Below, one piece after another: positions 1 through 64,000 of a stretch of 64,000 nt of DNA. A program made the translations under genes and the position numbers. The notes below the pieces were generated by a model. The model made no database searches and was not told the DNA's origin. It saw only the letters and a program-made list of their open reading frames with translations. Within the stretch, counting starts at the first letter, position 1. Each line of letters begins with the position of its first letter. Origin of the DNA: Kitasatospora sp. Root107 (GTDB taxonomy: Bacteria; Actinomycetota; Actinomycetes; Streptomycetales; Streptomycetaceae); assembly GCF_001424875.1 (NCBI RefSeq), contig NZ_LMCT01000072.1:128698-192697 (forward strand). Reading direction: 5' to 3'.

Positions 1-101
1 GGTACGCCGCCACGCGGCAGGCCCACCACCACCGCGTCGGGGATCGTCCCGAGCCGGGCGGCCAGCTGCCGCCCCGCGTCTTTCCGGTCGGTGAAGTACA
101 T
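1..101 (-). CDS. Phosphoribosyltransferase, N-terminal fragment
   Basis: Only the first 33 codons are in the window; the gene runs off the left edge. The translation starts MYFTDRKDAGRQLA and continues to AVVVGLPRGGV, which is the typical opening of the actinobacterial phosphoribosyltransferase-domain proteins (Asp-Arg-x-Asp-Ala-Gly-Arg then a hydrophobic strand and LPRGGV). The PRPP-binding loop that would confirm the family lies outside the window, so substrate and role cannot be given. It is transcribed away from the cyclase operon that begins at 234, leaving about 130 bases of shared upstream region. Confidence 0.6.
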   Translation of the reverse strand, partial: MYFTDRKDAGRQLAARLGTIPDAVVVGLPRGGV

Positions 102-233
102 CGCACTGCCTCCGCATCCCACCGTACGTCCCGGTCGGCCAACGGGACCGGGTGCGGGCGGAGCCCCCGTGTGTCCGGGACCTCGGGATCGCGAAGGTGG
201 AGCTCCGAACCGAGAACGACAGAGGAGGCCACC

Positions 234-1406
234 GTGGCAGGCAGCACGAACACCCCCGCCCACGGCCTGTTCACCACCGGCGAGCCGGTCAACGCCTGGA
301 CGGTCAGTACCGCCCTTCCGATCACCTACCAGGTCGGCTTCACCCCGCAGCTGCTCCACCCGGGCAACCCGGCACTCGCCACCGCCGGTGCCACCGCCGG
401 GCGGCGTCTGGTGGTGGTGGAGGAGACCGTGCACGCGCTCTACGGCGAACGGATCCTGGCCTACTTCGGGACCCGCGACCTGGAGGTCGAGCTCTGCGTG
501 CTGGCGGCGCACGAGGAGGTCAAGACGATGGAGTCGGTGTTCCGGGTCGCCGACCGGATGGACCGCTTCGGGGTCTCCCGGCGGGCCGAGCCGGTGATCG
601 CGATGGGCGGCGGCGTCCTGATGGACGTGGTCGGCCTGGCCTGCAGTCTCTACCGCCGCTCGACCCCGTTCGTCCGGGTGCCCACCACGCTGATCGGGCT
701 GGTGGACGCGGGCGTCGGAGCAAAGACCGGGGTCAACTTCGGCCGGCACAAGAACCGGCTTGGCACCTACCACCCGGCGGTGGCCACGCTGCTCGACCCG
801 GCCTTCCTGGCCACCCTGGACCAGCGGCACCTGAGCAACGGCCTGGCGGAGATCCTCAAGGTCGCCCTGATCAAGGACCGGCGGCTGTTCGAGCTGCTGG
901 ACCGGACCGGCGAGGCGCTGATCGACCAGCGCTTCCAGGGCCCGGCCCCCGGCGGCGAGGTGCTGGTCCGGGCGGTGCACGGGATGCTCCAGGAGCTCCA
1001 ACCCAACCTCTGGGAGCACCGGTTGGAGCGCTCGATGGACTACGGCCACTCGTTCAGCCCGACCGTGGAGATGCGGGCGCTGCCCGAGCTGCTGCACGGC
1101 GAGGCGGTCTGCCTCGACATGGCACTGACCACCGTGCTCGCCCAGCGGAGGGGACTGGTCGAGGCCGCCGAGCGGGACCGGATCCTCGGGCTGATGCGCC
1201 GGCTCCGACTCCCGGTCCGGCACCCGCTGTTGGAGCCGGAGACGCTGGCCGAGGCGCTCACCGACACGATCCGGCACCGGGACGGCCGACAGCGCTTCCC
1301 GCTGCCGGTCGGGATCGGCGACGGCTGCTTCGCCGACGACCTGACCGCCGCCGAGATCGGCCGGGCGGCCACCGAACTGGAGGAACTGGCATGCGTGGCA
1401 CCGTAA
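234..1406 (+). CDS. Sugar-phosphate cyclase, 2-epi-5-epi-valiolone synthase-like
   Basis: A 390-residue dehydroquinate-synthase-fold enzyme. Members of this family use NAD+ and a divalent metal to cyclise sedoheptulose 7-phosphate to a C7 cyclitol. Visible signatures are IAMGGGVLMDVVGLA (nucleotide loop), LIGLVDAGVGAKTGVNF and KNRLGTYHP (substrate Lys and Asn), GLAEILKVALIKD (metal Glu), SMDYGHSFSP and LLHGEAVCLDMAL (metal His). The DAGVGAKTGVN/KNRLG pattern separates it from housekeeping dehydroquinate synthase and points to the EEVS group of acarbose, validamycin and cetoniacytone pathways. The GTG at 234 is chosen because AGAGGAGG lies just upstream; an in-frame GTG at 171 lacks such a site. 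The 3' end overlaps the next gene by 16 bases. Family is firm; the exact product (2-epi-5-epi-valiolone rather than another epimer) is inferred from the CetB-like partner at 3282. Confidence 0.85.
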   Translation: MAGSTNTPAHGLFTTGEPVNAWTVSTALPITYQVGFTPQLLHPGNPALATAGATAGRRLVVVEETVHALYGERILAYFGTRDLEVELCVLAAHEEVKTMESVFRVADRMDRFGVSRRAEPVIAMGGGVLMDVVGLACSLYRRSTPFVRVPTTLIGLVDAGVGAKTGVNFGRHKNRLGTYHPAVATLLDPAFLATLDQRHLSNGLAEILKVALIKDRRLFELLDRTGEALIDQRFQGPAPGGEVLVRAVHGMLQELQPNLWEHRLERSMDYGHSFSPTVEMRALPELLHGEAVCLDMALTTVLAQRRGLVEAAERDRILGLMRRLRLPVRHPLLEPETLAEALTDTIRHRDGRQRFPLPVGIGDGCFADDLTAAEIGRAATELEELACVAP

Positions 1407-2101
1407 TTGTCGCCGGCACCCGCGGCCCCGCCGAGGTGCACGGTGTGCACGGCGCCCAGGGGCTGACCCGGTGGGCCTGCCTGGCCCGCAGGCCGGGACT
1501 GCTCGGCAACTGGGAGGCGGTCGAGTGGGCCAGCCTTCCGCCCGGCGGTGTCAGCGGTGAGCACCTGCACACCCGCACCGAGGAGGTCTACGTGCTCCTC
1601 ACCGGCCGAGGGGAGATCATCCTCGACGGCCGGCCCCATCCCGTCGAGGCCGGTGATGTCGTACTCACCGGCCTCGGCACCACCCACGGTCTCCGCAACG
1701 CGGGCACCGAGGCGCTGGACTGGCTGGTGATCGAAATGCCCGCACTACCCCGACTGAGGACCCCGATCCTGCGGCACGCCGTGGTGACCAACCTGCGCCG
1801 GGTCGGCCCGATCGACCCCGGCGCGGTGCTCACCGGGCCGCTGCGGCACCTCGAACTGGTCCGGCTGCGAGCTGGCCAGCGGGTCGAGCTGGCCGCCGAC
1901 GCGACCGAGCACACCGTCTTCGTGACGGCCGGCCGCGGCCGGGCCGCCGCCGCGGACGTCCGGGTGCCGCTGGAGCCCGGCCGGTCCGTCACCCTCCCGC
2001 TCGGCAGCTCGGCGTCCTTCACCGCCGGGAACGACGGGCTGGAGTACGTCCACGCGGTGCTCACCGTGCCGCCCTCCGAACATCCTGGAGAGCTCCGATG
2101 A
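1391..2101 (+). CDS. Two-domain cupin protein
   Basis: A 236-residue protein. The N-terminal half (about residues 25-120) is a standard cupin with motif 1 GGVSGEHLHTRTEEVYVLLTG (HxH plus Glu) and motif 2 PVEAGDVVLTGLGTTHGLRN (third His), so it should bind a metal. The C-terminal half (about 135-230) has cupin-like strands but no His ligands; it is clearly related to the separate 106-residue protein at 2556. The ATG at 1391 lies inside the end of the cyclase gene and the TGA overlaps the next ATG, so it is translationally coupled on both sides. Cupins act as isomerases, epimerases, oxygenases or lyases; within this operon an acid/base or isomerase role on a cyclitol is plausible but unproven. 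Confidence 0.75.
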   Translation: MRGTVIVAGTRGPAEVHGVHGAQGLTRWACLARRPGLLGNWEAVEWASLPPGGVSGEHLHTRTEEVYVLLTGRGEIILDGRPHPVEAGDVVLTGLGTTHGLRNAGTEALDWLVIEMPALPRLRTPILRHAVVTNLRRVGPIDPGAVLTGPLRHLELVRLRAGQRVELAADATEHTVFVTAGRGRAAAADVRVPLEPGRSVTLPLGSSASFTAGNDGLEYVHAVLTVPPSEHPGELR

Positions 2102-2559
2102 TCGTCACCGACACGGCCCACGCGGCCGTGCACCTCGGCCCCGGCACCCAGCGGGTCCGCACCTGCTGCCTGGCCCGCCGGGGCATGCTGCACAGCGAGA
2201 CCGAGGCCGTCGACCACGTCCGGCTCAGCCCCGGCGCCTGCTACGACCTGGCCGGCCGGGCCGGAACCGAGGCGGCCTGGTACGTGCTGCGCGGGCCGGT
2301 AGCGCTGCTGGACTGCCCTGAGCAGCCGCAGCACCTGCTGGCCGAGGGCGACCTGCTGCTGGCCCCCGAGGGCGGCCGGGTGCACCTGCACGGCGGCCCG
2401 CTCGGCGCCGAGCTGCTCTGCCTGACCGTGCTGCCGGACGCGGTCAGTCGCGAACTCCCGGACCGCAAGCCCGAGATCGGGACACCACGCCCTGTTGCCC
2501 GGGACAACGGGCAGGACACCGTCGAAGCATCAGGTCCGAACAAGGAGCGTCAGAGATGA
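2098..2559 (+). CDS. Degenerate cupin-like protein, copy 1
   Basis: A 153-residue protein with the strand pattern of a small cupin (HVRLSPGACYDL, EAAWYVLRGPVALL, LLAEGDLLLAPEGG, LGAELLCLTVL) but without the HxH metal motif, so probably a non-catalytic or structural beta-barrel. It is closely related to the gene at 2873: EAAWYVLRGPV and GPLGAELLCLT are shared. The ATG overlaps the preceding stop as ATGA (2098-2101) and its own TGA overlaps the next ATG (2556-2559). After about residue 125 the tail is low-complexity and not shared with the other copy. Function unknown; the operon ties it to the cyclase. Confidence 0.65.
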   Translation: MIVTDTAHAAVHLGPGTQRVRTCCLARRGMLHSETEAVDHVRLSPGACYDLAGRAGTEAAWYVLRGPVALLDCPEQPQHLLAEGDLLLAPEGGRVHLHGGPLGAELLCLTVLPDAVSRELPDRKPEIGTPRPVARDNGQDTVEASGPNKERQR

Positions 2560-2876
2560 CCAGCACCGCGATCACCGCCCTCCGCCGGGGCCGCGCCGTG
2601 GACCCCGGCCAGGTGCTCACCGGTCCGCTGCGCGGGGTCGGCCTCAGCTGGCTCGACCCGCAGCAGAGCATCGAACTGACCGCCGACGGTGTCGAGCACA
2701 CGCTCTACGTCACCGCCGGAGCCGGCCGGGCGAGCACCGACGAGACCGACGTGCCGCTGGCCGAAGGCACCGCCGTCACGCTGCCGCTGGGCGGCGAACT
2801 CGTCCTCACCGCCGGGGAGTCGGGCCTGGAGTACTTCCACGCCGTCCTGGCCGTACCGGGAGAAGGCCCCCGGTGA
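2556..2876 (+). CDS. Small degenerate cupin, duplicate of the bicupin C-terminal half
   Basis: A 106-residue protein that matches the C-terminal half of the two-domain cupin at 1391 along its length: VDPGQVLTGPLR, VEHTLYVTAGAGRA, VTLPLGGELVLTAG and GLEYFHAVLAVP each have a direct counterpart there. No His cluster for a metal is seen. It starts at an ATGA overlap with the preceding gene and ends at GTGA, where the next gene begins. It therefore looks like one half of a duplicated two-part unit that has become an independent subunit. It may form a heteromer with the neighbouring degenerate cupin; that is inference. Confidence 0.6.
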   Translation: MTSTAITALRRGRAVDPGQVLTGPLRGVGLSWLDPQQSIELTADGVEHTLYVTAGAGRASTDETDVPLAEGTAVTLPLGGELVLTAGESGLEYFHAVLAVPGEGPR

Positions 2877-3265
2877 TCGTCACCACCGCCTCAGCCGCCG
2901 CCATGACCGTGGTCGGCCCCGGCAGCGAGCGCACCCGCGTGAGCTGCCTGGCCCGCCGCGACCTGGTCACCGCCGACTGCGAGTCCTTCGAACACCTCCG
3001 GCTCAGCCCCGGCGGCACCCACCACCGCGCGGGCCGCCCCGAGACCGAGGCCGCCTGGTACGTGCTGCGCGGCCCGGTGGTCGCCGAGCAGCGGCCGGGC
3101 CGGGCCCAATACCTGGCCGACGCCGGTGACCTGCTGCTGGTCCCGGCGAGCCAGAACCTCGACCTGACGGCCGGCCCACTCGGCGCCGAGCTGCTCTGTC
3201 TGACCCTCGGCGCCGCCCCGGCCCCGCACCGCCGTCCGCTGCCCCGCCGCCGCACCCGCCCCTGA
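2873..3265 (+). CDS. Degenerate cupin-like protein, copy 2
   Basis: A 130-residue product read from a GTG that overlaps the stop of the preceding gene (GTGA, 2873-2876). It begins VIVTTASAAAMTVVGPGSERTR, parallel to MIVTDTAHAAVHLGPGTQRVR in copy 1, and shares EAAWYVLRGPV and LGAELLCLTL with it. The last 20 residues are Arg/Pro-rich and probably disordered. No metal-binding His motif is visible. The pair 2556+2873 repeats the order of [C-terminal half of 1391]+2098, so the operon carries a tandem duplication. An upstream in-frame extension to 2495 exists but lacks a ribosome binding site and would run through the preceding gene. Confidence 0.6.
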   Translation: MIVTTASAAAMTVVGPGSERTRVSCLARRDLVTADCESFEHLRLSPGGTHHRAGRPETEAAWYVLRGPVVAEQRPGRAQYLADAGDLLLVPASQNLDLTAGPLGAELLCLTLGAAPAPHRRPLPRRRTRP

Positions 3266-3281
3266 TCCGCTGGGAGTCCTC

Positions 3282-3818
3282 ATGAGCGCCGTCCCCGGTG
3301 CCCTCGCCGTGCACCACGTCGCGTACACCGTGCCCGATCTGGACCAGGCGGTCGCCTTCTTCACCGAGGTGATCGGCGCCGAACTGCTCTACCGGACCGG
3401 TCCCGTGCACGACCCGGACGGGGACTGGATGACCCGTCAGCTCGGCGTCCACCACCGGGCCGCCGCGTACGTGGCGATGCTCCGGCTGGGCCCGGTGACC
3501 AATCTGGAGCTGTTCGAGTACAGCTCGCCGGACCAGCGCCGCGAGCTGCCCAGGAACAGCGACTGGGGCGGTCACCACCTGGCCATCGCGGTCACCGACG
3601 TGGACGCCGCCGCCGCGTACCTGCGGGAGCAGCCCGGCGTGCAGGTGCTCGGCCGGCCGGAGACGGTGGCCGACGGCGGCCCGATCGACGGCGACCGCTG
3701 GGTCTACTTCCGGACGCCGTGGGGCCTGCAGCTGGAGCTGATCGACCTGCCGCCCGGGCTGCCGTACGAGCGGCAGACCGAGGCCCGGCTCTACCGGCCG
3801 ACGCAGAACTGGAGTTGA
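3282..3818 (+). CDS. VOC-superfamily epimerase, CetB-like
   Basis: A 178-residue vicinal-oxygen-chelate protein with two beta-alpha-beta-beta-beta modules: ALAVHHVAYTVPDLDQAVAFF, NLELFEYSS, GGHHLAIAVTDVDAAAAYL and LQLELIDLPPG give the expected His/Glu metal ligands. In the cetoniacytone pathway the VOC protein CetB epimerises 2-epi-5-epi-valiolone to 5-epi-valiolone, and EEVS genes in actinobacteria often sit beside such a gene. Position three to five genes after an EEVS-type cyclase in one transcript makes the same reaction the best prediction. It could instead be a general glyoxalase-fold isomerase. The ATG at 3282 follows a GGGAG site with no overlap to the previous gene. Confidence 0.8.
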   Translation: MSAVPGALAVHHVAYTVPDLDQAVAFFTEVIGAELLYRTGPVHDPDGDWMTRQLGVHHRAAAYVAMLRLGPVTNLELFEYSSPDQRRELPRNSDWGGHHLAIAVTDVDAAAAYLREQPGVQVLGRPETVADGGPIDGDRWVYFRTPWGLQLELIDLPPGLPYERQTEARLYRPTQNWS

Positions 3819-3823
3819 GCGAG

Positions 3824-4936
3824 ATGCCGAACGCCACCGCCGCCGTGGTCCGGGGCCCGGGGCAGCCGTTCACCCTGGAGCCGGTCCGGCTGGACGACCC
3901 GCGTCCCGACGAGGTGCTGGTGCGGATCGCCGCCGCCGGGATCTGCCACACCGACCTGAGCGTCCGGGCCGGGCACACTCCGGGCCCGCTGCCCGCCGTG
4001 CTCGGCCACGAGGGGGTCGGGACGGTGCAGGCGGTCGGCAGCGCGGTGACCCGGCTGACGGTCGGTCAGACCGTGCTGCTCACCTTCGCCTCCTGCGGGG
4101 CCTGCCCCGACTGCCGGGACGGGCAGCCGGTCCGGTGCGCGCACTGGCCCCGGCTCAATCTGTTCGGCGGCAGCCGGCTGGACGGCAGCGCCACGCTCAG
4201 CGGCGCGGACGGTTCGCCGCTGCACGGGCACTTCTTCGGCCAGTCCTCGTTCGCCACCCTGGCGCTGGCCACCGAGCGCAACGCGGTACCGGTGCCGGAC
4301 GGGGTGCCGGCGGAGCTGCTGGCCCCGTTCGGCTGCGGCGTACAGACCGGCGCGGGGGCGGTGCTGAACGTGCTGCGGCCCGGGCCGGGCGACACGGTGG
4401 CGGTGTTCGGCGCCGGGGCGGTCGGGCTCTCGGCCCTGCTGGCCGCCCTGCTCACCCCGGCGGCCCGGCTGGTGGCGGTGGACGTCCGGCCGGACCGGCT
4501 GATGCTGGCGCGCGAGCTGGGCGCCACCGACGTGGTGGACGCCACGGCCGAGGACCCGGTCGAGGCGATCATGGAACTGACCAAGGGCAGGGGTGCCGGG
4601 CACACCCTGGAGACCAGCGGGCAGCTCGGCGCACTCGGCGCAGCGGTCCGCGCGCTCGCGGTCGGCGGCACCTGCGCGGTGGTCGGGGCGCCGCCGACGG
4701 GCAGTCAACTCGCCCTGGACGTACCGGCGCTGCTGGACCGGGTACCGAGGATCGTCGGCGTCAACCAGGGCGCGAGCCGGCCCGGGCGATTCCTGCCCGC
4801 GCTGGTGGACCTGCACCTGGCGGGCCGGCTGCCGGTCGACCGGCTGGTGCGGACCTTCCCGTTCGCCGATGTGGAGCGGGCCGCGACGGCCGCGACGGCG
4901 GGGGAGGTGGTGAAGCCCGTCCTGGTGATGCCCTGA
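3824..4936 (+). CDS. Zinc-dependent alcohol dehydrogenase (MDR family)
   Basis: A 370-residue medium-chain dehydrogenase. Catalytic zinc ligands are visible in GICHTD (Cys), VLGHEGVG (His-Glu) and PFGCGVQTG (Cys); the structural zinc site is the four-Cys loop CGACPDCRDGQPVRC; the NAD-binding turn is VFGAGAVGLSAL. It resembles aryl/benzyl-alcohol and class III-like dehydrogenases. The ATG at 3824 is preferred over an in-frame start at 3719 because that one lies inside the VOC gene; the true start comes five bases after the VOC stop. In this operon it probably oxidises or reduces a cyclitol hydroxyl or keto group, completing a cyclase-epimerase-dehydrogenase set. The substrate is not deducible from sequence. 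Confidence 0.85.
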   Translation: MPNATAAVVRGPGQPFTLEPVRLDDPRPDEVLVRIAAAGICHTDLSVRAGHTPGPLPAVLGHEGVGTVQAVGSAVTRLTVGQTVLLTFASCGACPDCRDGQPVRCAHWPRLNLFGGSRLDGSATLSGADGSPLHGHFFGQSSFATLALATERNAVPVPDGVPAELLAPFGCGVQTGAGAVLNVLRPGPGDTVAVFGAGAVGLSALLAALLTPAARLVAVDVRPDRLMLARELGATDVVDATAEDPVEAIMELTKGRGAGHTLETSGQLGALGAAVRALAVGGTCAVVGAPPTGSQLALDVPALLDRVPRIVGVNQGASRPGRFLPALVDLHLAGRLPVDRLVRTFPFADVERAATAATAGEVVKPVLVMP

Positions 4937-4989
4937 CGGGCCGACAGGTGACACTCGGTCATATATCGCTCACTGGTAGTGTCGGCCGG

Positions 4990-5661
4990 GTGGACGAGCT
5001 GCAGCGGGACACCGGTTCGGTGCGGGTACTGATCGTGGACGACCATCCGCTCTTCCGGGAGGGTCTGAAGGCCGCCCTGCAGAGCGCCGACGGCATCGAG
5101 GTGGTCGGCGAGGCGGAGACCGTCGCGGCCGTACCGGGCGCGGTGGCCGAGTGCCTGCCCGACGTGGTGGTGCTGGACCTCTCGCTGCCCGACGGCTCCG
5201 GTCTGGAGGCGGCCCGCAGGCTGGCCGAGCAGACCCCGACCGTACCCGTCCTGATGCTCACCATGGCCGACGACGACGGCAGCCTGCTGGCCGCCCTGCA
5301 GGCCGGAGCACGCGGCTACCTGGTCAAGGGCGCCGGGCGGGACGAGGTGCTGCACGCGGTGCGCACCGTGGCGGCCGGCGGCGCGGTCTTCGGCTCCGAG
5401 ATCGCGGCCCGGATCACCGCCCTGCTGGCCGGCACCAAGCTGCGCGAGGCGGGCCAGCTGTTCCCCTCGCTCACCGCCCGCGAGGCCGAGGTGCTCGACC
5501 TGGTGGCCCGGGGCCTGGACAACCGCCGGATCGCCCGCGAGCTGGTGGTGGCCGAGAAGACCGTCCGCAACCACGTCACCCACATCTTCGAGAAGTTGCA
5601 CGTCGCCACCCGCGCGGAGGCGGTGGCCCGGGCCAGGGACATGGGGCTGGGCGGCGAATAG
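4990..5661 (+). CDS. NarL/FixJ-type response regulator
   Basis: A 223-residue regulator. Receiver domain: RVLIVDDHPLFREGL (acidic pocket), VVVLDLSLPDG (phospho-acceptor Asp), and LVKGAG (conserved Lys). C-terminal LuxR helix-turn-helix: LTAREAEVLDLVARGLDNRRIARELVVAEKTVRNHVTHIFEKL. A GTG at 4990 is used; a second GTG at 5020 would remove ten residues. The gene starts 53 bases after the alcohol dehydrogenase stop without an obvious terminator, so it may be co-transcribed with the cyclitol operon. The cognate kinase follows at 5744. Targets are unknown. Confidence 0.85.
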   Translation: MDELQRDTGSVRVLIVDDHPLFREGLKAALQSADGIEVVGEAETVAAVPGAVAECLPDVVVLDLSLPDGSGLEAARRLAEQTPTVPVLMLTMADDDGSLLAALQAGARGYLVKGAGRDEVLHAVRTVAAGGAVFGSEIAARITALLAGTKLREAGQLFPSLTAREAEVLDLVARGLDNRRIARELVVAEKTVRNHVTHIFEKLHVATRAEAVARARDMGLGGE

Positions 5662-5743
5662 GACCACGGCCCCGTGCGGTCGGGACAGCGGGCCGGGGAG
5701 CATGGACCGCCCACAGGCAGCCAGGGTCGAGGGAGTGTCGTAC

Positions 5744-7777
5744 ATGAGCGAGAACGAGATCACCAGCGCCAGTACGGCCCGGGCACTCGCGGCCGCGGCC
5801 TTCGCCCTGCTCTGCGCTCTCGGCTGGTCGGTGCTCGCACTGACCCACCGCGACGCCGAGGGGATCAGTGAGTACTACCTCTTCGACGGCACCGTCGTCG
5901 CGCTCGGCCTGACCTTCGCGCTCTCCGGCCTGTTCCTGGTGATCAACCGGAACGGCCGGGGCCTGGGCGTGCTGCTGCTGGTCGCCGGGGGGCTGCAGGT
6001 CCTGCAGATGCTCCTGGGGCTCGCCGCCGAGCTGGCGGGAGCGGGGCCCGCGGTGATGAACGCCGTCCTGGCGGTGGTGATCGCCGCCGCGATCGCCAAC
6101 GCCTTCATGATGCTGGCCTTCCCGCTCTGGCTCCCGGACGCCCGGCTGCCCGGCGGGTTCTGGCGGATCGTCACCGGGCTGGTCGCGGCGTGGTGCGTGG
6201 TGGTCGGCGTGCTCAACGCGGGCCTGCACACGGGGTACTACACCCGGGCGAACCCGCTTGAGGGCACCGCACTGCTCGACTGGCTGGAGGAGCACGTCGA
6301 GCCGTACTCCTACGACGTCTTCACCGTCGGTGTGGCCCTCACCCTGACCGTCGCCGCCGTCCGCTGGTGGCGCTCGCCGGGACCGCACCCGCACCTGCGG
6401 GAGGTGGCCGCGGCCTACCTGGTCTGGGTCACGCTGATCACCGTCCCGCACTATCTCGACGACTACCCCGACTGGGTCCCGTACGCGGTGGTCTTCGTGG
6501 GCGAGGCAGTCTGGCTGCTGGTGCCCGTCCTCGGCTTCCGCCGGGACCGCTCGCTCTCGCTGGACCGGGCCACCCGGCGCTATCTGGCCTCGTACGCCTT
6601 CTGCACGCTGCTGTTCATCGTCGTCCTGCTGCTCGCCTATCTGATGGGCAGTCTGCTCCCGGACGCCGGGCCCGACGCCGGGCCCGGCGTCCGCTGGTGG
6701 CTGCTGCCGGCGGCGGCGCTGCTCGGCGCGCTGCTGCGCCCGGCGGCCCGGTTCGTGGTGCGTGCCGTGGACCGGTACTACTACGGCGAGCGGGCCCACC
6801 CGTACCAGGTGGTGCGCAAGCTGGCCGAGCGGATGAGCCAGGCCGTCGGCCCCGCCGAGGCGCCTTCGCTGCTCTGCCAGACCGTGGTGATCGCGCTCGG
6901 CCTGCCCGGCGCGTGCGTACGGGTCGGCACCCGCAGCGGGCCCCGCGAGCTGGCCGGGCTCGGTGACGCCGAGCTCCCCGCCGAGAGCTTCCCGCTCAGC
7001 TACGAGGGCGTGGTGATCGGCGAGCTGTCCGTGCCGCCGCGCTCCGGGCAGCGCGAGCTGGACCGGCAGGACCGCGAGGTGCTCCGGCTGCTCGCCGACC
7101 AGGCCTCGCCCGCGATCGCCTCGCTCCGGCTGTACGAGGACCTGCAGGCCAGCCGGAAGCGGATCGTGCTGGCCCGGGAGGAGGAGCGGCGGCGGCTCCG
7201 GCACGACCTGCACGACGGGCTCGGGCCCGCGCTCTCCGGCCTGCGCCTGCAGATCGACGCGGCCCGGACCGGCATCGCGCCCGAGTCGGAGGCCGCGGTC
7301 TCGCTCGGCACCGCCTCGGCCGGGATCGGCCAGGCGATCACCGAACTGCGCCGGATCACCGACGGGCTGGCTCCCGCCGCCCTCGGCAGCGAAGGTCTCG
7401 CAGGGGCGCTGAGGCGGCTCGCCGACGGCCTCGGCCACCACACCCTCCGGGTCACCCTCGACCTCGACCCCGACCCGCTGCCCACCCTGCCCGCCGCCGT
7501 CGAGGTCGCCATCTACCGGATCAGCGGCGAGGCCCTCAACAACGTGGTCCGCCACTCCGGCGCCGCCGCCGCCCGGCTCACCCTCCGGGTCCGCCCCGAC
7601 GAGGTCACCGTCGAGGCCACAGACGACGGCGCGGGCTTCCCCGCCCACACCGGCGGTGCGGGCGTCGGCCTGCGCTCGATGGCCGAACGCGCCGAGGAGC
7701 TGGGCGGCACCTTCACCGCCGCCAACGACTCCGACGGCGCGGTCGTCCGGGCCGTCTTCCCCCGGGTTCCCGCGTAG
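5744..7777 (+). CDS. Membrane sensor histidine kinase (HisKA_3 type)
   Basis: About 677 residues. Roughly ten hydrophobic segments fill the first 340 residues, followed by a GAF-like region (about 375-455), a HisKA_3 dimerisation/phosphotransfer helix with REEERRRLRHDLHDGLGPALSGLRL (phospho-His in RHDLHDGLG) and an HATPase_c domain (EALNNVVRHSG, DDGAGF, VGLRSMAERAEELGGTF). The ATG at 5744 follows GAGGGAG; an in-frame ATG at 5702 would add 14 residues but has a poorer site. It pairs with the response regulator just upstream, giving the order regulator then kinase. The multi-pass sensor region suggests a membrane-associated or lipophilic signal. Confidence 0.85.
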   Translation: MSENEITSASTARALAAAAFALLCALGWSVLALTHRDAEGISEYYLFDGTVVALGLTFALSGLFLVINRNGRGLGVLLLVAGGLQVLQMLLGLAAELAGAGPAVMNAVLAVVIAAAIANAFMMLAFPLWLPDARLPGGFWRIVTGLVAAWCVVVGVLNAGLHTGYYTRANPLEGTALLDWLEEHVEPYSYDVFTVGVALTLTVAAVRWWRSPGPHPHLREVAAAYLVWVTLITVPHYLDDYPDWVPYAVVFVGEAVWLLVPVLGFRRDRSLSLDRATRRYLASYAFCTLLFIVVLLLAYLMGSLLPDAGPDAGPGVRWWLLPAAALLGALLRPAARFVVRAVDRYYYGERAHPYQVVRKLAERMSQAVGPAEAPSLLCQTVVIALGLPGACVRVGTRSGPRELAGLGDAELPAESFPLSYEGVVIGELSVPPRSGQRELDRQDREVLRLLADQASPAIASLRLYEDLQASRKRIVLAREEERRRLRHDLHDGLGPALSGLRLQIDAARTGIAPESEAAVSLGTASAGIGQAITELRRITDGLAPAALGSEGLAGALRRLADGLGHHTLRVTLDLDPDPLPTLPAAVEVAIYRISGEALNNVVRHSGAAAARLTLRVRPDEVTVEATDDGAGFPAHTGGAGVGLRSMAERAEELGGTFTAANDSDGAVVRAVFPRVPA

Positions 7778-7881
7778 CGGTCCGCCGGTCCCGGCTCAGG
7801 TGGGGACCAGGAGCTCATGTGGGTGGGACCGGGGCGGGGGGACAGTGGTGGAAAGCCCGCCGAGCGGAAGCGAGAGACCTG

Positions 7882-8019
7882 ATGGCAGCGAACCTCGACC
7901 CCAGGCAGTCCGGCAAGGGCGGCAGCCCCTGCGGAGGCCCGGGACAGCCGCCGTGCCCGAAGAAGAAGAACGACGACGAACCCGAGGACGAGGAGGAGCA
8001 TGCGGTGCCGCACCGCTGA
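7882..8019 (+). CDS. Small charged Cys-containing protein (hypothetical)
   Basis: A possible 45-residue protein, MAANLDPRQSGKGGSPCGGP followed by CPKKKNDDEPEDEEEHAVPHR. It has a Gly/Pro-rich part with two Cys, then a Lys cluster and a highly acidic stretch. A purine-rich GCGAGAGA lies upstream of the ATG. It sits 105 bases after the kinase stop and just before a strong terminator, which suits a short transcript end. An upstream in-frame ATG at 7819 would add 21 residues. No known family was recognised; coding status is moderately supported. Confidence 0.45.
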   Translation: MAANLDPRQSGKGGSPCGGPGQPPCPKKKNDDEPEDEEEHAVPHR

Positions 8020-8040
8020 GACCCTCTGGATGTGAACCGG

Positions 8041-8071
8041 CCGCCCGGCCAGGGAATCCCTGGCCGGGCGG
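8041..8071. terminator. Perfect 14-bp hairpin between convergent genes
   Basis: ccgcccggccaggg and its exact complement flank a 3-base loop (aat). It lies between the plus-strand kinase/small ORF and the minus-strand multicopper oxidase and would end transcription from both sides. There is no T-tract, as is usual in this group. Confidence 0.8.
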
Positions 8072-8089
8072 CGTGCTGTGCTGTGCGGG

Positions 8090-9880
8090 TCAGTGCTCGT
8101 GGTGCATGCCGCCGTGGCCCATGCCCGGGTCGAGGGCCATCACGGCGGCCGGGGAGACGGTGAAGGGGCGCATCATGCCGTCGTCCTCGTGGTCGAGGAT
8201 GTGGCAGTGGTACATGAACTTGCCGGTGGCCCCGGTGAACTGGCCTGCCACCCGGACGAGTTCGCGCGGTGCGACGGTGACGGTGTCCTTCCAGCCCTGC
8301 TCGGCGGGGTCGATCGGGTTCTGGGCGCCCCAGCTGACCGGCTTGCCGATCGGGGTGCCGCCGCTCACCGGGTCGAAGCCGGTGGTGTCGACGGTGGCCC
8401 GGGTGAGGATCTGGAACTGGATCAGGTGGATGTGCACCGGGTGCAGCGCCAGCTGCGCCAGGTTGATGATGGTCCACTGCTCCCAGGCGTCCTCGTCGAT
8501 CCGCCAGTTGAGGCGGTCGTTGAAGTCGGCCGAGATCCGCCGGTAGGTGTGGACGGCCTGGCCGGCCGCCTGCACCTGGACGATCCCGTCCTGGACGGTG
8601 CCGACGGGCGGTACCTCCGCCGCCGGGACCTCCTCCATCTCCCAGAAGTGGAACATCGTGCCGCTGTCCTGAGTGATCATCAGGACCCGGTGGCCGTGGT
8701 GCGGGATGTCGTCGTGGGCCAGCCGCCGGAAGCTCGGCGAGAGCACGGCGGGCAGTGCGAACGGCTCGGGCTCGGCGGTGGCCGAGACCCGGAACTCCAT
8801 CACCTCGGGGTCCGGCAGCCGGTTGGCCGGGTCGGCGATGCCGACCGCGTCGTGCTCGCCGATCGGGGTGCCCTCGGCGGGGGCCGGGGCGGAGTTGACC
8901 AGCCGCAGGGTGCGGCCGGCCAGTGCGGTGAAGTCGATCAGCAGGTCGGCCCGCTCGGCCGGGGCCAGGCTGAGGCCGCGCCCCGGCAGCGGGATCGGGG
9001 TGCCGAACAGGCCGGCGTCACTGCCGATCTGCCAGGCCACCCCGTTCACCCGCTGCCCGTCCGGGTCGACCAGGTGCAGCCGGTACGGACGGGAGTTGGA
9101 CGCGTTCAGCACCCGGAACCGGTACCAGCGCGGCTTGACCGCGTGGTACGGCCAGATCACGCCGTTCACCAGGGTGTACCGCCCGCAGTACGGCAGCGGG
9201 CCGACCGTCTTGTGCAGCAGCTGCCCGGTCAGCGCACCGTCCGGGCCGGTGGCCAGATTCCGGTCGCAGAGCACCAGCGGGACCTCGAACTCCCCGGCGG
9301 GCAGGTGCAGTCGGTCCTCCTCCTCATCCCGGATCAGGTACGTCCCGACCAGCCCGGCGAGCACGTTGAGCCGGGTGACGCCCATCGCGTGGTCGTGGTA
9401 CCAGAGCGGCATCGCGGCCTGGTCGTTCGGGTACTCGGAGAGCTGGGAGTGGCCGGTGTGGACCGCGTTGTCGGTCCAGCCGTCGTTGCCGCCGTTGGTG
9501 ACCGCGCCGTGCAGGTGCACCACCAGCCAGGGCGGCAGGGCGGGGCCCCTGGGGTCGATCAGGGTGGGGTCGATGCCCGGCACGTTCTCGGCCGGGGGCA
9601 TGGTGATGTCGGGGAGATGGCCGATCTGGGCGGGGTAGGGGGTGCTGATCCGGTTCTGCCAGTCGATCCGCAGCCGCTGTCCGCGCCGGACCTCGATGGT
9701 CGGGCCGGGGAAGCTGCCCTCGTACGTCCACATCGGGGTCGGGGGCAGCTCGGAGTGCAGTTGCACGTCGGCCGACAGTTGACGGATGGTCAACTCGGCT
9801 TCGGGGCGGAGCACCTGGGGGATGCGCAGCGGGTCGGCGAATTTGGTGAGGTCGGTGGTTTCGGGCACGGTTTCGGGCAC
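8090..9880 (-). CDS. Multicopper oxidase (phenoxazinone synthase/CotA-like)
   Basis: A 596-residue three-cupredoxin oxidase. Copper motifs are WLVVHLHGAVTNGGNDGW, PLWYHDHAMG, LHPVHIHLIQFQIL and FMYHCHILDHEDDGMMRPF; the last holds the type-1 Cys and the axial Met. No signal peptide or twin-arginine motif precedes the first domain (MPETVPETTDLTKF), so the enzyme should be cytoplasmic like Streptomyces phenoxazinone synthase or spore CotA rather than a secreted laccase. The C-terminus is Gly/Met/His-rich (GMGHGGMHHEH), possibly an extra copper site. Likely substrates are aminophenols or other phenolics; Cu(I) oxidation is an alternative. The gene stands alone between a terminator and the divergent M28 peptidase. 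Confidence 0.88.
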   Translation of the reverse strand: MPETVPETTDLTKFADPLRIPQVLRPEAELTIRQLSADVQLHSELPPTPMWTYEGSFPGPTIEVRRGQRLRIDWQNRISTPYPAQIGHLPDITMPPAENVPGIDPTLIDPRGPALPPWLVVHLHGAVTNGGNDGWTDNAVHTGHSQLSEYPNDQAAMPLWYHDHAMGVTRLNVLAGLVGTYLIRDEEEDRLHLPAGEFEVPLVLCDRNLATGPDGALTGQLLHKTVGPLPYCGRYTLVNGVIWPYHAVKPRWYRFRVLNASNSRPYRLHLVDPDGQRVNGVAWQIGSDAGLFGTPIPLPGRGLSLAPAERADLLIDFTALAGRTLRLVNSAPAPAEGTPIGEHDAVGIADPANRLPDPEVMEFRVSATAEPEPFALPAVLSPSFRRLAHDDIPHHGHRVLMITQDSGTMFHFWEMEEVPAAEVPPVGTVQDGIVQVQAAGQAVHTYRRISADFNDRLNWRIDEDAWEQWTIINLAQLALHPVHIHLIQFQILTRATVDTTGFDPVSGGTPIGKPVSWGAQNPIDPAEQGWKDTVTVAPRELVRVAGQFTGATGKFMYHCHILDHEDDGMMRPFTVSPAAVMALDPGMGHGGMHHEH

Positions 9881-10087
9881 GGTGGCCTCCGGGGGTCGGT
9901 TCGGCTCCAGGGTGGGCCATCCGTTGTCCCGATTTCATGAGGCAGTGGTCCCGGTATGTCCTGGGTGAGGCCGACTCCGGGGACCGGTGCGGGGGTTGGA
10001 CCCCTTGACGGGATCTCGGTATTCACCCAATCATCATGGTCGCGTCAATACTCGCTGGCCGACCGGACACCGGGACCGGCAGCTTAA

Positions 10088-11470
<1,383 letters not shown>

Positions 11471-11482
11471 CCGACGGAACGT

Positions 11483-11519
11483 CAGTGCCGGGCCCCTGCT
11501 GCCCAGGGGCCCGGCACTG
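11483..11519. terminator. 15-bp perfect hairpin after the M28 peptidase
   Basis: cagtgccgggcccct pairs exactly with aggggcccggcactg around a 7-base loop. It starts 12 bases after the peptidase stop and 7 bases before the end of the convergent acyl-CoA dehydrogenase, so it probably serves both. Confidence 0.85.
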
Positions 11520-11526
11520 TCATGCG

Positions 11527-13227
11527 TCAGGGACGCATCTCGTACGCGCCGGAGAGCTCCTCGACCCGGGCCCACAGCTTCGCGGTGCGCTCGGCGTCCG
11601 CCACCGGGCGGCGGACCTGGGAGAGCGCCCAGGCGGCCTGCGGTTCGCTGGTGGAGGTCTTGCCGTGCAGCTCGGTGGCGTGCGCGGAGAAGTCCCGGAC
11701 CAGGAAGTCGAAGATGCCGTCCAGCAGGTCGGGCTCGGTGCCGGTCAACTCGGCCTGCTCCAGCACCAGGTGGCCGTAGACCACGAGCGCGAAGAGCTGG
11801 CCGATCTCCAGCAGGAAGTCCAGGTCCTGCTGCTGCTCGGCGGTCGGCGCGTGCTCCAGGAGCAGCGCGCACAGGCCGTCGGCCTGCTCGCGGAACCGGG
11901 CCACGTTCGGCAGGTGGGCGTGCGCGTCGTAGGCGGTCCGCCAGTCGTGGAAGCGGATCGCACCCAGGCCACGGGCCGGGCCCTGCTGGAACAGGAACGC
12001 GTCGTCCGCCGGGTCGAGGCGGGTCGGCACCGGTGCGTAGTCCGCCGGGGCGAACAGGTAGTTGGCCATGAACTTGAGGATCAGGGCCAGGTTGACGTGC
12101 ACCGTGCCCTCCAGCTTCGGCAGGCCCCGGATGTCCTTGGCGGCCTTGTCGAAGTAGGTGTCCGCCTCGAAGCCCTTGGCCGCGATGACGTCCCACATCA
12201 GGTCGATGACCTTCTCGCCCTCGGTGGTGACCTTCATCTTGGTCATCGGGTTGAAGAGCAGGTAGCGACGGTCCTCCGGGGAGGCGCTGCGGAAGTAGTC
12301 CACCGCCCGGTCGCTGAACAGCTTCATCGCGTTGAGCCGCAGGTACGCGTCGGTCAACTCCCGCCGCACGTGCGGGAAGTCGGTCACCTTGCGGCCGTAC
12401 AGCACCCGGTTGTGGGCGTGCGTGACGGCCTCGTACATCGCGTGCTCGCAGATGCCGATGGATGCCGTGCAGAGGTTGAACTTGCCGACGTTCACGGTGT
12501 TCAGCGCGGCGTCGAAGGCGGCCTTGCCGGTGTGCAGCACGTCCTCGGCCCGGACGGGGTACTCCTCCAGCCGGAACTCGCTGACGTACATCTGGGCGTT
12601 CACCACGTTCTTGACCAGGTGGTACGCCTCGTGGCGGCTGTCCACCGCGAAGAAGACGTAGCCCTCCGGGCCCTCGACGTCCGAGCGACGGCCGAAGACC
12701 GAGACCAGACCGGCCACGTTGCCGTTGCCGATGTAGTACTTCGGGCCGGTGGCGGTGAAGCCACCGTCGGCGGTCGGGGTGAGGATCATGTCGGTGGAGT
12801 AGATGTCCGCGCCGTGGCTGCGCTCGGACAGCCCGAAGGCCATCACGTGACCCTCCGTCAGCAGCTTGGCAGCCCGGGCCCGGACGGCCTCGTTCTCGCT
12901 CTGCCAGACCGGGCCGAGGCCCAGGATGGTGACCTGCCAGGTGTACCAGTAGCCGAGGCCGTAGAAGCCCAGGATCTCGTTCAGCTCGGCGATCCGCGCG
13001 GTGTCCCAGCGCTTGTCGGCGTCGGCGGAGGACGGCGTCAGGAACTCCGCGAACAGCCCCTCCTTGGCGGCGAACTCGAGGAAGTCCCCGTACCAGGCGC
13101 GGTCGATGTAGCTGTCGATCAGCGCCTGCTTGCCGCGCGACTCGAACCAGTCCACGGTGGCGCGCAGCAGCCGGCGGGTGGTGTCGTCGAACTGCTTCGG
13201 GTCATAGGTGCTCGGGTTGAAGAGCAT
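11527..13227 (-). CDS. Acyl-CoA dehydrogenase-family flavoprotein
   Basis: A 566-residue protein, longer than the usual 380-400 of acyl-CoA dehydrogenases because of a C-terminal helical extension, as in the acyl-CoA oxidase-like and very-long-chain subgroups. Recognisable parts are AFGLSERSHGAD and GPKYYIGNGNVAG (FAD/substrate-binding middle domain), and GICEHAMYEAVTHAHNRVLYGRKVTDFPHVRRELTDAYLRL in the C-terminal helical domain. It likely oxidises an acyl-CoA thioester at the alpha-beta bond; chain length cannot be read off. It lies 22 bases after the PadR gene on the same strand, so the two form an operon and the dehydrogenase is probably PadR-controlled. Confidence 0.8.
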   Translation of the reverse strand: MLFNPSTYDPKQFDDTTRRLLRATVDWFESRGKQALIDSYIDRAWYGDFLEFAAKEGLFAEFLTPSSADADKRWDTARIAELNEILGFYGLGYWYTWQVTILGLGPVWQSENEAVRARAAKLLTEGHVMAFGLSERSHGADIYSTDMILTPTADGGFTATGPKYYIGNGNVAGLVSVFGRRSDVEGPEGYVFFAVDSRHEAYHLVKNVVNAQMYVSEFRLEEYPVRAEDVLHTGKAAFDAALNTVNVGKFNLCTASIGICEHAMYEAVTHAHNRVLYGRKVTDFPHVRRELTDAYLRLNAMKLFSDRAVDYFRSASPEDRRYLLFNPMTKMKVTTEGEKVIDLMWDVIAAKGFEADTYFDKAAKDIRGLPKLEGTVHVNLALILKFMANYLFAPADYAPVPTRLDPADDAFLFQQGPARGLGAIRFHDWRTAYDAHAHLPNVARFREQADGLCALLLEHAPTAEQQQDLDFLLEIGQLFALVVYGHLVLEQAELTGTEPDLLDGIFDFLVRDFSAHATELHGKTSTSEPQAAWALSQVRRPVADAERTAKLWARVEELSGAYEMRP

Positions 13228-13249
13228 GTGAAGTCCTGTGGGGTGAGGG

Positions 13250-13792
13250 TCAGCGGGAGAGGCGGTGCAGGGTGGCGAGTACGTCGTCGAGCCAGGCGAT
13301 GGTCATCCGCTCGTACTCGATGCCGCCGCGCAGCACCACGTGCTGGAGCTGCTGCTGCGGGTCGAGCTCGGTGCCGGGCGGGAAGTCGCGTTGCTCGCCG
13401 GTGCGGTAGCGCTCCAGCAGGGCGGCGTGGCTCTCCCGGTGGCGGGTCACCTCGGAGATCAGGGCGGCGGGGTCGTCGAAGGCGGCGGCCCGGATCTTGA
13501 CGGCCAGTTCGTGCCGGACGGTCTCCGGCTCGACCGGTTCGCGCAGCCAGTCGGAGAGTACGGAGCGCCCGTCCCGGGCCACCGCGTACACCTTCTTGTC
13601 CGGCCGCCCGTCCTGGGCGACCTCCTGGGCGGCGATCCAGCCGTCCGCCTCCATCCGCCGCAGCACCCGGTAGATCTGCTGGTGGGTGGCGGTCCAGAAC
13701 CGTCCGATCGAACGGTCGAACCGTCGCGCCAGCTCGTACCCGGAGCCGGGCTGCTCCAGCAGTGAGACGAGGATCGCGTGCTCCAGTGCCAT
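13250..13792 (-). CDS. PadR-family transcriptional regulator
   Basis: A 180-residue PadR protein: the N-terminal winged helix (MALEHAILVSLLEQPGSGYELARRF, FWTATHQQIYRVLRRMEADGWI, KKVYAVARDGRSVLSDWL) is followed by the Vir_act_alpha_C helical dimerisation domain. The ATG at 13792 is taken because it gives the family's normal MALEHAIL start and has AGGAGG nine bases upstream; an ATG at 13813 would add seven odd residues. It precedes the acyl-CoA dehydrogenase in one operon and has a candidate operator over its own ribosome binding site, which suggests autorepression relieved by an acyl or aromatic ligand. Confidence 0.88.
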   Translation of the reverse strand: MALEHAILVSLLEQPGSGYELARRFDRSIGRFWTATHQQIYRVLRRMEADGWIAAQEVAQDGRPDKKVYAVARDGRSVLSDWLREPVEPETVRHELAVKIRAAAFDDPAALISEVTRHRESHAALLERYRTGEQRDFPPGTELDPQQQLQHVVLRGGIEYERMTIAWLDDVLATLHRLSR

Positions 13793-13804
13793 ACCCGCCA
13801 TCCT

Positions 13805-13826
13805 CCTATGCAACGAGTTTCATAGG
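13805..13826. promoter_or_regulatory. Candidate PadR operator
   Basis: The inverted repeat CCTATG-N10-CATAGG lies 12 bases upstream of the PadR start and overlaps its AGGAGG site. PadR proteins commonly bind ATG(T)-N8/10-(A)CAT dyads in their own promoters, and this is the only such dyad noticed next to the gene. Confidence 0.5.
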
Positions 13827-13856
13827 CAACGGCGCCTCGCCGGGTTGAGACGCGGA

Positions 13857-15165
13857 TCACGCCTCGACGGCGGCTCCGGTGTCACCGTCGACCAGCAGCA
13901 GCCGGTCGTGCTGCCCGTCGCCCTCGACCAGCAGCACCTGGTCCCCGGTCGGCACCAGGGGGATCACGGACGGCCGGCGGCGGCGCCAGAGCACGGTGCC
14001 GTGCCGCAGTGCGATCAGGTGATCGTCGAGCAGGGAGCCGCCTCGTAGGGCGGACGCCTGCGCCTTGGGCCGGACGCGGGTCCGCAGATAGACGTGGTTC
14101 CGTCCGGCGGTGAAGCCGTGCCAGAAGTCGATCCGGCGGTCGTGCCGGGGCACGGACTCCGGCCAGCGGAAGGGGCTCAGCAGGGGTGCCGCCGGAGCCG
14201 ATCGGGTTGGCCAGTAGCCGGTCGCCGTCGTCGATCGCGTACAGCCAGCCGTCGGCCGGTGCGATCGGGACATCGACGTGCGACAGCGGGTGCCGCACCA
14301 GGTGGAAGGTGTGTGAGGGCTCCTTGGTCGGGGTGCCCGGACGGAAGCTGAGGACGGCGGCGGCCCGGGAGGCGGCGGCCACCCAGACGGTGCGGCCGCC
14401 GTCGATGATCAGCGGGCTGTACTGCTGATCCTTGCGCGGGATCGAGAAGTCGCCGACCGTGGTGCCGTCGGCGACGGCGAGCGAGAGCAGCCGGGCCTTG
14501 GTCCAGCCCCAGACGAAGACCAGGGACGGGCCGCTCCGGGCGCCGTTGTTCGGCACGCAGAGGATGCCGCTGGGCTCGGTCCGGCGCCACAGCCCGGCCC
14601 CTGTGCGGGCGTCGAAGGCCGAGACGGCGTAGCCCTGAGCATCCTTCACCGAGGCGATCACCCGGCCGTCCACCAGTTCCATGGTCGAGACCGACTCGAA
14701 GGTGTGCTCCCAGAGCCGGCTGCCGGTGGTGAGGTCGAAGCCGGCGAGCTGCCTCGGCCGGCCGCCCACCCGGCCGTGCCAGACCACCAGCGTCTCCCGG
14801 TCGGCGCGGTACTCGGCCAGCTCGCCCGGGTCGAACTCCCAGAGCAGCGAACCGGATTCGGCCTCCAGCACGCTCAGAGCGGCCGGCCCGGGGCTGGACC
14901 GGTCGGTCCGCGCGGTCGGCGCCACCAGGTGGCCGCCGGTCGCGGTCAGCCTGGCCTCCCAGTAGTCCTGCTCACCGATGACCCGGTGCGGGCTCTGCCA
15001 GACCACCGTGCCGTCGGCCCGGTCGCAGGCCACCGGCCGCCCGTCCACCAGGACGAACACCCGATTCCCCCGGACCACCGGCCGGGAGAGCGTGTCGGGC
15101 GGTGCGATCAGCGTCCACAGCCCGCCGTCCCGCTTCACCCGCATCGGTATCGCGTCCCCGATCAC
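13857..15165 (-). pseudogene. PQQ-type beta-propeller protein, apparent frameshift
   Basis: The first 330 codons from the GTG at 15165 (GAGGGGGAG upstream) encode PQQ-like propeller blades: repeated hydrophobic strands with W and DG turns, such as GTVVWQSP, GSLLWEFDP, GSRLWEHTF, GAGLWRRTE. After ANPIGSGGTP the reading frame turns into Arg/Pro-rich nonsense, while the neighbouring frame continues sensibly (LLSPFRWPES ... LIALRHGTVLWRRR ... DQVLLVEG ... DRLLLVDGDTGAAVEA) to a stop at 13857. Removing one base from the CCCC run (plus-strand GGGG, 14183-14186) joins the two into one 435-residue protein. There is no signal peptide, so it would be cytoplasmic; ligand unknown. Either a sequencing indel or a recent mutation. 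Confidence 0.7.
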
Positions 15166-15206
15166 AGCTCCCCCTCGGTCCGTCCTCGACGGAGCAGAAT
15201 ACTGGT

Positions 15207-16217
15207 GTGATCGACGACGACCAGCTGCCGCGGTGGCGGATGCACAGTCAGTTCCGGACGGGTGGCGACACGGTGGCGGAGATCGCCGCCCGGGCTCCCG
15301 GCATCCAGGCGCAGGACGCCGGGGCGGCCCGGCTCGGGCTGCGGGCGCGCGGGCTGGCCGAGGCGGCGGCGGTGCAGCGGGCGTACCGGGCGGGCGAGGT
15401 GGTGAGCAGCTGGCTCATGCGCGGCACCCTGCACCTGGTCCCGGCGGGTGAACTCCGGCCGCTGCTGGCCCTGTTCGGTCAGCGCAACGTGGCCGCAGGG
15501 GCCCGCAGGCGGCGGGAGCTTGGCCTGACCGAGGCGGTGCTGGCCAGGGCGCTGGCCGCGCTGCCCGAGGTGCTGACCGAGCCGCTGTCCCGGGCCGAGC
15601 TGGTGGCGCGGCTGAACGAACGCGGGGTCGGGGTCGAGCCGACCGGACAGGCCCCGGCGCACCTGACCGCGTACGCGGCGGGGCTCGGGGTGCTCTGCCG
15701 GGGTGCGGAGGTGGCGCCGCGCGAGCCCGGCTACCAGCTGCTGCCGCCGGGGGAGGAGGCCGACCCGGCCGATGTGGCGGCGGAGCTGGCCGCCCGGTAC
15801 GTGGCGGCGTTCGGCCCGGCCGGACCGGCGGACTTCGCGGCCTGGTCGGGGCTGACCCTGACGGTCGGCCGCCGGGCCTTCGCCGGGCTGCCCGAGGTCG
15901 GGGACGGGCTGTTCGCGACCGGCGAGCTGCCGGAGGAGGGGGAGCCGTTGGTACGGCTGCTCGGTGCGTATGACAACTATCTGCTCGGCTACCGCGACCG
16001 GGGCCTGATGCTGGATCAGCGGCACGCGAAGCGGATCAACGCCGGCGGCGGGGTGGTCCGGCCTGCGCTGGTGGTGGACGGGCGGGTGCTCGGCAGCTGG
16101 CGCCGGGACGGCGGCACGGTGGTGGTCGAGCCGTTCGAGCCGCTGCCCGAGGAGCTGTGGGAAGCGGAGGCTGCGGCGGTGGAGTCCTTCTGGGTGCAAA
16201 TGCGGACAAATTGTTAA
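15207..16217 (+). CDS. AlkZ-like winged-helix protein (DNA glycosylase family)
   Basis: A 336-residue member of the winged-helix DNA-binding family (HTH_42/AlkZ-like). Typical pieces are APGIQAQDAGAARLGLRARG near the N-terminus, VVSSWLMRGTLHLVPAGELRPLL, and LLGAYDNYLLGYRDRGLMLD with GGGVVRPALVVDGRVLGSWRR towards the C-terminus. AlkZ/YcaQ relatives excise alkylated bases and unhook interstrand cross-links using a Gln-containing motif; IQAQDAG contains two Gln at the equivalent place. Many actinobacterial paralogues are uncharacterised, and some protect producers from their own DNA-alkylating products. The GTG at 15207 is used; the gene diverges from the propeller gene with 41 bases between starts. 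Confidence 0.8.
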   Translation: MIDDDQLPRWRMHSQFRTGGDTVAEIAARAPGIQAQDAGAARLGLRARGLAEAAAVQRAYRAGEVVSSWLMRGTLHLVPAGELRPLLALFGQRNVAAGARRRRELGLTEAVLARALAALPEVLTEPLSRAELVARLNERGVGVEPTGQAPAHLTAYAAGLGVLCRGAEVAPREPGYQLLPPGEEADPADVAAELAARYVAAFGPAGPADFAAWSGLTLTVGRRAFAGLPEVGDGLFATGELPEEGEPLVRLLGAYDNYLLGYRDRGLMLDQRHAKRINAGGGVVRPALVVDGRVLGSWRRDGGTVVVEPFEPLPEELWEAEAAAVESFWVQMRTNC

Positions 16218-16279
16218 TTCCGACGCAGACTGGGTAATGAGCATGCGCGTGCCAAGTGCCGACTGAGGAGGTGGTCCTG

Positions 16280-16753
16280 GTGTCAACCCAGCTGCCGATG
16301 AGTATGGAGACCCATCCGGACATCGTGGCGATGCGTGATCACTACGAGCGGGTGGTGTCGACTCCTCGGGCGCAGGCGGTCGAAGCGTTGGCCATGCTTT
16401 CGGGTCTGTTCCTGGCGATCTCTGCCTGGGTGGTCGGGTTCTCCGGCTCCTCCGGGCTGACGGTCAACAATCTGATCCTCGGGCTGGCCTTCACGGTACT
16501 GATGGCGGGCTACGGTTCGGCGTACGAGCGCACCCACGCGCGCGCCTGGGCCGCCACGCTGATCGGTGCATGGACGATCCTCGCGCCCTGGGTGGTCTCC
16601 GGTCCGGACGCGGTCCGTCGGACCATTCTCACCAATGTGATCACCGGTGGACTGATGGTCTGTCTCGGTCTGGCCGCCGTCGCGATGGCGGCGGACATGG
16701 CCGGGCGGGGTCTCCGCCGGAGCGGATCCGGAGGTATGGCTGCCGGAGGGTGA
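16280..16753 (+). CDS. SPW-repeat membrane protein
   Basis: A 157-residue membrane protein with four hydrophobic helices. Two SPW-type repeats are visible: the first around ISAWVVGFSGSSGLTVNNLILG, the second around WTILAPWVVSGPDAVRRTILTNVITG. Each repeat pairs a short aromatic/Trp turn with a helix hairpin. The GTG at 16280 has GAGGAGG eight bases upstream. SPW proteins are found in the membranes of actinobacteria and some proteobacteria without a known function. A hairpin follows 11 bases after the stop, so it is probably monocistronic. Confidence 0.82.
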   Translation: MSTQLPMSMETHPDIVAMRDHYERVVSTPRAQAVEALAMLSGLFLAISAWVVGFSGSSGLTVNNLILGLAFTVLMAGYGSAYERTHARAWAATLIGAWTILAPWVVSGPDAVRRTILTNVITGGLMVCLGLAAVAMAADMAGRGLRRSGSGGMAAGG

Positions 16754-16764
16754 GTATCTGCGCG

Positions 16765-16794
16765 GGTGGCGCGGACCGGGAGGTCCGCGCCACC
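16765..16794. terminator. 13-bp perfect hairpin between convergent genes
   Basis: ggtggcgcggacc and its complement flank a ggga tetraloop. It lies between the stops of the SPW gene (plus) and fumarase (minus). Confidence 0.85.
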
Positions 16795-16820
16795 GGTGCG
16801 TCCGAGGCAGGGACGCGGGC

Positions 16821-18206
16821 TCAGGGGTGGGTCATCCGCAGGACGTCCAGCGCCTCGTTCAGCTGCGCCTCGGTCAGCTTCCCGGCCCCGACGTACCCGC
16901 GCTCCTGGACCACCTGACGGATCGTCTTTCGCTCGGCGACCGCCTGCTTGGCCACCTTGGCGGCCTCCTCGTAGCCGATGAACCGGTTCAACGGGGTGAC
17001 CACCGAGGGGGAGGACTCGGCGAACTCGCGGGCCCGTTCGACGTTGGCGGTCAGGCCGTCCACCGTCCGGTCGGCCAGCAGCCGGGCGCTGTTGGTGAGC
17101 AGCCGGACCGACTCCAGCACATTGCGGGCGATCACCGGCAGCATCACGTTCAGTTCGAAGTTGCCGCTCGCCCCGGCCACCGTGACGGTCGTGTCGTTGC
17201 CGATCACCTGGGCGGCCACCATCAGCACCACCTCGGGCAGCACCGGGTTGACCTTGCCGGGCATGATCGAGGAACCGGGCTGCAGATCCGGCAGGTTGAG
17301 CTCACCCAGGCCGGTGCGCGGACCCGAGCCCATCCAGCGCAGATCGTTCGCGATCTTGGTGAAGCCGACCGCGACGGTGCGCAGCTGGCCGCTCAGCTCG
17401 ACCAGGCCGTCCCTGGCTCCCTGTGCCTCGAAGTGGTCCCGGGCCTCGGTCAGCGGCAGCCCGGTGGTCCTGGCCACCTCGGCGATCACGGCGGCCGAGA
17501 AGCCGGGCGGGGTGTTGATCCCGGTGCCCACCGCCGTGCCGCCGAGCGGCAGTTCGGCCACCCGGGGCAGCGTGGCACGCAGCCGCTCGACCCCGTACCC
17601 GACCTGGGCCGCGTAGCCGCCGAACTCCTGGCCGAGGGTGACCGGGGTGGCGTCCATCAGGTGCGTCCGCCCCGACTTCACCACCTCGGCGAACTCGGCC
17701 GCCTTCCGCGTCAGTGCCGCCGCCAGGTGCTCCAGCGCGGGGATCAGCTCGCCCGTCACGGCGGCGGTGGCCGCGATGTGGATCGAGGACGGGAAGACGT
17801 CGTTGGAGGACTGGCTCGCGTTCACCTGGTCGTTCGGGTGCACCGGCCGGCCCAGCCGCTCGGCCGCCAGGGTGGCGATCACCTCGTTGGCGTTCATGTT
17901 GGACGAGGTGCCCGACCCGGTCTGGAACACGTCCACCGGGAACTGGTCGTCCCACCGCCCCTCGGCCACCTCCTCGGCGGCCGCCACGATCGCCCCCGCC
18001 GTCTCGGCGTCCAGCACACCCAGTTCGGCGTTCACCCGGGCCGCCGCCGCCTTGATCCGGGCCAGCGCCGCGATGTGCGCCCGCTCCAGCCGCTGGCCTG
18101 ACACCGGGAAGTTCTGCACCGCCCGCTGGGTCTGCGCCTGCCACTTGGCGGACGCGGGCACCCGCACCTCGCCCATCGAGTCGTGCTCGATCCGGTACTC
18201 CTGCAT
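16821..18206 (-). CDS. fumC: Class II fumarate hydratase
   Basis: A 461-residue class II fumarase of normal length, interconverting fumarate and malate in the TCA cycle as a cytoplasmic homotetramer. Diagnostic stretches are [15 protein letters not shown] (substrate site), [29 protein letters not shown] (active-site His), [14 protein letters not shown] and the [15 protein letters not shown] signature. The last distinguishes fumarase from argininosuccinate lyase and aspartase together with the T-P-V-T-L-G-Q-E-F block. The gene has a GGAGG-type site upstream of ATG 18206 and is followed by a terminator. Aspartate ammonia-lyase is the only close alternative and is less likely. Confidence 0.92.
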
Positions 18207-18261
18207 GACCTTGCACCTCCTGCCTCTGCCAGCCGCGCGGACGCCTCAGGTATTTCCGGGT

Positions 18262-18444
18262 CTACTGGCCGAGCAGTGTGGCGAAGTCGTAGCCCACGTC
18301 CGCGAGGGTCAGCACGCTGCCCAGGTCGCTGATGGCGCCCACGGGGATGCTGTGCCCGTCGGCGGACGGGACGGCCTGGGCAGGTACGGCGGCGGCCACC
18401 AGCAGCAGGGCGGTGGTGGCGGCGAGTCGGATCACGGTGCGCAT
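18262..18444 (-). CDS. Small secreted peptide (hypothetical)
   Basis: A 60-residue product with a clear Sec signal peptide (MRTVIRLAATTALLLVAAAV then PAQA) and a predicted mature part of about 36 residues rich in small hydrophobics: VPSADGHSIPVGAISDLGSV to YDFATLLGQ. It has no Cys and is not a chaplin. It lies between fumC and the sigma factor on the same strand. A convincing ribosome binding site is not visible, so coding status rests on the signal peptide. It may be a short extracellular peptide made under the adjacent ECF sigma factor; that is a guess from position. Confidence 0.5.
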   Translation of the reverse strand: MRTVIRLAATTALLLVAAAVPAQAVPSADGHSIPVGAISDLGSVLTLADVGYDFATLLGQ

Positions 18445-18513
18445 GACCGGCCCAACACCCGGGGCGCGCCGGGGGTTACGGCTCCGGACGCAGCGTCACA
18501 CGGGCTGCCCAGC

Positions 18514-19014
18514 TCAGCCGAACAGCACCTCGCGGTCCGAGCCCAGATGCGTGCGCAGTACCGCCAGCGCGCGCATGCTCTGGGACTTCACCACGGCGGT
18601 GCTCACCCCGAGGATCTCGGCGGTCTGCTCCACGCTCTGGTCGTCCCAGTAGCGCAGCAGCACGATCGCCCGGTCCCGCTTGTGGAGCAGCGCCAGCGCG
18701 TTCAGCAGAGTGAGCCGGTCGGCCGTCGGGTCGGTCGGGTCGGGACGGTCCGGCAGCTGGTCCACCGTCAGCTCGGTGCTGCTGCGCAGCCGCTTGTGGT
18801 CCAGCAGGGTGTTCAGCAGCACCTTGCGGGCGTAGCTGAAGGGGTCGCCGCCCTGGCGGTTCAGCCGGTTCCAGGCCAGGTACATCTTGGTGAGGGTGCC
18901 CTGGGTCAGGTCCTGGGCCAGGTGCCAGTCCCGGCACATCAGGTAGGCGGTCTGCCGCAGGCGGGTCACGTTGGCCTCGGCGAAGGCTATGAACTCGGAT
19001 TCGGTGCGCACCAT
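18514..19014 (-). CDS. ECF sigma factor, SigE-like family
   Basis: A 166-residue ECF sigma factor. Region 2 is FIAFAEANVTRLRQTAYLMCRDWHLAQDLTQGTLTKMYLAWNRL, with the DLTQGT core of promoter melting. Region 4 is LLNALALLHKRDRAIVLLRYWDDQSVEQTAEILGVSTAVVKSQSMRALAVLRTHL, the helix-turn-helix for the -35 element. It belongs to the SigE-like group common in Streptomyces, whose genes usually neighbour a single-pass membrane protein; here such a protein is encoded immediately upstream at 19087. Target promoters are not predictable from the window. Confidence 0.85.
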   Translation of the reverse strand: MVRTESEFIAFAEANVTRLRQTAYLMCRDWHLAQDLTQGTLTKMYLAWNRLNRQGGDPFSYARKVLLNTLLDHKRLRSSTELTVDQLPDRPDPTDPTADRLTLLNALALLHKRDRAIVLLRYWDDQSVEQTAEILGVSTAVVKSQSMRALAVLRTHLGSDREVLFG

Positions 19015-19048
19015 CGGGCTCCGGGTCTCGGTGGGGACATGGAAGGAG

Positions 19049-19073
19049 CCGCGGCCCCGGATCGGGGCCGCGG
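19049..19073. terminator. 11-bp hairpin between membrane protein and sigma factor
   Basis: ccgcggccccg and cggggccgcgg enclose a 3-base loop, 13 bases after the stop of the gene at 19087 and 34 bases before the sigma factor start. It may terminate or attenuate read-through, uncoupling the two genes. Confidence 0.6.
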
Positions 19074-19086
19074 CGGTAGTGGTGCG

Positions 19087-19941
19087 TTACGGAGTCGGCA
19101 GTGCCGGGTACTTCGCGTTGGCGGCCTCGACGAAGGAGGCCGGCATGGTGGTGCCGATCAGCGGGCTGCTGGCCAGCGCGACGGCCTGCTGGTGGGTCAG
19201 GGCCGGGACGGCGTGCGGGTTCTTGGCCCCGTCCCAGTTCAGGCAGTCGGAGATGGTGACCGAGACCTCGAAGCCGCCCGGGCGGTGCACCCGGACGTCG
19301 GTGGCCTGCATGCAGTTGCTCGGGTTGACCTCGACCTCCACCACGTCACCAGCGGGGCTGGTGGTGCAGCTGACCGTGTTCGTCGCGATGTAGCGCGAAG
19401 GGCCGGGGGTGCACGGAGCCGGTTCCTCGGGGATGTACGCCGCGACCGAGATCCGGCCGGTGCCGGTCGGGGTGTTCACGTAGGCGAAGATGCTCGAGGC
19501 TCCGCTCTCCGGCGGGTCTGCGGCGTGGTGGTCCGTGGTGTACCCGGCGGGCAGGGACTGCACCACGGCCGCCAGCAGAGCGGCGGTGGTGGCCGGGACC
19601 TGCGGTGCTGCCGGGGTCACCACGGGGGACGGGGTCGCACTCGACGGGGCCTCGGGCGTGGCGGAGCCCGACGCCGGTGCGGCGGCGGGCGGTCCGGCGG
19701 CGGGGCCCACCGCGGTCGACTGCGCCGGGCCCGTGCCCAGCGACCCGACCAGCACCGCCAGCGCGGCCACCGCGGTCACCGACCCGAGGGCCGCACCGGC
19801 GGCGCGCAGGCGCCGCTTCCGACGGCCGCCCCGGGCGGCCAGGCCGACCAGGTCACCCAGCGGCGGGGCGGTGAGGGTGGCCAGCTCGGAGTCCAGGGCA
19901 CGATGGAACCCGTCGGGTCGGAAATCGACTTCTTCGCTCAT
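19087..19941 (-). CDS. Single-pass membrane protein, anti-sigma-like partner
   Basis: A 284-residue protein: an N-terminal cytoplasmic segment of about 45 residues ending in a basic cluster (RGGRRKRRLRAAG), one transmembrane helix (ALGSVTAVAALAVLVGSLG), an Ala/Pro/Ser-rich linker, and an extracellular domain of about 150 residues with several Cys (EEPAPCTPGP, TVSCTTSP, PSNCMQA, SDCLNW). The topology and position beside the SigE-like sigma gene suit a membrane-bound regulator, but no zinc-finger (ZAS) motif is visible in the short cytoplasmic part. Its function as an anti-sigma factor is therefore inference. ATG 19941 is preceded by an AAGGA-like site. Confidence 0.65.
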   Translation of the reverse strand: MSEEVDFRPDGFHRALDSELATLTAPPLGDLVGLAARGGRRKRRLRAAGAALGSVTAVAALAVLVGSLGTGPAQSTAVGPAAGPPAAAPASGSATPEAPSSATPSPVVTPAAPQVPATTAALLAAVVQSLPAGYTTDHHAADPPESGASSIFAYVNTPTGTGRISVAAYIPEEPAPCTPGPSRYIATNTVSCTTSPAGDVVEVEVNPSNCMQATDVRVHRPGGFEVSVTISDCLNWDGAKNPHAVPALTHQQAVALASSPLIGTTMPASFVEAANAKYPALPTP

Positions 19942-20076
19942 TTTCGGTTGCTGTCCTTCTGAGGGAGTGTCAACCGCACGCCGGCCATGCGGACCCGCTT
20001 CGGTGCGGGCTCTGCCCCCTAGGACGGGTCGGGTCCCGCTTTTGGTCGCAGCCTTCGCGAGAGCAGTGGACGTCGG

Positions 20077-20430
20077 TCAGCCGCGTACGGTTCCCGGCCG
20101 CCGGAACCGACGGTGCACCAGCAGGCAGCTCGCCGCCCCGACGGCGTACCAGAGCAGGTCCGGCGCGTTGAAGGTGGAGCCGAGCACGATCCGCAGCACG
20201 GGGGGTATCCGGGCGAGTTGGAGGAACTCGACCGCGAAGCTCAGTCCGAGCGCGAGCCCGGCTGCGGCGAGGGGCCTGGCCCGGGGGACGGCGAGCAGCA
20301 CCAGCAGGTACAGCAGGGTGGTGTAGAGCGCGTCCCCGAGCGCGTCGGCCACGGCGCCGCCGGTCAGGGCGGGCAGGCCGAGACCGGCGACGACGGTCGC
20401 CGCGACGAGTGCCAGAATCCGGAAACGCAC
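20077..20430 (-). CDS. DUF2809-family membrane protein
   Basis: A 117-residue integral membrane protein with four hydrophobic helices. The segment ALGLSFAVEFLQLARIPPVLRIVLGSTFNAPDLLWYAVGA carries the family's conserved core (Glu-Phe/Leu-x-Gln in one helix, then the F-N-x-P-D-L loop). DUF2809 proteins resemble VanZ-type small membrane proteins; no activity is established. The gene stands alone, divergent from the acyl-CoA dehydrogenase at 20609. Confidence 0.75.
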   Translation of the reverse strand: MRFRILALVAATVVAGLGLPALTGGAVADALGDALYTTLLYLLVLLAVPRARPLAAAGLALGLSFAVEFLQLARIPPVLRIVLGSTFNAPDLLWYAVGAASCLLVHRRFRRPGTVRG

Positions 20431-20608
20431 AGCCCACCCCCGTGCGACCAGACGTTCTGAGCGCGTTCAAAACGCTATCAAGGCTGATCCACCGTCATGG
20501 GTGCCGCGCGGTCCGAATGTGGCGGGTGTCTCGTGCCTTGCCATGTCCCTGTTGCCCGCGTGTTACGCGATACTCGTGCCACTCTCACCCCGCCCCGAGG
20601 AGCGCGAC

Positions 20609-21784
20609 ATGGCACGCACCAGCCCCGACCCGGCCGACCTGCTCGCGGTGGGCGAGCTGCTCACCGACGAGGAGCGGCTGATCCGGGACACCGTACGGAA
20701 GTTCGCGGACGAGAAGATCCGGCCGTACGTGGGGGACTGGTTCGACCGGGGGGTCTTCCCGGCGAAGGAGCTGGCGCCCGAGCTGGGGAAGCTCGGGGTG
20801 CTGGGCATGCACCTGGACGGATACGGCTGCGCCGGGTCGACCGCCGTCGAGTACGGCGTCGCCTGCATGGAGCTGGAGGCGGCCGACTCCGGGCTGCGCA
20901 GCTTCGTCTCGGTGCAGGGCTCGCTCGCCATGCGGTCCATCCACGCCTACGGCTCGGAGGAGCAGAAGCAGCGCTGGCTCCCGGAGATGGCGGCCGGCCG
21001 GGCGATCGGCTGCTTCGGGCTGACCGAGCCGGACTTCGGCTCCGACCCCGCCAACATGCGCACCCGGGCCAGCCGCAAGGGCACCGACTGGGTGCTCTCC
21101 GGCACCAAGATGTGGATCACCAACGGCTCGATCTCGGACGTCGCGGTGATCTGGGCACAGACCGAGGAGGGCGTGCGCGGCTTCCTGGTCGAGCGCGGCA
21201 CCCCCGGCTTCTCCACCACCGACGTGCACGGCAAGCTCTCGCTGCGCGCCTCGGTCACCAGTGAGTTGGTGCTGGACGAGGTGGTGCTGCCCGCCGACGC
21301 GGTGCTACCCGGGGTGCGCGGCCTGCGCGGCCCGCTGTCCTCGCTGGGCGAGGCCAGGTACGGCATCCTGTGGGGCACCGTCGGTGCGGCCCGGGACTGC
21401 TACACCACCGCGCTCGAGTACGCGAAGACCCGGATCCAGTTCGAACGCCCGATCGCAGCCTTCCAACTGACGCAGCAGAAGCTGGTCGAGATGATGCTCG
21501 AGGTGGAGAAGGCGTACCTGGTGGCCCACCGGATCGGCCGCCTCAAGGACGCCGGCAAGTGCGGCCCCGCGCACATCAGCTTCGGCAAGCTCAACAACGT
21601 CCGCACCGCGATCGAGGTGGCCCGCACCGCCCGCACGATCCTGGGCGCCAACGGCATCACGGTCGAGTACCCGGTGCTCCGGCACGCCAACAACCTGGAG
21701 TCGGTGCTCACCTACGAGGGCACCTCCGAGATCCACACCCTGGTCCTCGGCGAGACCATCACCGGCGAGTCCGCCTACCGCTGA
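20609..21784 (+). CDS. Acyl-CoA dehydrogenase, glutaryl-CoA dehydrogenase-like
   Basis: A 391-residue flavoenzyme of standard length. Visible are CFGLTEPDFGSDPANMRTRA and WVLSGTKMWITNGSISDVAVIWA (FAD/acyl-binding middle domain), GILWGTVGAARDCYTTALEYAKTRIQFERPIAAFQLTQQKLVEM (C-terminal helices) and LESVLTYEGTSEIHTLVLGETITG with the catalytic Glu in TYEGTSEIH. The TEPDFGSD and YEGTSEIH patterns match glutaryl-CoA dehydrogenase-type proteins, which oxidatively decarboxylate glutaryl-CoA in lysine and tryptophan breakdown. ATG 20609 follows GAGGAGCG. It has no pathway neighbours here, so the substrate is uncertain. Confidence 0.85.
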   Translation: MARTSPDPADLLAVGELLTDEERLIRDTVRKFADEKIRPYVGDWFDRGVFPAKELAPELGKLGVLGMHLDGYGCAGSTAVEYGVACMELEAADSGLRSFVSVQGSLAMRSIHAYGSEEQKQRWLPEMAAGRAIGCFGLTEPDFGSDPANMRTRASRKGTDWVLSGTKMWITNGSISDVAVIWAQTEEGVRGFLVERGTPGFSTTDVHGKLSLRASVTSELVLDEVVLPADAVLPGVRGLRGPLSSLGEARYGILWGTVGAARDCYTTALEYAKTRIQFERPIAAFQLTQQKLVEMMLEVEKAYLVAHRIGRLKDAGKCGPAHISFGKLNNVRTAIEVARTARTILGANGITVEYPVLRHANNLESVLTYEGTSEIHTLVLGETITGESAYR

Positions 21785-21860
21785 CCGGCGGAAATCCGGT
21801 GGGTGGCCGGGGGACCGGCCGCTACGGTGGGGCGTTCGTCGAGCGGCAGAGGAGAGGACC

Positions 21861-22208
21861 ATGACCGCGACCACCACCCTGTGGCGCCCCACCGGGCCCG
21901 AGGAGCTCGCGTTGGTCGAGGCTTCCGGGTGGCGGGCCTGGCCGCCGAGGCTGCCGGACCAGCCGATCTTCTACCCGGTGATGAACGAGGACTACGCCGT
22001 CCGGATCGCCCGGGACTGGAACGTGCCCGCCTCCGGCGTCGGCTACGTGACCCGGTTCGAGGTGGAGACCGACTTCCTGGCGCGCTACCCCGTCCAGCAG
22101 GCCGGGGGCCGGACCATCCTGGAGCTCTGGGTGCCGGCCGAGGAGTTGGCCGAGTTCAACGAGCACATCGTCGGCCTGATCGAGGTGGTCCGGGAGTTCC
22201 GTCCCTGA
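21861..22208 (+). CDS. Uncharacterised protein of the 'ADP-ribosylation/crystallin J1' type
   Basis: A 115-residue cytoplasmic protein: LWRPTGPEELALVEASGWRA, WPPRLPDQPIFYPVMNEDYA, IARDWNVPASGVGYVTRFEV, GRTILELWVPAEELAEFNEHIVG. From memory this compact family is widespread in bacteria and often named after ADP-ribosylation/crystallin J1, although the sequence holds none of the Asp clusters of ADP-ribosylglycohydrolases. The Y-V-T-R-F-E-V and E-x-W-V-P-A-E-E blocks are the conserved parts. Function unknown. ATG 21861 has GAGGAG upstream. Confidence 0.75.
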   Translation: MTATTTLWRPTGPEELALVEASGWRAWPPRLPDQPIFYPVMNEDYAVRIARDWNVPASGVGYVTRFEVETDFLARYPVQQAGGRTILELWVPAEELAEFNEHIVGLIEVVREFRP

Positions 22209-22300
22209 GGGGTGCGGCGCAGCCAGCGGCAGGGGGCGGGGTGCGGAGGCGGGCGGGGCTGGGGTAGGACTTGAGGCACCGACCAGACCCGAGGAGCCCC

Positions 22301-23551
22301 ATGACAGGCCCGACCGCCGAGATCCCCGAGCGGACCACGGCCGCCGACAGCACGGCCGACGGTCCCCAGCCGGGGCGGGCCACGGTGGTGGTGCTCGGCA
22401 GCCTGGTCGCGCTCGGACCGCTCACCACCGACCTCTACCTGCCCGCGATCCCGGCGCTGGCCGGTGACTTGGGCTCGACCGCACCCGCCGTACAGCTGAC
22501 GCTGACCGCTTCGCTGTTCGGTCTGGCGATCGGTCAGCTGGTGTTCGGGCCGCTGAGTGACCGGCTCGGCCGCCGTCGGCCGCTGCTGGCCGGGATGGTG
22601 CTGTACACGCTGTCCACGCTGCTCTGCGCGTTCGCCGGGTCGGTGGCGGTGCTGGTGGGCGGACGGTTTCTGCAGGGCCTCTCCGGGGCGGCCGGTCTGG
22701 TGATCGCCCGGGCGGTCGCGCGGGACCGCTTCGAGGGCGTGGCGATGATCCGCTTCATGGCCTCGCTGGGCCTGATCAGCGGGCTGGCCCCGATCTTCGC
22801 CCCGGCGGTCGGCGCCCAGCTGCTCCGGTTCACCGACTGGCGGGGCTCGTTCCTGGCCCTGGTGCTGTTCGGCGCGGTGCTGACCGCCTGGGTCCTGCTG
22901 GCCCTGGACGAGTCGCTGCCACCGGAGCGGCGGCACAGCGGCGGCCTGGGCACCACGCTGCGGGCGATCGGCGGGCTGATCCGGGACCGGCGTTTCACCG
23001 GGTACGTGCTGACCAGTGCGTTCAGCTTCGGCGCGCTGTTCGCGTACGTGGGCGGGTCCTCGGTGGTGCTGCAGAGCGAGTACCAGATCTCGCCGCAGAC
23101 CTACAGCCTGATCTTCGCGGTCAACTCCGTTGCCGTGGTGGGCTTCAGTCAGCTGAACGGGAGGGTGCTGGTGCAGCGGCTGCCGATGAACCGGCTGATG
23201 CCGATCGGGCTGGTCGCGACGCTGCTGGCCGGTCTGGCGCTGGTGCTCTTCACCACCGTCTGGGATCTCGGACTGGCCGGGGTGTGGCCCGCGCTCTTCC
23301 TGCTGATGGCGGGCATGGGCATGGTGCTGCCCAACTCCTCGGCCCAGGCCCTCACCATGGCTCCGCACGCGGCCGGTTCGGCCTCGGCGCTGATCGGCGT
23401 CTCCACCTTCACCTGCGGCGCGCTGGTGGCCCCGCTCAGCAGTCTCGGCGAACGCCCCTCGGTCGCGCTGCTCGGCGTCGTGGTGGCCGGCTGCGGGGCG
23501 ATCGCGCTGACCGCCTTCGTCGTGCTCTGCCGACCCTGGGCGAAGAACTGA
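22301..23551 (+). CDS. MFS multidrug exporter, Bcr/CflA family
   Basis: A 416-residue, 12-helix transporter. Family hallmarks are TDLYLPAIPALAGDLG in helix 1, GQLVFGPLSDRLGRRRPLL (MFS loop 2-3 motif), RFLQGLSGAAGLVIARAVARD (helix 4-5 region) and SLGLISGLAPIFAPAVGAQL (antiporter motif C region). Bcr/CflA proteins export bicyclomycin, chloramphenicol and similar drugs by proton antiport. ATG 22301 follows GAGGAG. It converges with yidD; only seven bases separate the stops. No regulator adjoins it, so the substrate cannot be narrowed. Confidence 0.88.
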   Translation: MTGPTAEIPERTTAADSTADGPQPGRATVVVLGSLVALGPLTTDLYLPAIPALAGDLGSTAPAVQLTLTASLFGLAIGQLVFGPLSDRLGRRRPLLAGMVLYTLSTLLCAFAGSVAVLVGGRFLQGLSGAAGLVIARAVARDRFEGVAMIRFMASLGLISGLAPIFAPAVGAQLLRFTDWRGSFLALVLFGAVLTAWVLLALDESLPPERRHSGGLGTTLRAIGGLIRDRRFTGYVLTSAFSFGALFAYVGGSSVVLQSEYQISPQTYSLIFAVNSVAVVGFSQLNGRVLVQRLPMNRLMPIGLVATLLAGLALVLFTTVWDLGLAGVWPALFLLMAGMGMVLPNSSAQALTMAPHAAGSASALIGVSTFTCGALVAPLSSLGERPSVALLGVVVAGCGAIALTAFVVLCRPWAKN

Positions 23552-23558
23552 CGCCAGG

Positions 23559-24074
23559 TCAGCGCCCCGGCACCGGGTCCTGGCCGCCCCGGGTGCCCGG
23601 CCGGCAGCGCAGCAGCCGGCCCGCGGTGAGCCGGGCGCCGCGTACCGCACCGTGGCGGTGCAGCGCCTGCACGGCATAGGTCGAGCAGGTCGGGGTGTAC
23701 GGGCAGCAGGCCCGCCGGGTCGGACTGATCCGGGTGCGGTAGTGGTGCACGGCGCCGTACAGCGCGGCCGCCGCCAACCCGTCCGGGACCGGCGCGGCCG
23801 GATCGGCCCCGGCCCGCCGCCCACCCACGGCGAACCGGACGGCAGAGGTCAGCACCACCGGGATCAGCGCGATCAGACAGGGGTCGCCGCAGCCGTCGCC
23901 CACGCAGTCGCAGCCGTCGCAGTTGTCGCTCTTCTGCTGCCGGGCCTTCCAACGCTGGTACGCCCGGCGGCGCTCGGCCCTGGCCCGCCGCTCGTGTTCG
24001 GGCAGCCACCACCAGGAGCGGCGCCGCTCGCGCGGCGGCGGCGGGTCCACGGGACTGCTGAGGTGCGGGTGCAT
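23559..24074 (-). CDS. yidD: YidD-domain protein with Cys-rich N-terminal extension
   Basis: A 171-residue protein. The C-terminal 80 residues are a YidD domain (ALYGAVHHYRTRISPTRRACCPYTPTCSTYAVQALHRHG, then RLTAGRLLRCRP), the membrane-protein insertion efficiency factor that works beside YidC at the inner leaflet. The N-terminal 90 residues are unusual: a Pro/Arg/Trp-rich basic stretch (ERRRSWWWLPEHERRARAERRRAY), a Cys cluster (NCDGCDCVGDGCGDPC) and a hydrophobic segment (LIALIPVVLTSAVRFAV). Stand-alone YidD is about 70-100 residues. The gene is not in the usual rpmH-rnpA-yidC context, so it may be a second copy. GGGGGAG precedes ATG 24074. Confidence 0.8.
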   Translation of the reverse strand: MHPHLSSPVDPPPPRERRRSWWWLPEHERRARAERRRAYQRWKARQQKSDNCDGCDCVGDGCGDPCLIALIPVVLTSAVRFAVGGRRAGADPAAPVPDGLAAAALYGAVHHYRTRISPTRRACCPYTPTCSTYAVQALHRHGAVRGARLTAGRLLRCRPGTRGGQDPVPGR

Positions 24075-24547
24075 CGTTGTCTCCCCCCGAAGGCAACCGG
24101 TCAGGACGCCGGCAGCGGTAGCGTACGCGCCCGCCCGGGACGCTGTCTGCGGAGGTCCGTTCCGGAGGTGGTCCGGTGGCGGAGCGTGCTGCAGGGGGTG
24201 AGCCCGACCACAGTGGTTTCGAAGGTGCGGAGCGGCGGTGTGGGCGGGTTCGTCGGTATCCGGGCGGCCGAGCTTCGAAGGCGAAGGCGTGACTACGATG
24301 CGGCGTCGTAGCGGGCGACCTTGTCGGCCGGTAGGGAACGCGTTAACACTGGTGGAGTCGCAAGGCGCTCCCGCCTGTCGCACCGGCCACCACTCGGTCG
24401 GACCGGTCCGGGGGAGCGCGCCGCCAGGCGCCCGAGGCAGAACGGGGCGCTCACGGCCGGTGGTGCGGCTGCCCCTGGTCACGGCCCTCGGCCGACCGGG
24501 CAGCGGTGCGCCCCGAGCCGGTCCACACGATTGAGGTTGTCCTCTTC
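24075..24547. other. 473-base gap between divergent yidD and transglycosylase genes
   Basis: No gene is recognised; in-frame stretches here have no ribosome binding site or domain. A small hairpin CTACGA-N7-TCGTAG lies at 24293-24311. TTGTCG (about 24323) followed 16 bases later by TTAACA is a possible promoter, which would give the transglycosylase a leader of roughly 200 bases with many G/C-rich inverted segments. Confidence 0.4.
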
Positions 24548-25135
24548 ATGCGTAGCTCCCTCCTTGCCGTGATGCGCCGCCGCACCACCCTCGTGGTGGC
24601 CTCCGCCGGTCTGGCGACCGCCTGTGCCGCCTCGGCGGTGGCGGTGGCGCTGCCCGGGGAGAACGCCGTCGCCGCCCCGGTCGCGGTCGCCGCGAGCAAC
24701 CCGGCCCCGGCCGCGGTGCAGCCTGTCGAGCAGCCGGCGCCCGCCGTGCAGCCGCAGGCCGAGCAGCCGAAGAAGCAGGAGAACCCGGCCGCCGCCTCCC
24801 GTTCCGAGCAGCGCTCCGAGCTGTCCGCCGCCACCGTCGGCAGCAGCCCGAGTGCGGTCAAGGAGCTGGCCCGGAGCATCGTCCCGGCCGGTCAGTACGC
24901 CGCGTTCAGCAACATCATCAGCCACGAGAGCGGCTGGAACATCAAGGCCACCAACGCCTCCTCCGGCGCGTACGGGCTAGCCCAGGCGCTGCCGGGCAGC
25001 AAGATGGCCTCGGTCGGCTCCGACTGGCGCACCAACCTGGCCACCCAGATCAAGTGGGCGCTCGGCTACATGAACGACCGTTACGGCAGCCCGAACGCCG
25101 CCTGGTCGTTCTGGCTGACCCACCACTGGTACTGA
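24548..25135 (+). CDS. Secreted lytic transglycosylase (SLT-like)
   Basis: A 195-residue exported protein. The N-terminus has a basic start and long hydrophobic segment (MRRRTTLVVASAGLATACAA ... VAVALPGENAVAA), then a Pro/Gln/Ala linker (AVQPVEQPAPAVQPQAEQPK), then a goose-lysozyme-like domain: FSNIISHESGWNIKATNASSGAYGLAQALPGSKMASVG, with the catalytic Glu in SHESGW and the SGAYGLAQALPG signature, ending in WALGYMNDRYGSPNAAWSFWLTHHWY. It should cleave peptidoglycan glycan strands, probably in growth or spore germination. ATG 24548 is used; an ATG at 24506 would put charged residues before the signal peptide. A strong terminator follows. Confidence 0.85.
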   Translation: MRSSLLAVMRRRTTLVVASAGLATACAASAVAVALPGENAVAAPVAVAASNPAPAAVQPVEQPAPAVQPQAEQPKKQENPAAASRSEQRSELSAATVGSSPSAVKELARSIVPAGQYAAFSNIISHESGWNIKATNASSGAYGLAQALPGSKMASVGSDWRTNLATQIKWALGYMNDRYGSPNAAWSFWLTHHWY

Positions 25136-25148
25136 GCAGCACCCACCA

Positions 25149-25195
25149 ACGGCCGTGGCCCGTATCCGATTTCTCCGGATGCGGGCCACGGCCGT
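25149..25195. terminator. 20-bp hairpin between convergent genes
   Basis: acggccgtggcccgtatccg pairs with cggatgcgggccacggccgt (one G-U pair) around a 7-base loop. It lies between the transglycosylase stop and the end of the minus-strand osmoprotectant operon. Confidence 0.88.
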
Positions 25196-25214
25196 GCTGT
25201 GTGTGGACGGTGCG

Positions 25215-26132
25215 TCAGATCAGGCTGTTGGCCTTCAGCCAGTCCTTGGCAACCGCCGCCGGGTCGGCCTTGTCGACCGCCACGCGCTTCATCAGCTCGG
25301 CCAGGCCGGCCGTGTCCAGCTTCGCCGAGACCTTGTTCAGGACGGCGGTCGCGGTGGCGTCCACGCCCGCCTTGTTCACCAGCGGGGTGATGTTCTGGGT
25401 GCTGAAGGCGTTCTTCGGGTCGGTCAGCGAGACCAGCTTGAGCGTGACGATCTTCGGGTCGGTGGTGAAGACGTTGCCGACCTGGATGGAGCCGTCCTTG
25501 ATCGCGTTGGCGGTGGTCTCGCCGGTCGGCTTCCACTCCTTGAAGGTGAGGCCGTAGGTGTCCTTCAGCAGCGGCTCGCTGCGGTTCTTGAACTCCGGCG
25601 GGCCGCCGATCACGAACTCGGCGGACTTGCCGGCCAGGTCGGCGATGCTCTTCAGGTTGTACTTGGCGGCGGTCTCTGCGGAGACCGTCAGCGAGTCGTT
25701 GTCCTGGGCGGCCGAGGAGTCCAGCAGCGCAAGCTCGGCCGGCAGCTTGAGGACGAGCGCGGCGTTGACGGCCTCGGTGCCGCCGGTCAGCGCCGGGTTC
25801 TTGGCATCCAGGTAGGTCAGCAGTGCGCCGTTGTACTCCGGCAGCACGGTCAGGCCGCCGCTCTTGAGCTGCCCGTAGAGCACCTCGCGGCTGCCGATGT
25901 TGAACTTCTCCTCGACCTTGACGCCCTTGGCCTTGAGGGCCTGCGAGTAGATCGAGGCGAGCAGCTCGTTCTCGGGGAAGTTGGCCGAGCCGATCACCAC
26001 GGTCTTGCCCGAGCCACCCGCGGACGAGCCGGAGGGGGCGGCCAGCGGGTCGCCGCCGGAGGAGGAGCTGCACGCCGCGGCGCCGAGCAGGAGGGCGGCG
26101 GCCGTGGCAGTTCTGATCAGACGGGCGGTCAT
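25215..26132 (-). CDS. Glycine betaine/choline-type ABC transporter, substrate-binding lipoprotein
   Basis: A 305-residue lipoprotein: the lipobox is LLLGAAACSSS, with Cys about residue 21. The mature protein matches the OpuAC/OpuBC-ProX type II fold: KTVVIGSANFPENELLASIYSQALKAKG, LKSGGLTVLPEYNGALLTYLD and AIKDGSIQVGNVFTTDP. It is the last gene of a four-gene operon (ATPase, permease, permease, binding protein). The context favours glycine betaine, choline or carnitine uptake for osmoprotection, though binding-site aromatic residues cannot be assigned by eye. There is a 55-base gap after the second permease. Confidence 0.85.
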   Translation of the reverse strand: MTARLIRTATAAALLLGAAACSSSSGGDPLAAPSGSSAGGSGKTVVIGSANFPENELLASIYSQALKAKGVKVEEKFNIGSREVLYGQLKSGGLTVLPEYNGALLTYLDAKNPALTGGTEAVNAALVLKLPAELALLDSSAAQDNDSLTVSAETAAKYNLKSIADLAGKSAEFVIGGPPEFKNRSEPLLKDTYGLTFKEWKPTGETTANAIKDGSIQVGNVFTTDPKIVTLKLVSLTDPKNAFSTQNITPLVNKAGVDATATAVLNKVSAKLDTAGLAELMKRVAVDKADPAAVAKDWLKANSLI

Positions 26133-26187
26133 GAAGGTTCCTTCGCATTCGGGATGAGCAGTCGGGACGAACAGGGGCCGGACGCGG

Positions 26188-26862
26188 TCAGACGGTGCGG
26201 CCGGGCCGGATGCCGGGTGGCAGCGCGTACCGGATCAGCCCCGCGAACAGCAGTTGGGTGAGCAGCGCGAGCACCACCACCAGCACCGCCCCGCCGGCCA
26301 CGGCGGGGAAGTCGTGCAGGGCCAGGCCGTCGATCACGTAGCGGCCGAGGCCGCCGAGACCGACGTACGCGGCCACCGTGGCGGTGGCGATCACCTGGAT
26401 GGTGGCGCTGCGCAGCCCGGCCAGCAGGGCGGGCAGGGCAGCGGGCAGGCAGACCTGGAACAGCACCTGAGGATGGGTCAGGCCGATCCCCCGGGCGGCG
26501 TCCCGCAGGTCGGGGTCGGTGCCCCGGACCCCTTCCACCGCACCCACCAGCAGCGGCGGGATGGCCAGCACCACCAGCGGGATCAGCACGGCGCCGTCGC
26601 CGACGCCCGCCAGCAGGACGACCAGGGTGACCAGCCCGAGTGTGGGCAGGGCCCGCGCGGTGCCGGTCAGTACGGTGACCAGCGCGGCGCCCCGGCCGGT
26701 GTAGCCGAGCAGCAGCCCGGCCGGCACGGCCAGCAGGCCCGCGTACAGCAGGGCCTCGCCGGTGAAGGCGAGGTGCTCGGCGAGGCGGTGCACCATCGAG
26801 TCGGGCCCGCTCTGTCGGGCGGGGGCGGTGAAGAAGGCGTGCAGCCAGTCGATCCAGTTCAC
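26188..26862 (-). CDS. Osmoprotectant ABC transporter permease 2
   Basis: A 224-residue permease with about six membrane helices. The coupling loop EGVRGTDPDLRDAARGIGLTHPQVLFQVCLPAALPALLAGLR has the EAA-type motif contacting the ATPase; TATVAAYVGLGGLGRYVIDGLA is typical of OpuBB/OpuBD and ProW. The GTG at 26862 gives VNWIDWLHAFFT and overlaps the stop of the first permease (GTGA, 26859-26862), so the two are translationally coupled. An extension to 26892 is possible but would lie within the preceding gene. Confidence 0.87.
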   Translation of the reverse strand: MNWIDWLHAFFTAPARQSGPDSMVHRLAEHLAFTGEALLYAGLLAVPAGLLLGYTGRGAALVTVLTGTARALPTLGLVTLVVLLAGVGDGAVLIPLVVLAIPPLLVGAVEGVRGTDPDLRDAARGIGLTHPQVLFQVCLPAALPALLAGLRSATIQVIATATVAAYVGLGGLGRYVIDGLALHDFPAVAGGAVLVVVLALLTQLLFAGLIRYALPPGIRPGRTV

Positions 26863-27530
26863 TGCGCGGCCCCCTGTTCCCGGATGGCCCACGGTGCGAG
26901 CACCCGTCTGGCCAGCACCAGCACCAGGTCGACCGCCAGGGCCAGCGCCACGATCAGCACGATCCCGACCAGGATCGGCGTGGTGAAGGTGAGTTGGAAC
27001 CCGTTGATGAACAGGTAGCCCAGCCCGCCCCGGCCGATCAGGGCGCCGACCGCCGCCATCGAGATGCTGGAGACCGCGGCGACCCGCAGCCCGCCCACCA
27101 AGTAGGGGACGGACGACGGGAGTTCGACGGCGACCAGCCGTCGCCAGGGGCCGTAGCCGAGGGCGACGGCGGCCTGCCGGACGGCCTCCGGGGTGGACCG
27201 GATGCCCTCCACGGTGGTGGGCAGCAGCAGAGCCAGCGCGTAGAAGGTCAGCGGGATCATCACGGTGGGCAGGTTGGCCAGCCCGGTGTACGGGATCAGC
27301 AGCATGAACAGCGCCACCGCGGGCAGCGCGTACAGCGTGTTGGAAACCACCGCGAACGGCTGGTAGAGCCGGGGGAAGCGGGCGCAGACCAGTCCGAGCG
27401 GGACCGCCAGCAGCAGGCCGATCAGCACCGGGACCAGCGACATCACCGCGTGGTCCACAGTGAGCCCGCCCAGGTAGCCGAGGCGGTCGCCGATCCAGTC
27501 CCAGCGGACCAGCGGTTCGTCGTCAGGCAC
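26859..27530 (-). CDS. Osmoprotectant ABC transporter permease 1
   Basis: A 223-residue permease: DHAVMSLVPVLIGLLLAVPLG, NTLYALPAVALFMLLIP, EGIRSTPEAVRQAAVALGYGPWRRLVAVELPSSVPYLVGGLR (EAA loop) and SMAAVGALIGRGGLGYLFINGFQL. It starts at GTG 27530, overlapping the last eight bases of the ATPase gene. Two different permeases in one operon, each with one EAA loop, imply a heterodimeric membrane domain as in the OpuB/OpuC systems. Confidence 0.87.
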   Translation of the reverse strand: MPDDEPLVRWDWIGDRLGYLGGLTVDHAVMSLVPVLIGLLLAVPLGLVCARFPRLYQPFAVVSNTLYALPAVALFMLLIPYTGLANLPTVMIPLTFYALALLLPTTVEGIRSTPEAVRQAAVALGYGPWRRLVAVELPSSVPYLVGGLRVAAVSSISMAAVGALIGRGGLGYLFINGFQLTFTTPILVGIVLIVALALAVDLVLVLARRVLAPWAIREQGAAQ

Positions 27531-28578
27531 GGCCGGCCACCCGCTGCTCGGATCCCGGGGCGGCCAGCGCCGCCAGGACGGCGGCCCGGTCGGCGGTGCC
27601 GGTGGCCAGGCCCTGGGCGTCCAGCACCACGGCCGCGCCCGCCGGGGAGAGCACGGCGGCGTCCAGCGCGGTCCGCAGGGTGTCCGCCTCCGGCCTGAAT
27701 CCCGGTGCGGGGCAGGAGGGTTGGTCGGGGTGCCGCCACTCGACCGGGCGGCCCGCCGGGTCCAGGGCCAGCTGCCAGCCGCCGTGCTCGGTGCCGTCCG
27801 CGAGCGGGCGGACCGCGACGCCGGTGGCTGGCCGCAGGCCCAGGCCGCGCAGGCCGCGGTCCCGGCCCAGGAAGGCGGCCACACCTTCGTCGACCGGGGC
27901 AGTCAACAGGGTGTGCGGGTCGGCCTGTTGGGCGATCCGGCCGTGCTCGCGGAGCACCACCACCTGGTCGCCGAGCCGGACCGCCTCCTCGATGTCGTGC
28001 GTGACGAAGAGCACTGTCTTGTTCAACTCGCCCTGCAGCCTGAGCAGTTCCTCCTGGAGACCGGCCCGGACCACCGGGTCGACCGCGCTGAACGGCTCGT
28101 CCATCAGCAGCACCGGCGGGTCGGCCGCGAGCGCCCTGGCCACCCCGACCCGCTGCTGCTGGCCGCCGGACAGCTGGAACGGGTAGCGCTTGGCGGTCTC
28201 CGGCGCGAGGCCGACCAGCTCGAGCAGCTCGGAAGCCCTGGCCCGGGCCCGCTTCTTGTCCCAGCCGAGCAGGTAGGGAACGGTGGCGATGTTGTCGATC
28301 ACCCGGCGGTGCGGGAAGAGACCGGCCTGCTGGATCACGTAGCCGATGCCCCGGCGGAGCTTGGCCGCGTTCAGCTCGGCGACGTCGGTGCCGTCCAGCA
28401 GCACCCGACCGCCGGTCGGCTCGACCATCCGGTTGACCATCCGCAGCAGGGTGGTCTTACCGCACCCGGACGGGCCGACCAGCACGGTTATCCGGCCGGC
28501 GGGCACATCCAGGTCCAGCCCTTCGACGGCAACCGTGCCGTCGGGGTGGCGCTTGGCTGCGCCGTCGAATCTGATCAC
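27523..28578 (-). CDS. Osmoprotectant ABC transporter ATPase (OpuCA/ProV-like)
   Basis: A 351-residue ATPase. Walker A GPSGCGKTT, Q-loop VIQQAGLFPH, signature QLSGGQQQRVGVARAL, Walker B VLLMDEPFSAVDP and switch His in FVTHDIEEA are intact. FSAVDPVVRAGLQEELLRLQ is typical of the betaine group. After about residue 240 only one weak CBS-like repeat is visible (DTLRTALDAAVLSPAGAAVVLDAQGLATGTADRAAVLAAL); OpuCA normally has two, used in ionic-strength sensing or regulation. First gene of the operon, so upstream sequence 28579-28708 holds the promoter. Confidence 0.88.
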   Translation of the reverse strand: MIRFDGAAKRHPDGTVAVEGLDLDVPAGRITVLVGPSGCGKTTLLRMVNRMVEPTGGRVLLDGTDVAELNAAKLRRGIGYVIQQAGLFPHRRVIDNIATVPYLLGWDKKRARARASELLELVGLAPETAKRYPFQLSGGQQQRVGVARALAADPPVLLMDEPFSAVDPVVRAGLQEELLRLQGELNKTVLFVTHDIEEAVRLGDQVVVLREHGRIAQQADPHTLLTAPVDEGVAAFLGRDRGLRGLGLRPATGVAVRPLADGTEHGGWQLALDPAGRPVEWRHPDQPSCPAPGFRPEADTLRTALDAAVLSPAGAAVVLDAQGLATGTADRAAVLAALAAPGSEQRVAGRA

Positions 28579-28708
28579 GTCAGGGTCCTCGGTCGGGGTC
28601 GTCCGGCTCCGGGGCGCCGGTGGCGTCCGGTGCCGCTGGGTCAGACAGGTCGGTCGGTACGGATCTTGAAGACGTTATGGCCTGCCCGGGCCAGGATGGC
28701 GGCAAACC

Positions 28709-29158
28709 TCAGTGGCCGGTCGGATCTTCACCAATCCCGTCACTTCGGGTCAGCTGCACCTCGTCGTAGGAGGGTTGGCCCCCCGGTCGGGTCGGCAGAC
28801 CGGCGGCCGCCCAGGCCACGAAGCCGCCGTCCAGGTCGGTGGCCAGCGGCAGCCCGATCTCGCGCAGGGCGGCCGCCGCCAGGCTGGAGGCGTAGCCGCC
28901 GGAGCAGACCACGATCACCGCCAGGTCGGGCCCGGTGGCCTGCGGGATGCGGTGACTGCCCGTCGGGTCCAGCCGCCACTCCAGCACGTTGCGCTCGATC
29001 AGCAGCGCGCCGGGGATCTCGCCCTCCCTGGCCCGCTGCCCGACCGGCCGGATGTCCACCAGCAGCGCGCCTTCCGCCGCCGCCCGGTACGCCTCCGCCG
29101 GGCCCGGCCGGTGCACGCCCTCGCGCGATCGCTCCACCAGGTCGTCGATGCCGCTCAT
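28709..29158 (-). CDS. Rhodanese-like sulfurtransferase
   Basis: A 149-residue single rhodanese domain: GALLVDIRPVGQRAREGEIPGALLIERNVLEWRL, and the active-site loop VVCSGGYASSLAAAALREIGL in which Cys carries the persulfide. The DLDGGFVAWAAAGLP segment closes the domain. ATG 29158 overlaps the cysteine dioxygenase stop (ATGA), so both are made together. In this pairing it probably handles sulfane sulfur or sulfite/thiosulfate arising from cysteine oxidation. Confidence 0.88.
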   Translation of the reverse strand: MSGIDDLVERSREGVHRPGPAEAYRAAAEGALLVDIRPVGQRAREGEIPGALLIERNVLEWRLDPTGSHRIPQATGPDLAVIVVCSGGYASSLAAAALREIGLPLATDLDGGFVAWAAAGLPTRPGGQPSYDEVQLTRSDGIGEDPTGH

Positions 29159-29652
29159 GACCACTCCTCAGCTCGCTCCGAGGCGGTCTGCACCAGACCG
29201 CCGGCCCGCAGTTCGTACCTGGCCATCTCGCTCAGCGGCGGCGAGTACGCGTGGATGGTGACCGCCGGTCCGGTGGTGGTGTTGCGCACGTCGTGCAGGT
29301 ACTCGGGGCCGAAGGAACGTACCGTTCCCGGCGTCAACCGCCGTACCAGCAGCCCGTGTTCGGGCCCGCCGAGGGAGAGCTCCTCCAGCTCGCCGAGCGC
29401 CACCGTGAAGGCGCCCTGGGAGTCCCCGTGGTCGTGGAAGCCGGTCGACTGGCCGGGCAGCCAGCTGATCAGCCAGACCTCGTGGTCCTCGGTCAGGCTC
29501 AGCCGCTCGTACCAGCGTTCCTCGGCGGAGAGCCGTACCCGGGGCAGCCAGTCGCCCGGGTGGTCGGCCGCTGCCTGGACGATCTCCCGCAGCGCGGCGG
29601 GGGAGAGCGCGGCAGGTGTGGCGCTCGAAGGGGTGGCGAGGTCAAGGCTCAT
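29155..29652 (-). CDS. Cysteine dioxygenase
   Basis: A 165-residue cupin-fold thiol dioxygenase of the bacterial type I cysteine dioxygenase family. STGFHDHGDSQGAFTVALGELEEL carries two Fe ligands (HxH), and FGPEYLHDVRNT the third His. It converts cysteine to cysteine sulfinate with O2. ATG 29652 is chosen because GAGGA precedes it; an upstream start at 29700 would add 16 residues (MLPHVCRSASATRGPV) not typical of the family. First structural gene after a Cys-ending leader peptide at 29792, followed by the coupled rhodanese. Confidence 0.88.
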   Translation of the reverse strand: MSLDLATPSSATPAALSPAALREIVQAAADHPGDWLPRVRLSAEERWYERLSLTEDHEVWLISWLPGQSTGFHDHGDSQGAFTVALGELEELSLGGPEHGLLVRRLTPGTVRSFGPEYLHDVRNTTTGPAVTIHAYSPPLSEMARYELRAGGLVQTASERAEEWS

Positions 29653-29791
29653 GACGGGTCCTCGGGTGGCCGAAGCGGACCGGCAGACGTGCGGCAGCAC
29701 GTGACGGCCGAGCGAAAGGGAAGACGGGTGGAGCAGAGCCGACGCGGCGGCTCAGGCCCTGGCAGTGGTCACAGGGAACGAGGTGGAACCG

Positions 29792-29869
29792 TCAGCAGGC
29801 ACACATGTCGCTCGCCTGGCGTCGCAGATCGACGTGCAGGCGGCAGACGAGAGTGGTGCCGGTGTCCAT
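29792..29869 (-). CDS. Putative cysteine-regulated leader peptide
   Basis: A 25-codon ORF with AGGA seven bases before its ATG. The peptide begins MDTGTTLVC and ends RLHVDLRRQASDMCAC. The R-x-HVDL-x-R-x-AS-x-x-C pattern is that of short actinobacterial proteins annotated as putative leader peptides upstream of sulfur-metabolism genes. Its position, 139 bases before cysteine dioxygenase on the same strand, and Cys codons at 9, 23 and the last sense codon suggest that ribosome stalling at low charged tRNA-Cys adjusts expression downstream. The spacer contains GAGCCG-N6-CGGCTC and ACGTGC-N4-GCACGT hairpins (the latter at 29687-29702). Confidence 0.7.
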   Translation of the reverse strand: MDTGTTLVCRLHVDLRRQASDMCAC

Positions 29870-30024
29870 GGGGTGATCCTGACGGTGCGGGGCGGCCGCG
29901 TCAAGCGTGTCCCGGCAGGCGGTCGCCCACCCGGAGCAGTGCAACCGGGTGGGCGACGACCTGCGTCCTGCTCTCCGAGACCGCACACGCATGGGCGGCG
30001 GAGGGGAAGGGCAGGAACAGCATC

Positions 30025-30291
30025 ATGGGAATCCTCAGCTGGATCATCCTCGGCCTGGTCGCCGGGGGCATCGCCAAGTTCATCCTCCCGGGCCGCGACC
30101 CGGGCGGCCTGATCGTCACCACCCTGATCGGGATCGCGGGTTCGTTCGTCGGGGGCTGGCTGTCCTCGGCGGTGCTCGACCGCCCGGTTTCCACCAGCTT
30201 CTACGACCCGGCTACCTGGATCGCCGCCGTCGCGGGCGCCTTCGTCCTGCTGGTCGGTTACCGAATCGTGTTCGGCAACTCCCGCGACTGA
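30025..30291 (+). CDS. GlsB/YeaQ/YmgE family membrane protein
   Basis: An 88-residue protein with three hydrophobic helices and the Gly-rich pattern of the transglycosylase-associated family: MGILSWIILGLVAGGIAKFI, LPGRDPGGLIVTTLIGIAGSFVGGWL and AAVAGAFVLLVGYRIVFG. The LPGRDPGG loop is the family signature. GCAGGAA precedes ATG 30025. These small proteins are stress-induced in several bacteria; despite the name no transglycosylase activity is shown. Confidence 0.85.
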   Translation: MGILSWIILGLVAGGIAKFILPGRDPGGLIVTTLIGIAGSFVGGWLSSAVLDRPVSTSFYDPATWIAAVAGAFVLLVGYRIVFGNSRD

Positions 30292-30382
30292 CCCGGTAGT
30301 TGCTCCGGTGCGCCCCACCAATCGGCCGGGACCTGGCCGAGAGGCCGTGGCCGGGAACCGAGCCGCGATCCGCAGTCCGGGA

Positions 30383-30780
30383 CCGTACGTCGCTCTCCGG
30401 CAGCCACCCGGCGACCTCGGCGAGGAAGTCCGCGCGCTCCGGCGCCGACCCGCCCCGGCTGCGGACGGCCAGCGCGGCCGCCACCGCGACGGCAACCGCC
30501 CCGGCCACCGCCTCCGGGTTGAAGTGCGTGACCAGCGCCGACAGTCGGGCCTGCTCGACCACCCGGTCGAGGTCGTCCGCGAACCACGCCCCGAGCGGCG
30601 CCACCCGCATCGCGGCCCCGTTCCCGTACGAGCCCTGCCCGCCGAACATCTCCGACGTGACCGTGCGCCAGTCGGCGCCGGCGTCGATCTGCCGCAGCAC
30701 CTGGTGCATCGAGGGCCCGTACTTGCGGCCCGGGTTCACCGGAACAGCACCAGCGCCATCGCGGTGTCGTCTCCTCGGGG
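30383..30780 (-). pseudogene. ADP-ribosylglycohydrolase remnant
   Basis: The minus strand keeps two pieces of an ADP-ribosylglycohydrolase. First, GDDTAMALVLFR (30774 down to about 30739) carries the metal-binding Asp-Asp-Thr motif and ends at a TGA. Second, in another frame, GRKYGPSMHQVLRQIDAGAD to MFGGQGSYGNGAAMRVAPLGAWF and SALVTHFNPEAVAGAVAVAVAAALA, the central helical part. About 40 residues between the pieces are missing, as are the true start and the C-terminal 150 or so residues with the second Asp motif. It is a decayed gene, not a functional enzyme. Confidence 0.75.
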
Positions 30781-30840
30781 CTGGGCAGGAGGCGCCATCC
30801 TCGCTGGTGGGCCCGCCCGGGCGCGACCGGGTTTTCCGGC

Positions 30841-31431
30841 TCAGCCGGTGGCGCTGAGGCCGCTGAGCAGGAGGGTCCAGACGGCCTCGAAGTCGGTCTC
30901 GCTGCGCGGGTCGGACCACTCGGTGGCGTGGGCCGGGTCGTGGAAGTGGGCGGTGGCCTGGAAGACCGCGCGGGCGGTGGCGGCGGGGTCGGTGGGGCGG
31001 AACTCGCCCTGGCGGATGCCGTCGTCGAGGATGACGGCGATCTGGGTGACCAGGGTGTCGATGTGCGCCTCGACGGTGCTGGAGAGTTCGCCGACCAGGG
31101 TGAGATAGGTGGCGAACATCTCGGGGTCGTCCAGGGCCTTGCGGCGCTTGGCCGCGAACAGCGTGGCCAGCCAGCGGTGCAGCCGCTCGGCGGCCGGGCC
31201 TGCCTGGGTGCTGATGGTGGCCAGGTCGTGGTGCGCCTGGTCCAGCCAGCGCTGGGTGACGGCCTCGCGGAGCGCCGCCTTGCTGGGGAAGTGCCGGTAG
31301 ACGCTGCCATGGCTGACGCCGAGGGCGCGGGCGATGTCCACCACCGTGGCCTTGCCAGGACCGAACCGCCGCAGCACGTCCTCGGCGGCGCTGAGGATCT
31401 GCTCGGAGGTCAGGGCACTGTCGCTGGTCAC
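30841..31431 (-). CDS. TetR/AcrR-family regulator
   Basis: A 196-residue TetR protein: helix-turn-helix ILSAAEDVLRRFGPGKATVVDIARALGVSHGSVYRHFPSKAALREAVTQRWL, then a C-terminal ligand-binding helical domain of the TetR_C_33-like type (EGEFRPTDPAATARAVFQATAHFHDP). It lies 53 bases after the aldo/keto reductase on the same strand, so the reductase-regulator operon is likely self-controlled through the palindrome at 32544. Ligand unknown, possibly a carbonyl compound handled by the reductase. Confidence 0.88.
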   Translation of the reverse strand: MTSDSALTSEQILSAAEDVLRRFGPGKATVVDIARALGVSHGSVYRHFPSKAALREAVTQRWLDQAHHDLATISTQAGPAAERLHRWLATLFAAKRRKALDDPEMFATYLTLVGELSSTVEAHIDTLVTQIAVILDDGIRQGEFRPTDPAATARAVFQATAHFHDPAHATEWSDPRSETDFEAVWTLLLSGLSATG

Positions 31432-31484
31432 GGTCTTCCTCTGGTTCGGGCTGGCGTCAGGTCGACGGCGGGGCCGACGGCGGG

Positions 31485-32492
31485 TCAGTGCTCGCTGTCG
31501 AGGTGGGCCATCTGTGCCGCAGCGTACCTGTCCCCGGCGGCGGACCCGGCCGGGACGGCCGCCTCGATGGCCGCAAGTTCGCCCTCGGTGAGCTGCACGT
31601 CCAGCGAACCGAGCGCCTCGGCCAGCCGGTCCCGGCGGCGGGCGCCGACCAGCGGCACGATGTCCGAGCCGCGCGAGGCGACCCAGGCGATGGCGACCTG
31701 GGCGACACTGGCGCCCTTGGCCCCGGCGATCGCCCGCAGAGCCTCGACCAGGGTCAGGTTGTGGGTCAGGTTCTCGCCCTGGAAGCGCGGGCTGAAGCCA
31801 CGGAAGTCGGTGGCCGCGATCTCCCGGTCGCTCTGCCAGTGGCCGCTCAGCAGACCGCGCGAGAGCACCCCGTACGCGGTCACACCGATGCCCAACTCGC
31901 GGGCGGTGGGCAGGATTTCGGCCTCGATGCCGCGGGAAAGGAGGGAGTACTCGATCTGCAGGTCACTGATCGGGTGCACGGCGGCCGCCCGGCGCAGCGT
32001 GTCGGCGCCGACCTCGGAAAGGCCGATGTGCCGGACGTACCCGGCCTTGACCAGGTCGGCGATCGCGCCGACGGTCTCCTCGACCGGCACGCTCGGGTCG
32101 AGCCGGGCCGGGCGGTAGACGTCGATGTAGTCGGTGCGCAGGCGGCGCAGTGTGTACGCGAGGGCGGTCTTGGTGGCCGCCGGGCTCGCGTCGTAGCCGA
32201 GCCAGCCGCGATCCGGGCCGCGCTGCGCGCCGAACTTGACGCTGATCTGCACCGCCTCGCGGTCGCGGCCGCGCAGGGCGTCGTGCAGCAGCAGCTCGTT
32301 GTGGCCCATGCCGTAGAAGTCGCCGGTGTCCATCAGGGTCACGCCGGCGTCCAGCGCCGCGTGGACGGTGGCGATCGACTCGGCCTCGTCGGCCGGGCCG
32401 TACAGGTCGGACATGCCCATCAGGCCGAGGCCGAGCGCGGAGGTCTCCGGGCCGGTGCTGCCGAGGCGGGTGCGGGCGGGGGTGGTGTTCAT
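31485..32492 (-). CDS. Aldo/keto reductase
   Basis: A 335-residue NADPH-dependent reductase with a TIM-barrel pattern: LGLGLMGMSDLYGPADEAESIATVHAALDAGVTLMDTGDFYGMG (catalytic Asp and Tyr), VQISVKFGAQ (Lys), DLQIEYSLLSR, GIGVTAYGVLSRGLL and IVPLVGARRRDRL (cofactor phosphate). The usual catalytic His after the fourth strand (YxxHR) is replaced: the sequence reads YIDVYRPARLDPSVP. Variants with RPARLDP appear to form a subgroup, so activity may remain with altered specificity. First gene of an operon with TetR at 30841. Confidence 0.85.
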   Translation of the reverse strand: MNTTPARTRLGSTGPETSALGLGLMGMSDLYGPADEAESIATVHAALDAGVTLMDTGDFYGMGHNELLLHDALRGRDREAVQISVKFGAQRGPDRGWLGYDASPAATKTALAYTLRRLRTDYIDVYRPARLDPSVPVEETVGAIADLVKAGYVRHIGLSEVGADTLRRAAAVHPISDLQIEYSLLSRGIEAEILPTARELGIGVTAYGVLSRGLLSGHWQSDREIAATDFRGFSPRFQGENLTHNLTLVEALRAIAGAKGASVAQVAIAWVASRGSDIVPLVGARRRDRLAEALGSLDVQLTEGELAAIEAAVPAGSAAGDRYAAAQMAHLDSEH

Positions 32493-32543
32493 GTGGGAGC
32501 TCCAGGAGAGGCGTGAGCGGATGCCTCAACTATGGCATGAGCG

Positions 32544-32567
32544 ATGACAGATTTCAATATCTGTCAT
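32544..32567. promoter_or_regulatory. Candidate TetR operator
   Basis: A perfect 9-bp inverted repeat, ATGACAGAT-N6-ATCTGTCAT, 52 bases upstream of the aldo/keto reductase start. Its A/T content stands out from the surroundings, and size and position suit a TetR dimer site for the regulator encoded downstream in the same operon. Confidence 0.65.
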
Positions 32568-32995
32568 TCGGACCGACGCCTTGGCTCCGGACGAATCCGT
32601 GGTGGACAAACCTGGACGAACTCACCGTACGTCGCCCGCTCCGGTCGAGGTGGCGTCAGCTGCCCGACTGGTACCAAAGGCTGACCCGCCATCACCCATC
32701 AGGCGTGCTTCCGGGCTGCGGCGCGCGATTCGGAGCGCACGGAAGCGTTCCGAGGTCCATCGTTGGTGGTGAGCGCGGCCCGGGAGACCCGAGCCGGGAG
32801 CGCCCAGAGCGGCGGCTGCCTCCCGCCGGTCACCGATGCGTGATCACCGGGCCACCTCGCAGGGGAACGAACGAATCTTCTAGGCTCACCTCGCGGCTTC
32901 CCCCGTCCCGGTGCCCGTCCGCACCGGCGCGCGGGAGCCGCCGTCCCAGGTGCCCCGGGCCGAGCCGGGGTCACCGGACCGAGCGAGGAGGACGC
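32568..32995. other. 428-base gap without a recognised gene
   Basis: No ORF with a plausible ribosome binding site or known domain was found on either strand. It separates the reductase operator from the small gene at 32996 and must hold the promoter for the M20 peptidase pair. Frames open on the minus strand (for example 32699-33079) show only Arg/Pro-rich shadow sequence. Confidence 0.4.
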
Positions 32996-33154
32996 ATGTT
33001 GCCCAGCCCGAGGTCGCTCCACCAGCCGTTGCCCGACGAGGTACGCCGCCGTCGCACCGGGTCCGCCCTGCCGCCGCACCTGCCGGGTGGGCCGCTCGCC
33101 GCGCTCGCGCAGACCACGCTGAGTACAGGCAGCGGTCGGGGAGGCGCCCGATGA
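32996..33154 (+). CDS. Small basic protein coupled to M20 peptidase (hypothetical)
   Basis: A 52-residue ORF with an excellent GAGGAGG site six bases before its ATG and an ATGA overlap with the peptidase gene. The product is MLPSPRSLHQPLPDEVRRRR followed by TGSALPPHLPGGPLAALAQT and a Gly/Ser tail: basic, Pro-rich, no membrane segment. No family recognised. The strong initiation signal and the overlap argue for translation; it could act as a leader that drives translation of the peptidase. Confidence 0.5.
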   Translation: MLPSPRSLHQPLPDEVRRRRTGSALPPHLPGGPLAALAQTTLSTGSGRGGAR

Positions 33155-34391
33155 GCCCCCAACCGGCCGCCGCGCCCGCCGGTCATACCGAGGCCGTCGG
33201 CCGTACCACCCCTCGCCCGCCCGCCGTCGGGGTCTCGTTCGCGGACACCGACGCGCTGCCCGGGCTGCCGTCCACCCTGCACGCCAGGGCCCGCAGTCTG
33301 GGCAGCGCCGTTCGCAGTCGCTGCGCCGACCTGGCCAGGATCGAGTCGCCGACCGGTGACAGTGCCCGACTCAACGCGCTGGCCGAGGAGTTGGGCGCGG
33401 GCTACGCCGCCACCGGCGCCCGGGTCCACCGGGTGCCGAACGAGGCCGGGGACCACCTGGTGATGGACTGGCCGGGCCGGGACGAGAGCCTGTCGCCGCT
33501 GCTGGTGGTCGGTCACCACGACACGGTCTGGCCGGTCGGCACCCTGGCGGACTGGCCGGTGGAGGAGCGCGACGGCGCGCTGACCGGCCCCGGCGTCCTG
33601 GACATGAAGGCCGGTCTCGCGCTGGTGGAGGGGGCGTTCGCGCTGCTCTCCGACCTCGGGCAGCGGCCGCACCGGCCGGTCCGGCTCGTGGTCGTCGCGG
33701 ACGAGGAGCTGGGCAGCCCCGACGGCCGCAAGCTGGTGGAACGGCAGCTGGCCGGGGCGGCCGCCGTCCTGGGTCTGGAGCCGCCCGCCGGGGCAGCAGT
33801 CGGGTCCGGCTCACCGTCACCGGCAGGGAGGCCCATGCGGGCAACGACGCCGCGCTGGGCATCTCGGCGGTGGACGAACTTGTCGACCAACTGGTGCTGG
33901 TACGCGGCCTGGTGAACCAGCCGGGCACCGAGCTGAACGCCGGCCGGATCACCGGCGGCACCCGGGCCAACGTGGTCGCGGGCCGGGCCGAGGCCGAGCT
34001 CGGCCTCCGGTTCGCGACCCCCGAGGCGCAGCGCCGCACCCTCGACAACCTGGCCCACCTGACCCCCCTGCGGCCCGGCGCCAAGGTCCGTGCGGAGGTG
34101 CTCTCCAGCCGCCCCACCTGGCCGGTCCGTCCCGCCAACCCGCTGCTCCGGCACGTCCGTTCACTGGCCGCCGCCCTCGGCCAGAACCTCGACGGCGCCC
34201 CGGCCGGCGGCGCGGGCGACACCAACATCGCCGGCGCCCGGGGCCTCCCCACCCTCGACGGCCTCGGCGCAGTCGGAGCCGGCCCGCACGCCCGCCACGA
34301 ACACATCCGCACCGACCAACTCGCTCCCCGGATAGCGCTGCTGGCCGCCCTCCTGGCCGTCCCCCTGCCGCGCCTCCGCGAGCGCCCGTAG
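33151..34391 (+). pseudogene. M20-family peptidase (CPG2-like), apparent frameshift
   Basis: The first part reads VVGHHDTVWPVGTL (zinc His and Asp), GVLDMKAGLAL (bridging Asp) and VVVADEELGSPDGRKL (catalytic Glu-Glu), as in glutamate carboxypeptidase-type M20 enzymes. After VLGLEPPAG the frame fails, while another frame continues SSRVRLTVTGREAHAGNDAALG (dimerisation domain His) and QNLDGAPAGGAGDTNIAGARGLPTLDGLG...PHARHEHI to 34391. Inserting one G in the GGGG run at 33790-33793 rebuilds a 413-residue protein of normal length with all motifs. It would be a cytoplasmic metallopeptidase hydrolysing N-acyl or folyl-type amino acids. Real mutation or assembly error is undecided. Confidence 0.75.
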
Positions 34392-34400
34392 TCCGACCTC

Positions 34401-34442
34401 CCGAGGGCCGGGGCCGCCGATCGCCGGAGCCCCGGCCCTCGG
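34401..34442. terminator. 14-bp perfect hairpin after the M20 gene
   Basis: ccgagggccggggc and gccccggccctcgg enclose a 14-base loop, ten bases after the peptidase stop. It isolates the paa operon from upstream transcription. Confidence 0.82.
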
Positions 34443-34544
34443 CGTGGGCACGTCCTCACGGGGGATGTCGGTCTGGGCCCGCGCTGGAGATCGAGGCCCG
34501 TCAGAGAACTCGCTGCCTTCCGGGTGCACCGCGGAATCGTGCTC

Positions 34545-34595
34545 TTGTCACGGGTGAGTCGTTGGCTACACAATGGTACCGACCGAACGGTCAGT
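34545..34595 (+). promoter_or_regulatory. paa promoter with PaaR-like operator
   Basis: TTGTCA (34545-34550) and TACACA (34567-34572), 16 bases apart, form a sigma-70-like promoter. Five bases further on is the dyad ACCGACCG-AA-CGGTCAGT (34578-34595), with 7 of 8 arm positions symmetric. ACCGACCG/CGGTCGGT dyads are known operators of TetR-type PaaR repressors that respond to phenylacetyl-CoA. The placement over the likely transcription start suits repression. No paaR gene is in the window. Confidence 0.65.
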
Positions 34596-34610
34596 CGGGA
34601 GGCGAGTGCG

Positions 34611-35552
34611 GTGACGGTGTCCGAAACGGTGGAGGCCCTGGAGGGTCGGTTCGACGCGGTGGTGGCGGCCGAGCAGCGGGTGGAGCCGCGGGACTGGATG
34701 CCCGAGGCGTACCGGGCCACGTTGGTGCGGCAGATCGCGCAGCACGCGCACTCCGAGATCATCGGCATGCAGCCGGAGGGTGCCTGGCTGACCAGGGCGC
34801 CCTCGCTGCGGCGGAAGGCGATCCTGCTGGCCAAGGCGCAGGACGAGGCGGGCCACGGGCTCTACCTCTACGCGGCCGCCGAGACGCTCGGGGTGGACCG
34901 GGCCGAGCTGACCGAGAAGCTGATCTCGGGGCGGCAGAAGTACTCCTCGATCTTCAACTACCCGACGCTGAGCTTCGCCGACGTCGGCGTGATCGGCTGG
35001 CTGGTGGACGGCGCGGCGATCTGCAACCAGGTGCCGCTCTGCCGCTGCTCGTACGGTCCGTACGCCCGTGCGATGGTGCGGGTCTGCAAGGAGGAGTCGT
35101 TCCACCAGCGGCAGGGCTTCGAGCTGCTGATGACGATGATGCGCGGCACCGAGGGCCAGCGCGCGATGGTGCAGGACGCGGTGGACCGCTGGTGGTGGCC
35201 GTCGCTGATGATGTTCGGCCCGCCGGACGGTGACTCGCCGAACACGGCGCAGTCGATGGCCTGGCGGATCAAGCGGCACACCAACGACGAGCTGCGGCAG
35301 CGATTTGTCGACATGACGGTCCCGCAGGCGCAGCACCTCGGCGTCACGCTCCCCGACCCGGAGCTGAGCTGGGACGAGGAGCGCGGCAGCTGGGCCTTCG
35401 GTGAGCCGGACTGGTCGGAGCTCAAGCAGGTGATCAAGGGTCAGGGCCCGTGCAACGCGGAGCGGATCGAGCGCCGCCGGGCCGCCCACGAGGACGGTGC
35501 CTGGGTGCGCGAAGCCGCACTGGCCCACGCGGAGAAGGAGCGCAACCGATGA
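34611..35552 (+). CDS. paaA: Phenylacetyl-CoA epoxidase subunit PaaA
   Basis: A 313-residue catalytic alpha subunit of the ring 1,2-phenylacetyl-CoA epoxidase. The diiron site is seen in [41 protein letters not shown] (ExxH) and [19 protein letters not shown] (ExxxH type). The enzyme epoxidises phenylacetyl-CoA with O2 and NADPH electrons delivered by PaaE. GTG 34611 is used because GGGAGG precedes it and the promoter/operator ends at 34595; an in-frame ATG at 34524 would lie upstream of the promoter. Length (313) agrees with the family. First gene of paaABCDE. Confidence 0.93.
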
Positions 35553-35836
35553 GCAAGGCCGACTGGCCCCTGTACGAGGTCTTCGTCCGCCCCCGGCGCG
35601 GGCTGAACCACGTGCACGTGGGTTCGCTGCACGCCGCCGACGACCGGATGGCGCTGCTCGCCGCCCGCGACCTCTACACCCGGCGGAACGAAGGCGTCAG
35701 CCTCTGGGTGGTCCCGTCCACCGCGATCACCGCCTCCACCCCCGACGAGCAGGACCCGTTCTTCGCCCCCAGCGGGGACAAGGTCTACCGGCACCCGACC
35801 TTCTACGACATCCCCGAGGATGTCCCGCACATCTGA
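35549..35836 (+). CDS. paaB: Phenylacetyl-CoA epoxidase subunit PaaB
   Basis: A 95-residue small subunit: [49 protein letters not shown] is the family's conserved block. PaaB bridges PaaAC heterodimers in the complex and has no metal site. ATG 35549 overlaps the paaA stop as ATGA. The C-terminus [11 protein letters not shown] is typical. Confidence 0.92.
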
Positions 35837-35852
35837 CGGGGGAGCACCTCTC

Positions 35853-36743
35853 ATGAGTGACAACCACGGCGACCACGTCTACCTCTCCCTCGCCGAGGCC
35901 GACCACGGCCCGGAGGGCGAGGCCCGCTGGGCGTACGGCACCGGCTTCGCCGACCCGCTGCTCGGCGTGGACCGGGCGGCCCCGGCGGGGGTGGACGCGG
36001 CCGACCTGGCGGCGTACTGCCTGATGCTCGGCGACGACACGCTGATCCTGGCCCAGCGGCTGATCGAGTGGTGCACCCGGGCGCCCGAGCTGGAGGAGGA
36101 GGTGGCGCTCGCCAACCTCGGCCTCGACCTGCTCGGCCAGGCGCGCCAGCTGCTCACCCGGGCCGGCCAGCTGGACGGCACCGAGCGGACCGAGGACGAC
36201 CTGGCGTACTGGCGCGAGGCGCACGAGTTCCGCAACGTCCGCCTGGTGGAGGTACCGAATGGCGACTTCGGGCACACCGTGGCCCGGCTGCTGCTGTTCG
36301 CCACCGCCCGGCACGCGCTGTACGAGCGGCTGAGCACGCACGTCGACCCGGTGCTGGCGGCGGTCGCGGCCCGGGGCGTCAAGGAGCTGGCCTACCACCG
36401 CGAGTACGCCGCCGCCTGGACGCTGCGGCTCGGCGACGGCACGGCGTACTCCGCCGAGCGGATGCAGGCCGGGCTCGAGGCGGTCTGGCCGCTGCTGGAC
36501 GAGCTGTTCACGGCCGATCAGGCCGAGCTGCGGCTCGGCGTCGACCCGGGCGGGCTGCGCGAGCCGGTGCTGGCCGAGCTGACCGAGGTGATCACCGGGG
36601 CCGGTCTGACGGTGCCCCAGGCGGCCCCGATGGCCCGGGTCGGCGGCCGGGCGGGCCGGGACGGCGTGCACACCGAGGCGCTCGGCCTGCTGCTGGCCGA
36701 GCTCCAGGTGGTGGCCCGGGCGCACCCGGGGGCGTCATGGTGA
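35853..36743 (+). CDS. paaC: Phenylacetyl-CoA epoxidase subunit PaaC
   Basis: A 296-residue structural subunit with a ferritin-like fold related to PaaA: YCLMLGDDTLILAQRLIEWCTRAPELEEEVALANLGLDLLGQARQLL, DDLAYWREAHEFRNVRLVEVPNGDFGHTVARLL and KELAYHREYAAAWTLRLGDGT. PaaC pairs with PaaA and lacks the full iron ligand set. GGGGGAG precedes ATG 35853, 16 bases after paaB. Its end overlaps paaD by seven bases. Confidence 0.92.
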   Translation: MSDNHGDHVYLSLAEADHGPEGEARWAYGTGFADPLLGVDRAAPAGVDAADLAAYCLMLGDDTLILAQRLIEWCTRAPELEEEVALANLGLDLLGQARQLLTRAGQLDGTERTEDDLAYWREAHEFRNVRLVEVPNGDFGHTVARLLLFATARHALYERLSTHVDPVLAAVAARGVKELAYHREYAAAWTLRLGDGTAYSAERMQAGLEAVWPLLDELFTADQAELRLGVDPGGLREPVLAELTEVITGAGLTVPQAAPMARVGGRAGRDGVHTEALGLLLAELQVVARAHPGASW

Positions 36744-37219
36744 CCACCGCGCCCTCGGCCTGGGAGGTGGCAGCCGCTGTCCCCGACCCCGAGCTGCCGA
36801 TGCTCACACTGGCCGAACTCGGCGTGCTGGCCGAGGTGGCGGAGGAGGGCCCGGCGGTGACCGCCTGGCTCACCCCGACCTACTCGGGCTGCCCGGCCGT
36901 CGCCGAGATGGCCGCCGACGTGGCGGGCCGGCTACGGGCTGCGGGCTGGGCCCAGGTGGAGATCCGGCTCCGGCTGGACCCGCCGTGGAGCACCGACCTG
37001 ATCACCGAGGCGGGCAAGCGCAAACTGGCCGAGGCGGGCATCGCCCCGCCGGTGCACACCGGCCTGCTGCAACTGGGCCGGACCAGGCTCGCGGTGCCCT
37101 GCCCGCAGTGCGGCAGCCAGGACACCGAGGAACTGTCCAGGTTCGGCTCCACCTCCTGCAAGGCGCTCTGGCGCTGCCGCGAGTGCCGGGAGCCCTTCGA
37201 ACGGATCAAGGAGATCTAG
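36737..37219 (+). CDS. paaD: PaaD, iron-sulfur/diiron assembly factor
   Basis: A 160-residue protein. The N-terminal MIP18/DUF59 domain is VAAAVPDPELPMLTLAELGVLAEV with YSGCPAVAEM; the C-terminal part has a zinc-ribbon (VPCPQCGSQDTEEL ... TSCKALWRCRECREPFERIKEI). PaaD is thought to help mature the Fe-S or diiron centres of the epoxidase rather than take part in catalysis. It starts at ATG 36737 within the end of paaC. Confidence 0.9.
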   Translation: MVTTAPSAWEVAAAVPDPELPMLTLAELGVLAEVAEEGPAVTAWLTPTYSGCPAVAEMAADVAGRLRAAGWAQVEIRLRLDPPWSTDLITEAGKRKLAEAGIAPPVHTGLLQLGRTRLAVPCPQCGSQDTEELSRFGSTSCKALWRCRECREPFERIKEI

Positions 37220-38289
37220 TGACCACCACGACCTCCCGTCGGCTCACCTTCCAGGAGCTGCGGATCGCGGCGCTGGAGCCGCTCTGCGAGGACGCCGTCG
37301 CGGTCACCTTCGAGGTGCCGGCCGAGCAGGCCGAGGCGTACGCCTTCCGGCCCGGCCAGACCCTGACGCTGCGTCGGATCGTGGACGGCGTGGACGAGCG
37401 GCGCTCGTACTCGATCTGCGCGCCGGTGGGCGGGGCGCTGCGGATCGCGGTCCGGGAGGTGCCGGGCGGGCTGTTCTCCCGCTGGCTGGTCCGGGAGGCC
37501 CGGGTCGGCGACAGCATGGAGGTGATGCCGCCGGTCGGTCTGTTCACCCCCGACCTGTCGGTGCCCGGTACGCACGTGCTGCTGGCCGCCGGTTCCGGGA
37601 TCACGCCGATGCTCTCGATCGCCGCCTCGGTACTGGCCGACGGCGAGTCCGAGGTGGTCCTGGTGTACGGGAACCGGAGCAGCGACACGGTGATGTTCGC
37701 CGACGAGCTGGCCGACCTGAAGGACACTCACCTCGGCCGGTTCCAGCTGCTGCACGTGCTCTCCCGGGAGACCAGGGACGCCGAGCTGCTCAGCGGCCGG
37801 CTGGACGCGGAGCGGGTGCGGGCGCTGTTCGGCGCGCTGCTGGACGTGCCCGAGGTGGACCACTGGTGGCTGTGCGGCCCGTACGGCATGGTGCTCGGGG
37901 CCAAGGAGCTGCTGGCCGAGCTGGGGGTGCCCGCCGACCGGGTGCACCAGGAGCTGTTCCACGCCGAGGACGAGCCGGTTGCCGAGCGCGCGCCCGAGCA
38001 GCCGGACGGCGAGCGCTCCGAGGTGACGGTGGTGCTGGACGGCCGCTCCGGCACCCTGGCGCTGCCGCGCGACCGGTCGATCCTGGACGGCGCCCAGCGC
38101 TCCCGCCCCGACCTACCGTTCGCCTGCAAGGGCGGCGTCTGCGGCACCTGCCGGGCGCTGGTCACCGAGGGCGAGGTGAGCATGCGGCGGAACTTCGCGC
38201 TGGAGGAGAAGGAGCTCGCGGCCGGGTACGTGCTGACCTGTCAGGCCCGCCCGGTCTCCGACAAGGTCACCGTCGACTACGACCGGTAG
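37219..38289 (+). CDS. paaE: Phenylacetyl-CoA epoxidase reductase PaaE
   Basis: A 356-residue NADPH reductase: an FAD domain (RRSYSICAPVGGALRIAVREVPGGLFSRWL), an NAD(P)-binding domain (VLLAAGSGITPMLSIAASVL, WWLCGPYGMV) and a C-terminal plant-type [2Fe-2S] ferredoxin domain (FACKGGVCGTCRALVTEGEVSM ... YVLTCQARP, four Cys). It passes electrons to PaaA. GTG 37219 shares its first base with the paaD stop (TAGTG). Its last 13 bases overlap the convergent flavoprotein gene. Confidence 0.93.
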   Translation: MTTTTSRRLTFQELRIAALEPLCEDAVAVTFEVPAEQAEAYAFRPGQTLTLRRIVDGVDERRSYSICAPVGGALRIAVREVPGGLFSRWLVREARVGDSMEVMPPVGLFTPDLSVPGTHVLLAAGSGITPMLSIAASVLADGESEVVLVYGNRSSDTVMFADELADLKDTHLGRFQLLHVLSRETRDAELLSGRLDAERVRALFGALLDVPEVDHWWLCGPYGMVLGAKELLAELGVPADRVHQELFHAEDEPVAERAPEQPDGERSEVTVVLDGRSGTLALPRDRSILDGAQRSRPDLPFACKGGVCGTCRALVTEGEVSMRRNFALEEKELAAGYVLTCQARPVSDKVTVDYDR

Positions 38290-39368
38290 CTCAAGACCGG
38301 GACGGGTGCTCCGAGCAGCTTGACGATCTCGTTGACGGCCGCCCGCCCGGCCCGGTTGGCGCCGATGGTGGACGCGGACGGGCCGTAGCCGACCAGGTGG
38401 ATGCGCGGGTCGTCGACGGCCCGGGTGCCGTCGATCCGGATGCCGCCGCCGCTGGAGCGCAGTCCGAGCGGGGCCAGGTGGCCGACCTCGGGGCGGAAGC
38501 CGGTGGCCCAGACGATCGCGTCCACCGCCAACTCCTGCTCGCCCCAGGCGACACCACGCTCCGTCAGGCGGTCGAACATCGGGCGGCGGTGCAGCGCGCC
38601 GAGCTCCTCGGCGCGGCGGTAGGCGACCGACGGGCCGAGCCCGGTGACGCTCACCACACTGCGTACCGGCAGCCCCTGCCGGACCCGCTGCTCGACCAGG
38701 GCGACCGCCGCCCGGCCGGACTCCTCGGTGAACGGGCCTTCCCGGTAGACGGGTTCACGCCGGGTCACCCAGACCGTCTCGGCGACTTCGGCGACCTCGG
38801 AGAGCACCTGGATCGCCGAGGCCCCGCCGCCGACCACCAGGACCCGCTGGCCGGCGAACTCGGCCGGGCCCCGGTAGTCGGCGTAGTGCAGCTGACGGCC
38901 GGTGAACCGGCCCGGGTAGTAGGGCAGGAACGGCCTGCTCCAGGTGCCGGTCGCGTTGATCAGCGCCCGGGCCGTCCAGTCGCCCGCGTCGGTGGCGATC
39001 AGCAGCCGCCCGTCGGCCAGGGAACTGACGGACCGTACGCGGACCGGCCGGACGACCGGCAGCGCGTGCTTCGCCTCGTACGCGGCGAAGTAACCGGGCA
39101 CCACCTCGCGGGCCTGGGCAGCGGGGTCGGGCGGCGGGAGTTCGAAGTCGGGCAGGTCGTGGAAGCCGTGCACGGTGGCCATCCGGAGCGAGGGCGAGCG
39201 GTGCGCCCAGGCCCCGCCCGGGGCGTCGTCGGCGTCCAGCACCACGAAGTCCGCGTACGGCGCGAGACCGCGCCGCCGCAGGTGGTAGGCGGCGGACAAG
39301 CCCGCCTGCCCGGCGCCGATCACCACGACATCCACGTCGGTCGTTGCATCGTAAACAGTCACGCCCAT
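38277..39368 (-). CDS. FAD-dependent monooxygenase-like protein (CzcO/FMO family)
   Basis: A 363-residue flavoprotein with two Rossmann motifs, VDVVVIGAGQAGLSAAYHLRRRG (FAD) and RVLVVGGGASAIQVLSEVA (NADPH), and the ALINATGTWSRPFLPYYPG and AIVWATGFRPEVGHL patterns of flavin-containing monooxygenases. The FxGxxxHxxD/N fingerprint appears as FTGRQLHYADY. These enzymes N- or S-oxygenate or catalyse Baeyer-Villiger reactions; this short form may be an oxidoreductase. It lies 28 bases after the YbjQ-like gene on the same strand, and its stop is inside the paaE 3' end. Confidence 0.82.
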   Translation of the reverse strand: MGVTVYDATTDVDVVVIGAGQAGLSAAYHLRRRGLAPYADFVVLDADDAPGGAWAHRSPSLRMATVHGFHDLPDFELPPPDPAAQAREVVPGYFAAYEAKHALPVVRPVRVRSVSSLADGRLLIATDAGDWTARALINATGTWSRPFLPYYPGRFTGRQLHYADYRGPAEFAGQRVLVVGGGASAIQVLSEVAEVAETVWVTRREPVYREGPFTEESGRAAVALVEQRVRQGLPVRSVVSVTGLGPSVAYRRAEELGALHRRPMFDRLTERGVAWGEQELAVDAIVWATGFRPEVGHLAPLGLRSSGGGIRIDGTRAVDDPRIHLVGYGPSASTIGANRAGRAAVNEIVKLLGAPVPVLSYRS

Positions 39369-39396
39369 GAAACATCGACCTGCGGGTGGCTGTTCC

Positions 39397-39768
39397 CTAC
39401 TGCGCGGGCGAGATCACCACCGCCGTGCCGTACGCGCAGATCTCGGTGCCCAGGTCCGCCGCCTCGGTCACGTCGAAGCGCATCATCAGCACCGCGTTCC
39501 CGCCGCGCGCCCTGGCCTGCTCGACCAGCCGCTCCATCGCCTGGTTCCGCGATTCGACCAGGGTCTTGGTGAGCCCCTTGAGCTCGCCGCCCAGCATCGA
39601 CTTGAACGAGGCGCCGATCTGGGTACCGATGTGACGGCTGCGCACGGTGAGGCCGAAGACCTCGCCGATCACCCGGTCCACCCGGTACCCGGGCACGTCG
39701 TTGGTTGTGACCACCAGCACATCGGCGCTCGGGCCCTGCCCGCCGCCGTACTCGTCAAGGTTGCTCAT
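39397..39768 (-). CDS. YbjQ-family (heavy-metal-binding domain) protein
   Basis: A 123-residue protein of the UPF0145/YbjQ family: VLVVTTNDVPGYRVDRVIGEVFGLTVRSRHIGTQIGASFKSMLGGELKGLTKTLVESRNQAMERLVEQARARGGNAVL is split here by the typical G-G-E-L-x-G turn. It forms a pentameric ring in solved homologues; function is unknown. ATG 39768. It probably heads a two-gene unit with the flavoprotein at 38277. Confidence 0.85.
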   Translation of the reverse strand: MSNLDEYGGGQGPSADVLVVTTNDVPGYRVDRVIGEVFGLTVRSRHIGTQIGASFKSMLGGELKGLTKTLVESRNQAMERLVEQARARGGNAVLMMRFDVTEAADLGTEICAYGTAVVISPAQ

Positions 39769-39840
39769 GCGGTCATCCTGCCGCTCGAAGCCGTGCCAAG
39801 CCGGTGGACTCGCTCGCGAACTGTCTGTAAACCTTGTCCC

Positions 39841-40782
39841 ATGGGCGAGCGAAGCGATCATCCACAGGGGCCGGGCGCGGCGGCGGAATCCGGGGACTCC
39901 GGCGCGCAGGAGATCGAGGCGACGGTGGTGCTCGGTATCCGGATCACGGACTGGGACGCGTTGCGGGCAGCCGCGCGCGCTGCCGTGGCGGAGTTGGACT
40001 TCACCGGGGTCGACCCGGCCGGGCAGCGTGAGGCACTGCTGCGAGAAGTCTCCGAGGACCCGAACGCGGCGCTCGGTGCGCTGCTGCACCCGGACCGGCT
40101 GGTGGCCGCGATCCCCGGGGTGGAGGCACTGGGCGGCACGCTGGAGATCGCGCTGACCGACGACTTCGCGCCGGACTTCGCCGAGCTGTTCCCGCTCGAC
40201 CTGGACGAGGAGGAGGGCGGCGGCACCGGGGACTGGACCCTGACGCCACGGACCGCGTGCCTCCTGCACACCCAGCTGATCACGCTGGCCGACGCCGCGT
40301 ACGACGACCTGGACGAGCACGAGGGCGACCCGGTCACCGACGAGGAGGAGGCGGACTGGGCCGTGCTGGCCCGGCTGCCCCGCCGGACCTGGAACCTGCA
40401 CCGGGGCTGGCGCCGCTCGATGGCCCGCACCTTCGACGACCTGGCCGACGACATGGCGCTCGGCGAGTGGCCGCTGCCGCGCTGCCTGGCGGAGGAACTG
40501 GCGCTCCGGCTGGCCCTGGTGGACGCCCGGGAGCTGCTCGGCGCCCAGCCGCAGGCGGTCGCCGACATGATGGGCGACCTGCCGGTCGACCTGTACGACT
40601 ACGACTGGGACGGCTGCGCCGACGAGCTGTTCGGGGTGTACGGCCCCGAGGAGCAGGGCGACCCCGACCTGGACGCGGCCGACCGGACCGACCAACTGCT
40701 GGCCGCCACCCACCCGGAGGGCTGGTTCCTCACCTACGAGGACGCCGAGGAGCGCGAGTCGGGGCGAGGCTACCGGCGCTGA
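39841..40782 (+). CDS. Uncharacterised acidic actinobacterial protein
   Basis: A 313-residue acidic, soluble protein starting MGERSDHPQGPGAAAESGDS. It contains VVLGIRITDWDALRAAARAA, LFPLDLDEEEGGGTGDWTLT, ADEELFGVYGPEEQGDP-type acidic stretches and WNLHRGWRRSMARTFDDLADDMALGEWPLPRCLAEELALRLAL. No catalytic motif or membrane segment is recognised. The length and uniform codon use indicate a real gene. It is divergent from the YbjQ gene (72 bases between starts) and 42 bases upstream of the peptidyl-tRNA hydrolase. Confidence 0.75.
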   Translation: MGERSDHPQGPGAAAESGDSGAQEIEATVVLGIRITDWDALRAAARAAVAELDFTGVDPAGQREALLREVSEDPNAALGALLHPDRLVAAIPGVEALGGTLEIALTDDFAPDFAELFPLDLDEEEGGGTGDWTLTPRTACLLHTQLITLADAAYDDLDEHEGDPVTDEEEADWAVLARLPRRTWNLHRGWRRSMARTFDDLADDMALGEWPLPRCLAEELALRLALVDARELLGAQPQAVADMMGDLPVDLYDYDWDGCADELFGVYGPEEQGDPDLDAADRTDQLLAATHPEGWFLTYEDAEERESGRGYRR

Positions 40783-40824
40783 CCTACGCGGAGGGGGCCA
40801 CCGGGCTGCTGGCATGCTGGTGGG

Positions 40825-41562
40825 GTGACGACGTCTCCTTTCACCGCTCCCAGCACCCCGGCCGCCTCCGACCCGCGTGACGAGCAGCCGCAGTACGTGC
40901 TGCCGCTGCTGGTCCGACTGGAGAAGGCCGAACCCCCGGCCCGTACCGACGCGTTGGAGACCTCGGCGCGGGCGGTGCTCACGCTGCTCGCCGACCCCCG
41001 GGTGACCGAGCCCGAGGGGGAGTGGGCGGAGCGGGTGGCCGCCTGGGAGGACGCCCGGATCCGCAAGGTGGTCCGGCGGGCCAGGGGTGGCGAGTGGCGC
41101 AAGGCCAACGAGCTGCCCGGGATCACGGTCTCCGGGGCGTCCGCCGAGGTCCGGGTCTTCCCGCCGGTGCCGCTGGACGGCTGGCCGAAGGAGCTGGCCA
41201 AGCTCCAGGTCTCCGGCACCGACCTGGACGACCCCGCCGAGCCTGGCCCGGTCGAGCCGGGCGTGCCGGTGCTCTGGCTGAACCCGGAGCTGGAGATGAG
41301 CGCGGGCAAGACCATGGCGCAGACCGGCCACGCCGCCCAGCTCGCCTGGTGGCGGCTGGATGACGCGCAGCGCAAGGAGTGGGCCGAGGCGGGCTTCCGG
41401 CTCGCGGTCAGGACCGCCGCCAAGGAGGACTGGGCCGAGCTGATGGCTGGTCACCTGCCGGTGGTCCACGACGCGGGCTTCACCGAGATCGCCCCCGGGC
41501 CGACTGTTGCACTCGAAGGGGGCGAGCGCTACTGCCCCACCCCGCGCCTGCGACGCCCGTGA
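40825..41562 (+). CDS. Peptidyl-tRNA hydrolase, PTH2 type
   Basis: A 245-residue protein whose C-terminal 110 residues carry the PTH2 pattern: LEMSAGKTMAQTGHAAQLAWWRL (Lys and His/Gln of the active region), VRTAAKEDWAELMAG and VVHDAGFTEIAPGPTVAL. The N-terminal 130 residues are specific to actinobacterial members (QYVLPLLVRLEKAEPPARTDALETSARAVLTLLADPR). It would release stalled tRNA by hydrolysing peptidyl-tRNA, in addition to the housekeeping Pth1 presumably elsewhere. GTG start at 40825. Confidence 0.8.
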   Translation: MTTSPFTAPSTPAASDPRDEQPQYVLPLLVRLEKAEPPARTDALETSARAVLTLLADPRVTEPEGEWAERVAAWEDARIRKVVRRARGGEWRKANELPGITVSGASAEVRVFPPVPLDGWPKELAKLQVSGTDLDDPAEPGPVEPGVPVLWLNPELEMSAGKTMAQTGHAAQLAWWRLDDAQRKEWAEAGFRLAVRTAAKEDWAELMAGHLPVVHDAGFTEIAPGPTVALEGGERYCPTPRLRRP

Positions 41563-41646
41563 ACGCACCGGTCTGACCCCTGGCGTGTTCCGTCGGTGCC
41601 ACCAGTGGCGGGCGTTCGGGAGGCTGTCCCGTAGGGGCCGGTGGTG

Positions 41647-42312
41647 TCAGGTCGGGTGGACGAGGCGGCTGTCGTAGGCGAAGACGACCGCCTGGATCCG
41701 GTCGCGGAGTCCGAGTTTCTGCAGGATCCGCCCGAGATGGGCCTTCACGGTTGCCTCGGCGAGGTGCAGGGCGGCCGCGATCTCGGCGTTGGACAGGCCG
41801 CTGCCCACCTTGACGAGGACCTCGCGTTCGCGCGTGCTGAGCCGGCTGAGTCGTTCGTCGTGGTGGTCGGTGCGGCTCCCGTGGGGGAGGTGCGGCCGGA
41901 GGTTTTCGAGCAGGCGGCGGGTGATCCTTGGGGCGAGAACGGCGTCGCCCGCGGCCACGTTGCGTATCGCGGTGAGGAGTTCCTCGGGCCTGGTGTTCTT
42001 CAGCAGGAAGCCGGAGGCTCCGGCGGCGAGTCCGGCGAAGGCGTATTCGTCGAGGTCGAAGGTGGTGAGGATCAGTACCTTGCTCCTGGGGGAGATGTGG
42101 GTGAGCAGGCGGGTCGCCTCGATGCCGTCGGTCCCGGGCATCCGGACGTCCATCAGGACGACGTCGGGGCGCAGTTCCCGGGTGAGGCGTACGGCCTCGG
42201 CGCCGTCCGCGGCCTCGCCGACGGGTGTCATGTCGGGCTGGGCGTCCAGGATCGTGCTGAAGGCCATCCGGAGCAGCGCTTCGTCGTCGGCGATCAGGAT
42301 ACGGATCGTCAT
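41647..42312 (-). CDS. NarL/FixJ-type response regulator
   Basis: A 221-residue regulator: receiver [30 protein letters not shown] (phospho-Asp), ILTTFDLDEYAFAGLAAGASGFLLKNT; LuxR HTH LSTREREVLVKVGSGLSNAEIAAALHLAEATVKAHLGRILQKLGLRDRIQAVVFAYDS. ATG 42312 overlaps the kinase stop (ATGA). A candidate binding site is the 19-bp inverted repeat at 43667. Confidence 0.9.
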   Translation of the reverse strand: MTIRILIADDEALLRMAFSTILDAQPDMTPVGEAADGAEAVRLTRELRPDVVLMDVRMPGTDGIEATRLLTHISPRSKVLILTTFDLDEYAFAGLAAGASGFLLKNTRPEELLTAIRNVAAGDAVLAPRITRRLLENLRPHLPHGSRTDHHDERLSRLSTREREVLVKVGSGLSNAEIAAALHLAEATVKAHLGRILQKLGLRDRIQAVVFAYDSRLVHPT

Positions 42313-43547
42313 GCGGGTGCTGCTCCGTCACTGTCGAGGTGGAGGCGGGTGTGGACGTTCCAGCCGCCGCCGGGGAGCGGTCCGGCGCGCAGTGTCCCGC
42401 CGTAGGCGGCCGAGCGCTCGCGCATGCCGGGGATGCCCTGGCCGGACGGGGCTGACGGGGTGTCGGCGGGAGAGGACGGGCCGGGGCCGTTGTCGGTGAT
42501 GTCCACGGTGACGGTTGCGGCGGAGCACCGTATCCGGACATCGGCGCGGGTGCCCGCGGGAGTGTGTTTGAGGGTGTTGGTCGACGCTTCCTGTACCAGG
42601 CGGTAGACGGTCAGTTGGGCGGTGGCGGGCACGTGGGTGTAGCTGCCGAGGATGTCGAGGCGGGTCGGCAGCCCGGCGGCGCGCATCCGGTCGGCGAGGG
42701 CATCGAGTTGGGCGATGCCGGGCAGCGGGTGGCGTTGCGCGTCGGGTTCGTCGGTCCGCAGGATGCCGAGCGAGCGCCGCATGTCGGTCAGGGCCTGCCG
42801 GCCGGTCTCGGAGACCTGGAGCATCGCGGTGGTGGTCTTGTCGGGTGACCGGTGCTGCGTCTGGACGGCGGCGTCGGTGAGGGCGACCATGACGGACAGG
42901 TTGTGGGTGACGATGTCGTGCATCTCCCGGGCGATGCGGGTCCGTTCCTCGGCGACGGCCAGTCGTGCCTGCTGGTCCTGGTGTTGTTCCAGGCGTGCGG
43001 CCCGTTCCTCCAGGGCGGCGAGGTAGGCGCGCGCGGTCCGCGCGTTCGTGCCCAGGGCGACGGTGGCGACGACGGTCGCGGTCAGTGCGACGAAGGGGGC
43101 CAGGAATGCGCCTTCGGTCGCCCAGCGCAGGCACGCCAGCAGGGCCCCGCCCTCGACGACGGCGCCGGCGACGAGCGTCGCGCGTCTGCCCGAGTGCGCG
43201 GCCACCGTGTACAGGGACACCAACAGGGCGACGTCCGCCGGCAGTTGAATGCCCGCCAGCCACTGGACGATGGCTGCGGCGGCGACGGCGCCGAACACCG
43301 TGCGCGGGGCCCGCTGCCGCCACAGCAGGGGCAGCGTGAGGGCGACGGTGAGGGCCGCGGCCGGCGGGAGCTCGTGCGGCGCACGCGTGGCCGCGACATG
43401 GAGCAGGAGCAGGGGTAGCAGCAGGAGCGGCGTGGGCGACAGCGCCGGTCCCGTCGCCCGCCCGGATGTCGTCGCCTGCTGTGCGCGGTCCCGGTGGCGT
43501 ACCGGGTGGGCATTGTCGTGCCCTGCGGCAGCCTCCGTCATCACCAT
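42309..43547 (-). CDS. Sensor histidine kinase (HisKA_3 type)
   Basis: A 412-residue kinase. Four or five membrane helices occupy about residues 30-165 (PLLLLPLLLLHVAATRAPHE, AAALTVALTLPLLW, PADVALLVSLYTVAAH, FLAPFVALTATVVATVALG). The HisKA_3 helix is LAVAEERTRIAREMHDIVTHNLSVMVAL (phospho-His in EMHDIV), and HATPase_c has LVQEASTNTLKHTPAG, DNGPG and GQGIPGMRERSAAYGG. ATG 43547 is used; a longer frame to 43826 would cross the inverted repeat and has no ribosome binding site. Divergent from the hydrolase at 43814. Confidence 0.88.
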   Translation of the reverse strand: MVMTEAAAGHDNAHPVRHRDRAQQATTSGRATGPALSPTPLLLLPLLLLHVAATRAPHELPPAAALTVALTLPLLWRQRAPRTVFGAVAAAAIVQWLAGIQLPADVALLVSLYTVAAHSGRRATLVAGAVVEGGALLACLRWATEGAFLAPFVALTATVVATVALGTNARTARAYLAALEERAARLEQHQDQQARLAVAEERTRIAREMHDIVTHNLSVMVALTDAAVQTQHRSPDKTTTAMLQVSETGRQALTDMRRSLGILRTDEPDAQRHPLPGIAQLDALADRMRAAGLPTRLDILGSYTHVPATAQLTVYRLVQEASTNTLKHTPAGTRADVRIRCSAATVTVDITDNGPGPSSPADTPSAPSGQGIPGMRERSAAYGGTLRAGPLPGGGWNVHTRLHLDSDGAAPA

Positions 43548-43666
43548 GTCCCTGTCGATGTCCTGCCGATGCGGCCCCCTGCGTCCCCGCGCTGCCGTGC
43601 TCCGTCCTGCCACGGTAGGTGGCGGGGGCGGTGGCGCACATGCGTCCGTCGTCGGAGGACACCGCG

Positions 43667-43718
43667 CCGGAGTACGACCGCAGGAGGAGCCCGGGTACAT
43701 CCTGCGGTCGTACTCCGG
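43667..43718. promoter_or_regulatory. 19-bp perfect inverted repeat in divergent promoter
   Basis: CCGGAGTACGACCGCAGGA and its exact complement flank a 14-base spacer. It lies 120 bases upstream of the kinase and 96 bases upstream of the hydrolase gene. Size and place suit a dimer or tetramer site of the adjacent response regulator controlling both directions; a cruciform or RNA hairpin is the alternative. Confidence 0.65.
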
Positions 43719-43813
43719 CCGCCCTTTCGGGGTGTCCGTCTGCGACTGGGGTGGCATGCGCCGGAGACCGCGGGCCGATGTGCCACCGTGTGCGCCGCTT
43801 CGAGGATGGCGGG

Positions 43814-45313
43814 GTGACCGAGACAATCGCGGGACTGTCCATGTCCCTTCCGGAGTTCCTTGCCGTGCTGGGCGCCGTCGCGCTGGTGGTGGCGCGCTGG
43901 CTTCCCCCTGCCGCCCGTCCGCGCGTCACGATCGCGGCGGGGGCGTTGTTCGTGCTGTCTGTGATCGTGCTGGGTGCGGTGGGGATCCGTTGGCAGTTGC
44001 TCCCGGTGCCGGCGGGTGGTGCCGTCGCGCTGCCCTTCGCCCTCTCCCCGCTGCTCCGAACGCTCCGGCGCCGTCCCGGCCGGCCGGCGTGGCGGGCGCG
44101 GTGGTGGCTGGCGTTGCCGGGGTCGGCGGCCTGCCTTGGTCTGATCGCCGCCGGGCCGGTGGCTGCCTGGGCGTTTCCCGTGCCCGTGTTTCCCGAGCCG
44201 TCGGGCTCCTTCGCCGTCGGCACCCGGGTGATCCAGTGGACCAACCCGAACCGCCCCGAGACCTTCACCGCCGACCCGGACGACCGGCGCACGGTCGTGG
44301 TCCAGCTCTGGTATCCCGCGCAGAAGAGCCCCGCGGGCGCGCAGCGGGCCCAGTACCTCGGACGTACGGAGCAGGAGGCGCGCACCGTCTCCGATGCCCT
44401 GGCCGGTGCCGTCGGCCTGCCCGGCTTCCTGGTCGACGGCGTACCGCAGGCCCGCACCCACGCGGTCTTCAACGCCCCGGTGGCCGGTGGGGGCGAACGG
44501 TTCCCCGTCGTGCTGTTCTCTCCCGGAGCGGGCGGGGTGCGCACCCAGAACACCGCTTGGGCGGAGGAACTGGCCGGCCACGGCTACGTGGTGGCCGCCC
44601 TCGACCACCCGTACGACTCCGCGGCGGTCGTCCTGGACGACGGCCGGATCATCCGCGCCGTGACCGCCTCCACCGGCGACCGGGAGGCGGACGAGGAGCT
44701 CGCGGCCGGCTGGACGGCCGTCAGGGCCGCCGACCTCGGCTTCGTCCTCACCCAGCTGGAGGGCCTGGACCGCGGCGCGATCGTCGCCCCGCTGGTCGGA
44801 AGTGACCCGTCGACCGGACGCGACCCGCTGGCCGGACGTCTGGACACCGGCCGGGCCGCGGTGACCGGCCACTCCATGGGCGGTGCCGCCGCCCTGCAGG
44901 CAGTCCGGCAGGACCCCCGGTTCGCCGCCGTCATCGACCTGGACGGCTACCCCCACGGCCCCGCCTCCCCGGCCCTCCACCAGCCGGTGCTCGCACTCAC
45001 CCAGGCCATCACCCCGAGCACCGACCCGCGATACCTGCCCCGCCTCACCGAGGCCCTCGCATCCGACACCGCGACGAGCTACCGGCTCACCGTCCCCGGC
45101 GCCGCCCACCTCACCTTCATGGACGGCCCGCTGTACCTGCCGCCGGTGCCCTCGATCGTCGGTTCCCTGGGCCGCACCGGGAGCCCCCGCGTCGTCGCCG
45201 CAACCACGCTCGCCTTCCTGGACGCCACGCTGCGGCACGCGCCCGGCGACCTGGCCGGCGCGCTGTCGGCGTACGGCAGCCTCAGCGTCTACCGCCCGGA
45301 CGACCCCCGCTGA
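43814..45313 (+). CDS. Membrane-anchored alpha/beta hydrolase (PAF-acetylhydrolase-like)
   Basis: A 499-residue protein. Three or four membrane helices occupy the first 130 residues (SLPEFLAVLGAVALVVARWL, VTIAAGALFVLSVIVLGAVG, WWLALPGSAACLGLIAAG). The extracytoplasmic domain resembles platelet-activating-factor acetylhydrolase II: RTVVVQLWYPAQ, RFPVVLFSPGAGGVRTQNTAWAEELAGHGYVVAALDHPYDS, the nucleophile elbow VTGHSMGGAAAL, AVIDLDGYPHG and AHLTFMDGPLY (catalytic His). It likely hydrolyses a lipid or ester outside the membrane. GTG 43814 is chosen; an ATG at 43841 would drop nine residues. Divergent from the two-component system, suggesting an envelope-stress target. Confidence 0.82.
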   Translation: MTETIAGLSMSLPEFLAVLGAVALVVARWLPPAARPRVTIAAGALFVLSVIVLGAVGIRWQLLPVPAGGAVALPFALSPLLRTLRRRPGRPAWRARWWLALPGSAACLGLIAAGPVAAWAFPVPVFPEPSGSFAVGTRVIQWTNPNRPETFTADPDDRRTVVVQLWYPAQKSPAGAQRAQYLGRTEQEARTVSDALAGAVGLPGFLVDGVPQARTHAVFNAPVAGGGERFPVVLFSPGAGGVRTQNTAWAEELAGHGYVVAALDHPYDSAAVVLDDGRIIRAVTASTGDREADEELAAGWTAVRAADLGFVLTQLEGLDRGAIVAPLVGSDPSTGRDPLAGRLDTGRAAVTGHSMGGAAALQAVRQDPRFAAVIDLDGYPHGPASPALHQPVLALTQAITPSTDPRYLPRLTEALASDTATSYRLTVPGAAHLTFMDGPLYLPPVPSIVGSLGRTGSPRVVAATTLAFLDATLRHAPGDLAGALSAYGSLSVYRPDDPR

Positions 45314-45469
45314 CCGGCCGCACCGCCCACCGGCCCACCGTCCGGCGCTGCGCTCGACCTCTGCCCGTCCCTGCGCTGCTTCCGCAGAGAGCTGCTCGCC
45401 TGGCCGGGTCAGGTCAACGGCGTGTCGGGCTGCTGTCCCGGCCGACACCCGGAGAACCAGTTCCGGGAA

Positions 45470-46588
45470 TCAGGCCGCGGCGAACTCCTTCTCGCGGGCC
45501 GGTGTCTTGACCTTGGGCTTCTTGTTCGGCAGCGAGAGCCGGAAGACCTTGTGCCACGCGGAGAACACCTGCTTGGGCAGCGGCCCGGTGACGTACTCCA
45601 GCTCGTACTTTTCGAACAGCGCGCGCACCTTCACCGCGACTTCGGCGTACCGGTTGCTCGGCAGGTCCGGGAACAGGTGATGCTCGATCTGGTGAGACAG
45701 GTTGCCCGTCATGAAGTGCATGGCCCTGCTGCCGCTGATGTTCGCCGAGCCCATCATCTGGCGCAGGTACCACTGGCCGCGCGTCTCGCCCTTGACCGAC
45801 TGGCGCTCGAAGACCTGTACGCCCTCGGGGAAGTGCCCGCACATGATCACCGAGTGGGTCCAGATGTTGCGGACCAGGTTCGCGGTGAACGTGGCGGCGA
45901 GCGTGGTGAGGAACGACGGGCCCGACAGCAGCGGGTGGATCACGTAGTCCTTGAGCACCTGCTTGCGGATCTTGCGGCCCACGGCCTTGGCCCGCGCGCG
46001 GAACTCCGGGTTCCTGCGGCGGCGCTTGTGCAGGTTCTTGGCAAGCTCCAGGTCGTACGCTGCGATGCCGTACTCGAAGAAGCAGGCGTTGATGAAGTTC
46101 CACAGCGGCTGGCCGAGGTGGAACGGGTGCCACTTCTGGTCCTCGTCGACGCGCATGATGCCGTAGCCGAGGTCGTTGTCCTTGCCGATCACGTTGGTGT
46201 ACGTGTGGTGCAGCTCGTTGTGCGAGTGCTTCCACTGCTCGGCCGGCGAGACGTGGTCCCACTCCCAGGTGGTGGAGTGGATCTTCGGGTCCCGCATCCA
46301 GTCCCACTGGCCGTGCAGGATGTTGTGGCCGATCTCCATGTTGTCCATGATCTTCGCCACGGACAGGCCGGCGGTGCCGAGCAGCCACGCGGGCGGGAAG
46401 ATCGAGAACAGCAGCACGCCCCTGCTGGCCAGCTCGAGCTTGCGCTGCGCCGAGATGACCTTGCGGATGTAGGCGGCGTCTTTCTCGCCGCGGTCGGCGA
46501 TCACCTCGTCGCGGATCGCGTCCAGCTCGCGGCCTAGCTCCTCGATCTGCTCCGCGGTCAGGTGGGCGGTGGGGTCGATAGCGGTCAA
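45470..46588 (-). CDS. Membrane fatty acyl desaturase
   Basis: A 372-residue integral membrane desaturase with the three His boxes: MEIGHNILHGQWDW, HSHNELHHTYTN and LSHQIEHHLFPDLPSNRY. Two hydrophobic regions (LLFSIFPPAWLLGTAGLSV and SFLTTLAATFTANLV) anchor it. It resembles mycobacterial DesA3, the stearoyl-CoA delta-9 desaturase working with an oxidoreductase partner; here the partner gene is directly upstream. The TTG at 46588, seven bases after the reductase stop, is the likely start; an in-frame GTG at 46636 lies within the reductase gene. Role: adjusting membrane unsaturation, using O2 and NADPH electrons. Confidence 0.88.
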   Translation of the reverse strand: MTAIDPTAHLTAEQIEELGRELDAIRDEVIADRGEKDAAYIRKVISAQRKLELASRGVLLFSIFPPAWLLGTAGLSVAKIMDNMEIGHNILHGQWDWMRDPKIHSTTWEWDHVSPAEQWKHSHNELHHTYTNVIGKDNDLGYGIMRVDEDQKWHPFHLGQPLWNFINACFFEYGIAAYDLELAKNLHKRRRRNPEFRARAKAVGRKIRKQVLKDYVIHPLLSGPSFLTTLAATFTANLVRNIWTHSVIMCGHFPEGVQVFERQSVKGETRGQWYLRQMMGSANISGSRAMHFMTGNLSHQIEHHLFPDLPSNRYAEVAVKVRALFEKYELEYVTGPLPKQVFSAWHKVFRLSLPNKKPKVKTPAREKEFAAA

Positions 46589-46595
46589 GGTGCTT

Positions 46596-47651
46596 CTACC
46601 GTTCGATGTCGCAGGGGCCCGCCGCGGCGGACACACAGGTCTGGATGAGGACGCCCGGCTCGGCCTCGGTGATCTCGCCGGTGCGCAGGTCGCGGACGGC
46701 GCCCGCCTTGAGCGGCGTGACGCAGCCGAAGCAGATGCCCATGCGGCACCCGGAGGGCATGAGTACGCCGGCCTCCTCGCCGACGTCCAGCAACGGCGTG
46801 GCGCCGTCCGCGCCGACGGTCTTGCCGGTGGCGCTGAACGTGACTTCGCCGCCGTCGCCGGCGACGACGATGCGGGGGCGGAAGCGTTCGGTGTGCAGGC
46901 GCTCTTGGACGCCGTGCTCGGTCCAGTGCTCCTCTGCGGCGTCGAGCAGGCCCGCGGGCCCGCAGGCCCAGGTCTCGCGCTCGGCCCAGTCGGGCACGAG
47001 TTCGCCGAGACGGGCGATGTCGAGCCTGCCGTCTGTGTCGGTGTGCACCTCGGTGAGGCGCAGGTTCTTGTCCGCGACCAGGTCGTGCAGTTCGTTGCGG
47101 AAGATCACGTCTTGCGGCTGCGGCGCGCAGTGGACCATGACGACGTCGTCGAACTCGGTGTCGCGCAGCATGCCCATCACGGGCGTGATGCCGCTGCCGG
47201 CCGTCAGGTAGAGCACCTTGGCGGGCTTGGCATGCGGCAGCACGAAGTCACCGGTCGGCTGGTCGAGCTGGATCAGCGTGCCCGGTGTCGCCCTATGGAC
47301 GAGGTGGTTGCTGACCTTGCCGTCCGGGATCGCCTTCACGGTGATCGTGATGCGGCCGTCCTGGCGGTCTGTCGGTGAGGTGATGGAGTAGGCACGCCAC
47401 AGGCGCCTCCCGTCGACGTCGACCCCGATCCGCATGTACTGACCGGCAGTGTGGCCGCGCCAGCCCCGTCCCGGCCTGATCACGACGGTCGCGGCGTCAC
47501 CCGTCTCGGGGTGCACGGCCTCGATGCGCCCACGCAGGTCGGCGCCCGCACGCAGCGGGCTGACCAGGTCGAGGTAGTCCGACGGCAGCAGCGGCGTCGT
47601 GACCATCTCCAGCAGTTTCCACGCCCTGCTGCGGAGGGCTGTACTCGTCAT
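46596..47651 (-). CDS. Ferredoxin reductase with C-terminal [2Fe-2S] domain
   Basis: A 351-residue flavoprotein: GHTAGQYMRIGVDVDGRRLWRAYSITSPT (FAD), KVLYLTAGSGITPVMGMLRD and TWACGPAGLLD (NADPH), then a ferredoxin domain PSGCRMGICFGCVTPLKAGAVRD ... LIQTCVSAA (four Cys). It corresponds to the oxidoreductase partner (Rv3230c-like) that feeds electrons to DesA3-type desaturases. ATG 47651 is used rather than a GTG 32 codons upstream, which would cover the divergent promoter. It is the first gene of the desaturase operon. Confidence 0.9.
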   Translation of the reverse strand: MTSTALRSRAWKLLEMVTTPLLPSDYLDLVSPLRAGADLRGRIEAVHPETGDAATVVIRPGRGWRGHTAGQYMRIGVDVDGRRLWRAYSITSPTDRQDGRITITVKAIPDGKVSNHLVHRATPGTLIQLDQPTGDFVLPHAKPAKVLYLTAGSGITPVMGMLRDTEFDDVVMVHCAPQPQDVIFRNELHDLVADKNLRLTEVHTDTDGRLDIARLGELVPDWAERETWACGPAGLLDAAEEHWTEHGVQERLHTERFRPRIVVAGDGGEVTFSATGKTVGADGATPLLDVGEEAGVLMPSGCRMGICFGCVTPLKAGAVRDLRTGEITEAEPGVLIQTCVSAAAGPCDIER

Positions 47652-47672
47652 GACTCCAGCTTGCTGCGCCTC

Positions 47673-47703
47673 AGGGCGTAAAGTCCTGACCGTAGGACGT
47701 AAA
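47673..47703. promoter_or_regulatory. Direct repeats spaced 21 bp in divergent promoter
   Basis: AGGGCGTAAA (47673-47682) and AGGACGTAAA (47694-47703) repeat in the same orientation exactly two helical turns apart. Overlapping them is the dyad GTCCT-N6-AGGAC (47683-47698). The site lies between the desaturase operon and the PucR-type regulator gene, and is a candidate operator for it. Confidence 0.55.
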
Positions 47704-47738
47704 TCTGATCGGCTGAATTGTTCGCAGGGAACAAGAAC

Positions 47739-48878
47739 GTGAGCCATGCAATCCGGAGGGCCAGCGAGCTGGTCCTGGACGAGACGACGGTCACCGCGCT
47801 TCGGGCCGCGCTGACGGCCACCGCCGACGAGGTCGTCGAGGCGATCATTGACGAGGTCCCTCCCTACGCCAACGCCCTTTCAGGCCGCATGGGCGGCACC
47901 ATCCGCCAAGCCGTCCGCACCGCCCTGGGGCATTACCTGGACCTCGCGAGCGGGAACGTCACCGGCGGTGACGCCGGCGACGCCGCCTACGATCTGGGCC
48001 GCGGCGAGGTGCGCGACGGCCGTTCGATGGACGCACTGCTCAGCGCCTACCGCGTCGGCGCCCGGGTGGCCTGGCGATGCCTGGCAGCGGGTGCCGTACC
48101 CGCAGGTCTGCCCGCCGCCGAGGTCGCCAAGTTCGCCGAGCTGACCTTCGCCTACATCGACGAGCTCTCCGCCGCGAGCGCCGCGGGCCATGCCGACGAA
48201 CTGGCCGCCCGGGGCAGGGCCCACGAGCGCCACCTGGAACACCTGGCCCGCGATCTCCTCGCCGGCGCGAGCCCGGACGTGCTGCTGGCCGCTGTTCAAC
48301 GGGCCGGGTGGCAGACCCCGGTTTCGCTGACCGCGGTCCTGCTGCCCGCAGCCCAGGCCCGGCCTGCCTATCGCGTGCTCGACCCGAGCACTCTCGTCCT
48401 CGACGATCTGCCGGACGCCACCGGTGTGCTGCTCGTCCCCGATGCCGACCGACCACACCTCTTGCGGCAGCTGACCGACCGCACCGCCGTGGTCGGCCCG
48501 GCACGGCCATGGACTCGTGCGTCCGCCTCGTACGCACGAGCCGTACGTGCGCGCTCCCTCTCCTCTGAGATTCGCGACACCGAGGACCACCTGCCCGAGC
48601 TGGTGCTGAGCGCCGACATGGACGCGTTCGCAGACCTGCGTACCCGAGCCCTCGCGCCGTTGCGGACCGTGCCTGTCGCGACCGCACGGCGGCTGGAGGA
48701 GACGTTGCGGGCGTGGCTGCTGCACCAGGGCAGGCGGGACGAGGTGGCGGCGGCGTTGTTCGTCCATCCTCAGACAGTCCGGTACCGGATGTCGCAGCTG
48801 CGGGAGCTGTTTCCGGATCTCGCATCGCCGGACCGGGTCCTTGAACTGACCCTGGCGGTGGGTCTTCGGGCCGGCTGA
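47739..48878 (+). CDS. PucR/CdaR-family transcriptional regulator
   Basis: A 379-residue regulator. The C-terminus has the PucR-type helix-turn-helix: RRLEETLRAWLLHQGRRDEVAAALFVHPQTVRYRMSQLRELFPDLASPDRVLELTLAVGLRAG. The N-terminal 150 residues form a helical sensor region (GGTIRQAVRTALGHYLDLASG, DALLSAYRVGARVAWRCLAAG), seen in regulators with an RsbT-like or DUF5-type sensor. GTG 47739 has AGGGA seven bases upstream; a TTG at 47718 is less likely. Divergent from the desaturase operon, which it probably activates or represses in response to a lipid-related signal. Confidence 0.85.
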   Translation: MSHAIRRASELVLDETTVTALRAALTATADEVVEAIIDEVPPYANALSGRMGGTIRQAVRTALGHYLDLASGNVTGGDAGDAAYDLGRGEVRDGRSMDALLSAYRVGARVAWRCLAAGAVPAGLPAAEVAKFAELTFAYIDELSAASAAGHADELAARGRAHERHLEHLARDLLAGASPDVLLAAVQRAGWQTPVSLTAVLLPAAQARPAYRVLDPSTLVLDDLPDATGVLLVPDADRPHLLRQLTDRTAVVGPARPWTRASASYARAVRARSLSSEIRDTEDHLPELVLSADMDAFADLRTRALAPLRTVPVATARRLEETLRAWLLHQGRRDEVAAALFVHPQTVRYRMSQLRELFPDLASPDRVLELTLAVGLRAG

Positions 48879-48937
48879 CGCGTACCGGGAGATCGCCCCC
48901 GGTTCCTGCACCGTCGTCGCGGACCACCCGTGCTGCG

Positions 48938-49675
48938 CTAGACGTCCTTGCGGCTGAGGGACCGCCAGCCACCGTACAGGGCCAGGGCGGCCCAGGCCGC
49001 CATGATCAGCAAGCCGGTCCAGTGGCCGAACCAGATGTTCGGGTCGGTTTCCAGCCGGAAGGCGTACTGGCCGGCCCGGTCCGGCAGGAACTGGGCGACG
49101 GCGCGCACTCCCGGGATGGCGGCCAGCATCACGGTGCCGAGGAAGACCATCGGGGCGAGCAGACCCATCGCGGCGGTGAGGTTGCGCAGCATCGCGGTGA
49201 CGCCGAGGCAGAACAGCACCAGCAGTGGGCAGTACAGCACTCCCACGACGACGCTGCGGACCATGCCGGGGGCGCCGAAGTCGACACCGATCACGTCGTC
49301 CACCGCGAGCAGGCTCCCGGCCGTGCCGGCCAGGCCGACCAGCAGGCCGACGCCGGTGCCGAGCAGGAGCTTGCCGCCGTACAGCAGGCCCCGCCGGGGG
49401 ACGGCGGTGAGCGAGCTGCGGACGGTGCCGGAGTTGTACTCCTGGCCGAGCAGCAGGACGCCGAAGCAGGCGAGCGGCACCTGACCGAAGTTGAAGCCGT
49501 AGTAGATCCCGATGGTCGGGTCCTCGGTCAGCGACGGGTCGATGTCCCCGTAGGCCAGGTGGACGGCCAGCGTGAGGCCGACGCTGAGCAGTACCGACAG
49601 CAGCGGGGTGAACCACTGCGAGCGCAGGGTGGTGAACTTGGTCCACTCGGAGCGGAGCACGGTCACGGTGGTCAT
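48938..49675 (-). CDS. ABC-2 type exporter permease
   Basis: A 245-residue membrane protein with six helices: TVLRSEWTKFTTLRSQWFTPLLSVLLSVGLTLAV at the start (the SEWTKFTTLRS motif is typical of actinobacterial ABC-2 permeases), LLLGQEYNSGTVRSSLTAVPRRGLLYGGKLLL, and VLYCPLLVLFCLGVTAMLRNLTAAMGLLAPMVFLG. ATG 49675 overlaps the ATPase stop. It forms an exporter with the upstream ATPase, probably for lipids, a peptide or an antibiotic. Confidence 0.88.
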   Translation of the reverse strand: MTTVTVLRSEWTKFTTLRSQWFTPLLSVLLSVGLTLAVHLAYGDIDPSLTEDPTIGIYYGFNFGQVPLACFGVLLLGQEYNSGTVRSSLTAVPRRGLLYGGKLLLGTGVGLLVGLAGTAGSLLAVDDVIGVDFGAPGMVRSVVVGVLYCPLLVLFCLGVTAMLRNLTAAMGLLAPMVFLGTVMLAAIPGVRAVAQFLPDRAGQYAFRLETDPNIWFGHWTGLLIMAAWAALALYGGWRSLSRKDV

Positions 49676-50580
49676 GCCGCCACCGCCCGGTACTCGACGC
49701 TGTCCGCCGTCATCCGCATGAAAGCCTCCTCCAGAGAGTCCTGTTGAGCCGCGATCTCGTACAGCACCACGCGGTGGTCGGCCGCGAGGCGGGCGAACTC
49801 CTCGCCGGTCGCGCCGTGCACGTCCCAGGCCCCGCCCTCGGCCGGTTCGGCGGTCAGCTCCGAACTCCGCAGCAGGTCGGCCAACTTGACCGGATCGACG
49901 GCCCGGACCCGGAGCCGGGGGCGGCCGTGCTCGGCGATGAAGTCCGCCGTGCTCGCGTCCGCCAGCAGCCGGCCCCGGCCGATCACCACCAGGTGATCCG
50001 CCGTCAGCGCCATCTCCGACATCAGGTGCGAGGAGACCAGCACCGCCCGGCCCTCGGCGGCCAGACCGCGCAGCAGGGTACGGATCCACCGGATGCCCTC
50101 CGGGTCCAGGCCGTTCACCGGCTCGTCCAGCATCAGCACCGGCGGGTCGCCGAGCAGCGCCGCCGCCACTCCGAGCCGCTGGCGCATCCCGAGCGAGAAG
50201 CCCTTCACCCGCTTGCGGGCCACCTCGCCGAGGCCGACCTGGGTCAGCACCTCGTCGACCCGGCGGTCCGGGATGCCGTTGCTGCGGGACAGGCAGAGCA
50301 GGTGGGCCCGGGCGGTGCGGCCGCCGTGCACGGCGTGGGCGTCGAGCAGTGCGCCCACCCGCCGTAGCGGGTCGGTCAGTTCGGCGTACGGGGTGCCGTC
50401 GATCAGGGCCTGCCCGGCGGTGGGCCGGTCCAGGCCGAGGATCATCCGCATGGTGGTGGTCTTGCCGGCGCCGTTCGGGCCGAGGAAACCGGTCACCTGG
50501 CTGGGGCGTACCTCGAAGCTGAGGCCGTCCACGGCGTGGGTCTCGCCGTAGCTCTTGCTCAGACCCTGGACTTGGATCAC
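49672..50580 (-). CDS. ABC-2 type exporter ATPase
   Basis: A 302-residue ATPase: Walker A GPNGAGKTTTMRMILG, signature FSLGMRQRLGVAAALLG, Walker B VLMLDEPVNGLDPEG, switch His VSSHLMSEM. The C-terminal 90 residues are the typical extension of DrrA/NatA-like exporters (AEHGRPRLRVRAVDPVKLADLLR ... SLEEAFMRMTADSVEYRAVAA). Divergent from the two-component system at 50661; exporter and sensor neighbours suggest drug- or peptide-inducible detoxification. Confidence 0.9.
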   Translation of the reverse strand: MIQVQGLSKSYGETHAVDGLSFEVRPSQVTGFLGPNGAGKTTTMRMILGLDRPTAGQALIDGTPYAELTDPLRRVGALLDAHAVHGGRTARAHLLCLSRSNGIPDRRVDEVLTQVGLGEVARKRVKGFSLGMRQRLGVAAALLGDPPVLMLDEPVNGLDPEGIRWIRTLLRGLAAEGRAVLVSSHLMSEMALTADHLVVIGRGRLLADASTADFIAEHGRPRLRVRAVDPVKLADLLRSSELTAEPAEGGAWDVHGATGEEFARLAADHRVVLYEIAAQQDSLEEAFMRMTADSVEYRAVAA

Positions 50581-50660
50581 GGCTTCCTCCTGTGTCGGTG
50601 GTTGATGGGCTCCATTCCACCGGGACCGGAGGTGCGGGGGATCCCGCCGGGGGTGGGGCG

Positions 50661-51896
50661 GTGAGCTGGCACGATGTGGGGGTGCCCAGGATCCTCGCGC
50701 CGCTGTTCGCCGCCGCCACCTACGCCCGCTGGCTGCACCTGCTGGTCGGGATGGTCTTCGCCGGAGTGGTGCTGATGGTCTACCCGGGCATCGAGGAGGG
50801 CCTTGGCGTGGCCGAACTCCTGGCCAGATGCGTGCTGTTGGACAGTCTGCTGCTCACCCTGATCGCGCTGCTCCCGGCCACCCGGCGGGCCGAGGGGGTG
50901 CAGGCCCGGCTGCTGCTGATGCCGGACCGGGAGGAGCGGATCGGCATCGCCTCGTCGACGAGTTGGGTCGACCGGCGGCGGACGGCCGGGTGGCTGATCG
51001 GGCGGGTCGGGCTCGGCACTCTGGTCGGCTACGTCTCGCTGTTCGGGATGACCGGTGTGGTGGTGCTGGTGACCGAGTCCTTCCAGGGACGGCGACCGGC
51101 GCTGTTGGGACTGGAACTCCCGGATGCCGTACCGGTGCTGGCGTACCCGCTGCTGGCGCCGGTGCTGCTGTTCCTGGTCGGCTGGCTGGTGGTCTGGGCC
51201 GGCCGGGCCCAACTGGCGCTAGCAGTCCGACTGTTGGGCGCATCACCGACGGAGCGGCTGGCCGAGGCCGAGCAGCGGGCCGAGCAGCTGCTGGAGCGCA
51301 ACCGGCTGGCCCGGGAGCTGCACGACTCGATCGGCCACGCGCTGACGGTGACCGTGCTGCAGGCCGGGGCGGCCCGCGAGGTGGCCGATCCGGCCTTCGT
51401 GGCCAAGGCACTCGAGGTGATCGAGGAGACCGGGCGGCGGGCGATGGACGATCTGGAGCGGACCTTGGTGCTGCTCCGGGACAGTCCCGATGGCACGGCG
51501 GTGGAGCGGCCGGGTGTCGAGCAGCTGACCGGGCTGTTCGACACCGCGCGGGCGGCGGGCAGTCCGGTGGAGGCCCTGGTGGAGCTGCCGCCCGGCGCAC
51601 TGCCCGGGGTGCTCTCCCGGGAGGCGTACCGGATCGTCCAGGAGGCGGTGACCAACGCGCTCAAGCACGCGCCGGGGGAGCCGATCGCGGTCAGGATCAC
51701 CGTCCGGGACGGGCAGTTGGCGCTGCGCTGCGCCAACGGGCGCTCGCCGCTGGGCGGTTCGCGCCGCAGCGGTGGAGGCAAGGGGCTGCGGGGGATACGG
51801 GAGCGGGCCGCACTGCTCGGTGGCGAGGCGGCGGCGGGCTGGGAGAGGGAGGAGTGGGTGCTGACGGTCCGGCTGCCACTACGGTTGGGCTCATGA
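50661..51896 (+). CDS. Sensor histidine kinase (HisKA_3 type)
   Basis: About 411 residues. Four membrane helices lie within residues 15-190 ([76 protein letters not shown]). Then the phosphotransfer helix [33 protein letters not shown] (His in ELHDSIG) and HATPase_c ([34 protein letters not shown]). GTG 50661 follows a GGGGGTGGGGCG stretch; GTG 50682 is equally possible. Stop overlaps the regulator start. Confidence 0.87.
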
Positions 51897-52537
51897 TCGA
51901 CATCCTGCTGGTGGACGACGAGGAGCTGGTCCGGGCCGGGCTGCGGGCCGTGCTGGAGGCGCAGGGCGACCTGCGGGTGGTGGGCGAGGCGGCGGACGGC
52001 GCGGAGGCGATGACGCTGGCCCGTACGCTGCGGCCGGACGTGGTGCTGATGGACGTCCGGATGCCCGAGGTGGACGGCCTGACCGCGACCAAGGCGATCC
52101 TGGCGGCCAGTGCCGACCCGCCGAAGATCCTGGTGGTCACCACCTTCGAGAACGACGACTACGTCTACGAGGCACTGCGGGCGGGCGCCGACGGCTTCCT
52201 GCTCAAGCGCTCCCGCCCGGCCGAGATCGCGCACGCGGTGCGGCTGGTCGCGGCCGGGGAGTCGCTGCTGTTCCCGGCCGCGATCCGGCGGCTGGCCGCC
52301 GAGCGGGCGAACCGGCCCGCCGAGCAGGCGATGGCCAGGGCCGGGCTGACGGAGCGTGAGACGGAGGTGCTGCGGCTGGTGGCCCAGGGGCTCTCCAACG
52401 GCGAGATCGCCGAGCAGCTCTTCCTCGGCGTGCAGACGGTGAAGACCCACGTCAGCAGCGTGCTCGGGAAGCTCGGCGCGCGGGACCGGACCCAGGCGGT
52501 GATCGCGGCGTACGAGTCCGGGTTCGTCCCCCGTTGA
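51893..52537 (+). CDS. NarL/FixJ-type response regulator
   Basis: A 214-residue regulator: [62 protein letters not shown], and Lux[64 protein letters not shown] 51893 overlaps the kinase stop (ATGA). Probably regulates the divergent ABC exporter. Confidence 0.9.
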
Positions 52538-52588
52538 CGGGCGCGCGCTACCGGGCTTTCGGCTGATCAACTGTTAGTTCTTGTTCGT

Positions 52589-53642
52589 ATGAGACGTCAT
52601 ACCGTAGTGCTGAGCTGTGTGGCCGTGCTGTCGGCCGGTCTCGGCTCGCTCGCGCTGACCGGGCCGCCGGCCGCCGTCGCGCCCGATGCGTTGGCCAGCT
52701 CCCAGCTGGTGCAGCTGCGGAACCAGTCGGTGCCCGCGATCGGGCTCGACGCCTTCACCGGGACGTACGGGGAGGCGGACAGCACCGCGATCGGCGACAC
52801 CGACAGCGGTGACTTCAGTGACCCGGACGGGGTGCTGAACCTGGTCACCATCGCGACCGAGGTGGTGCGGACCGACGCGGCGGACTCCAAGTACTACGGG
52901 CAGGCCCAGCTCACCGACCTGGTGGTGCACTTCCGGACCAAGCAGCTGGTCGAGCTCCGGTCGACCGGTGGCAGCGGGGTGGCGGCGCTCGACTCGTACG
53001 CGGAGTGTGTGCCGCCGCCGATCGGTCCGTTCGGGCTGGCGTACAACCGGACCAACGGGGGCCAGATCACCGTGCTCGGGCAGGTGGTGCCGGTCGGCAC
53101 CACGACGCTGGCGATCACCGGGGCAGACCTGGACGTGCCGACCATCGGGGCCAGCACGCTCACCGTGGTGGTGACACCGCATCAGGACCCGGCGTCCCAG
53201 ATCGCGCAGGCGACGGCGGAGGCGTGGCTGGACATCCAGGTCTCCGGCACGCTCAACGACACCGGGGGCAGTCAGGTCTACCAGGGCGAGATCTCGTCGA
53301 TGCGGCTGGGCGAGGTGCACGCGCGGTGCGATGCCGCTCCGCCGACGCCTACACCCACCCCGACTCCGACCCCAACACCGACCCCGACCCCGACCCCAAC
53401 CCCGACGCCCACGCCGACACCGACTCCCACGCCGAGTCCGTCCCCGAGCGTGACCCCGACGGAGAGCATGGCGCCGAGTCCGTCCCCGAGCGGTACGTCA
53501 CCCGCACCGGTCCCGCCGCCGGACGGCGGTAGCGGTGGCGGGCCAGAGCATCACGGATGCCGGACTCGACCTGGCCCCCGGCGAACTGCTCGCCGGTACG
53601 GGCGTCGTGCTGGTGCTGGCCGGTCGCCGCCTGCGGCGCTGA
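52589..53642 (+). pseudogene. Secreted LAxTG-anchored protein (SCO1860-like), apparent frameshift
   Basis: An exported protein: signal peptide [20 protein letters not shown] ending near residue 25-30, a globular domain of about 220 residues ([20 protein letters not shown] ... [18 protein letters not shown] ... [30 protein letters not shown]), then 15 Pro-Thr pairs and a Pro/Ser linker. In the original frame the end is Arg-rich nonsense to 53677. The adjacent frame gives [20 protein letters not shown] then [12 protein letters not shown]: a sortase motif (LAGTG), a hydrophobic helix and a basic tail ending at 53642. Removing one G from GGG at 53540-53542 restores a 350-residue protein that would be anchored to the cell wall by sortase. 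Confidence 0.72.
53342..53431 (+). repeat. 15 tandem Pro-Thr codon pairs
   Basis: A hexanucleotide array of CCN-ACN units inside the LAGTG protein gene encodes a rigid, probably O-glycosylated wall-spanning linker. Codon choice varies between units, which limits slippage; any gain or loss of a unit keeps the frame. Confidence 0.85.
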
Positions 53643-53664
53643 AACCGGGTCAGGCCAGGTCAGG

Positions 53665-54744
53665 TCAGGCCGGGTAGGCGTGGGTCTGGGTCGCCTTGAC
53701 GGCGGCCCAGACCAGGCTGCCCGGTGCGAGGTCGAGCTCGGCGGCGGCGGCCGGGGTCAGGTCGGCGGCCATCGGGAGCGGGCCGGTCAGGTCGACCCGG
53801 ACCTGGTCGCCGTGCAGGTCGAGTCCGGCGACCTCCAGCTGCCAGACGTTGCGGGCGCTGGAGTCGGGCCGGGTGCGGTGCAGTGTGACGGCGGCGGGCG
53901 GGAAGGCCACGAAGGCGGGGCCGGTCAGGTCCTCGGTGGTGGTGAGCACCGGGCCGCCGTCCGGGAGGGTGACGGTGTGTCCGGTGGCGGTGCCCTGGTA
54001 GAGGTTGAGGCCGACCAGCCGGGCGATGTAGTCGGTGCGCGGGTGCCGGGCGATCTCGGCCGGGGTGCCGGACTGGACCTCGCGGCCGTCCTCGATCACC
54101 ACCAGCCGGTCGGCGAGCACCATGGCGTCCAGCGGGTCGTGCGTGACCAGCACCGCGACCGCCTCGAACTCGCGGAGGTGGCGGCGGAGTTGTGCGCGGA
54201 CGTCCAGCCGGGTGCGGGCGTCCAGCGCGGCGAGCGGTTCGTCCAGCAGCAGCAGCCGGGGGTGCACGGCGAGCGCGCGGGCCAGCGCGACCCGCTGGGC
54301 CTGGCCGCCGGAGAGCGCGCCGGGCCGGGCCTGGGCGTGCTCGGCCAGGCCCATCCGCTTCAGCCAGGGCAGCGCGGCCTCCCGCGAGGCGCGCCGGCCG
54401 AGGCCTCGGCAGCGCGGCCCGAAGGCGACGTTGTCCAGCGCGGACAGGTGCGGGAAGAGCAGGTAGTCCTGGAACACCACGCCGACCGGCCGCTCCTCGG
54501 CGGGCGTGTGCACACTCGTACCGGGATCCTCCAGGGTGACGCCGTCGAGCCGGAGGTGACCGTCCGTCAGCGGGAGCAGCCCGGCCAGCGCCCGGAGCGC
54601 GGTGGACTTGCCCGCGCCGTTCGGGCCGAGCAGGGCGATCACCTCGCCGGGTGCGGCCCGCAGTTCGAGGTCGAGCCGGAAGCCCGAGCGGGTGGCGTGG
54701 CTGGTACGTTCGACCACCAGGCGGGCATCGAGCGAGCTGCTCAT
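53665..54744 (-). CDS. modC: Molybdate ABC transporter ATPase
   Basis: A 359-residue ATPase: Walker [19 protein letters not shown], signature [18 protein letters not shown], Walker [13 protein letters not shown], switch His [11 protein letters not shown]. The last 110 residues are a molybdate-type TOBE domain ([23 protein letters not shown] ... [24 protein letters not shown]), which marks it as ModC. Final gene of modABC, 25 bases after modB. Confidence 0.9.
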
Positions 54745-54769
54745 CGGGGCGCTCCGGGTGTGTGCGTGG

Positions 54770-55570
54770 TCACGGGCCGGACATCCACCGGCCGCGCAGG
54801 CCGGCCAGCACGGTGATGGAGACCGCGAGCAGCACCAGGCTGAGCGCGATCGCCGCCTCCGGGTCGGACTCCATCGCCAGGTAGACCGCCAGCGGCATGG
54901 TCTGGGTCTGGCCCGGGAAGTTGCCCGCGAAGGTGATGGTGGCGCCGAACTCGCCCAGCGCCCGGGCCCAGGCGAGTACCGAGCCGGCCGCGATGCCCGG
55001 GGCGATCAGCGGCAGGGTGACCCGGCGGAACGCGGTCAGCCGGGAGGCGCCGAGGGTGGCGGCGGCCTCCTCGTACCGGGGATCGGCGGCCCGCAGCGCG
55101 CCCTCGACGCTGATCACCAGGAACGGCATCGCGACGAACGCCTCGGCCAGCACCACCCCTGAGGTGTGGAACGGCAGGGTGATCCCGAAGGCCGAGTCCA
55201 GCCACCGCCCGGCGATGCCGTTGCGGCCGAGCAGCAGCAGCAGGGCCACCCCGCCGACCACCGGCGGCAGCACCAGCGGCAGGGTGACCAGTGCCCGGAC
55301 CAGCCGCCGCCCGGGGAACTCCGTCCTGGCCAGCAGCCAGGCCAGCGGCACCCCGAGCACCAGCGACAGGGCGGTGGCCGCCGTCGCGCAGACCAGCGAG
55401 AGCCGCAGCGCCTCCCAGACCTCGGGGCTGGTGAGCTGCGCCGGCAGATCACTCCACGGGGCCCGGATCAGCAGCCCGACCAGCGGCAGCACCAGGAAGG
55501 CGAGGCCGAGCAGGGCGGGCAGCAGGAGCGCGAACGGTGCCCGCCGGTGCGCGGGCCGTGCGGGTGTCAC
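54770..55570 (-). CDS. modB: Molybdate ABC transporter permease
   Basis: A 266-residue permease with about six helices. The EAA loop is YEEAAATLGASRLTAFRRVTLPLIAPGIAAGSVLAWARALGEFGATITFAGNFPGQTQTMPLAVY; the GEFGATITFAGN..QTMPLA block is characteristic of ModB. GTG 55570 overlaps the modA stop (GTGA, 55567-55570), so the two are translationally coupled. Confidence 0.92.
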   Translation of the reverse strand: MTPARPAHRRAPFALLLPALLGLAFLVLPLVGLLIRAPWSDLPAQLTSPEVWEALRLSLVCATAATALSLVLGVPLAWLLARTEFPGRRLVRALVTLPLVLPPVVGGVALLLLLGRNGIAGRWLDSAFGITLPFHTSGVVLAEAFVAMPFLVISVEGALRAADPRYEEAAATLGASRLTAFRRVTLPLIAPGIAAGSVLAWARALGEFGATITFAGNFPGQTQTMPLAVYLAMESDPEAAIALSLVLLAVSITVLAGLRGRWMSGP

Positions 55571-56364
55571 GGCGTCTGGAAGCCCGCCGCGGTGAGCACC
55601 CGGCGGGCGTCGGCGGACTGGATGTAGGCGGTGAAGGCGGCGGCACCGTCGGCGTTGGGGGCCTTGGTCAGCGCGGCGATCGGGTAGTCGTTGACGGCCT
55701 TGGCGGCCTCGGGGAAGTCCACGCCGTCGATCTTCGCAGCATCGGCGATCACATCGGTCCTGTACACGAGCGAGGCGTCCACCTCGCCGAGCTCGACCTT
55801 GGTCAGTGCGCCCTTGACGTCCTGCTCCAGGGTGACCGGGGTCAGGTTGACCTCGCCCGCCTTGAGGGCGTCCACGGCGGCGGCGCCGCACGGCACCTCC
55901 TTTGCGCAGAGCGCGACCTTGAGCCCGTTGCCCGCCAGGTCCTTGAGCGCGGCGATGTGCTTGGGGTTGCCCTTGGGCACCGCGATGGTGAGGGTGTTGC
56001 GGACGAAGACCTTGGAGTCGGCGGCGGCCTTGGCGTCGGTGACGGTCTTCATGGTCTTCGGGCTGGCCGCCGCGAACACGTCGGCGGGGGCGCCCGAGAC
56101 GATGCTCTGGGCCAGGGCGGAGCTGCCGCCGAAGTTGAACTTCACGGTGACGCCCGGGTAGGCGGTCTCGAACTTCTTACCCAGCTCGGTGAAGCTCGCC
56201 TTCAGCGAGGCGGCGGCGAAGACGGTGACTGTGCCGGAGAGCTTGGGGGCACCGGAGGCCGAGGAGGACGCGGAGGGGGAGTCGGAGCTGCTGCACGCGG
56301 TCAGCCCGGCGGCCAGCGCGAATGCGGTGGCGGCCAGGACGGTGCGGCGGACGGTGATGGACAT
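55567..56364 (-). CDS. modA: Molybdate-binding lipoprotein
   Basis: A 265-residue lipoprotein: lipobox LAAGLTACSSS, then TVTVFAAASLKASFTELGKKFE (the AAASL oxyanion-binding motif), FGGSSALAQSIVSGAPADVFAAAS and VYRTDVIADA. This is the ModA pattern, binding molybdate or tungstate outside the membrane for molybdopterin enzymes. First gene of modABC; a TATGAT-like -10 element is visible around 56400 on the minus strand. No ModE-type regulator gene is present. Confidence 0.92.
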   Translation of the reverse strand: MSITVRRTVLAATAFALAAGLTACSSSDSPSASSSASGAPKLSGTVTVFAAASLKASFTELGKKFETAYPGVTVKFNFGGSSALAQSIVSGAPADVFAAASPKTMKTVTDAKAAADSKVFVRNTLTIAVPKGNPKHIAALKDLAGNGLKVALCAKEVPCGAAAVDALKAGEVNLTPVTLEQDVKGALTKVELGEVDASLVYRTDVIADAAKIDGVDFPEAAKAVNDYPIAALTKAPNADGAAAFTAYIQSADARRVLTAAGFQTP

Positions 56365-56575
56365 GCGGGCGGTCCCCTCTTACTTCCGGTGAGGCGATCA
56401 TAATGTCGCACGTACGGGCAGAAAATCCCCTGTCTCATCGCACGGGCCAGGGGGAAGGTCGGAACGGGCCAGCATGTGCGAAGCGACCAGCGGGAAGTTC
56501 CGGCCCTTCTGTGCTGACGAGGGGTCAGCTAGTTTGGTGGGACACGCACAAGTCTTCCGTGACCAGGGGGTTTCC

Positions 56576-57931
56576 TTGCCGACCACTCAGATACCCGGCC
56601 CGCCCGGTGTCCCGCTGCTGGGCTCGATGTTCGACCTGAAGCGCGACCCGCTGGGCACCTACCTGAGTGCCCAGCGCGAGTACGGCGACGTGGTGCGGTT
56701 CACCGCCGGGCCGCCCGGGCTGCGGGTGGAGCTCTTCGGCATCTACTCGCCGGAGGGGGCGCAGCAGGTGCTGGCCACCCAGGCGGCCAACTTCCGCAAG
56801 GAGAACACCTTCTACGAGGAGATCCGGCAGAGCTTCGGCAACGGCCTGCTGACCTCGCAGGACGCCGACTACCAGCGCCAGCGCCGGCTGATCCAGCCGC
56901 TCTTCACCCGCCGCCGGGTGGACGGCTACGCCGAGGCGATCGCGGTGGAGACCGAGCTGATGGTCGAGCGCTGGGCCGCCGAGCCGAGCGGCACGGTGGA
57001 CGCGGTGGACGAGATGTCCCGGTACGCGCTGCGGGCGGTGGCCCGGATCCTGTTCGGCGCCGACCTGGATGCCGCGCTGGACTCGGTCCGGGTGAACTTC
57101 CCGGTGATCAACCACTACGTGACCGCCCGGGGCTTCCAGCCCAAGCGCATCCCGCGCAGCTGGCCGACGCCGACCAACAAGCAGGCGGCGGCTGCCGAGC
57201 GGGCCCTGTTCGCGGTCTGCGACGCCATCATCGCGTCGCGCGGCACGGCCGCTGACCAGGCCGAGGACCTGCTCGGCCTGCTGGCCGCCGCCCGGGACGA
57301 GGACGGCGCGCAGCTGGACCCGACCGAGCTCCGTGAGCAGGTGTTGATCTTCCTGCTGGCCGGCCACGAGACCACCGCCACCTCGCTGACCTTCGCCCTG
57401 CACCTGCTCGGTCACTACCCCGAGGTGCAGCGCCGGGTCCGCGAGGAGCTGGACGCGGTGTTCGCCGACGGGCACCGGCCGACCGCCGCCGACTACAACG
57501 AGCTGCCGTACCTGACCATGGTGCTCAAGGAGGCGATGCGGCTCTACCCCGCCGCCCCGGCGATCGGCCGCCTCGCGGTCGCGGACTGCGTGATCGGCGA
57601 CACCGTGATCCCGGCCGGGGCCAACGTGATGGTCGCCCCGTACGTGGTGCACCGGCACGCCGGGCACTGGAAGGACCCGGAGAGCTTCGACCCCGAGCGC
57701 TTCGCGCCGGAGGCGGAGGCCGCCCGGCACCGGTACGCCTGGTTCCCGTTCGGCGGTGGGCCGCGGGCCTGCATCGGTCAGCACTTCTCGATGCTGGAGT
57801 CGGTGCTCGGTCTGGCCGGCGTACTGCGGGCCTTCGAGGTGGAGGCGCTGGACGCCCGCGAGGTGCCGCTGACCCACGGCATCACGCTGGAGGCCGTCGG
57901 CCCGGTCCGGATCAGGCTGACCCGACGTTAG
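56576..57931 (+). CDS. Cytochrome P450
   Basis: A 451-residue P450, longer than the usual 400-residue actinobacterial class I enzymes and with the proline-rich start TTQIPGPPGVPLLGSMFDL typical of longer-chain, fatty-acid-hydroxylase-like groups. Motifs: FLLAGHETTATS (I-helix oxygen activation), KEAMRLYP (K-helix ExxR), FDPERF and FPFGGGPRACIGQHFSMLE (haem Cys). No membrane anchor and no fused reductase, so it needs external ferredoxin. TTG 56576 has AGGGGG six bases upstream. Substrate unknown; no adjacent ferredoxin or biosynthetic gene. Confidence 0.9.
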   Translation: MPTTQIPGPPGVPLLGSMFDLKRDPLGTYLSAQREYGDVVRFTAGPPGLRVELFGIYSPEGAQQVLATQAANFRKENTFYEEIRQSFGNGLLTSQDADYQRQRRLIQPLFTRRRVDGYAEAIAVETELMVERWAAEPSGTVDAVDEMSRYALRAVARILFGADLDAALDSVRVNFPVINHYVTARGFQPKRIPRSWPTPTNKQAAAAERALFAVCDAIIASRGTAADQAEDLLGLLAAARDEDGAQLDPTELREQVLIFLLAGHETTATSLTFALHLLGHYPEVQRRVREELDAVFADGHRPTAADYNELPYLTMVLKEAMRLYPAAPAIGRLAVADCVIGDTVIPAGANVMVAPYVVHRHAGHWKDPESFDPERFAPEAEAARHRYAWFPFGGGPRACIGQHFSMLESVLGLAGVLRAFEVEALDAREVPLTHGITLEAVGPVRIRLTRR

Positions 57932-57935
57932 GTGA

Positions 57936-57965
57936 TCGGGCCGCCCGTGGATGCGGGCGGCCCGA
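57936..57965. terminator. 12-bp perfect hairpin between convergent genes
   Basis: tcgggccgcccg and cgggcggcccga flank a 6-base loop. It lies five bases after the P450 stop and ten before the end of the glycosidase gene; probably bidirectional. Confidence 0.85.
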
Positions 57966-57974
57966 CCGGTGGTG

Positions 57975-60698
57975 CTACTTCACGGTGCAGGCCGAGCCGT
58001 TCAGGGTGAAGGCGGTCGGCTTGCCGTTGCTGCCAGTCCAGCTGCCGTTGAAGCCGAACGAGGTCGAGCCGCCATTCGCTGCCAGCGTGCCGTTGTAGCT
58101 CAGGTTGGCGACGCTGACCGCTGCGCCGGTCTGGGTGTACGCGCCGTTCCACAGCGAGGTGACCTGCTGGCCGTTGGTGAAGGACCACTTGACGGTCCAG
58201 GCGGTCAGGGCGGTCGGGCCGGTGTTCTTCACCGTCACCGCTGCGCCGAAGCCGCCGGACCACTGGTTGCTGACGCTGTAGGTGATCTCACAGCCCGTCG
58301 ACGGCGTGGAACTTGGGCTGGGCGTCGGGCTGTTGGAGCTCGGCGAGGCGGACGGAGTGGCCGTGGGTGTCACGGTGGGGGTCACCGTGGTGTCGCCGAC
58401 GATGATGCCCCGGCCGTTGGTGGAGAGGTAGACCCGGCCGTAGACCCGGGGGTCGCCGGTGATCGCCGCCCCGGTCCAAGCCCACTGGTGCGCATCGTCG
58501 TTGATCCTGACCCAGCTCGCCCCGGCGTCGTCCGAGCGGAAGATGCCGCGCACGCCGCCGATCTGTGCGGAGCTGTACAGGGCGGGGTAGCTCGCGCCGG
58601 GGGCGGCCTTGCCGAAGCCGATGCTGTCGGCCTGGGTGACGGCTGCCGACCTGGTGAACGAGGCGCCGGAGTCGGTGGAGTGCCAGAGTCCGTACGTGCT
58701 GTCGGCCTTGCCGCCCGCGAGCCAGACGTCGCCCTGGACGCCCGGCAGTGCCTTGAAGCGGACGTTTCCCTCGACCGGCAGTCCGGTGGCTGCGGTCTTC
58801 GCGAAGGTCAGGCCGCCGTCGGTGCTCAGGTAGAAGCCGCCGGCCGAAGTCCCGTAGAACTTCAGCGGGTTGACCCGGTCGGCCTGCACGCTCGCGCCGG
58901 CCGGCAGACCGCTGACCGCGGTGAACGAGCTGCCACCGAAGGCTGCGGTGACCGGCGCCGCACCGGCCGGGGACCAGACCACCCGGCTGCCGTCGGCGGC
59001 CAGCGCCACCGTGCCGCCGCCGGTGATGCCGGCCGGTTCGGCGCCGGGCTGGTACCAGTTGACGCCGTTGTCGTTGGAGAAGGCGATGTGCCGGTCGGTG
59101 TCGGTGTTGCCGACCCGGACCACCCGGTTGGGGTCGGCCTGGGCGAAGTCCAGTGCGGTGGTGCTGCCGTGGTTGGGGGACTGGTACATCAGCGGCGGCA
59201 CGGTGGTCAGCGAGGTGTGCCGGAAGCCGCCGATGTCGCCGAGCGCACTGAGCAGCGGGGCGCCGCTCGGCGGGCTGACCAGGTCGTTGACGGCCGTTTC
59301 CTCCAGTCCCTGCACCATCGGCCGGATGGCCACGTTCGTACCGGCGTCCCAGGCGGTGAGGTTGTCCGTGCCGTAGACGGTGGCGCCGGTGCCGTACATC
59401 ATCCGGTCGGAGTCGAAGGGGTCGATCTCCAGCGCCTCGGTCATCCAGCCGAGCTTGGGGGTCTGCTCCGGCGGGGACGGGTTGTTGCCCCAACTCAGCC
59501 AGGGGGACGAGGAGATGTCCATCGTGTAGTGGTTCACCCGGGTCGGGTAGCCGTTGTACTCCCAGATCGGCTTCCAGGTCGCGCCGAAGTCGGTGGACCG
59601 GTAGATCTGGGTGTCCGGGTACCAGGAGCTGTAGCCGGTCACCATCAGCACGTTGGGGTGCAGACGGTCGACGGTCAGGCCGCTGTAGCCGAAGTACGCG
59701 CCGGAGTCCGTCGACCTGACCGGGCTGAGCTGGGTCCACTCGCCGGTCCTCGTGGCGTACCGCCAGACGTCGCCCTTGGCTCCGTCGTACGGGCCGCCGG
59801 TGTCGCTGGTGGCCAGGTAGAGGTAGCCGTTGACCGGGTCGAGCACGCCCTTGTGCGGCAGGTAGCCGGTCGGCTGACCGGCCAGTCTGTTCCAAGTAGC
59901 GCCGCCGTCAACGGACTTGTAGACGCTGTTGTCCTTGTCGGCGACCCCGGCGTAGAGGGTCTGGGTGGTGGCGCCCGCGCTCGCGCTGCTCTTGTCGAAG
60001 GTCACCCAGAGCACCCCGGGCTTGGCGCTCAGGTAGCCGTTGGTGTCGGTGGGGTCGGGCGCGTAGTTCCCGGCGTTCGGGAAACTCGCAACCTTTGCCC
60101 AGCTGACGCCGTAGTCGGTCGATCGCCAGAGGCCGTTGCCCTCGGGGGCGCCGAGGTAGACCACCTTGTCGTTGTTCGGGTCGATCGCCAGCCGCTCGCC
60201 CATGCCACGGCCCGGCATGTTGCCACCGATCTTGAACGGCAGGGTGGTTCGGGCCCAGGTCGCACCCTTGTCGGTGGAGCGCAGGATCGCGCCGTTGTTC
60301 GGGTCCCAGCTGTTGGTGTAGGTGCCGGCCGCGACGTAGACCCGGTTGGTCTGCACCGGGTCGGTGGCCAGCGAGGCGACACCGGTCAGGTTCCAGTCGT
60401 TCCAGCCGAGCGAGTCGAGCAGCGGTATCCACTTCTTGCTCGCCGGGTCCTGGCGGTAGGCGCCGCCGATGTCGGTGCGGGCGTAGACCAGGCCGGCCTC
60501 GCTCTGGTTGAAGACGATGCCGGGCACGAAGCCGCCACCGTCGATCCTGACGTTGCCCCAGCTGTAGCCGGCGGCGGTGGCGGTGGTGTCGGCGGCGTTC
60601 GCGCTCTGGTGCGGGCCGCCGAGCCAGGACACCGCCAGGCCGCAGCTCACCGCCAGCGCCGTGACGGCCGCCCGGGGGCGGGAGAGGAGACGGGTCAT
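57975..60698 (-). CDS. Secreted GH74 xyloglucanase with CBM2
   Basis: A 907-residue exported glycosidase. A signal peptide (RPRAAVTALAVSCGLAVSWLGG ending near QSANA, residue 35) is followed by a GH74 tandem seven-bladed propeller of about 725 residues with the conserved GLVYARTDIGGAYR (catalytic Asp region), IPLLDSLGWNDWNLTGVASLA, RSTDKGATWARTTLP-type Asp-box repeats and GGFRHTSL. A Thr/Pro/Ser linker (TPTVTPTATPSASPSSNSPT) leads to a C-terminal CBM2 of about 100 residues (CEITYSVSNQWSGGFGAAVTVKNTG ... ACTVK; two Cys, exposed Trp). It should cut xyloglucan chains while bound to plant cell-wall cellulose. Monocistronic; a CebR-type operator was looked for by eye and not seen. Confidence 0.93.
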   Translation of the reverse strand: MTRLLSRPRAAVTALAVSCGLAVSWLGGPHQSANAADTTATAAGYSWGNVRIDGGGFVPGIVFNQSEAGLVYARTDIGGAYRQDPASKKWIPLLDSLGWNDWNLTGVASLATDPVQTNRVYVAAGTYTNSWDPNNGAILRSTDKGATWARTTLPFKIGGNMPGRGMGERLAIDPNNDKVVYLGAPEGNGLWRSTDYGVSWAKVASFPNAGNYAPDPTDTNGYLSAKPGVLWVTFDKSSASAGATTQTLYAGVADKDNSVYKSVDGGATWNRLAGQPTGYLPHKGVLDPVNGYLYLATSDTGGPYDGAKGDVWRYATRTGEWTQLSPVRSTDSGAYFGYSGLTVDRLHPNVLMVTGYSSWYPDTQIYRSTDFGATWKPIWEYNGYPTRVNHYTMDISSSPWLSWGNNPSPPEQTPKLGWMTEALEIDPFDSDRMMYGTGATVYGTDNLTAWDAGTNVAIRPMVQGLEETAVNDLVSPPSGAPLLSALGDIGGFRHTSLTTVPPLMYQSPNHGSTTALDFAQADPNRVVRVGNTDTDRHIAFSNDNGVNWYQPGAEPAGITGGGTVALAADGSRVVWSPAGAAPVTAAFGGSSFTAVSGLPAGASVQADRVNPLKFYGTSAGGFYLSTDGGLTFAKTAATGLPVEGNVRFKALPGVQGDVWLAGGKADSTYGLWHSTDSGASFTRSAAVTQADSIGFGKAAPGASYPALYSSAQIGGVRGIFRSDDAGASWVRINDDAHQWAWTGAAITGDPRVYGRVYLSTNGRGIIVGDTTVTPTVTPTATPSASPSSNSPTPSPSSTPSTGCEITYSVSNQWSGGFGAAVTVKNTGPTALTAWTVKWSFTNGQQVTSLWNGAYTQTGAAVSVANLSYNGTLAANGGSTSFGFNGSWTGSNGKPTAFTLNGSACTVK

Positions 60699-61089
60699 CC
60701 GGAACGGACTCCTTCATCGGGCCCGCAGGAGAGGGAGGACCGGAAGGCTCCCACGGCCGATACGTCCGTCTGGGTCGGTGGCTCCGGCGCCGCCGGGTGG
60801 GGGCGGCGGCGCTGCGGGCGGTGGTAGCCGACCCTAGGTCGGACCCGAGCCCGGCAGAAGGGGATCGACGGGCCTGTCCGCAAGCGGTCATGACGGGCGG
60901 TCAGCCGCGCGCCGGGCGCACAACACCCGCTCCAGTGCAGCACATTCGAGCCCCGACGTGGGCTGCTTTTCACATCTTCGCGTAACTGCCAGTGATCACT
61001 CGGTAGCGTCCGGCGCATCCGAAATCCGAAATCGCACAGGCGACTGGCATATGTCCGAGTGACAGCTGCCCGAGTCGTTCGGAGGCCCG
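60699..61089. other. 391-base divergent intergenic region
   Basis: It separates the GH74 start (minus) and the MHYT gene start (plus) and must hold both promoters. No ORF with a ribosome binding site was accepted. The part from 60950 to 61050 is relatively A/T-rich for the window (cacatcttcgcgtaactgcc, gcatccgaaatccgaaatcg), with the direct repeat ATCCGAAATCCGAAATC near 61017. Confidence 0.4.
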
Positions 61090-61872
61090 ATGGGACACCT
61101 GGACCACTTCAGCTTCGGCTGGCCGACCCCGGCCATCTCGTACGTGATGGCCTGCGTCGGCGCCGCGCTCGGTCTGCGCTGCACCCTTCGCGCGCTCTCC
61201 GCCACCGGCTCGTCGCGGCGGAACTGGCTGATCACCGCCGCCGCCGCGATCGGCTCGGGCATCTGGACCATGCACTTCGTCGCGATGTTCGGCTTCACCG
61301 TGGACGGCACCGAGCTGCGCTACAACGTGCCGCTCACCATCCTGAGCCTGCTGGTCGCCGTCCTGGTGGTCGGGCTCGGCGTGTTCGCCGTGGCGTACGG
61401 GCGGCACCGTGGGCGCTCGCTGATGCTCGGCGGCCTGATCACCGGGGTCGGGGTGGCGGCCATGCACTACCTCGGCATGGCGGCCGTCCGCCTGCACGGC
61501 GTGATCGCCTACGACTTCGGCACGGTGGCGCTCTCGGTGCTGATCGCGGTCGGCGCGGCGACCGCCGCGCTCTGGGCCGCCGTCACCATCCGCAACCTGT
61601 ACGCCGCCGCGGCCGCCTCGCTGGTGATGGGTATCGCGGTGAGCTGTATGCACTACACCGGGATGGCCGCCGTCCAGGTCGAACTGCACCCGTCCCGGGT
61701 GGAGTTGGGCGGGGCGACGCCGATGCAGTTCATCTTCCCGCTGGCGGTCGGGCTGGGCTCCTTCCTGTTCCTGACCTCCGCCTTCGTCGCGCTGTCGCCG
61801 ACCGCCCAGGAGCGCGCCGCGTACCGCGAGGCGGGCCAGCTGGCGATCGAGGAGCTCGACCGGGCGGCCTGA
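61090..61872 (+). CDS. MHYT-domain membrane sensor
   Basis: A 260-residue integral membrane protein with seven helices and three repeats of the MHYT motif: SGIWTMHFVAMFGFT, GVAAMHYLGMAAV and AVSCMHYTGMAAV. MHYT domains are proposed copper-binding sensors of O2, CO or NO at the outer membrane face. No GGDEF, EAL or kinase domain is attached, so the output must come from a partner, possibly the kinase 45 bases downstream. ATG 61090 has GGAGG upstream. Confidence 0.88.
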   Translation: MGHLDHFSFGWPTPAISYVMACVGAALGLRCTLRALSATGSSRRNWLITAAAAIGSGIWTMHFVAMFGFTVDGTELRYNVPLTILSLLVAVLVVGLGVFAVAYGRHRGRSLMLGGLITGVGVAAMHYLGMAAVRLHGVIAYDFGTVALSVLIAVGAATAALWAAVTIRNLYAAAAASLVMGIAVSCMHYTGMAAVQVELHPSRVELGGATPMQFIFPLAVGLGSFLFLTSAFVALSPTAQERAAYREAGQLAIEELDRAA

Positions 61873-61917
61873 CCGCGGCCACCGTCCACCACATTCCACC
61901 GAAAGGGCCCTGACCAC

Positions 61918-64000
61918 ATGGGAACCCACGCGGGCCCGCCCGCCCGGGAGGCCGCCACTCACGAGGCCGCCACCCGAGAGGCCGCCGCCGCCCGACGACC
62001 CGCCGCGCACGCGCTGCTGCGGCGGCTGCGCCCCCGCACCGTACGCGCCAGGATCGTCGCTCTGCTGATGGTCCCGGTGGTCTCCGTGATGGCCCTCTGG
62101 TCCTTCGCCACCGTCACCACCGCGCAGCAGATCTGGGACCTGCTGCGGCTCCAGGAGGTGCACAGCGAGCTGCTCGACCCGGTGGCCGCCACCGTGACCG
62201 GCCTGCAGGCCGAACGGGTGGCCGCAGGACAGCAGTTGGCCGCACCGGGGGTCGGCCGGGAGGCGGTGCTCCGGGAGGCCGCCGAGGCCACCGACCGGGC
62301 GGTCGCCCCGCTCGGGATCGGCACCGGCTACAACCGGGCCGACGCCCGGGGGCTCGGCGCCGAGGCGGCCGACCGGGTGGACGCGCTGGGCGCGGCCGTC
62401 AGCGGTCTGGCCGAGCTGCGCCGCCGGGTGGCGGAACGTTCCGTCAGCTGGGCCGAGACCTATGCCGGCTACACCGCCGCGATCGACCGCGCCCTCGAGG
62501 TGACCAGCGCGACCACCCGGCTGCAGGACCACCGGGTCGCCTCGGACGGCCGGGTGCTGCTCGAGTTCGCCCGCTCCCGCGAACTGCTGGCCAGGGAGGA
62601 CGCGTTGCTGCGCACCGGCCAGCGCGCGGGGACGCTGCTGGACGCCCAGCGCGCCGAGTTCGCCGCCGCCGTCTACGCCCGCCGACTGTTCGAGCAGACC
62701 GCCGCGCCCGACCTGCGCCCGGAAGACCGCGCCGCGCTGCTCGCGGTCTTCAACGGCACCGACCACCGCGGGCTGCTCCGGTACGAGGACGCCGTCCGCT
62801 CCGCCGTGGACGGCCGGGCCGCGGTGGACGCGGTGAGCGCCGAGCAGTGGTCGGTGGCCGCCGACAACGTGGCCCGCACCCTGCGCACGGTGGAGACCAA
62901 CGCCGGTACGGCCGCCGCCGCGCAGGCCCGCCCGTACGCGCTCGGGCTGTTCAGCAGCTCCGGCGCCGCCGTGCTGCTCGGCCTGCTCGCGGTGGTCGCC
63001 TCGCTGCTGATCTCGGTGCAGATCGGCCGGGGCCTGGTGACCGAACTGATCGCGCTGCGGAACTCCGCGCTGGAGCTGGCCGGGCGCAAACTCCCGGGCA
63101 CCATGCGGCGGTTGCGCGCGGGCGAGGAGATCGACGTGGAGACCGAGGCGCCGCTGCGCCCGCACGGCGAGGACGAGATCGGGCAGGTGCACGGCGCGCT
63201 CGGCTCGGTCCAGCGGGCGGCCGTGACGGCGGCGGTCGAGCGGGCCGAGGTGCTCTCCGGCGTCTCCGGGGTCTTCGTCAACCTGGCCCGGCGCAGCCAG
63301 GTCCTGGTGCACCGTCAGCTCACCCTGCTGGACACCATGGAGCGGCGTACCGAGGACCCCGAGGAGCTGGAGGACCTGTTCCGGCTGGACCACCTGACGA
63401 CGCGTATGCGGCGGCACGCCGAGGGCCTGATCATCCTCTCCGGGGCGGCCCCGGGCCGGGGTTGGCGCAACCCGGTGCCGCTGATGGACGTGGTGCGGGC
63501 CGCGGTCTCCGAGGTCGAGGAGTACGCCCGGGTCGAGGTGCACAGGCTGCCGTTCGCCGCCGTGGCCGGGCAGGCGGTCGCCGACCTGACCCACCTGGTG
63601 GCCGAACTGGTGGAGAACGCCACCGGGTTCTCGCCCCCGCACACCAAGGTGCACATCCGGGGCGAGCAGGTCGGCAACGGCTACGCGCTGGAGATCGAGG
63701 ACCGGGGCCTGGGGATGGGCCAGGAGGCGCTGGCCGACGCGAACCGGCGGATCGAGGCCGCCCAGCAGGTGGACCTGTTCGACAGCGACCGGCTCGGCCT
63801 GTTCGTGGTCAGCCGGCTGGCCCGCCGCCAGGACGTCCGGGTCTCGCTCCGGACCTCCGCGTACGGCGGCACCACAGCCGTCGTGCTGCTGCCCAACGTG
63901 CTGCTGGAGAACCCCCGTTCGGAGCGCGCGGCCCCCGAGCCGGAGCGGACCGAGCTGGCCCCGCCGCCGGTCCCGGAGGTGTTCGGCTCGGGCCTGCTGC
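61918..64000 (+). CDS. Conservon-type sensor kinase (CvnA-like), 3' truncated
   Basis: The reading frame from ATG 61918 stays open to the window edge (694 codons seen). After a basic N-terminus come a membrane helix (RIVALLMVPVVSVMALWSFATV), a nitrate/nitrite-sensing-type helical extracellular domain (about 60-335: LQAERVAAGQQLAAPG, SWAETYAGYTAAIDRAL), a second helix (AVLLGLLAVVASLLISVQIG), a HAMP-like segment, and a kinase core FVNLARRSQVLVHRQLTLLDTMERRTEDPEELEDLFRLDHLTTRMRRHAEGLIILSG with HATPase_c (LVAELVENATGFSPP, IEDRGLGMG, DRLGLFVVSRLARR). This is the CvnA pattern; the roadblock, DUF742 and GTPase genes of a conservon would be expected just past 64000. Confidence 0.88.
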   Translation, partial: MGTHAGPPAREAATHEAATREAAAARRPAAHALLRRLRPRTVRARIVALLMVPVVSVMALWSFATVTTAQQIWDLLRLQEVHSELLDPVAATVTGLQAERVAAGQQLAAPGVGREAVLREAAEATDRAVAPLGIGTGYNRADARGLGAEAADRVDALGAAVSGLAELRRRVAERSVSWAETYAGYTAAIDRALEVTSATTRLQDHRVASDGRVLLEFARSRELLAREDALLRTGQRAGTLLDAQRAEFAAAVYARRLFEQTAAPDLRPEDRAALLAVFNGTDHRGLLRYEDAVRSAVDGRAAVDAVSAEQWSVAADNVARTLRTVETNAGTAAAAQARPYALGLFSSSGAAVLLGLLAVVASLLISVQIGRGLVTELIALRNSALELAGRKLPGTMRRLRAGEEIDVETEAPLRPHGEDEIGQVHGALGSVQRAAVTAAVERAEVLSGVSGVFVNLARRSQVLVHRQLTLLDTMERRTEDPEELEDLFRLDHLTTRMRRHAEGLIILSGAAPGRGWRNPVPLMDVVRAAVSEVEEYARVEVHRLPFAAVAGQAVADLTHLVAELVENATGFSPPHTKVHIRGEQVGNGYALEIEDRGLGMGQEALADANRRIEAAQQVDLFDSDRLGLFVVSRLARRQDVRVSLRTSAYGGTTAVVLLPNVLLENPRSERAAPEPERTELAPPPVPEVFGSGLL

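Follow-up and report, generated by a model that had tools for sequence, protein, structure and literature searches.

A reduced EEVS-cupin-VOC operon in Kitasatospora sp. Root107 and a proposed route to an oxidised C7 ring

The window, a 64,000-nucleotide stretch of the Kitasatospora sp. Root107 genome, carries at positions 234-4936 a compact operon in which a predicted EEVS-type cyclase is coupled with cupins, a VOC protein and a zinc alcohol dehydrogenase (ADH), and which looks like a larger Kitasatospora cluster in reduced yet maintained form. Pathways that start with an EEVS are familiar above all from the aminocyclitol drugs, which are reached via kinases and transaminases; a large set of loci departs from this course in that cupins and a VOC protein accompany the EEVS almost obligatorily. 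These loci raise a testable question, namely which enzymes lead from 2-epi-5-epi-valiolone to dehydrated or quinoid C7 rings such as that of BE-40644 and perhaps those of gabosine-type cyclohexenones, and the window operon is small enough, at seven biosynthetic genes, to be a handy system for pursuing it. Our proposal comprises a conserved EEVS-cupin-VOC core, epimerisation and dehydration of the cyclase product, oxidation by the ADH, and an operon that has been reduced but maintained; as a whole, we judge it to stand about level between right and wrong.

Layout of the operon and its cyclase

An earlier note on this DNA had described a tightly coupled operon, and the layout bears this out: one cyclase gene, four cupin genes with five cupin domains spread over them, a VOC gene and a zinc ADH gene all lie on the plus strand, with junctions measuring, in order, -16, -4, -4, -4, +16 and +5 nt. 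A scan of the genes agreed with the note that kinase, aminotransferase and glycosyltransferase genes are absent from the operon, and neither a cyclitol kinase nor an aminotransferase was found among the seven genes and the regulators next to them. These regulators, an addition to the earlier description, are a two-component pair on the same strand 3' of the operon. They consist of a LuxR-type response regulator (4990..5661, +; Response_reg and GerE domains) and its partner sensor histidine kinase (5744..7777, +; HisKA_3), which probably regulate the operon. The conserved order ADH-response regulator-histidine kinase is kept in 13 of 106 loci, a set whose counts are rough and in which four genomes appear twice (L039/L163, L040/L164, L041/L166 and L068/L161).

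The cyclase, CYC (234..1406, +; 390 aa, GTG start), matches the Pfam families DHQ_synthase (2.7e-31) and DHQS_C (4e-23), and its best solved relative is ValA (4p53, 486 bits). In a tree from which the CYC2 paralogues described below, two short rows and near-duplicates were left out, CYC and ValA share one clade with a support of 98, apart from DDGS and from the dehydroquinate synthases (DHQS), a placement with which a further analysis agrees (the bicupin labels on this tree are rough: L105 is wrongly marked as having no bicupin, and L030 has a single-cupin gene only). The note's view of the enzyme is upheld by this clade, and CYC is supported as an EEVS-type cyclase that, from its kinship and motifs, would convert sedoheptulose 7-phosphate to 2-epi-5-epi-valiolone. 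The catalytic motifs are intact; when the printed motif columns were compared with those of ValA, DDGS and DHQS, CYC was found to carry Arg in place of the Lys of ValA in the last motif and to remain close to ValA in the others. The exchange could be taken to mean that CYC yields some other product of sedoheptulose 7-phosphate, e.g. 2-epi-valiolone, as the start of the pathway, and the comparison covers the printed motifs, with ValA, DDGS and DHQS as references; a full 14-residue fingerprint is mentioned in an excerpt of PMC4426668. Such a start nevertheless strikes us as quite unlikely, given the support for the ValA clade and the closeness of the remaining motifs.

A widespread core and its reduced form in Kitasatospora

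A search with the bicupin alone yielded 75 loci, and these recurrently hold a cyclase (73/75), a further C-type cupin (73/75) and a VOC gene (72/75; tblastn), so that the grouping goes beyond chance. Cupin and VOC genes do accompany the cyclase across loci, and the label 'orphan' given to the operon in the earlier note has to be dropped: the core is widespread, and the tailoring genes around it vary and include some aminotransferases. Most core loci belong to Actinomycetota, with others in Archangium and Roseibium. The scan of genomes for bicupins relied on two short peptide patterns and covers bicupins carrying these, and gene calls outside the window came from a crude custom script by which genes were missed or mislabelled in some loci, e.g. 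L099, L105, L108 and L110. Bicupins also occur with no cyclase nearby, on contig 73 of the same genome (L035), in G151 (L036) and at L058, and a plasmid collection searched with the bicupin returned only single-domain Vibrio cupins (34%).

Core-bearing loci variously hold a UbiA prenyltransferase, an O-methyltransferase or acyltransferases. Five relatives extend into a UbiA prenyltransferase together with a membrane terpene cyclase, and a short, separate operon in Nocardia panacis consists of bicupin, cyclase, ADH of the same type and O-methyltransferase. Mevalonate genes close to the UbiA-type clusters would speak for a link to BE-40644; of 11 genomes searched, 3 gave HMG-CoA synthase matches, scored at the level of the genome, and two of these 3 belong to the five UbiA-type genomes. 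At 13 of the 75 bicupin loci there is, besides the core, a cyclase twin devoid of an active site, and this cyclase-fold paralogue constitutes a second puzzle. The core points to a widespread way of making unsaturated or aromatic compounds from sugar rings, one apparently undescribed in the open-licence literature, where we found nothing linking an epi-valiolone synthase or sedoheptulose cyclase with cupins and no such cluster among the gabosine-related matches listed.

Four other Kitasatospora genomes (L161, L162, L163 and L165) hold extra genes at the same site, namely CYC2, a cyclase-fold paralogue without an active site, a second ADH (F08), a cupin (F19) and an SDR (F04). Set against L024 and L160, these four loci place CYC2 at 2556..2559 of the window, and comparison of the relatives' loci places the other three genes at 3266..3281; relative to the full cluster, all four are gone from the window. 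Without F08, F19 and F04, the product may stop earlier or differ. Relocation of the missing block was rejected on a search for F19 and F08, F19 having no match at 1e-5 and F08 matches of only 34-38% (G000, G424), and so was the presence of CYC2 elsewhere in the genome, where the one match is 29% identical and overlaps the genome's second cyclase match. The homogentisate-type genes directly upstream of the window were likewise rejected as members of the pathway; HPPD occurs throughout the genus (70 of 70 genomes), and the cluster therefore adjoins a core locus.

A sister species carries the same reduced form, and dN/dS against it is 0.07-0.40 over the seven genes, indicating purifying selection; because the form is shared at such values, the operon looks maintained. 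One might see in it a decaying, functionless remnant of the larger cluster, in view of the four lost genes and of the further loss within the genus at L029, L175 and L174. We consider this very improbable, since the seven reading frames are open and their dN/dS lies near that of the flanking genes (0.08-0.30).

Cupins, VOC protein, ADH and the proposed chemistry

BIC (1391..2101, +; 236 aa; Cupin_2, 2.1e-21) is a bicupin with a metal-type domain A and a domain B without a metal site. Its AlphaFold model (pLDDT 93.1) has a two-barrel cupin fold with a metal-type barrel, and H58, H60, E64 and H99 are invariant in 49 of 49 aligned sequences, one G058 copy with internal stop codons having been omitted. 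The other three cupin genes did not by themselves reach the Pfam cut-off (CUPC gave no match, and Cupin_2 matched CUPB at 0.019 and CUPC2 at 0.061), and they are assigned as cupins because of hhalign, AlphaFold-model and identity evidence. CUPC (2098..2559, +; 153 aa, versus 131 aa in L161) aligns with the first domain of BIC (hhalign 98.9%) and has a model (pLDDT 84.7) that matches cupins; CUPB (2556..2876, +; 106 aa) is a duplicate of domain B, 53% identical to BIC 127-227, and CUPC2 (2873..3265, +; 130 aa, GTG start) is a duplicate of CUPC, with 50-53% identity. None of the three has the H-H-E-H ligand set of domain A, a feature that would also suit sensors or carriers standing outside any enzyme complex. 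That role seems highly improbable to us in light of the fusion of B to A in the bicupin and of the 4-nt overlaps of the A, B and C genes, which suit a complex. In such a complex, the cupins without a metal site would hold domain A of BIC.

Among the matches listed, the folds nearest to BIC are YlbA (Z 22.6), AerE (21.3), a plant ureidoglycine aminohydrolase (20.8) and BacB (20.5), and other cupin-fold neighbours include dioxygenases, oxalate decarboxylase and seed storage proteins. Identities to these near folds are 8-20%, and with dioxygenases, a decarboxylase, an aminohydrolase and storage proteins all among them, the reaction of BIC cannot be read from its fold. AerE and BacB are enzymes of cyclohexadienol chemistry; they share 10-13% sequence identity with BIC and are absent among its PDB sequence matches. 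The VOC protein (3282..3818, +; 178 aa; Glyoxalase, 9.4e-12) has methylmalonyl-CoA epimerase as its closest, though remote, solved relative (5.4e-07), and its H12, E76, H98, H99 and E152 are invariant in 31 of 31 sequences, with an H/E/H/E metal set present. It is probably an epimerase. CetB and ValD are VOC epimerases of valiolone, and by fold family and metal set the window protein is a candidate for their kind, as the earlier note's label 'CetB-like' would have it. The ADH (3824..4936, +; 370 aa; ADH_N 2.3e-26, ADH_zinc_N 8.4e-21) is of the benzyl/aryl-alcohol dehydrogenase type, its closest solved relatives being 5tnx (345 bits) and the benzyl alcohol dehydrogenase 1f8f (313 bits), with the next at 191 bits.

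From these parts we infer a short route. The VOC protein would epimerise the cyclase product adjacent to its ketone via an enediolate, and domain A of BIC may then catalyse water loss from the beta-hydroxyketone and/or a double-bond shift. This step would give an unsaturated hydroxymethyl-cyclohexenone, from which a second water loss could lead to a polyhydroxybenzyl alcohol, and the ADH would oxidise the allylic or benzylic CH2OH, or else a ring hydroxyl. A valienone- or gabosine-like product is possible, and the relatives with a UbiA-type prenyltransferase bring a hydroquinone- or quinone-like ring into consideration as well; nothing in the analysis points to a cofactor, a further idea of the earlier note. 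It is conceivable that the cupins and the VOC protein merely epimerise or isomerise, so that the end product is an ADH-oxidised saturated cyclitol formed with no water loss; isomerases and epimerases do exist among cupin and VOC folds, and the window holds no other dehydratase family. This strikes us as unlikely, the core being common to loci with UbiA prenyltransferases, O-methyltransferases and acyltransferases, some of which would require an unsaturated or phenolic ring. Returning to dehydration, it is tempting to go further and view the core as a non-shikimate route to benzenoids, a bolder idea that we offer tentatively and with more doubt than confidence. A three-part cupin complex, with one metal-type barrel and two without, would remove water from 2-epi-5-epi-valiolone and aromatise it to a polyhydroxybenzyl alcohol, which bacteria would then variously oxidise, prenylate, methylate, acylate or aminate, the course in the window being to aromatise and then to oxidise the benzylic alcohol.

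Comparison with known systems

CYC resembles ValA in clade and in printed catalytic motifs, and differs in its cupin, VOC and ADH neighbours and in the Lys -> Arg exchange, its activity being predicted. BIC shares the bicupin fold, as modelled, with BacB, AerE and ureidoglycine aminohydrolase (Z about 20-23), but stands at 10-15% identity to them and in another genetic setting. Methylmalonyl-CoA epimerase-type VOC proteins, with the same H/E/H/E ligand set, are remote kin of the window protein, and the benzyl/aryl alcohol dehydrogenases 1f8f and 5tnx align over the full length of the ADH, which differs from them by sitting in a cyclitol operon.

The C7N clusters for acarbose and validamycin likewise start with a sedoheptulose 7-phosphate cyclase; the window operon has cupins in place of their kinase, aminotransferase and glycosyltransferase. 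In an excerpt of PMC7081202, the acarbose pathway proceeds after the cyclase with the kinase AcbM and the isomerase AcbO. The earlier note took cupins to be foreign to the known pathways, and none is annotated in the S. clavuligerus, A. vitis and Nostoc DDGS regions compared (7-17 kb, with incomplete annotation). Closer to the core is BE-40644 of Actinoplanes sp. A40644, for which excerpts of the literature describe an EEVS start, a UbiA-type prenyltransferase and an integral-membrane terpene cyclase (PMC5133447, PMC3227686, PMC12453296), and the synthesis of which is said in PMC5133447 to include cyclitol dehydration. The window operon differs in having neither the prenyltransferase nor the terpene cyclase (Pfam); the BE-40644 gene set, as these excerpts describe it, resembles that of the five extended bicupin loci.

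Gene content and cyclase kinship

The seven-gene operon proposed in the earlier note is confirmed at 234-4936 on the forward strand of the window (G000:C72:128698-192697; assembly of 8.17 Mb). It encodes a sugar phosphate cyclase (CYC), a bicupin (BIC), three single cupins (CUPC, CUPB and CUPC2), a VOC protein and a zinc alcohol dehydrogenase (ADH), with successive junctions of -16, -4, -4, -4, +16 and +5 nt. Downstream lie genes for a response regulator (RR, 4990-5661) and then a histidine kinase (HK, 5744-7777). Directly upstream of the window (L024:4938-9330) are divergent FAH, HGD-like and HPPD genes and one for a 252-aa protein without a Pfam family; HPPD occurs in 70/70 genus genomes, and these homogentisate-type genes form a genus landmark. 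A multicopper oxidase at 8090-9880 (-) resembles the o-aminophenol oxidase PhsA (726 bits, under the family cut-off of 950), and a relative also adjoins the cluster in L160 of the sister species G424 (95%) and in L168 (58%); the enzyme might oxidise a phenolic product, or its position here may be coincidental. The window also carries, at 34611-38289 (+), a full paaABCDE operon for 1,2-phenylacetyl-CoA epoxidase, with every subunit above its NCBIfam cut-off.

Phylogeny bears out the assignment of the cyclase to the 2-epi-5-epi-valiolone synthase (EEVS) type. Its top solved relative is the validamycin EEVS, ValA (4p53, 486 bits), followed by DDGS (5tpr, 261) and DHQS (3clh, 146). In a 98-row maximum-likelihood tree, CYC and ValA share a 23-row clade (SH-aLRT 98) in which 19 rows are labelled as bicupin-linked; DDGS and DHQS fall outside it, and a 130-row FastTree is concordant. 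The catalytic motifs compared are intact, the last having Arg for the Lys of ValA, as in most bicupin-linked cyclases of the comparison. The row nearest ValA is itself a bicupin-linked cyclase, from Streptomyces sp. ISL-12 (L109; 63-64% identical to ValA; support 94 by maximum likelihood and 95 by FastTree), a proximity hinting that the validamycin cyclase may derive from a cupin-linked ancestor.

A conserved core and its reduced form

The operon had been called an orphan, a description that did not survive a search of one genome per species across 84,980 species with a bicupin alignment alone (8 sequences). Among the 75 loci recovered, tblastn found a cyclase in 73 (E <= 1e-20; 49-84% identical), a further C-type cupin in 73 and a VOC match at 1e-5 in 72, showing that cupin and VOC genes do accompany the cyclase; in 62 of the 73 cyclase-bearing loci, the cyclase lies at most 500 nt from the best bicupin match. 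The two loci lacking a cyclase match are L042, which begins 57 nt ahead of the bicupin, and L058, where none occurs in the 5.4 kb upstream, as far as the contig start. The hosts include Kitasatospora (source of the four closest loci in the named collection scan, own genome aside), Streptomyces, Micromonospora, Actinoplanes, Amycolatopsis, Lentzea, Nocardia, Arthrobacter and Cellulomonas and, beyond Actinomycetota, Archangium and Roseibium. No open-licence paper pairs 'epi-valiolone synthase' with 'cupin' or joins sedoheptulose, cyclase, cupin and Streptomyces, although a description outside that literature is possible.

The reverse search by cyclase (E <= 1e-45) gave 23 places in 20/394 genomes of the class, nine of which group with DDGS in the 98-row tree; a bicupin adjoins three, and a fourth has one elsewhere in its cluster. 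As so few are bicupin-linked, the cupins mark one part of the EEVS family and not all of it. Within the genus, 38 places were found in 30/70 genomes; 12 are at least 68% identical across the full cyclase, of which 11 adjoin a bicupin and one sits at a contig end, and one more (L170, cyclase 56%) likewise has a bicupin. A second bicupin-CUPC pair in the same genome (L035:9905-11055, contig 73) has no cyclase within 20 kb, its neighbours including a HAD hydrolase and an FAD oxidoreductase. In G151, a bicupin-like pair without a cyclase adjoins an SDR and a glyoxalase-type gene.

Four other genus genomes (L161, L162, L163 and L165) carry a larger cluster at the same HPPD-flanked site, in the order CYC-BIC-CUPC-CYC2-CUPB-CUPC2-ADH(F08)-cupin(F19)-SDR(F04)-VOC, then the window-type ADH; in L162 this ADH extends past the stretch analysed and extra genes are called around CYC2. 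CYC2, F08, F19 and the SDR are all absent at this site in the window and in G424, whose cyclase is 94% identical to CYC. Elsewhere in these two genomes, F19 has no match and F08 matches of only 34-38%; the genome search for CYC2 gave only a 29% match. Further losses are seen in L029 and L175, which retain CYC, CYC2, CUPB and CUPC2, and in L174, which retains a cyclase fragment. Comparison of the window with G424 gave dN/dS values (own script, Nei-Gojobori) of 0.23 for CYC, 0.31 for BIC, 0.40 for CUPC, 0.07 for CUPB, 0.33 for CUPC2, 0.27 for VOC, 0.24 for ADH, 0.12 for RR and 0.35 for HK, with 0.08-0.30 in five flanking genes; the reduced operon thus looks to be maintained.

The second cyclase-fold protein, CYC2, occurs in 13 of the 75 bicupin loci and in 24 loci of a 106-locus set in which four genomes are counted twice (e.g. 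L161:6836-8068 (-), L032:7272-8417 (+) and L025:406-2055 (-), all outside the window), and forms a single fully supported branch in the 130-row FastTree. In an alignment read by eye, with some columns uncertain, the HGE-motif His is lost in 20/20 sequences and the GH-motif His in 15/20, the metal-binding Glu is kept in 3/20 and the lysine stretch is unrecognisable. CYC2 looks catalytically dead, as far as these columns can be trusted, and is possibly a structural partner, retained in many clusters despite its lost active-site residues.

Candidate catalysts and proposed chemistry

BIC comprises domains A and B, and H58, H60, E64 and H99 of domain A are invariant in 49/49 aligned sequences. CUPC is domain A-like without this H-H-E-H set, CUPB duplicates BIC domain B and CUPC2 duplicates CUPC. 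Since A, B and C are three separate genes in some Pseudonocardiaceae (L084, L104), the cupin unit is an A-B-C set, parts of which are duplicated in the window. By Z score, the folds closest to the BIC model (pLDDT 93.1) are YlbA (22.6), AerE (21.3), ureidoglycine aminohydrolase (20.8) and BacB (20.5). Identity to these is 10-15%, and dioxygenases, decarboxylases and seed globulins follow only slightly behind; model comparison settles the predicted fold and not the reaction. The VOC protein, whose best solved relative is a methylmalonyl-CoA epimerase (5.4e-07), keeps H12, E76, H98, H99 and E152 in 31/31 sequences. For ADH, the top matches are 5tnx (345 bits) and the benzyl alcohol dehydrogenase 1f8f (313 bits), the next scoring only 191 bits.

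Beside the gene content, kinship, conservation, reduction and selection documented here, we infer every reaction that follows. The EEVS product, 2-epi-5-epi-valiolone, is a beta-hydroxyketone. CYC would form this compound, the VOC protein would act as an epimerase adjacent to the ketone, and the conserved core would be expected to deliver one common intermediate. Dehydration or isomerisation is given to BIC because its metal-type cupin domain is the only conserved candidate catalyst left, the other cupins serving as scaffold; water loss or a double-bond shift is favoured because the branches would share such a step. We regard dehydration by the core as about an even prospect and full aromatisation as rather unlikely. 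The UbiA prenyltransferase, O-methyltransferase and benzyl-alcohol-type ADH of various branches fit a phenol or an enone, and the acyltransferases and aminotransferase of others fit a gabosine-like cyclohexenone too.

Tailoring branches and BE-40644

The tailoring sets around the core comprise a BBE-type FAD oxidase, acyltransferase and MFS protein; ADH, SDR and VOC genes with a KAS-III-like enzyme; or a GMC oxidase and ADH with a two-component pair. Nocardia panacis has a separate short order of bicupin, cyclase, window-type ADH (55% identical) and O-methyltransferase. A DegT aminotransferase and GMC oxidase occur in 10 loci, and DAHP synthase joins them in five of these. In L069, L071, L073, L093 and L098, the EEVS-cupin core is accompanied by DAHP synthase, a chorismate-binding enzyme, an AMP ligase, a KAS-III-like enzyme, a DegT aminotransferase and a GMC oxidase, and the product is perhaps a C7 ring coupled to a chorismate-derived acid.

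Five loci combine the core with a UbiA prenyltransferase and a Pyr4-like membrane terpene cyclase. For BE-40644, the literature describes a route in which EEVS acts on sedoheptulose 7-phosphate, the cyclitol is dehydrated and a UbiA-type prenyltransferase is used (PMC5133447), the prenyltransferase BAD07390 being MenA-like (PMC3227686); a further account concerns a drimane merosesquiterpene whose making uses an integral-membrane cyclase (PMC12453296). Likened by description only, this published picture of BE-40644 matches the gene set of the five loci, which we infer may be BE-40644-like.
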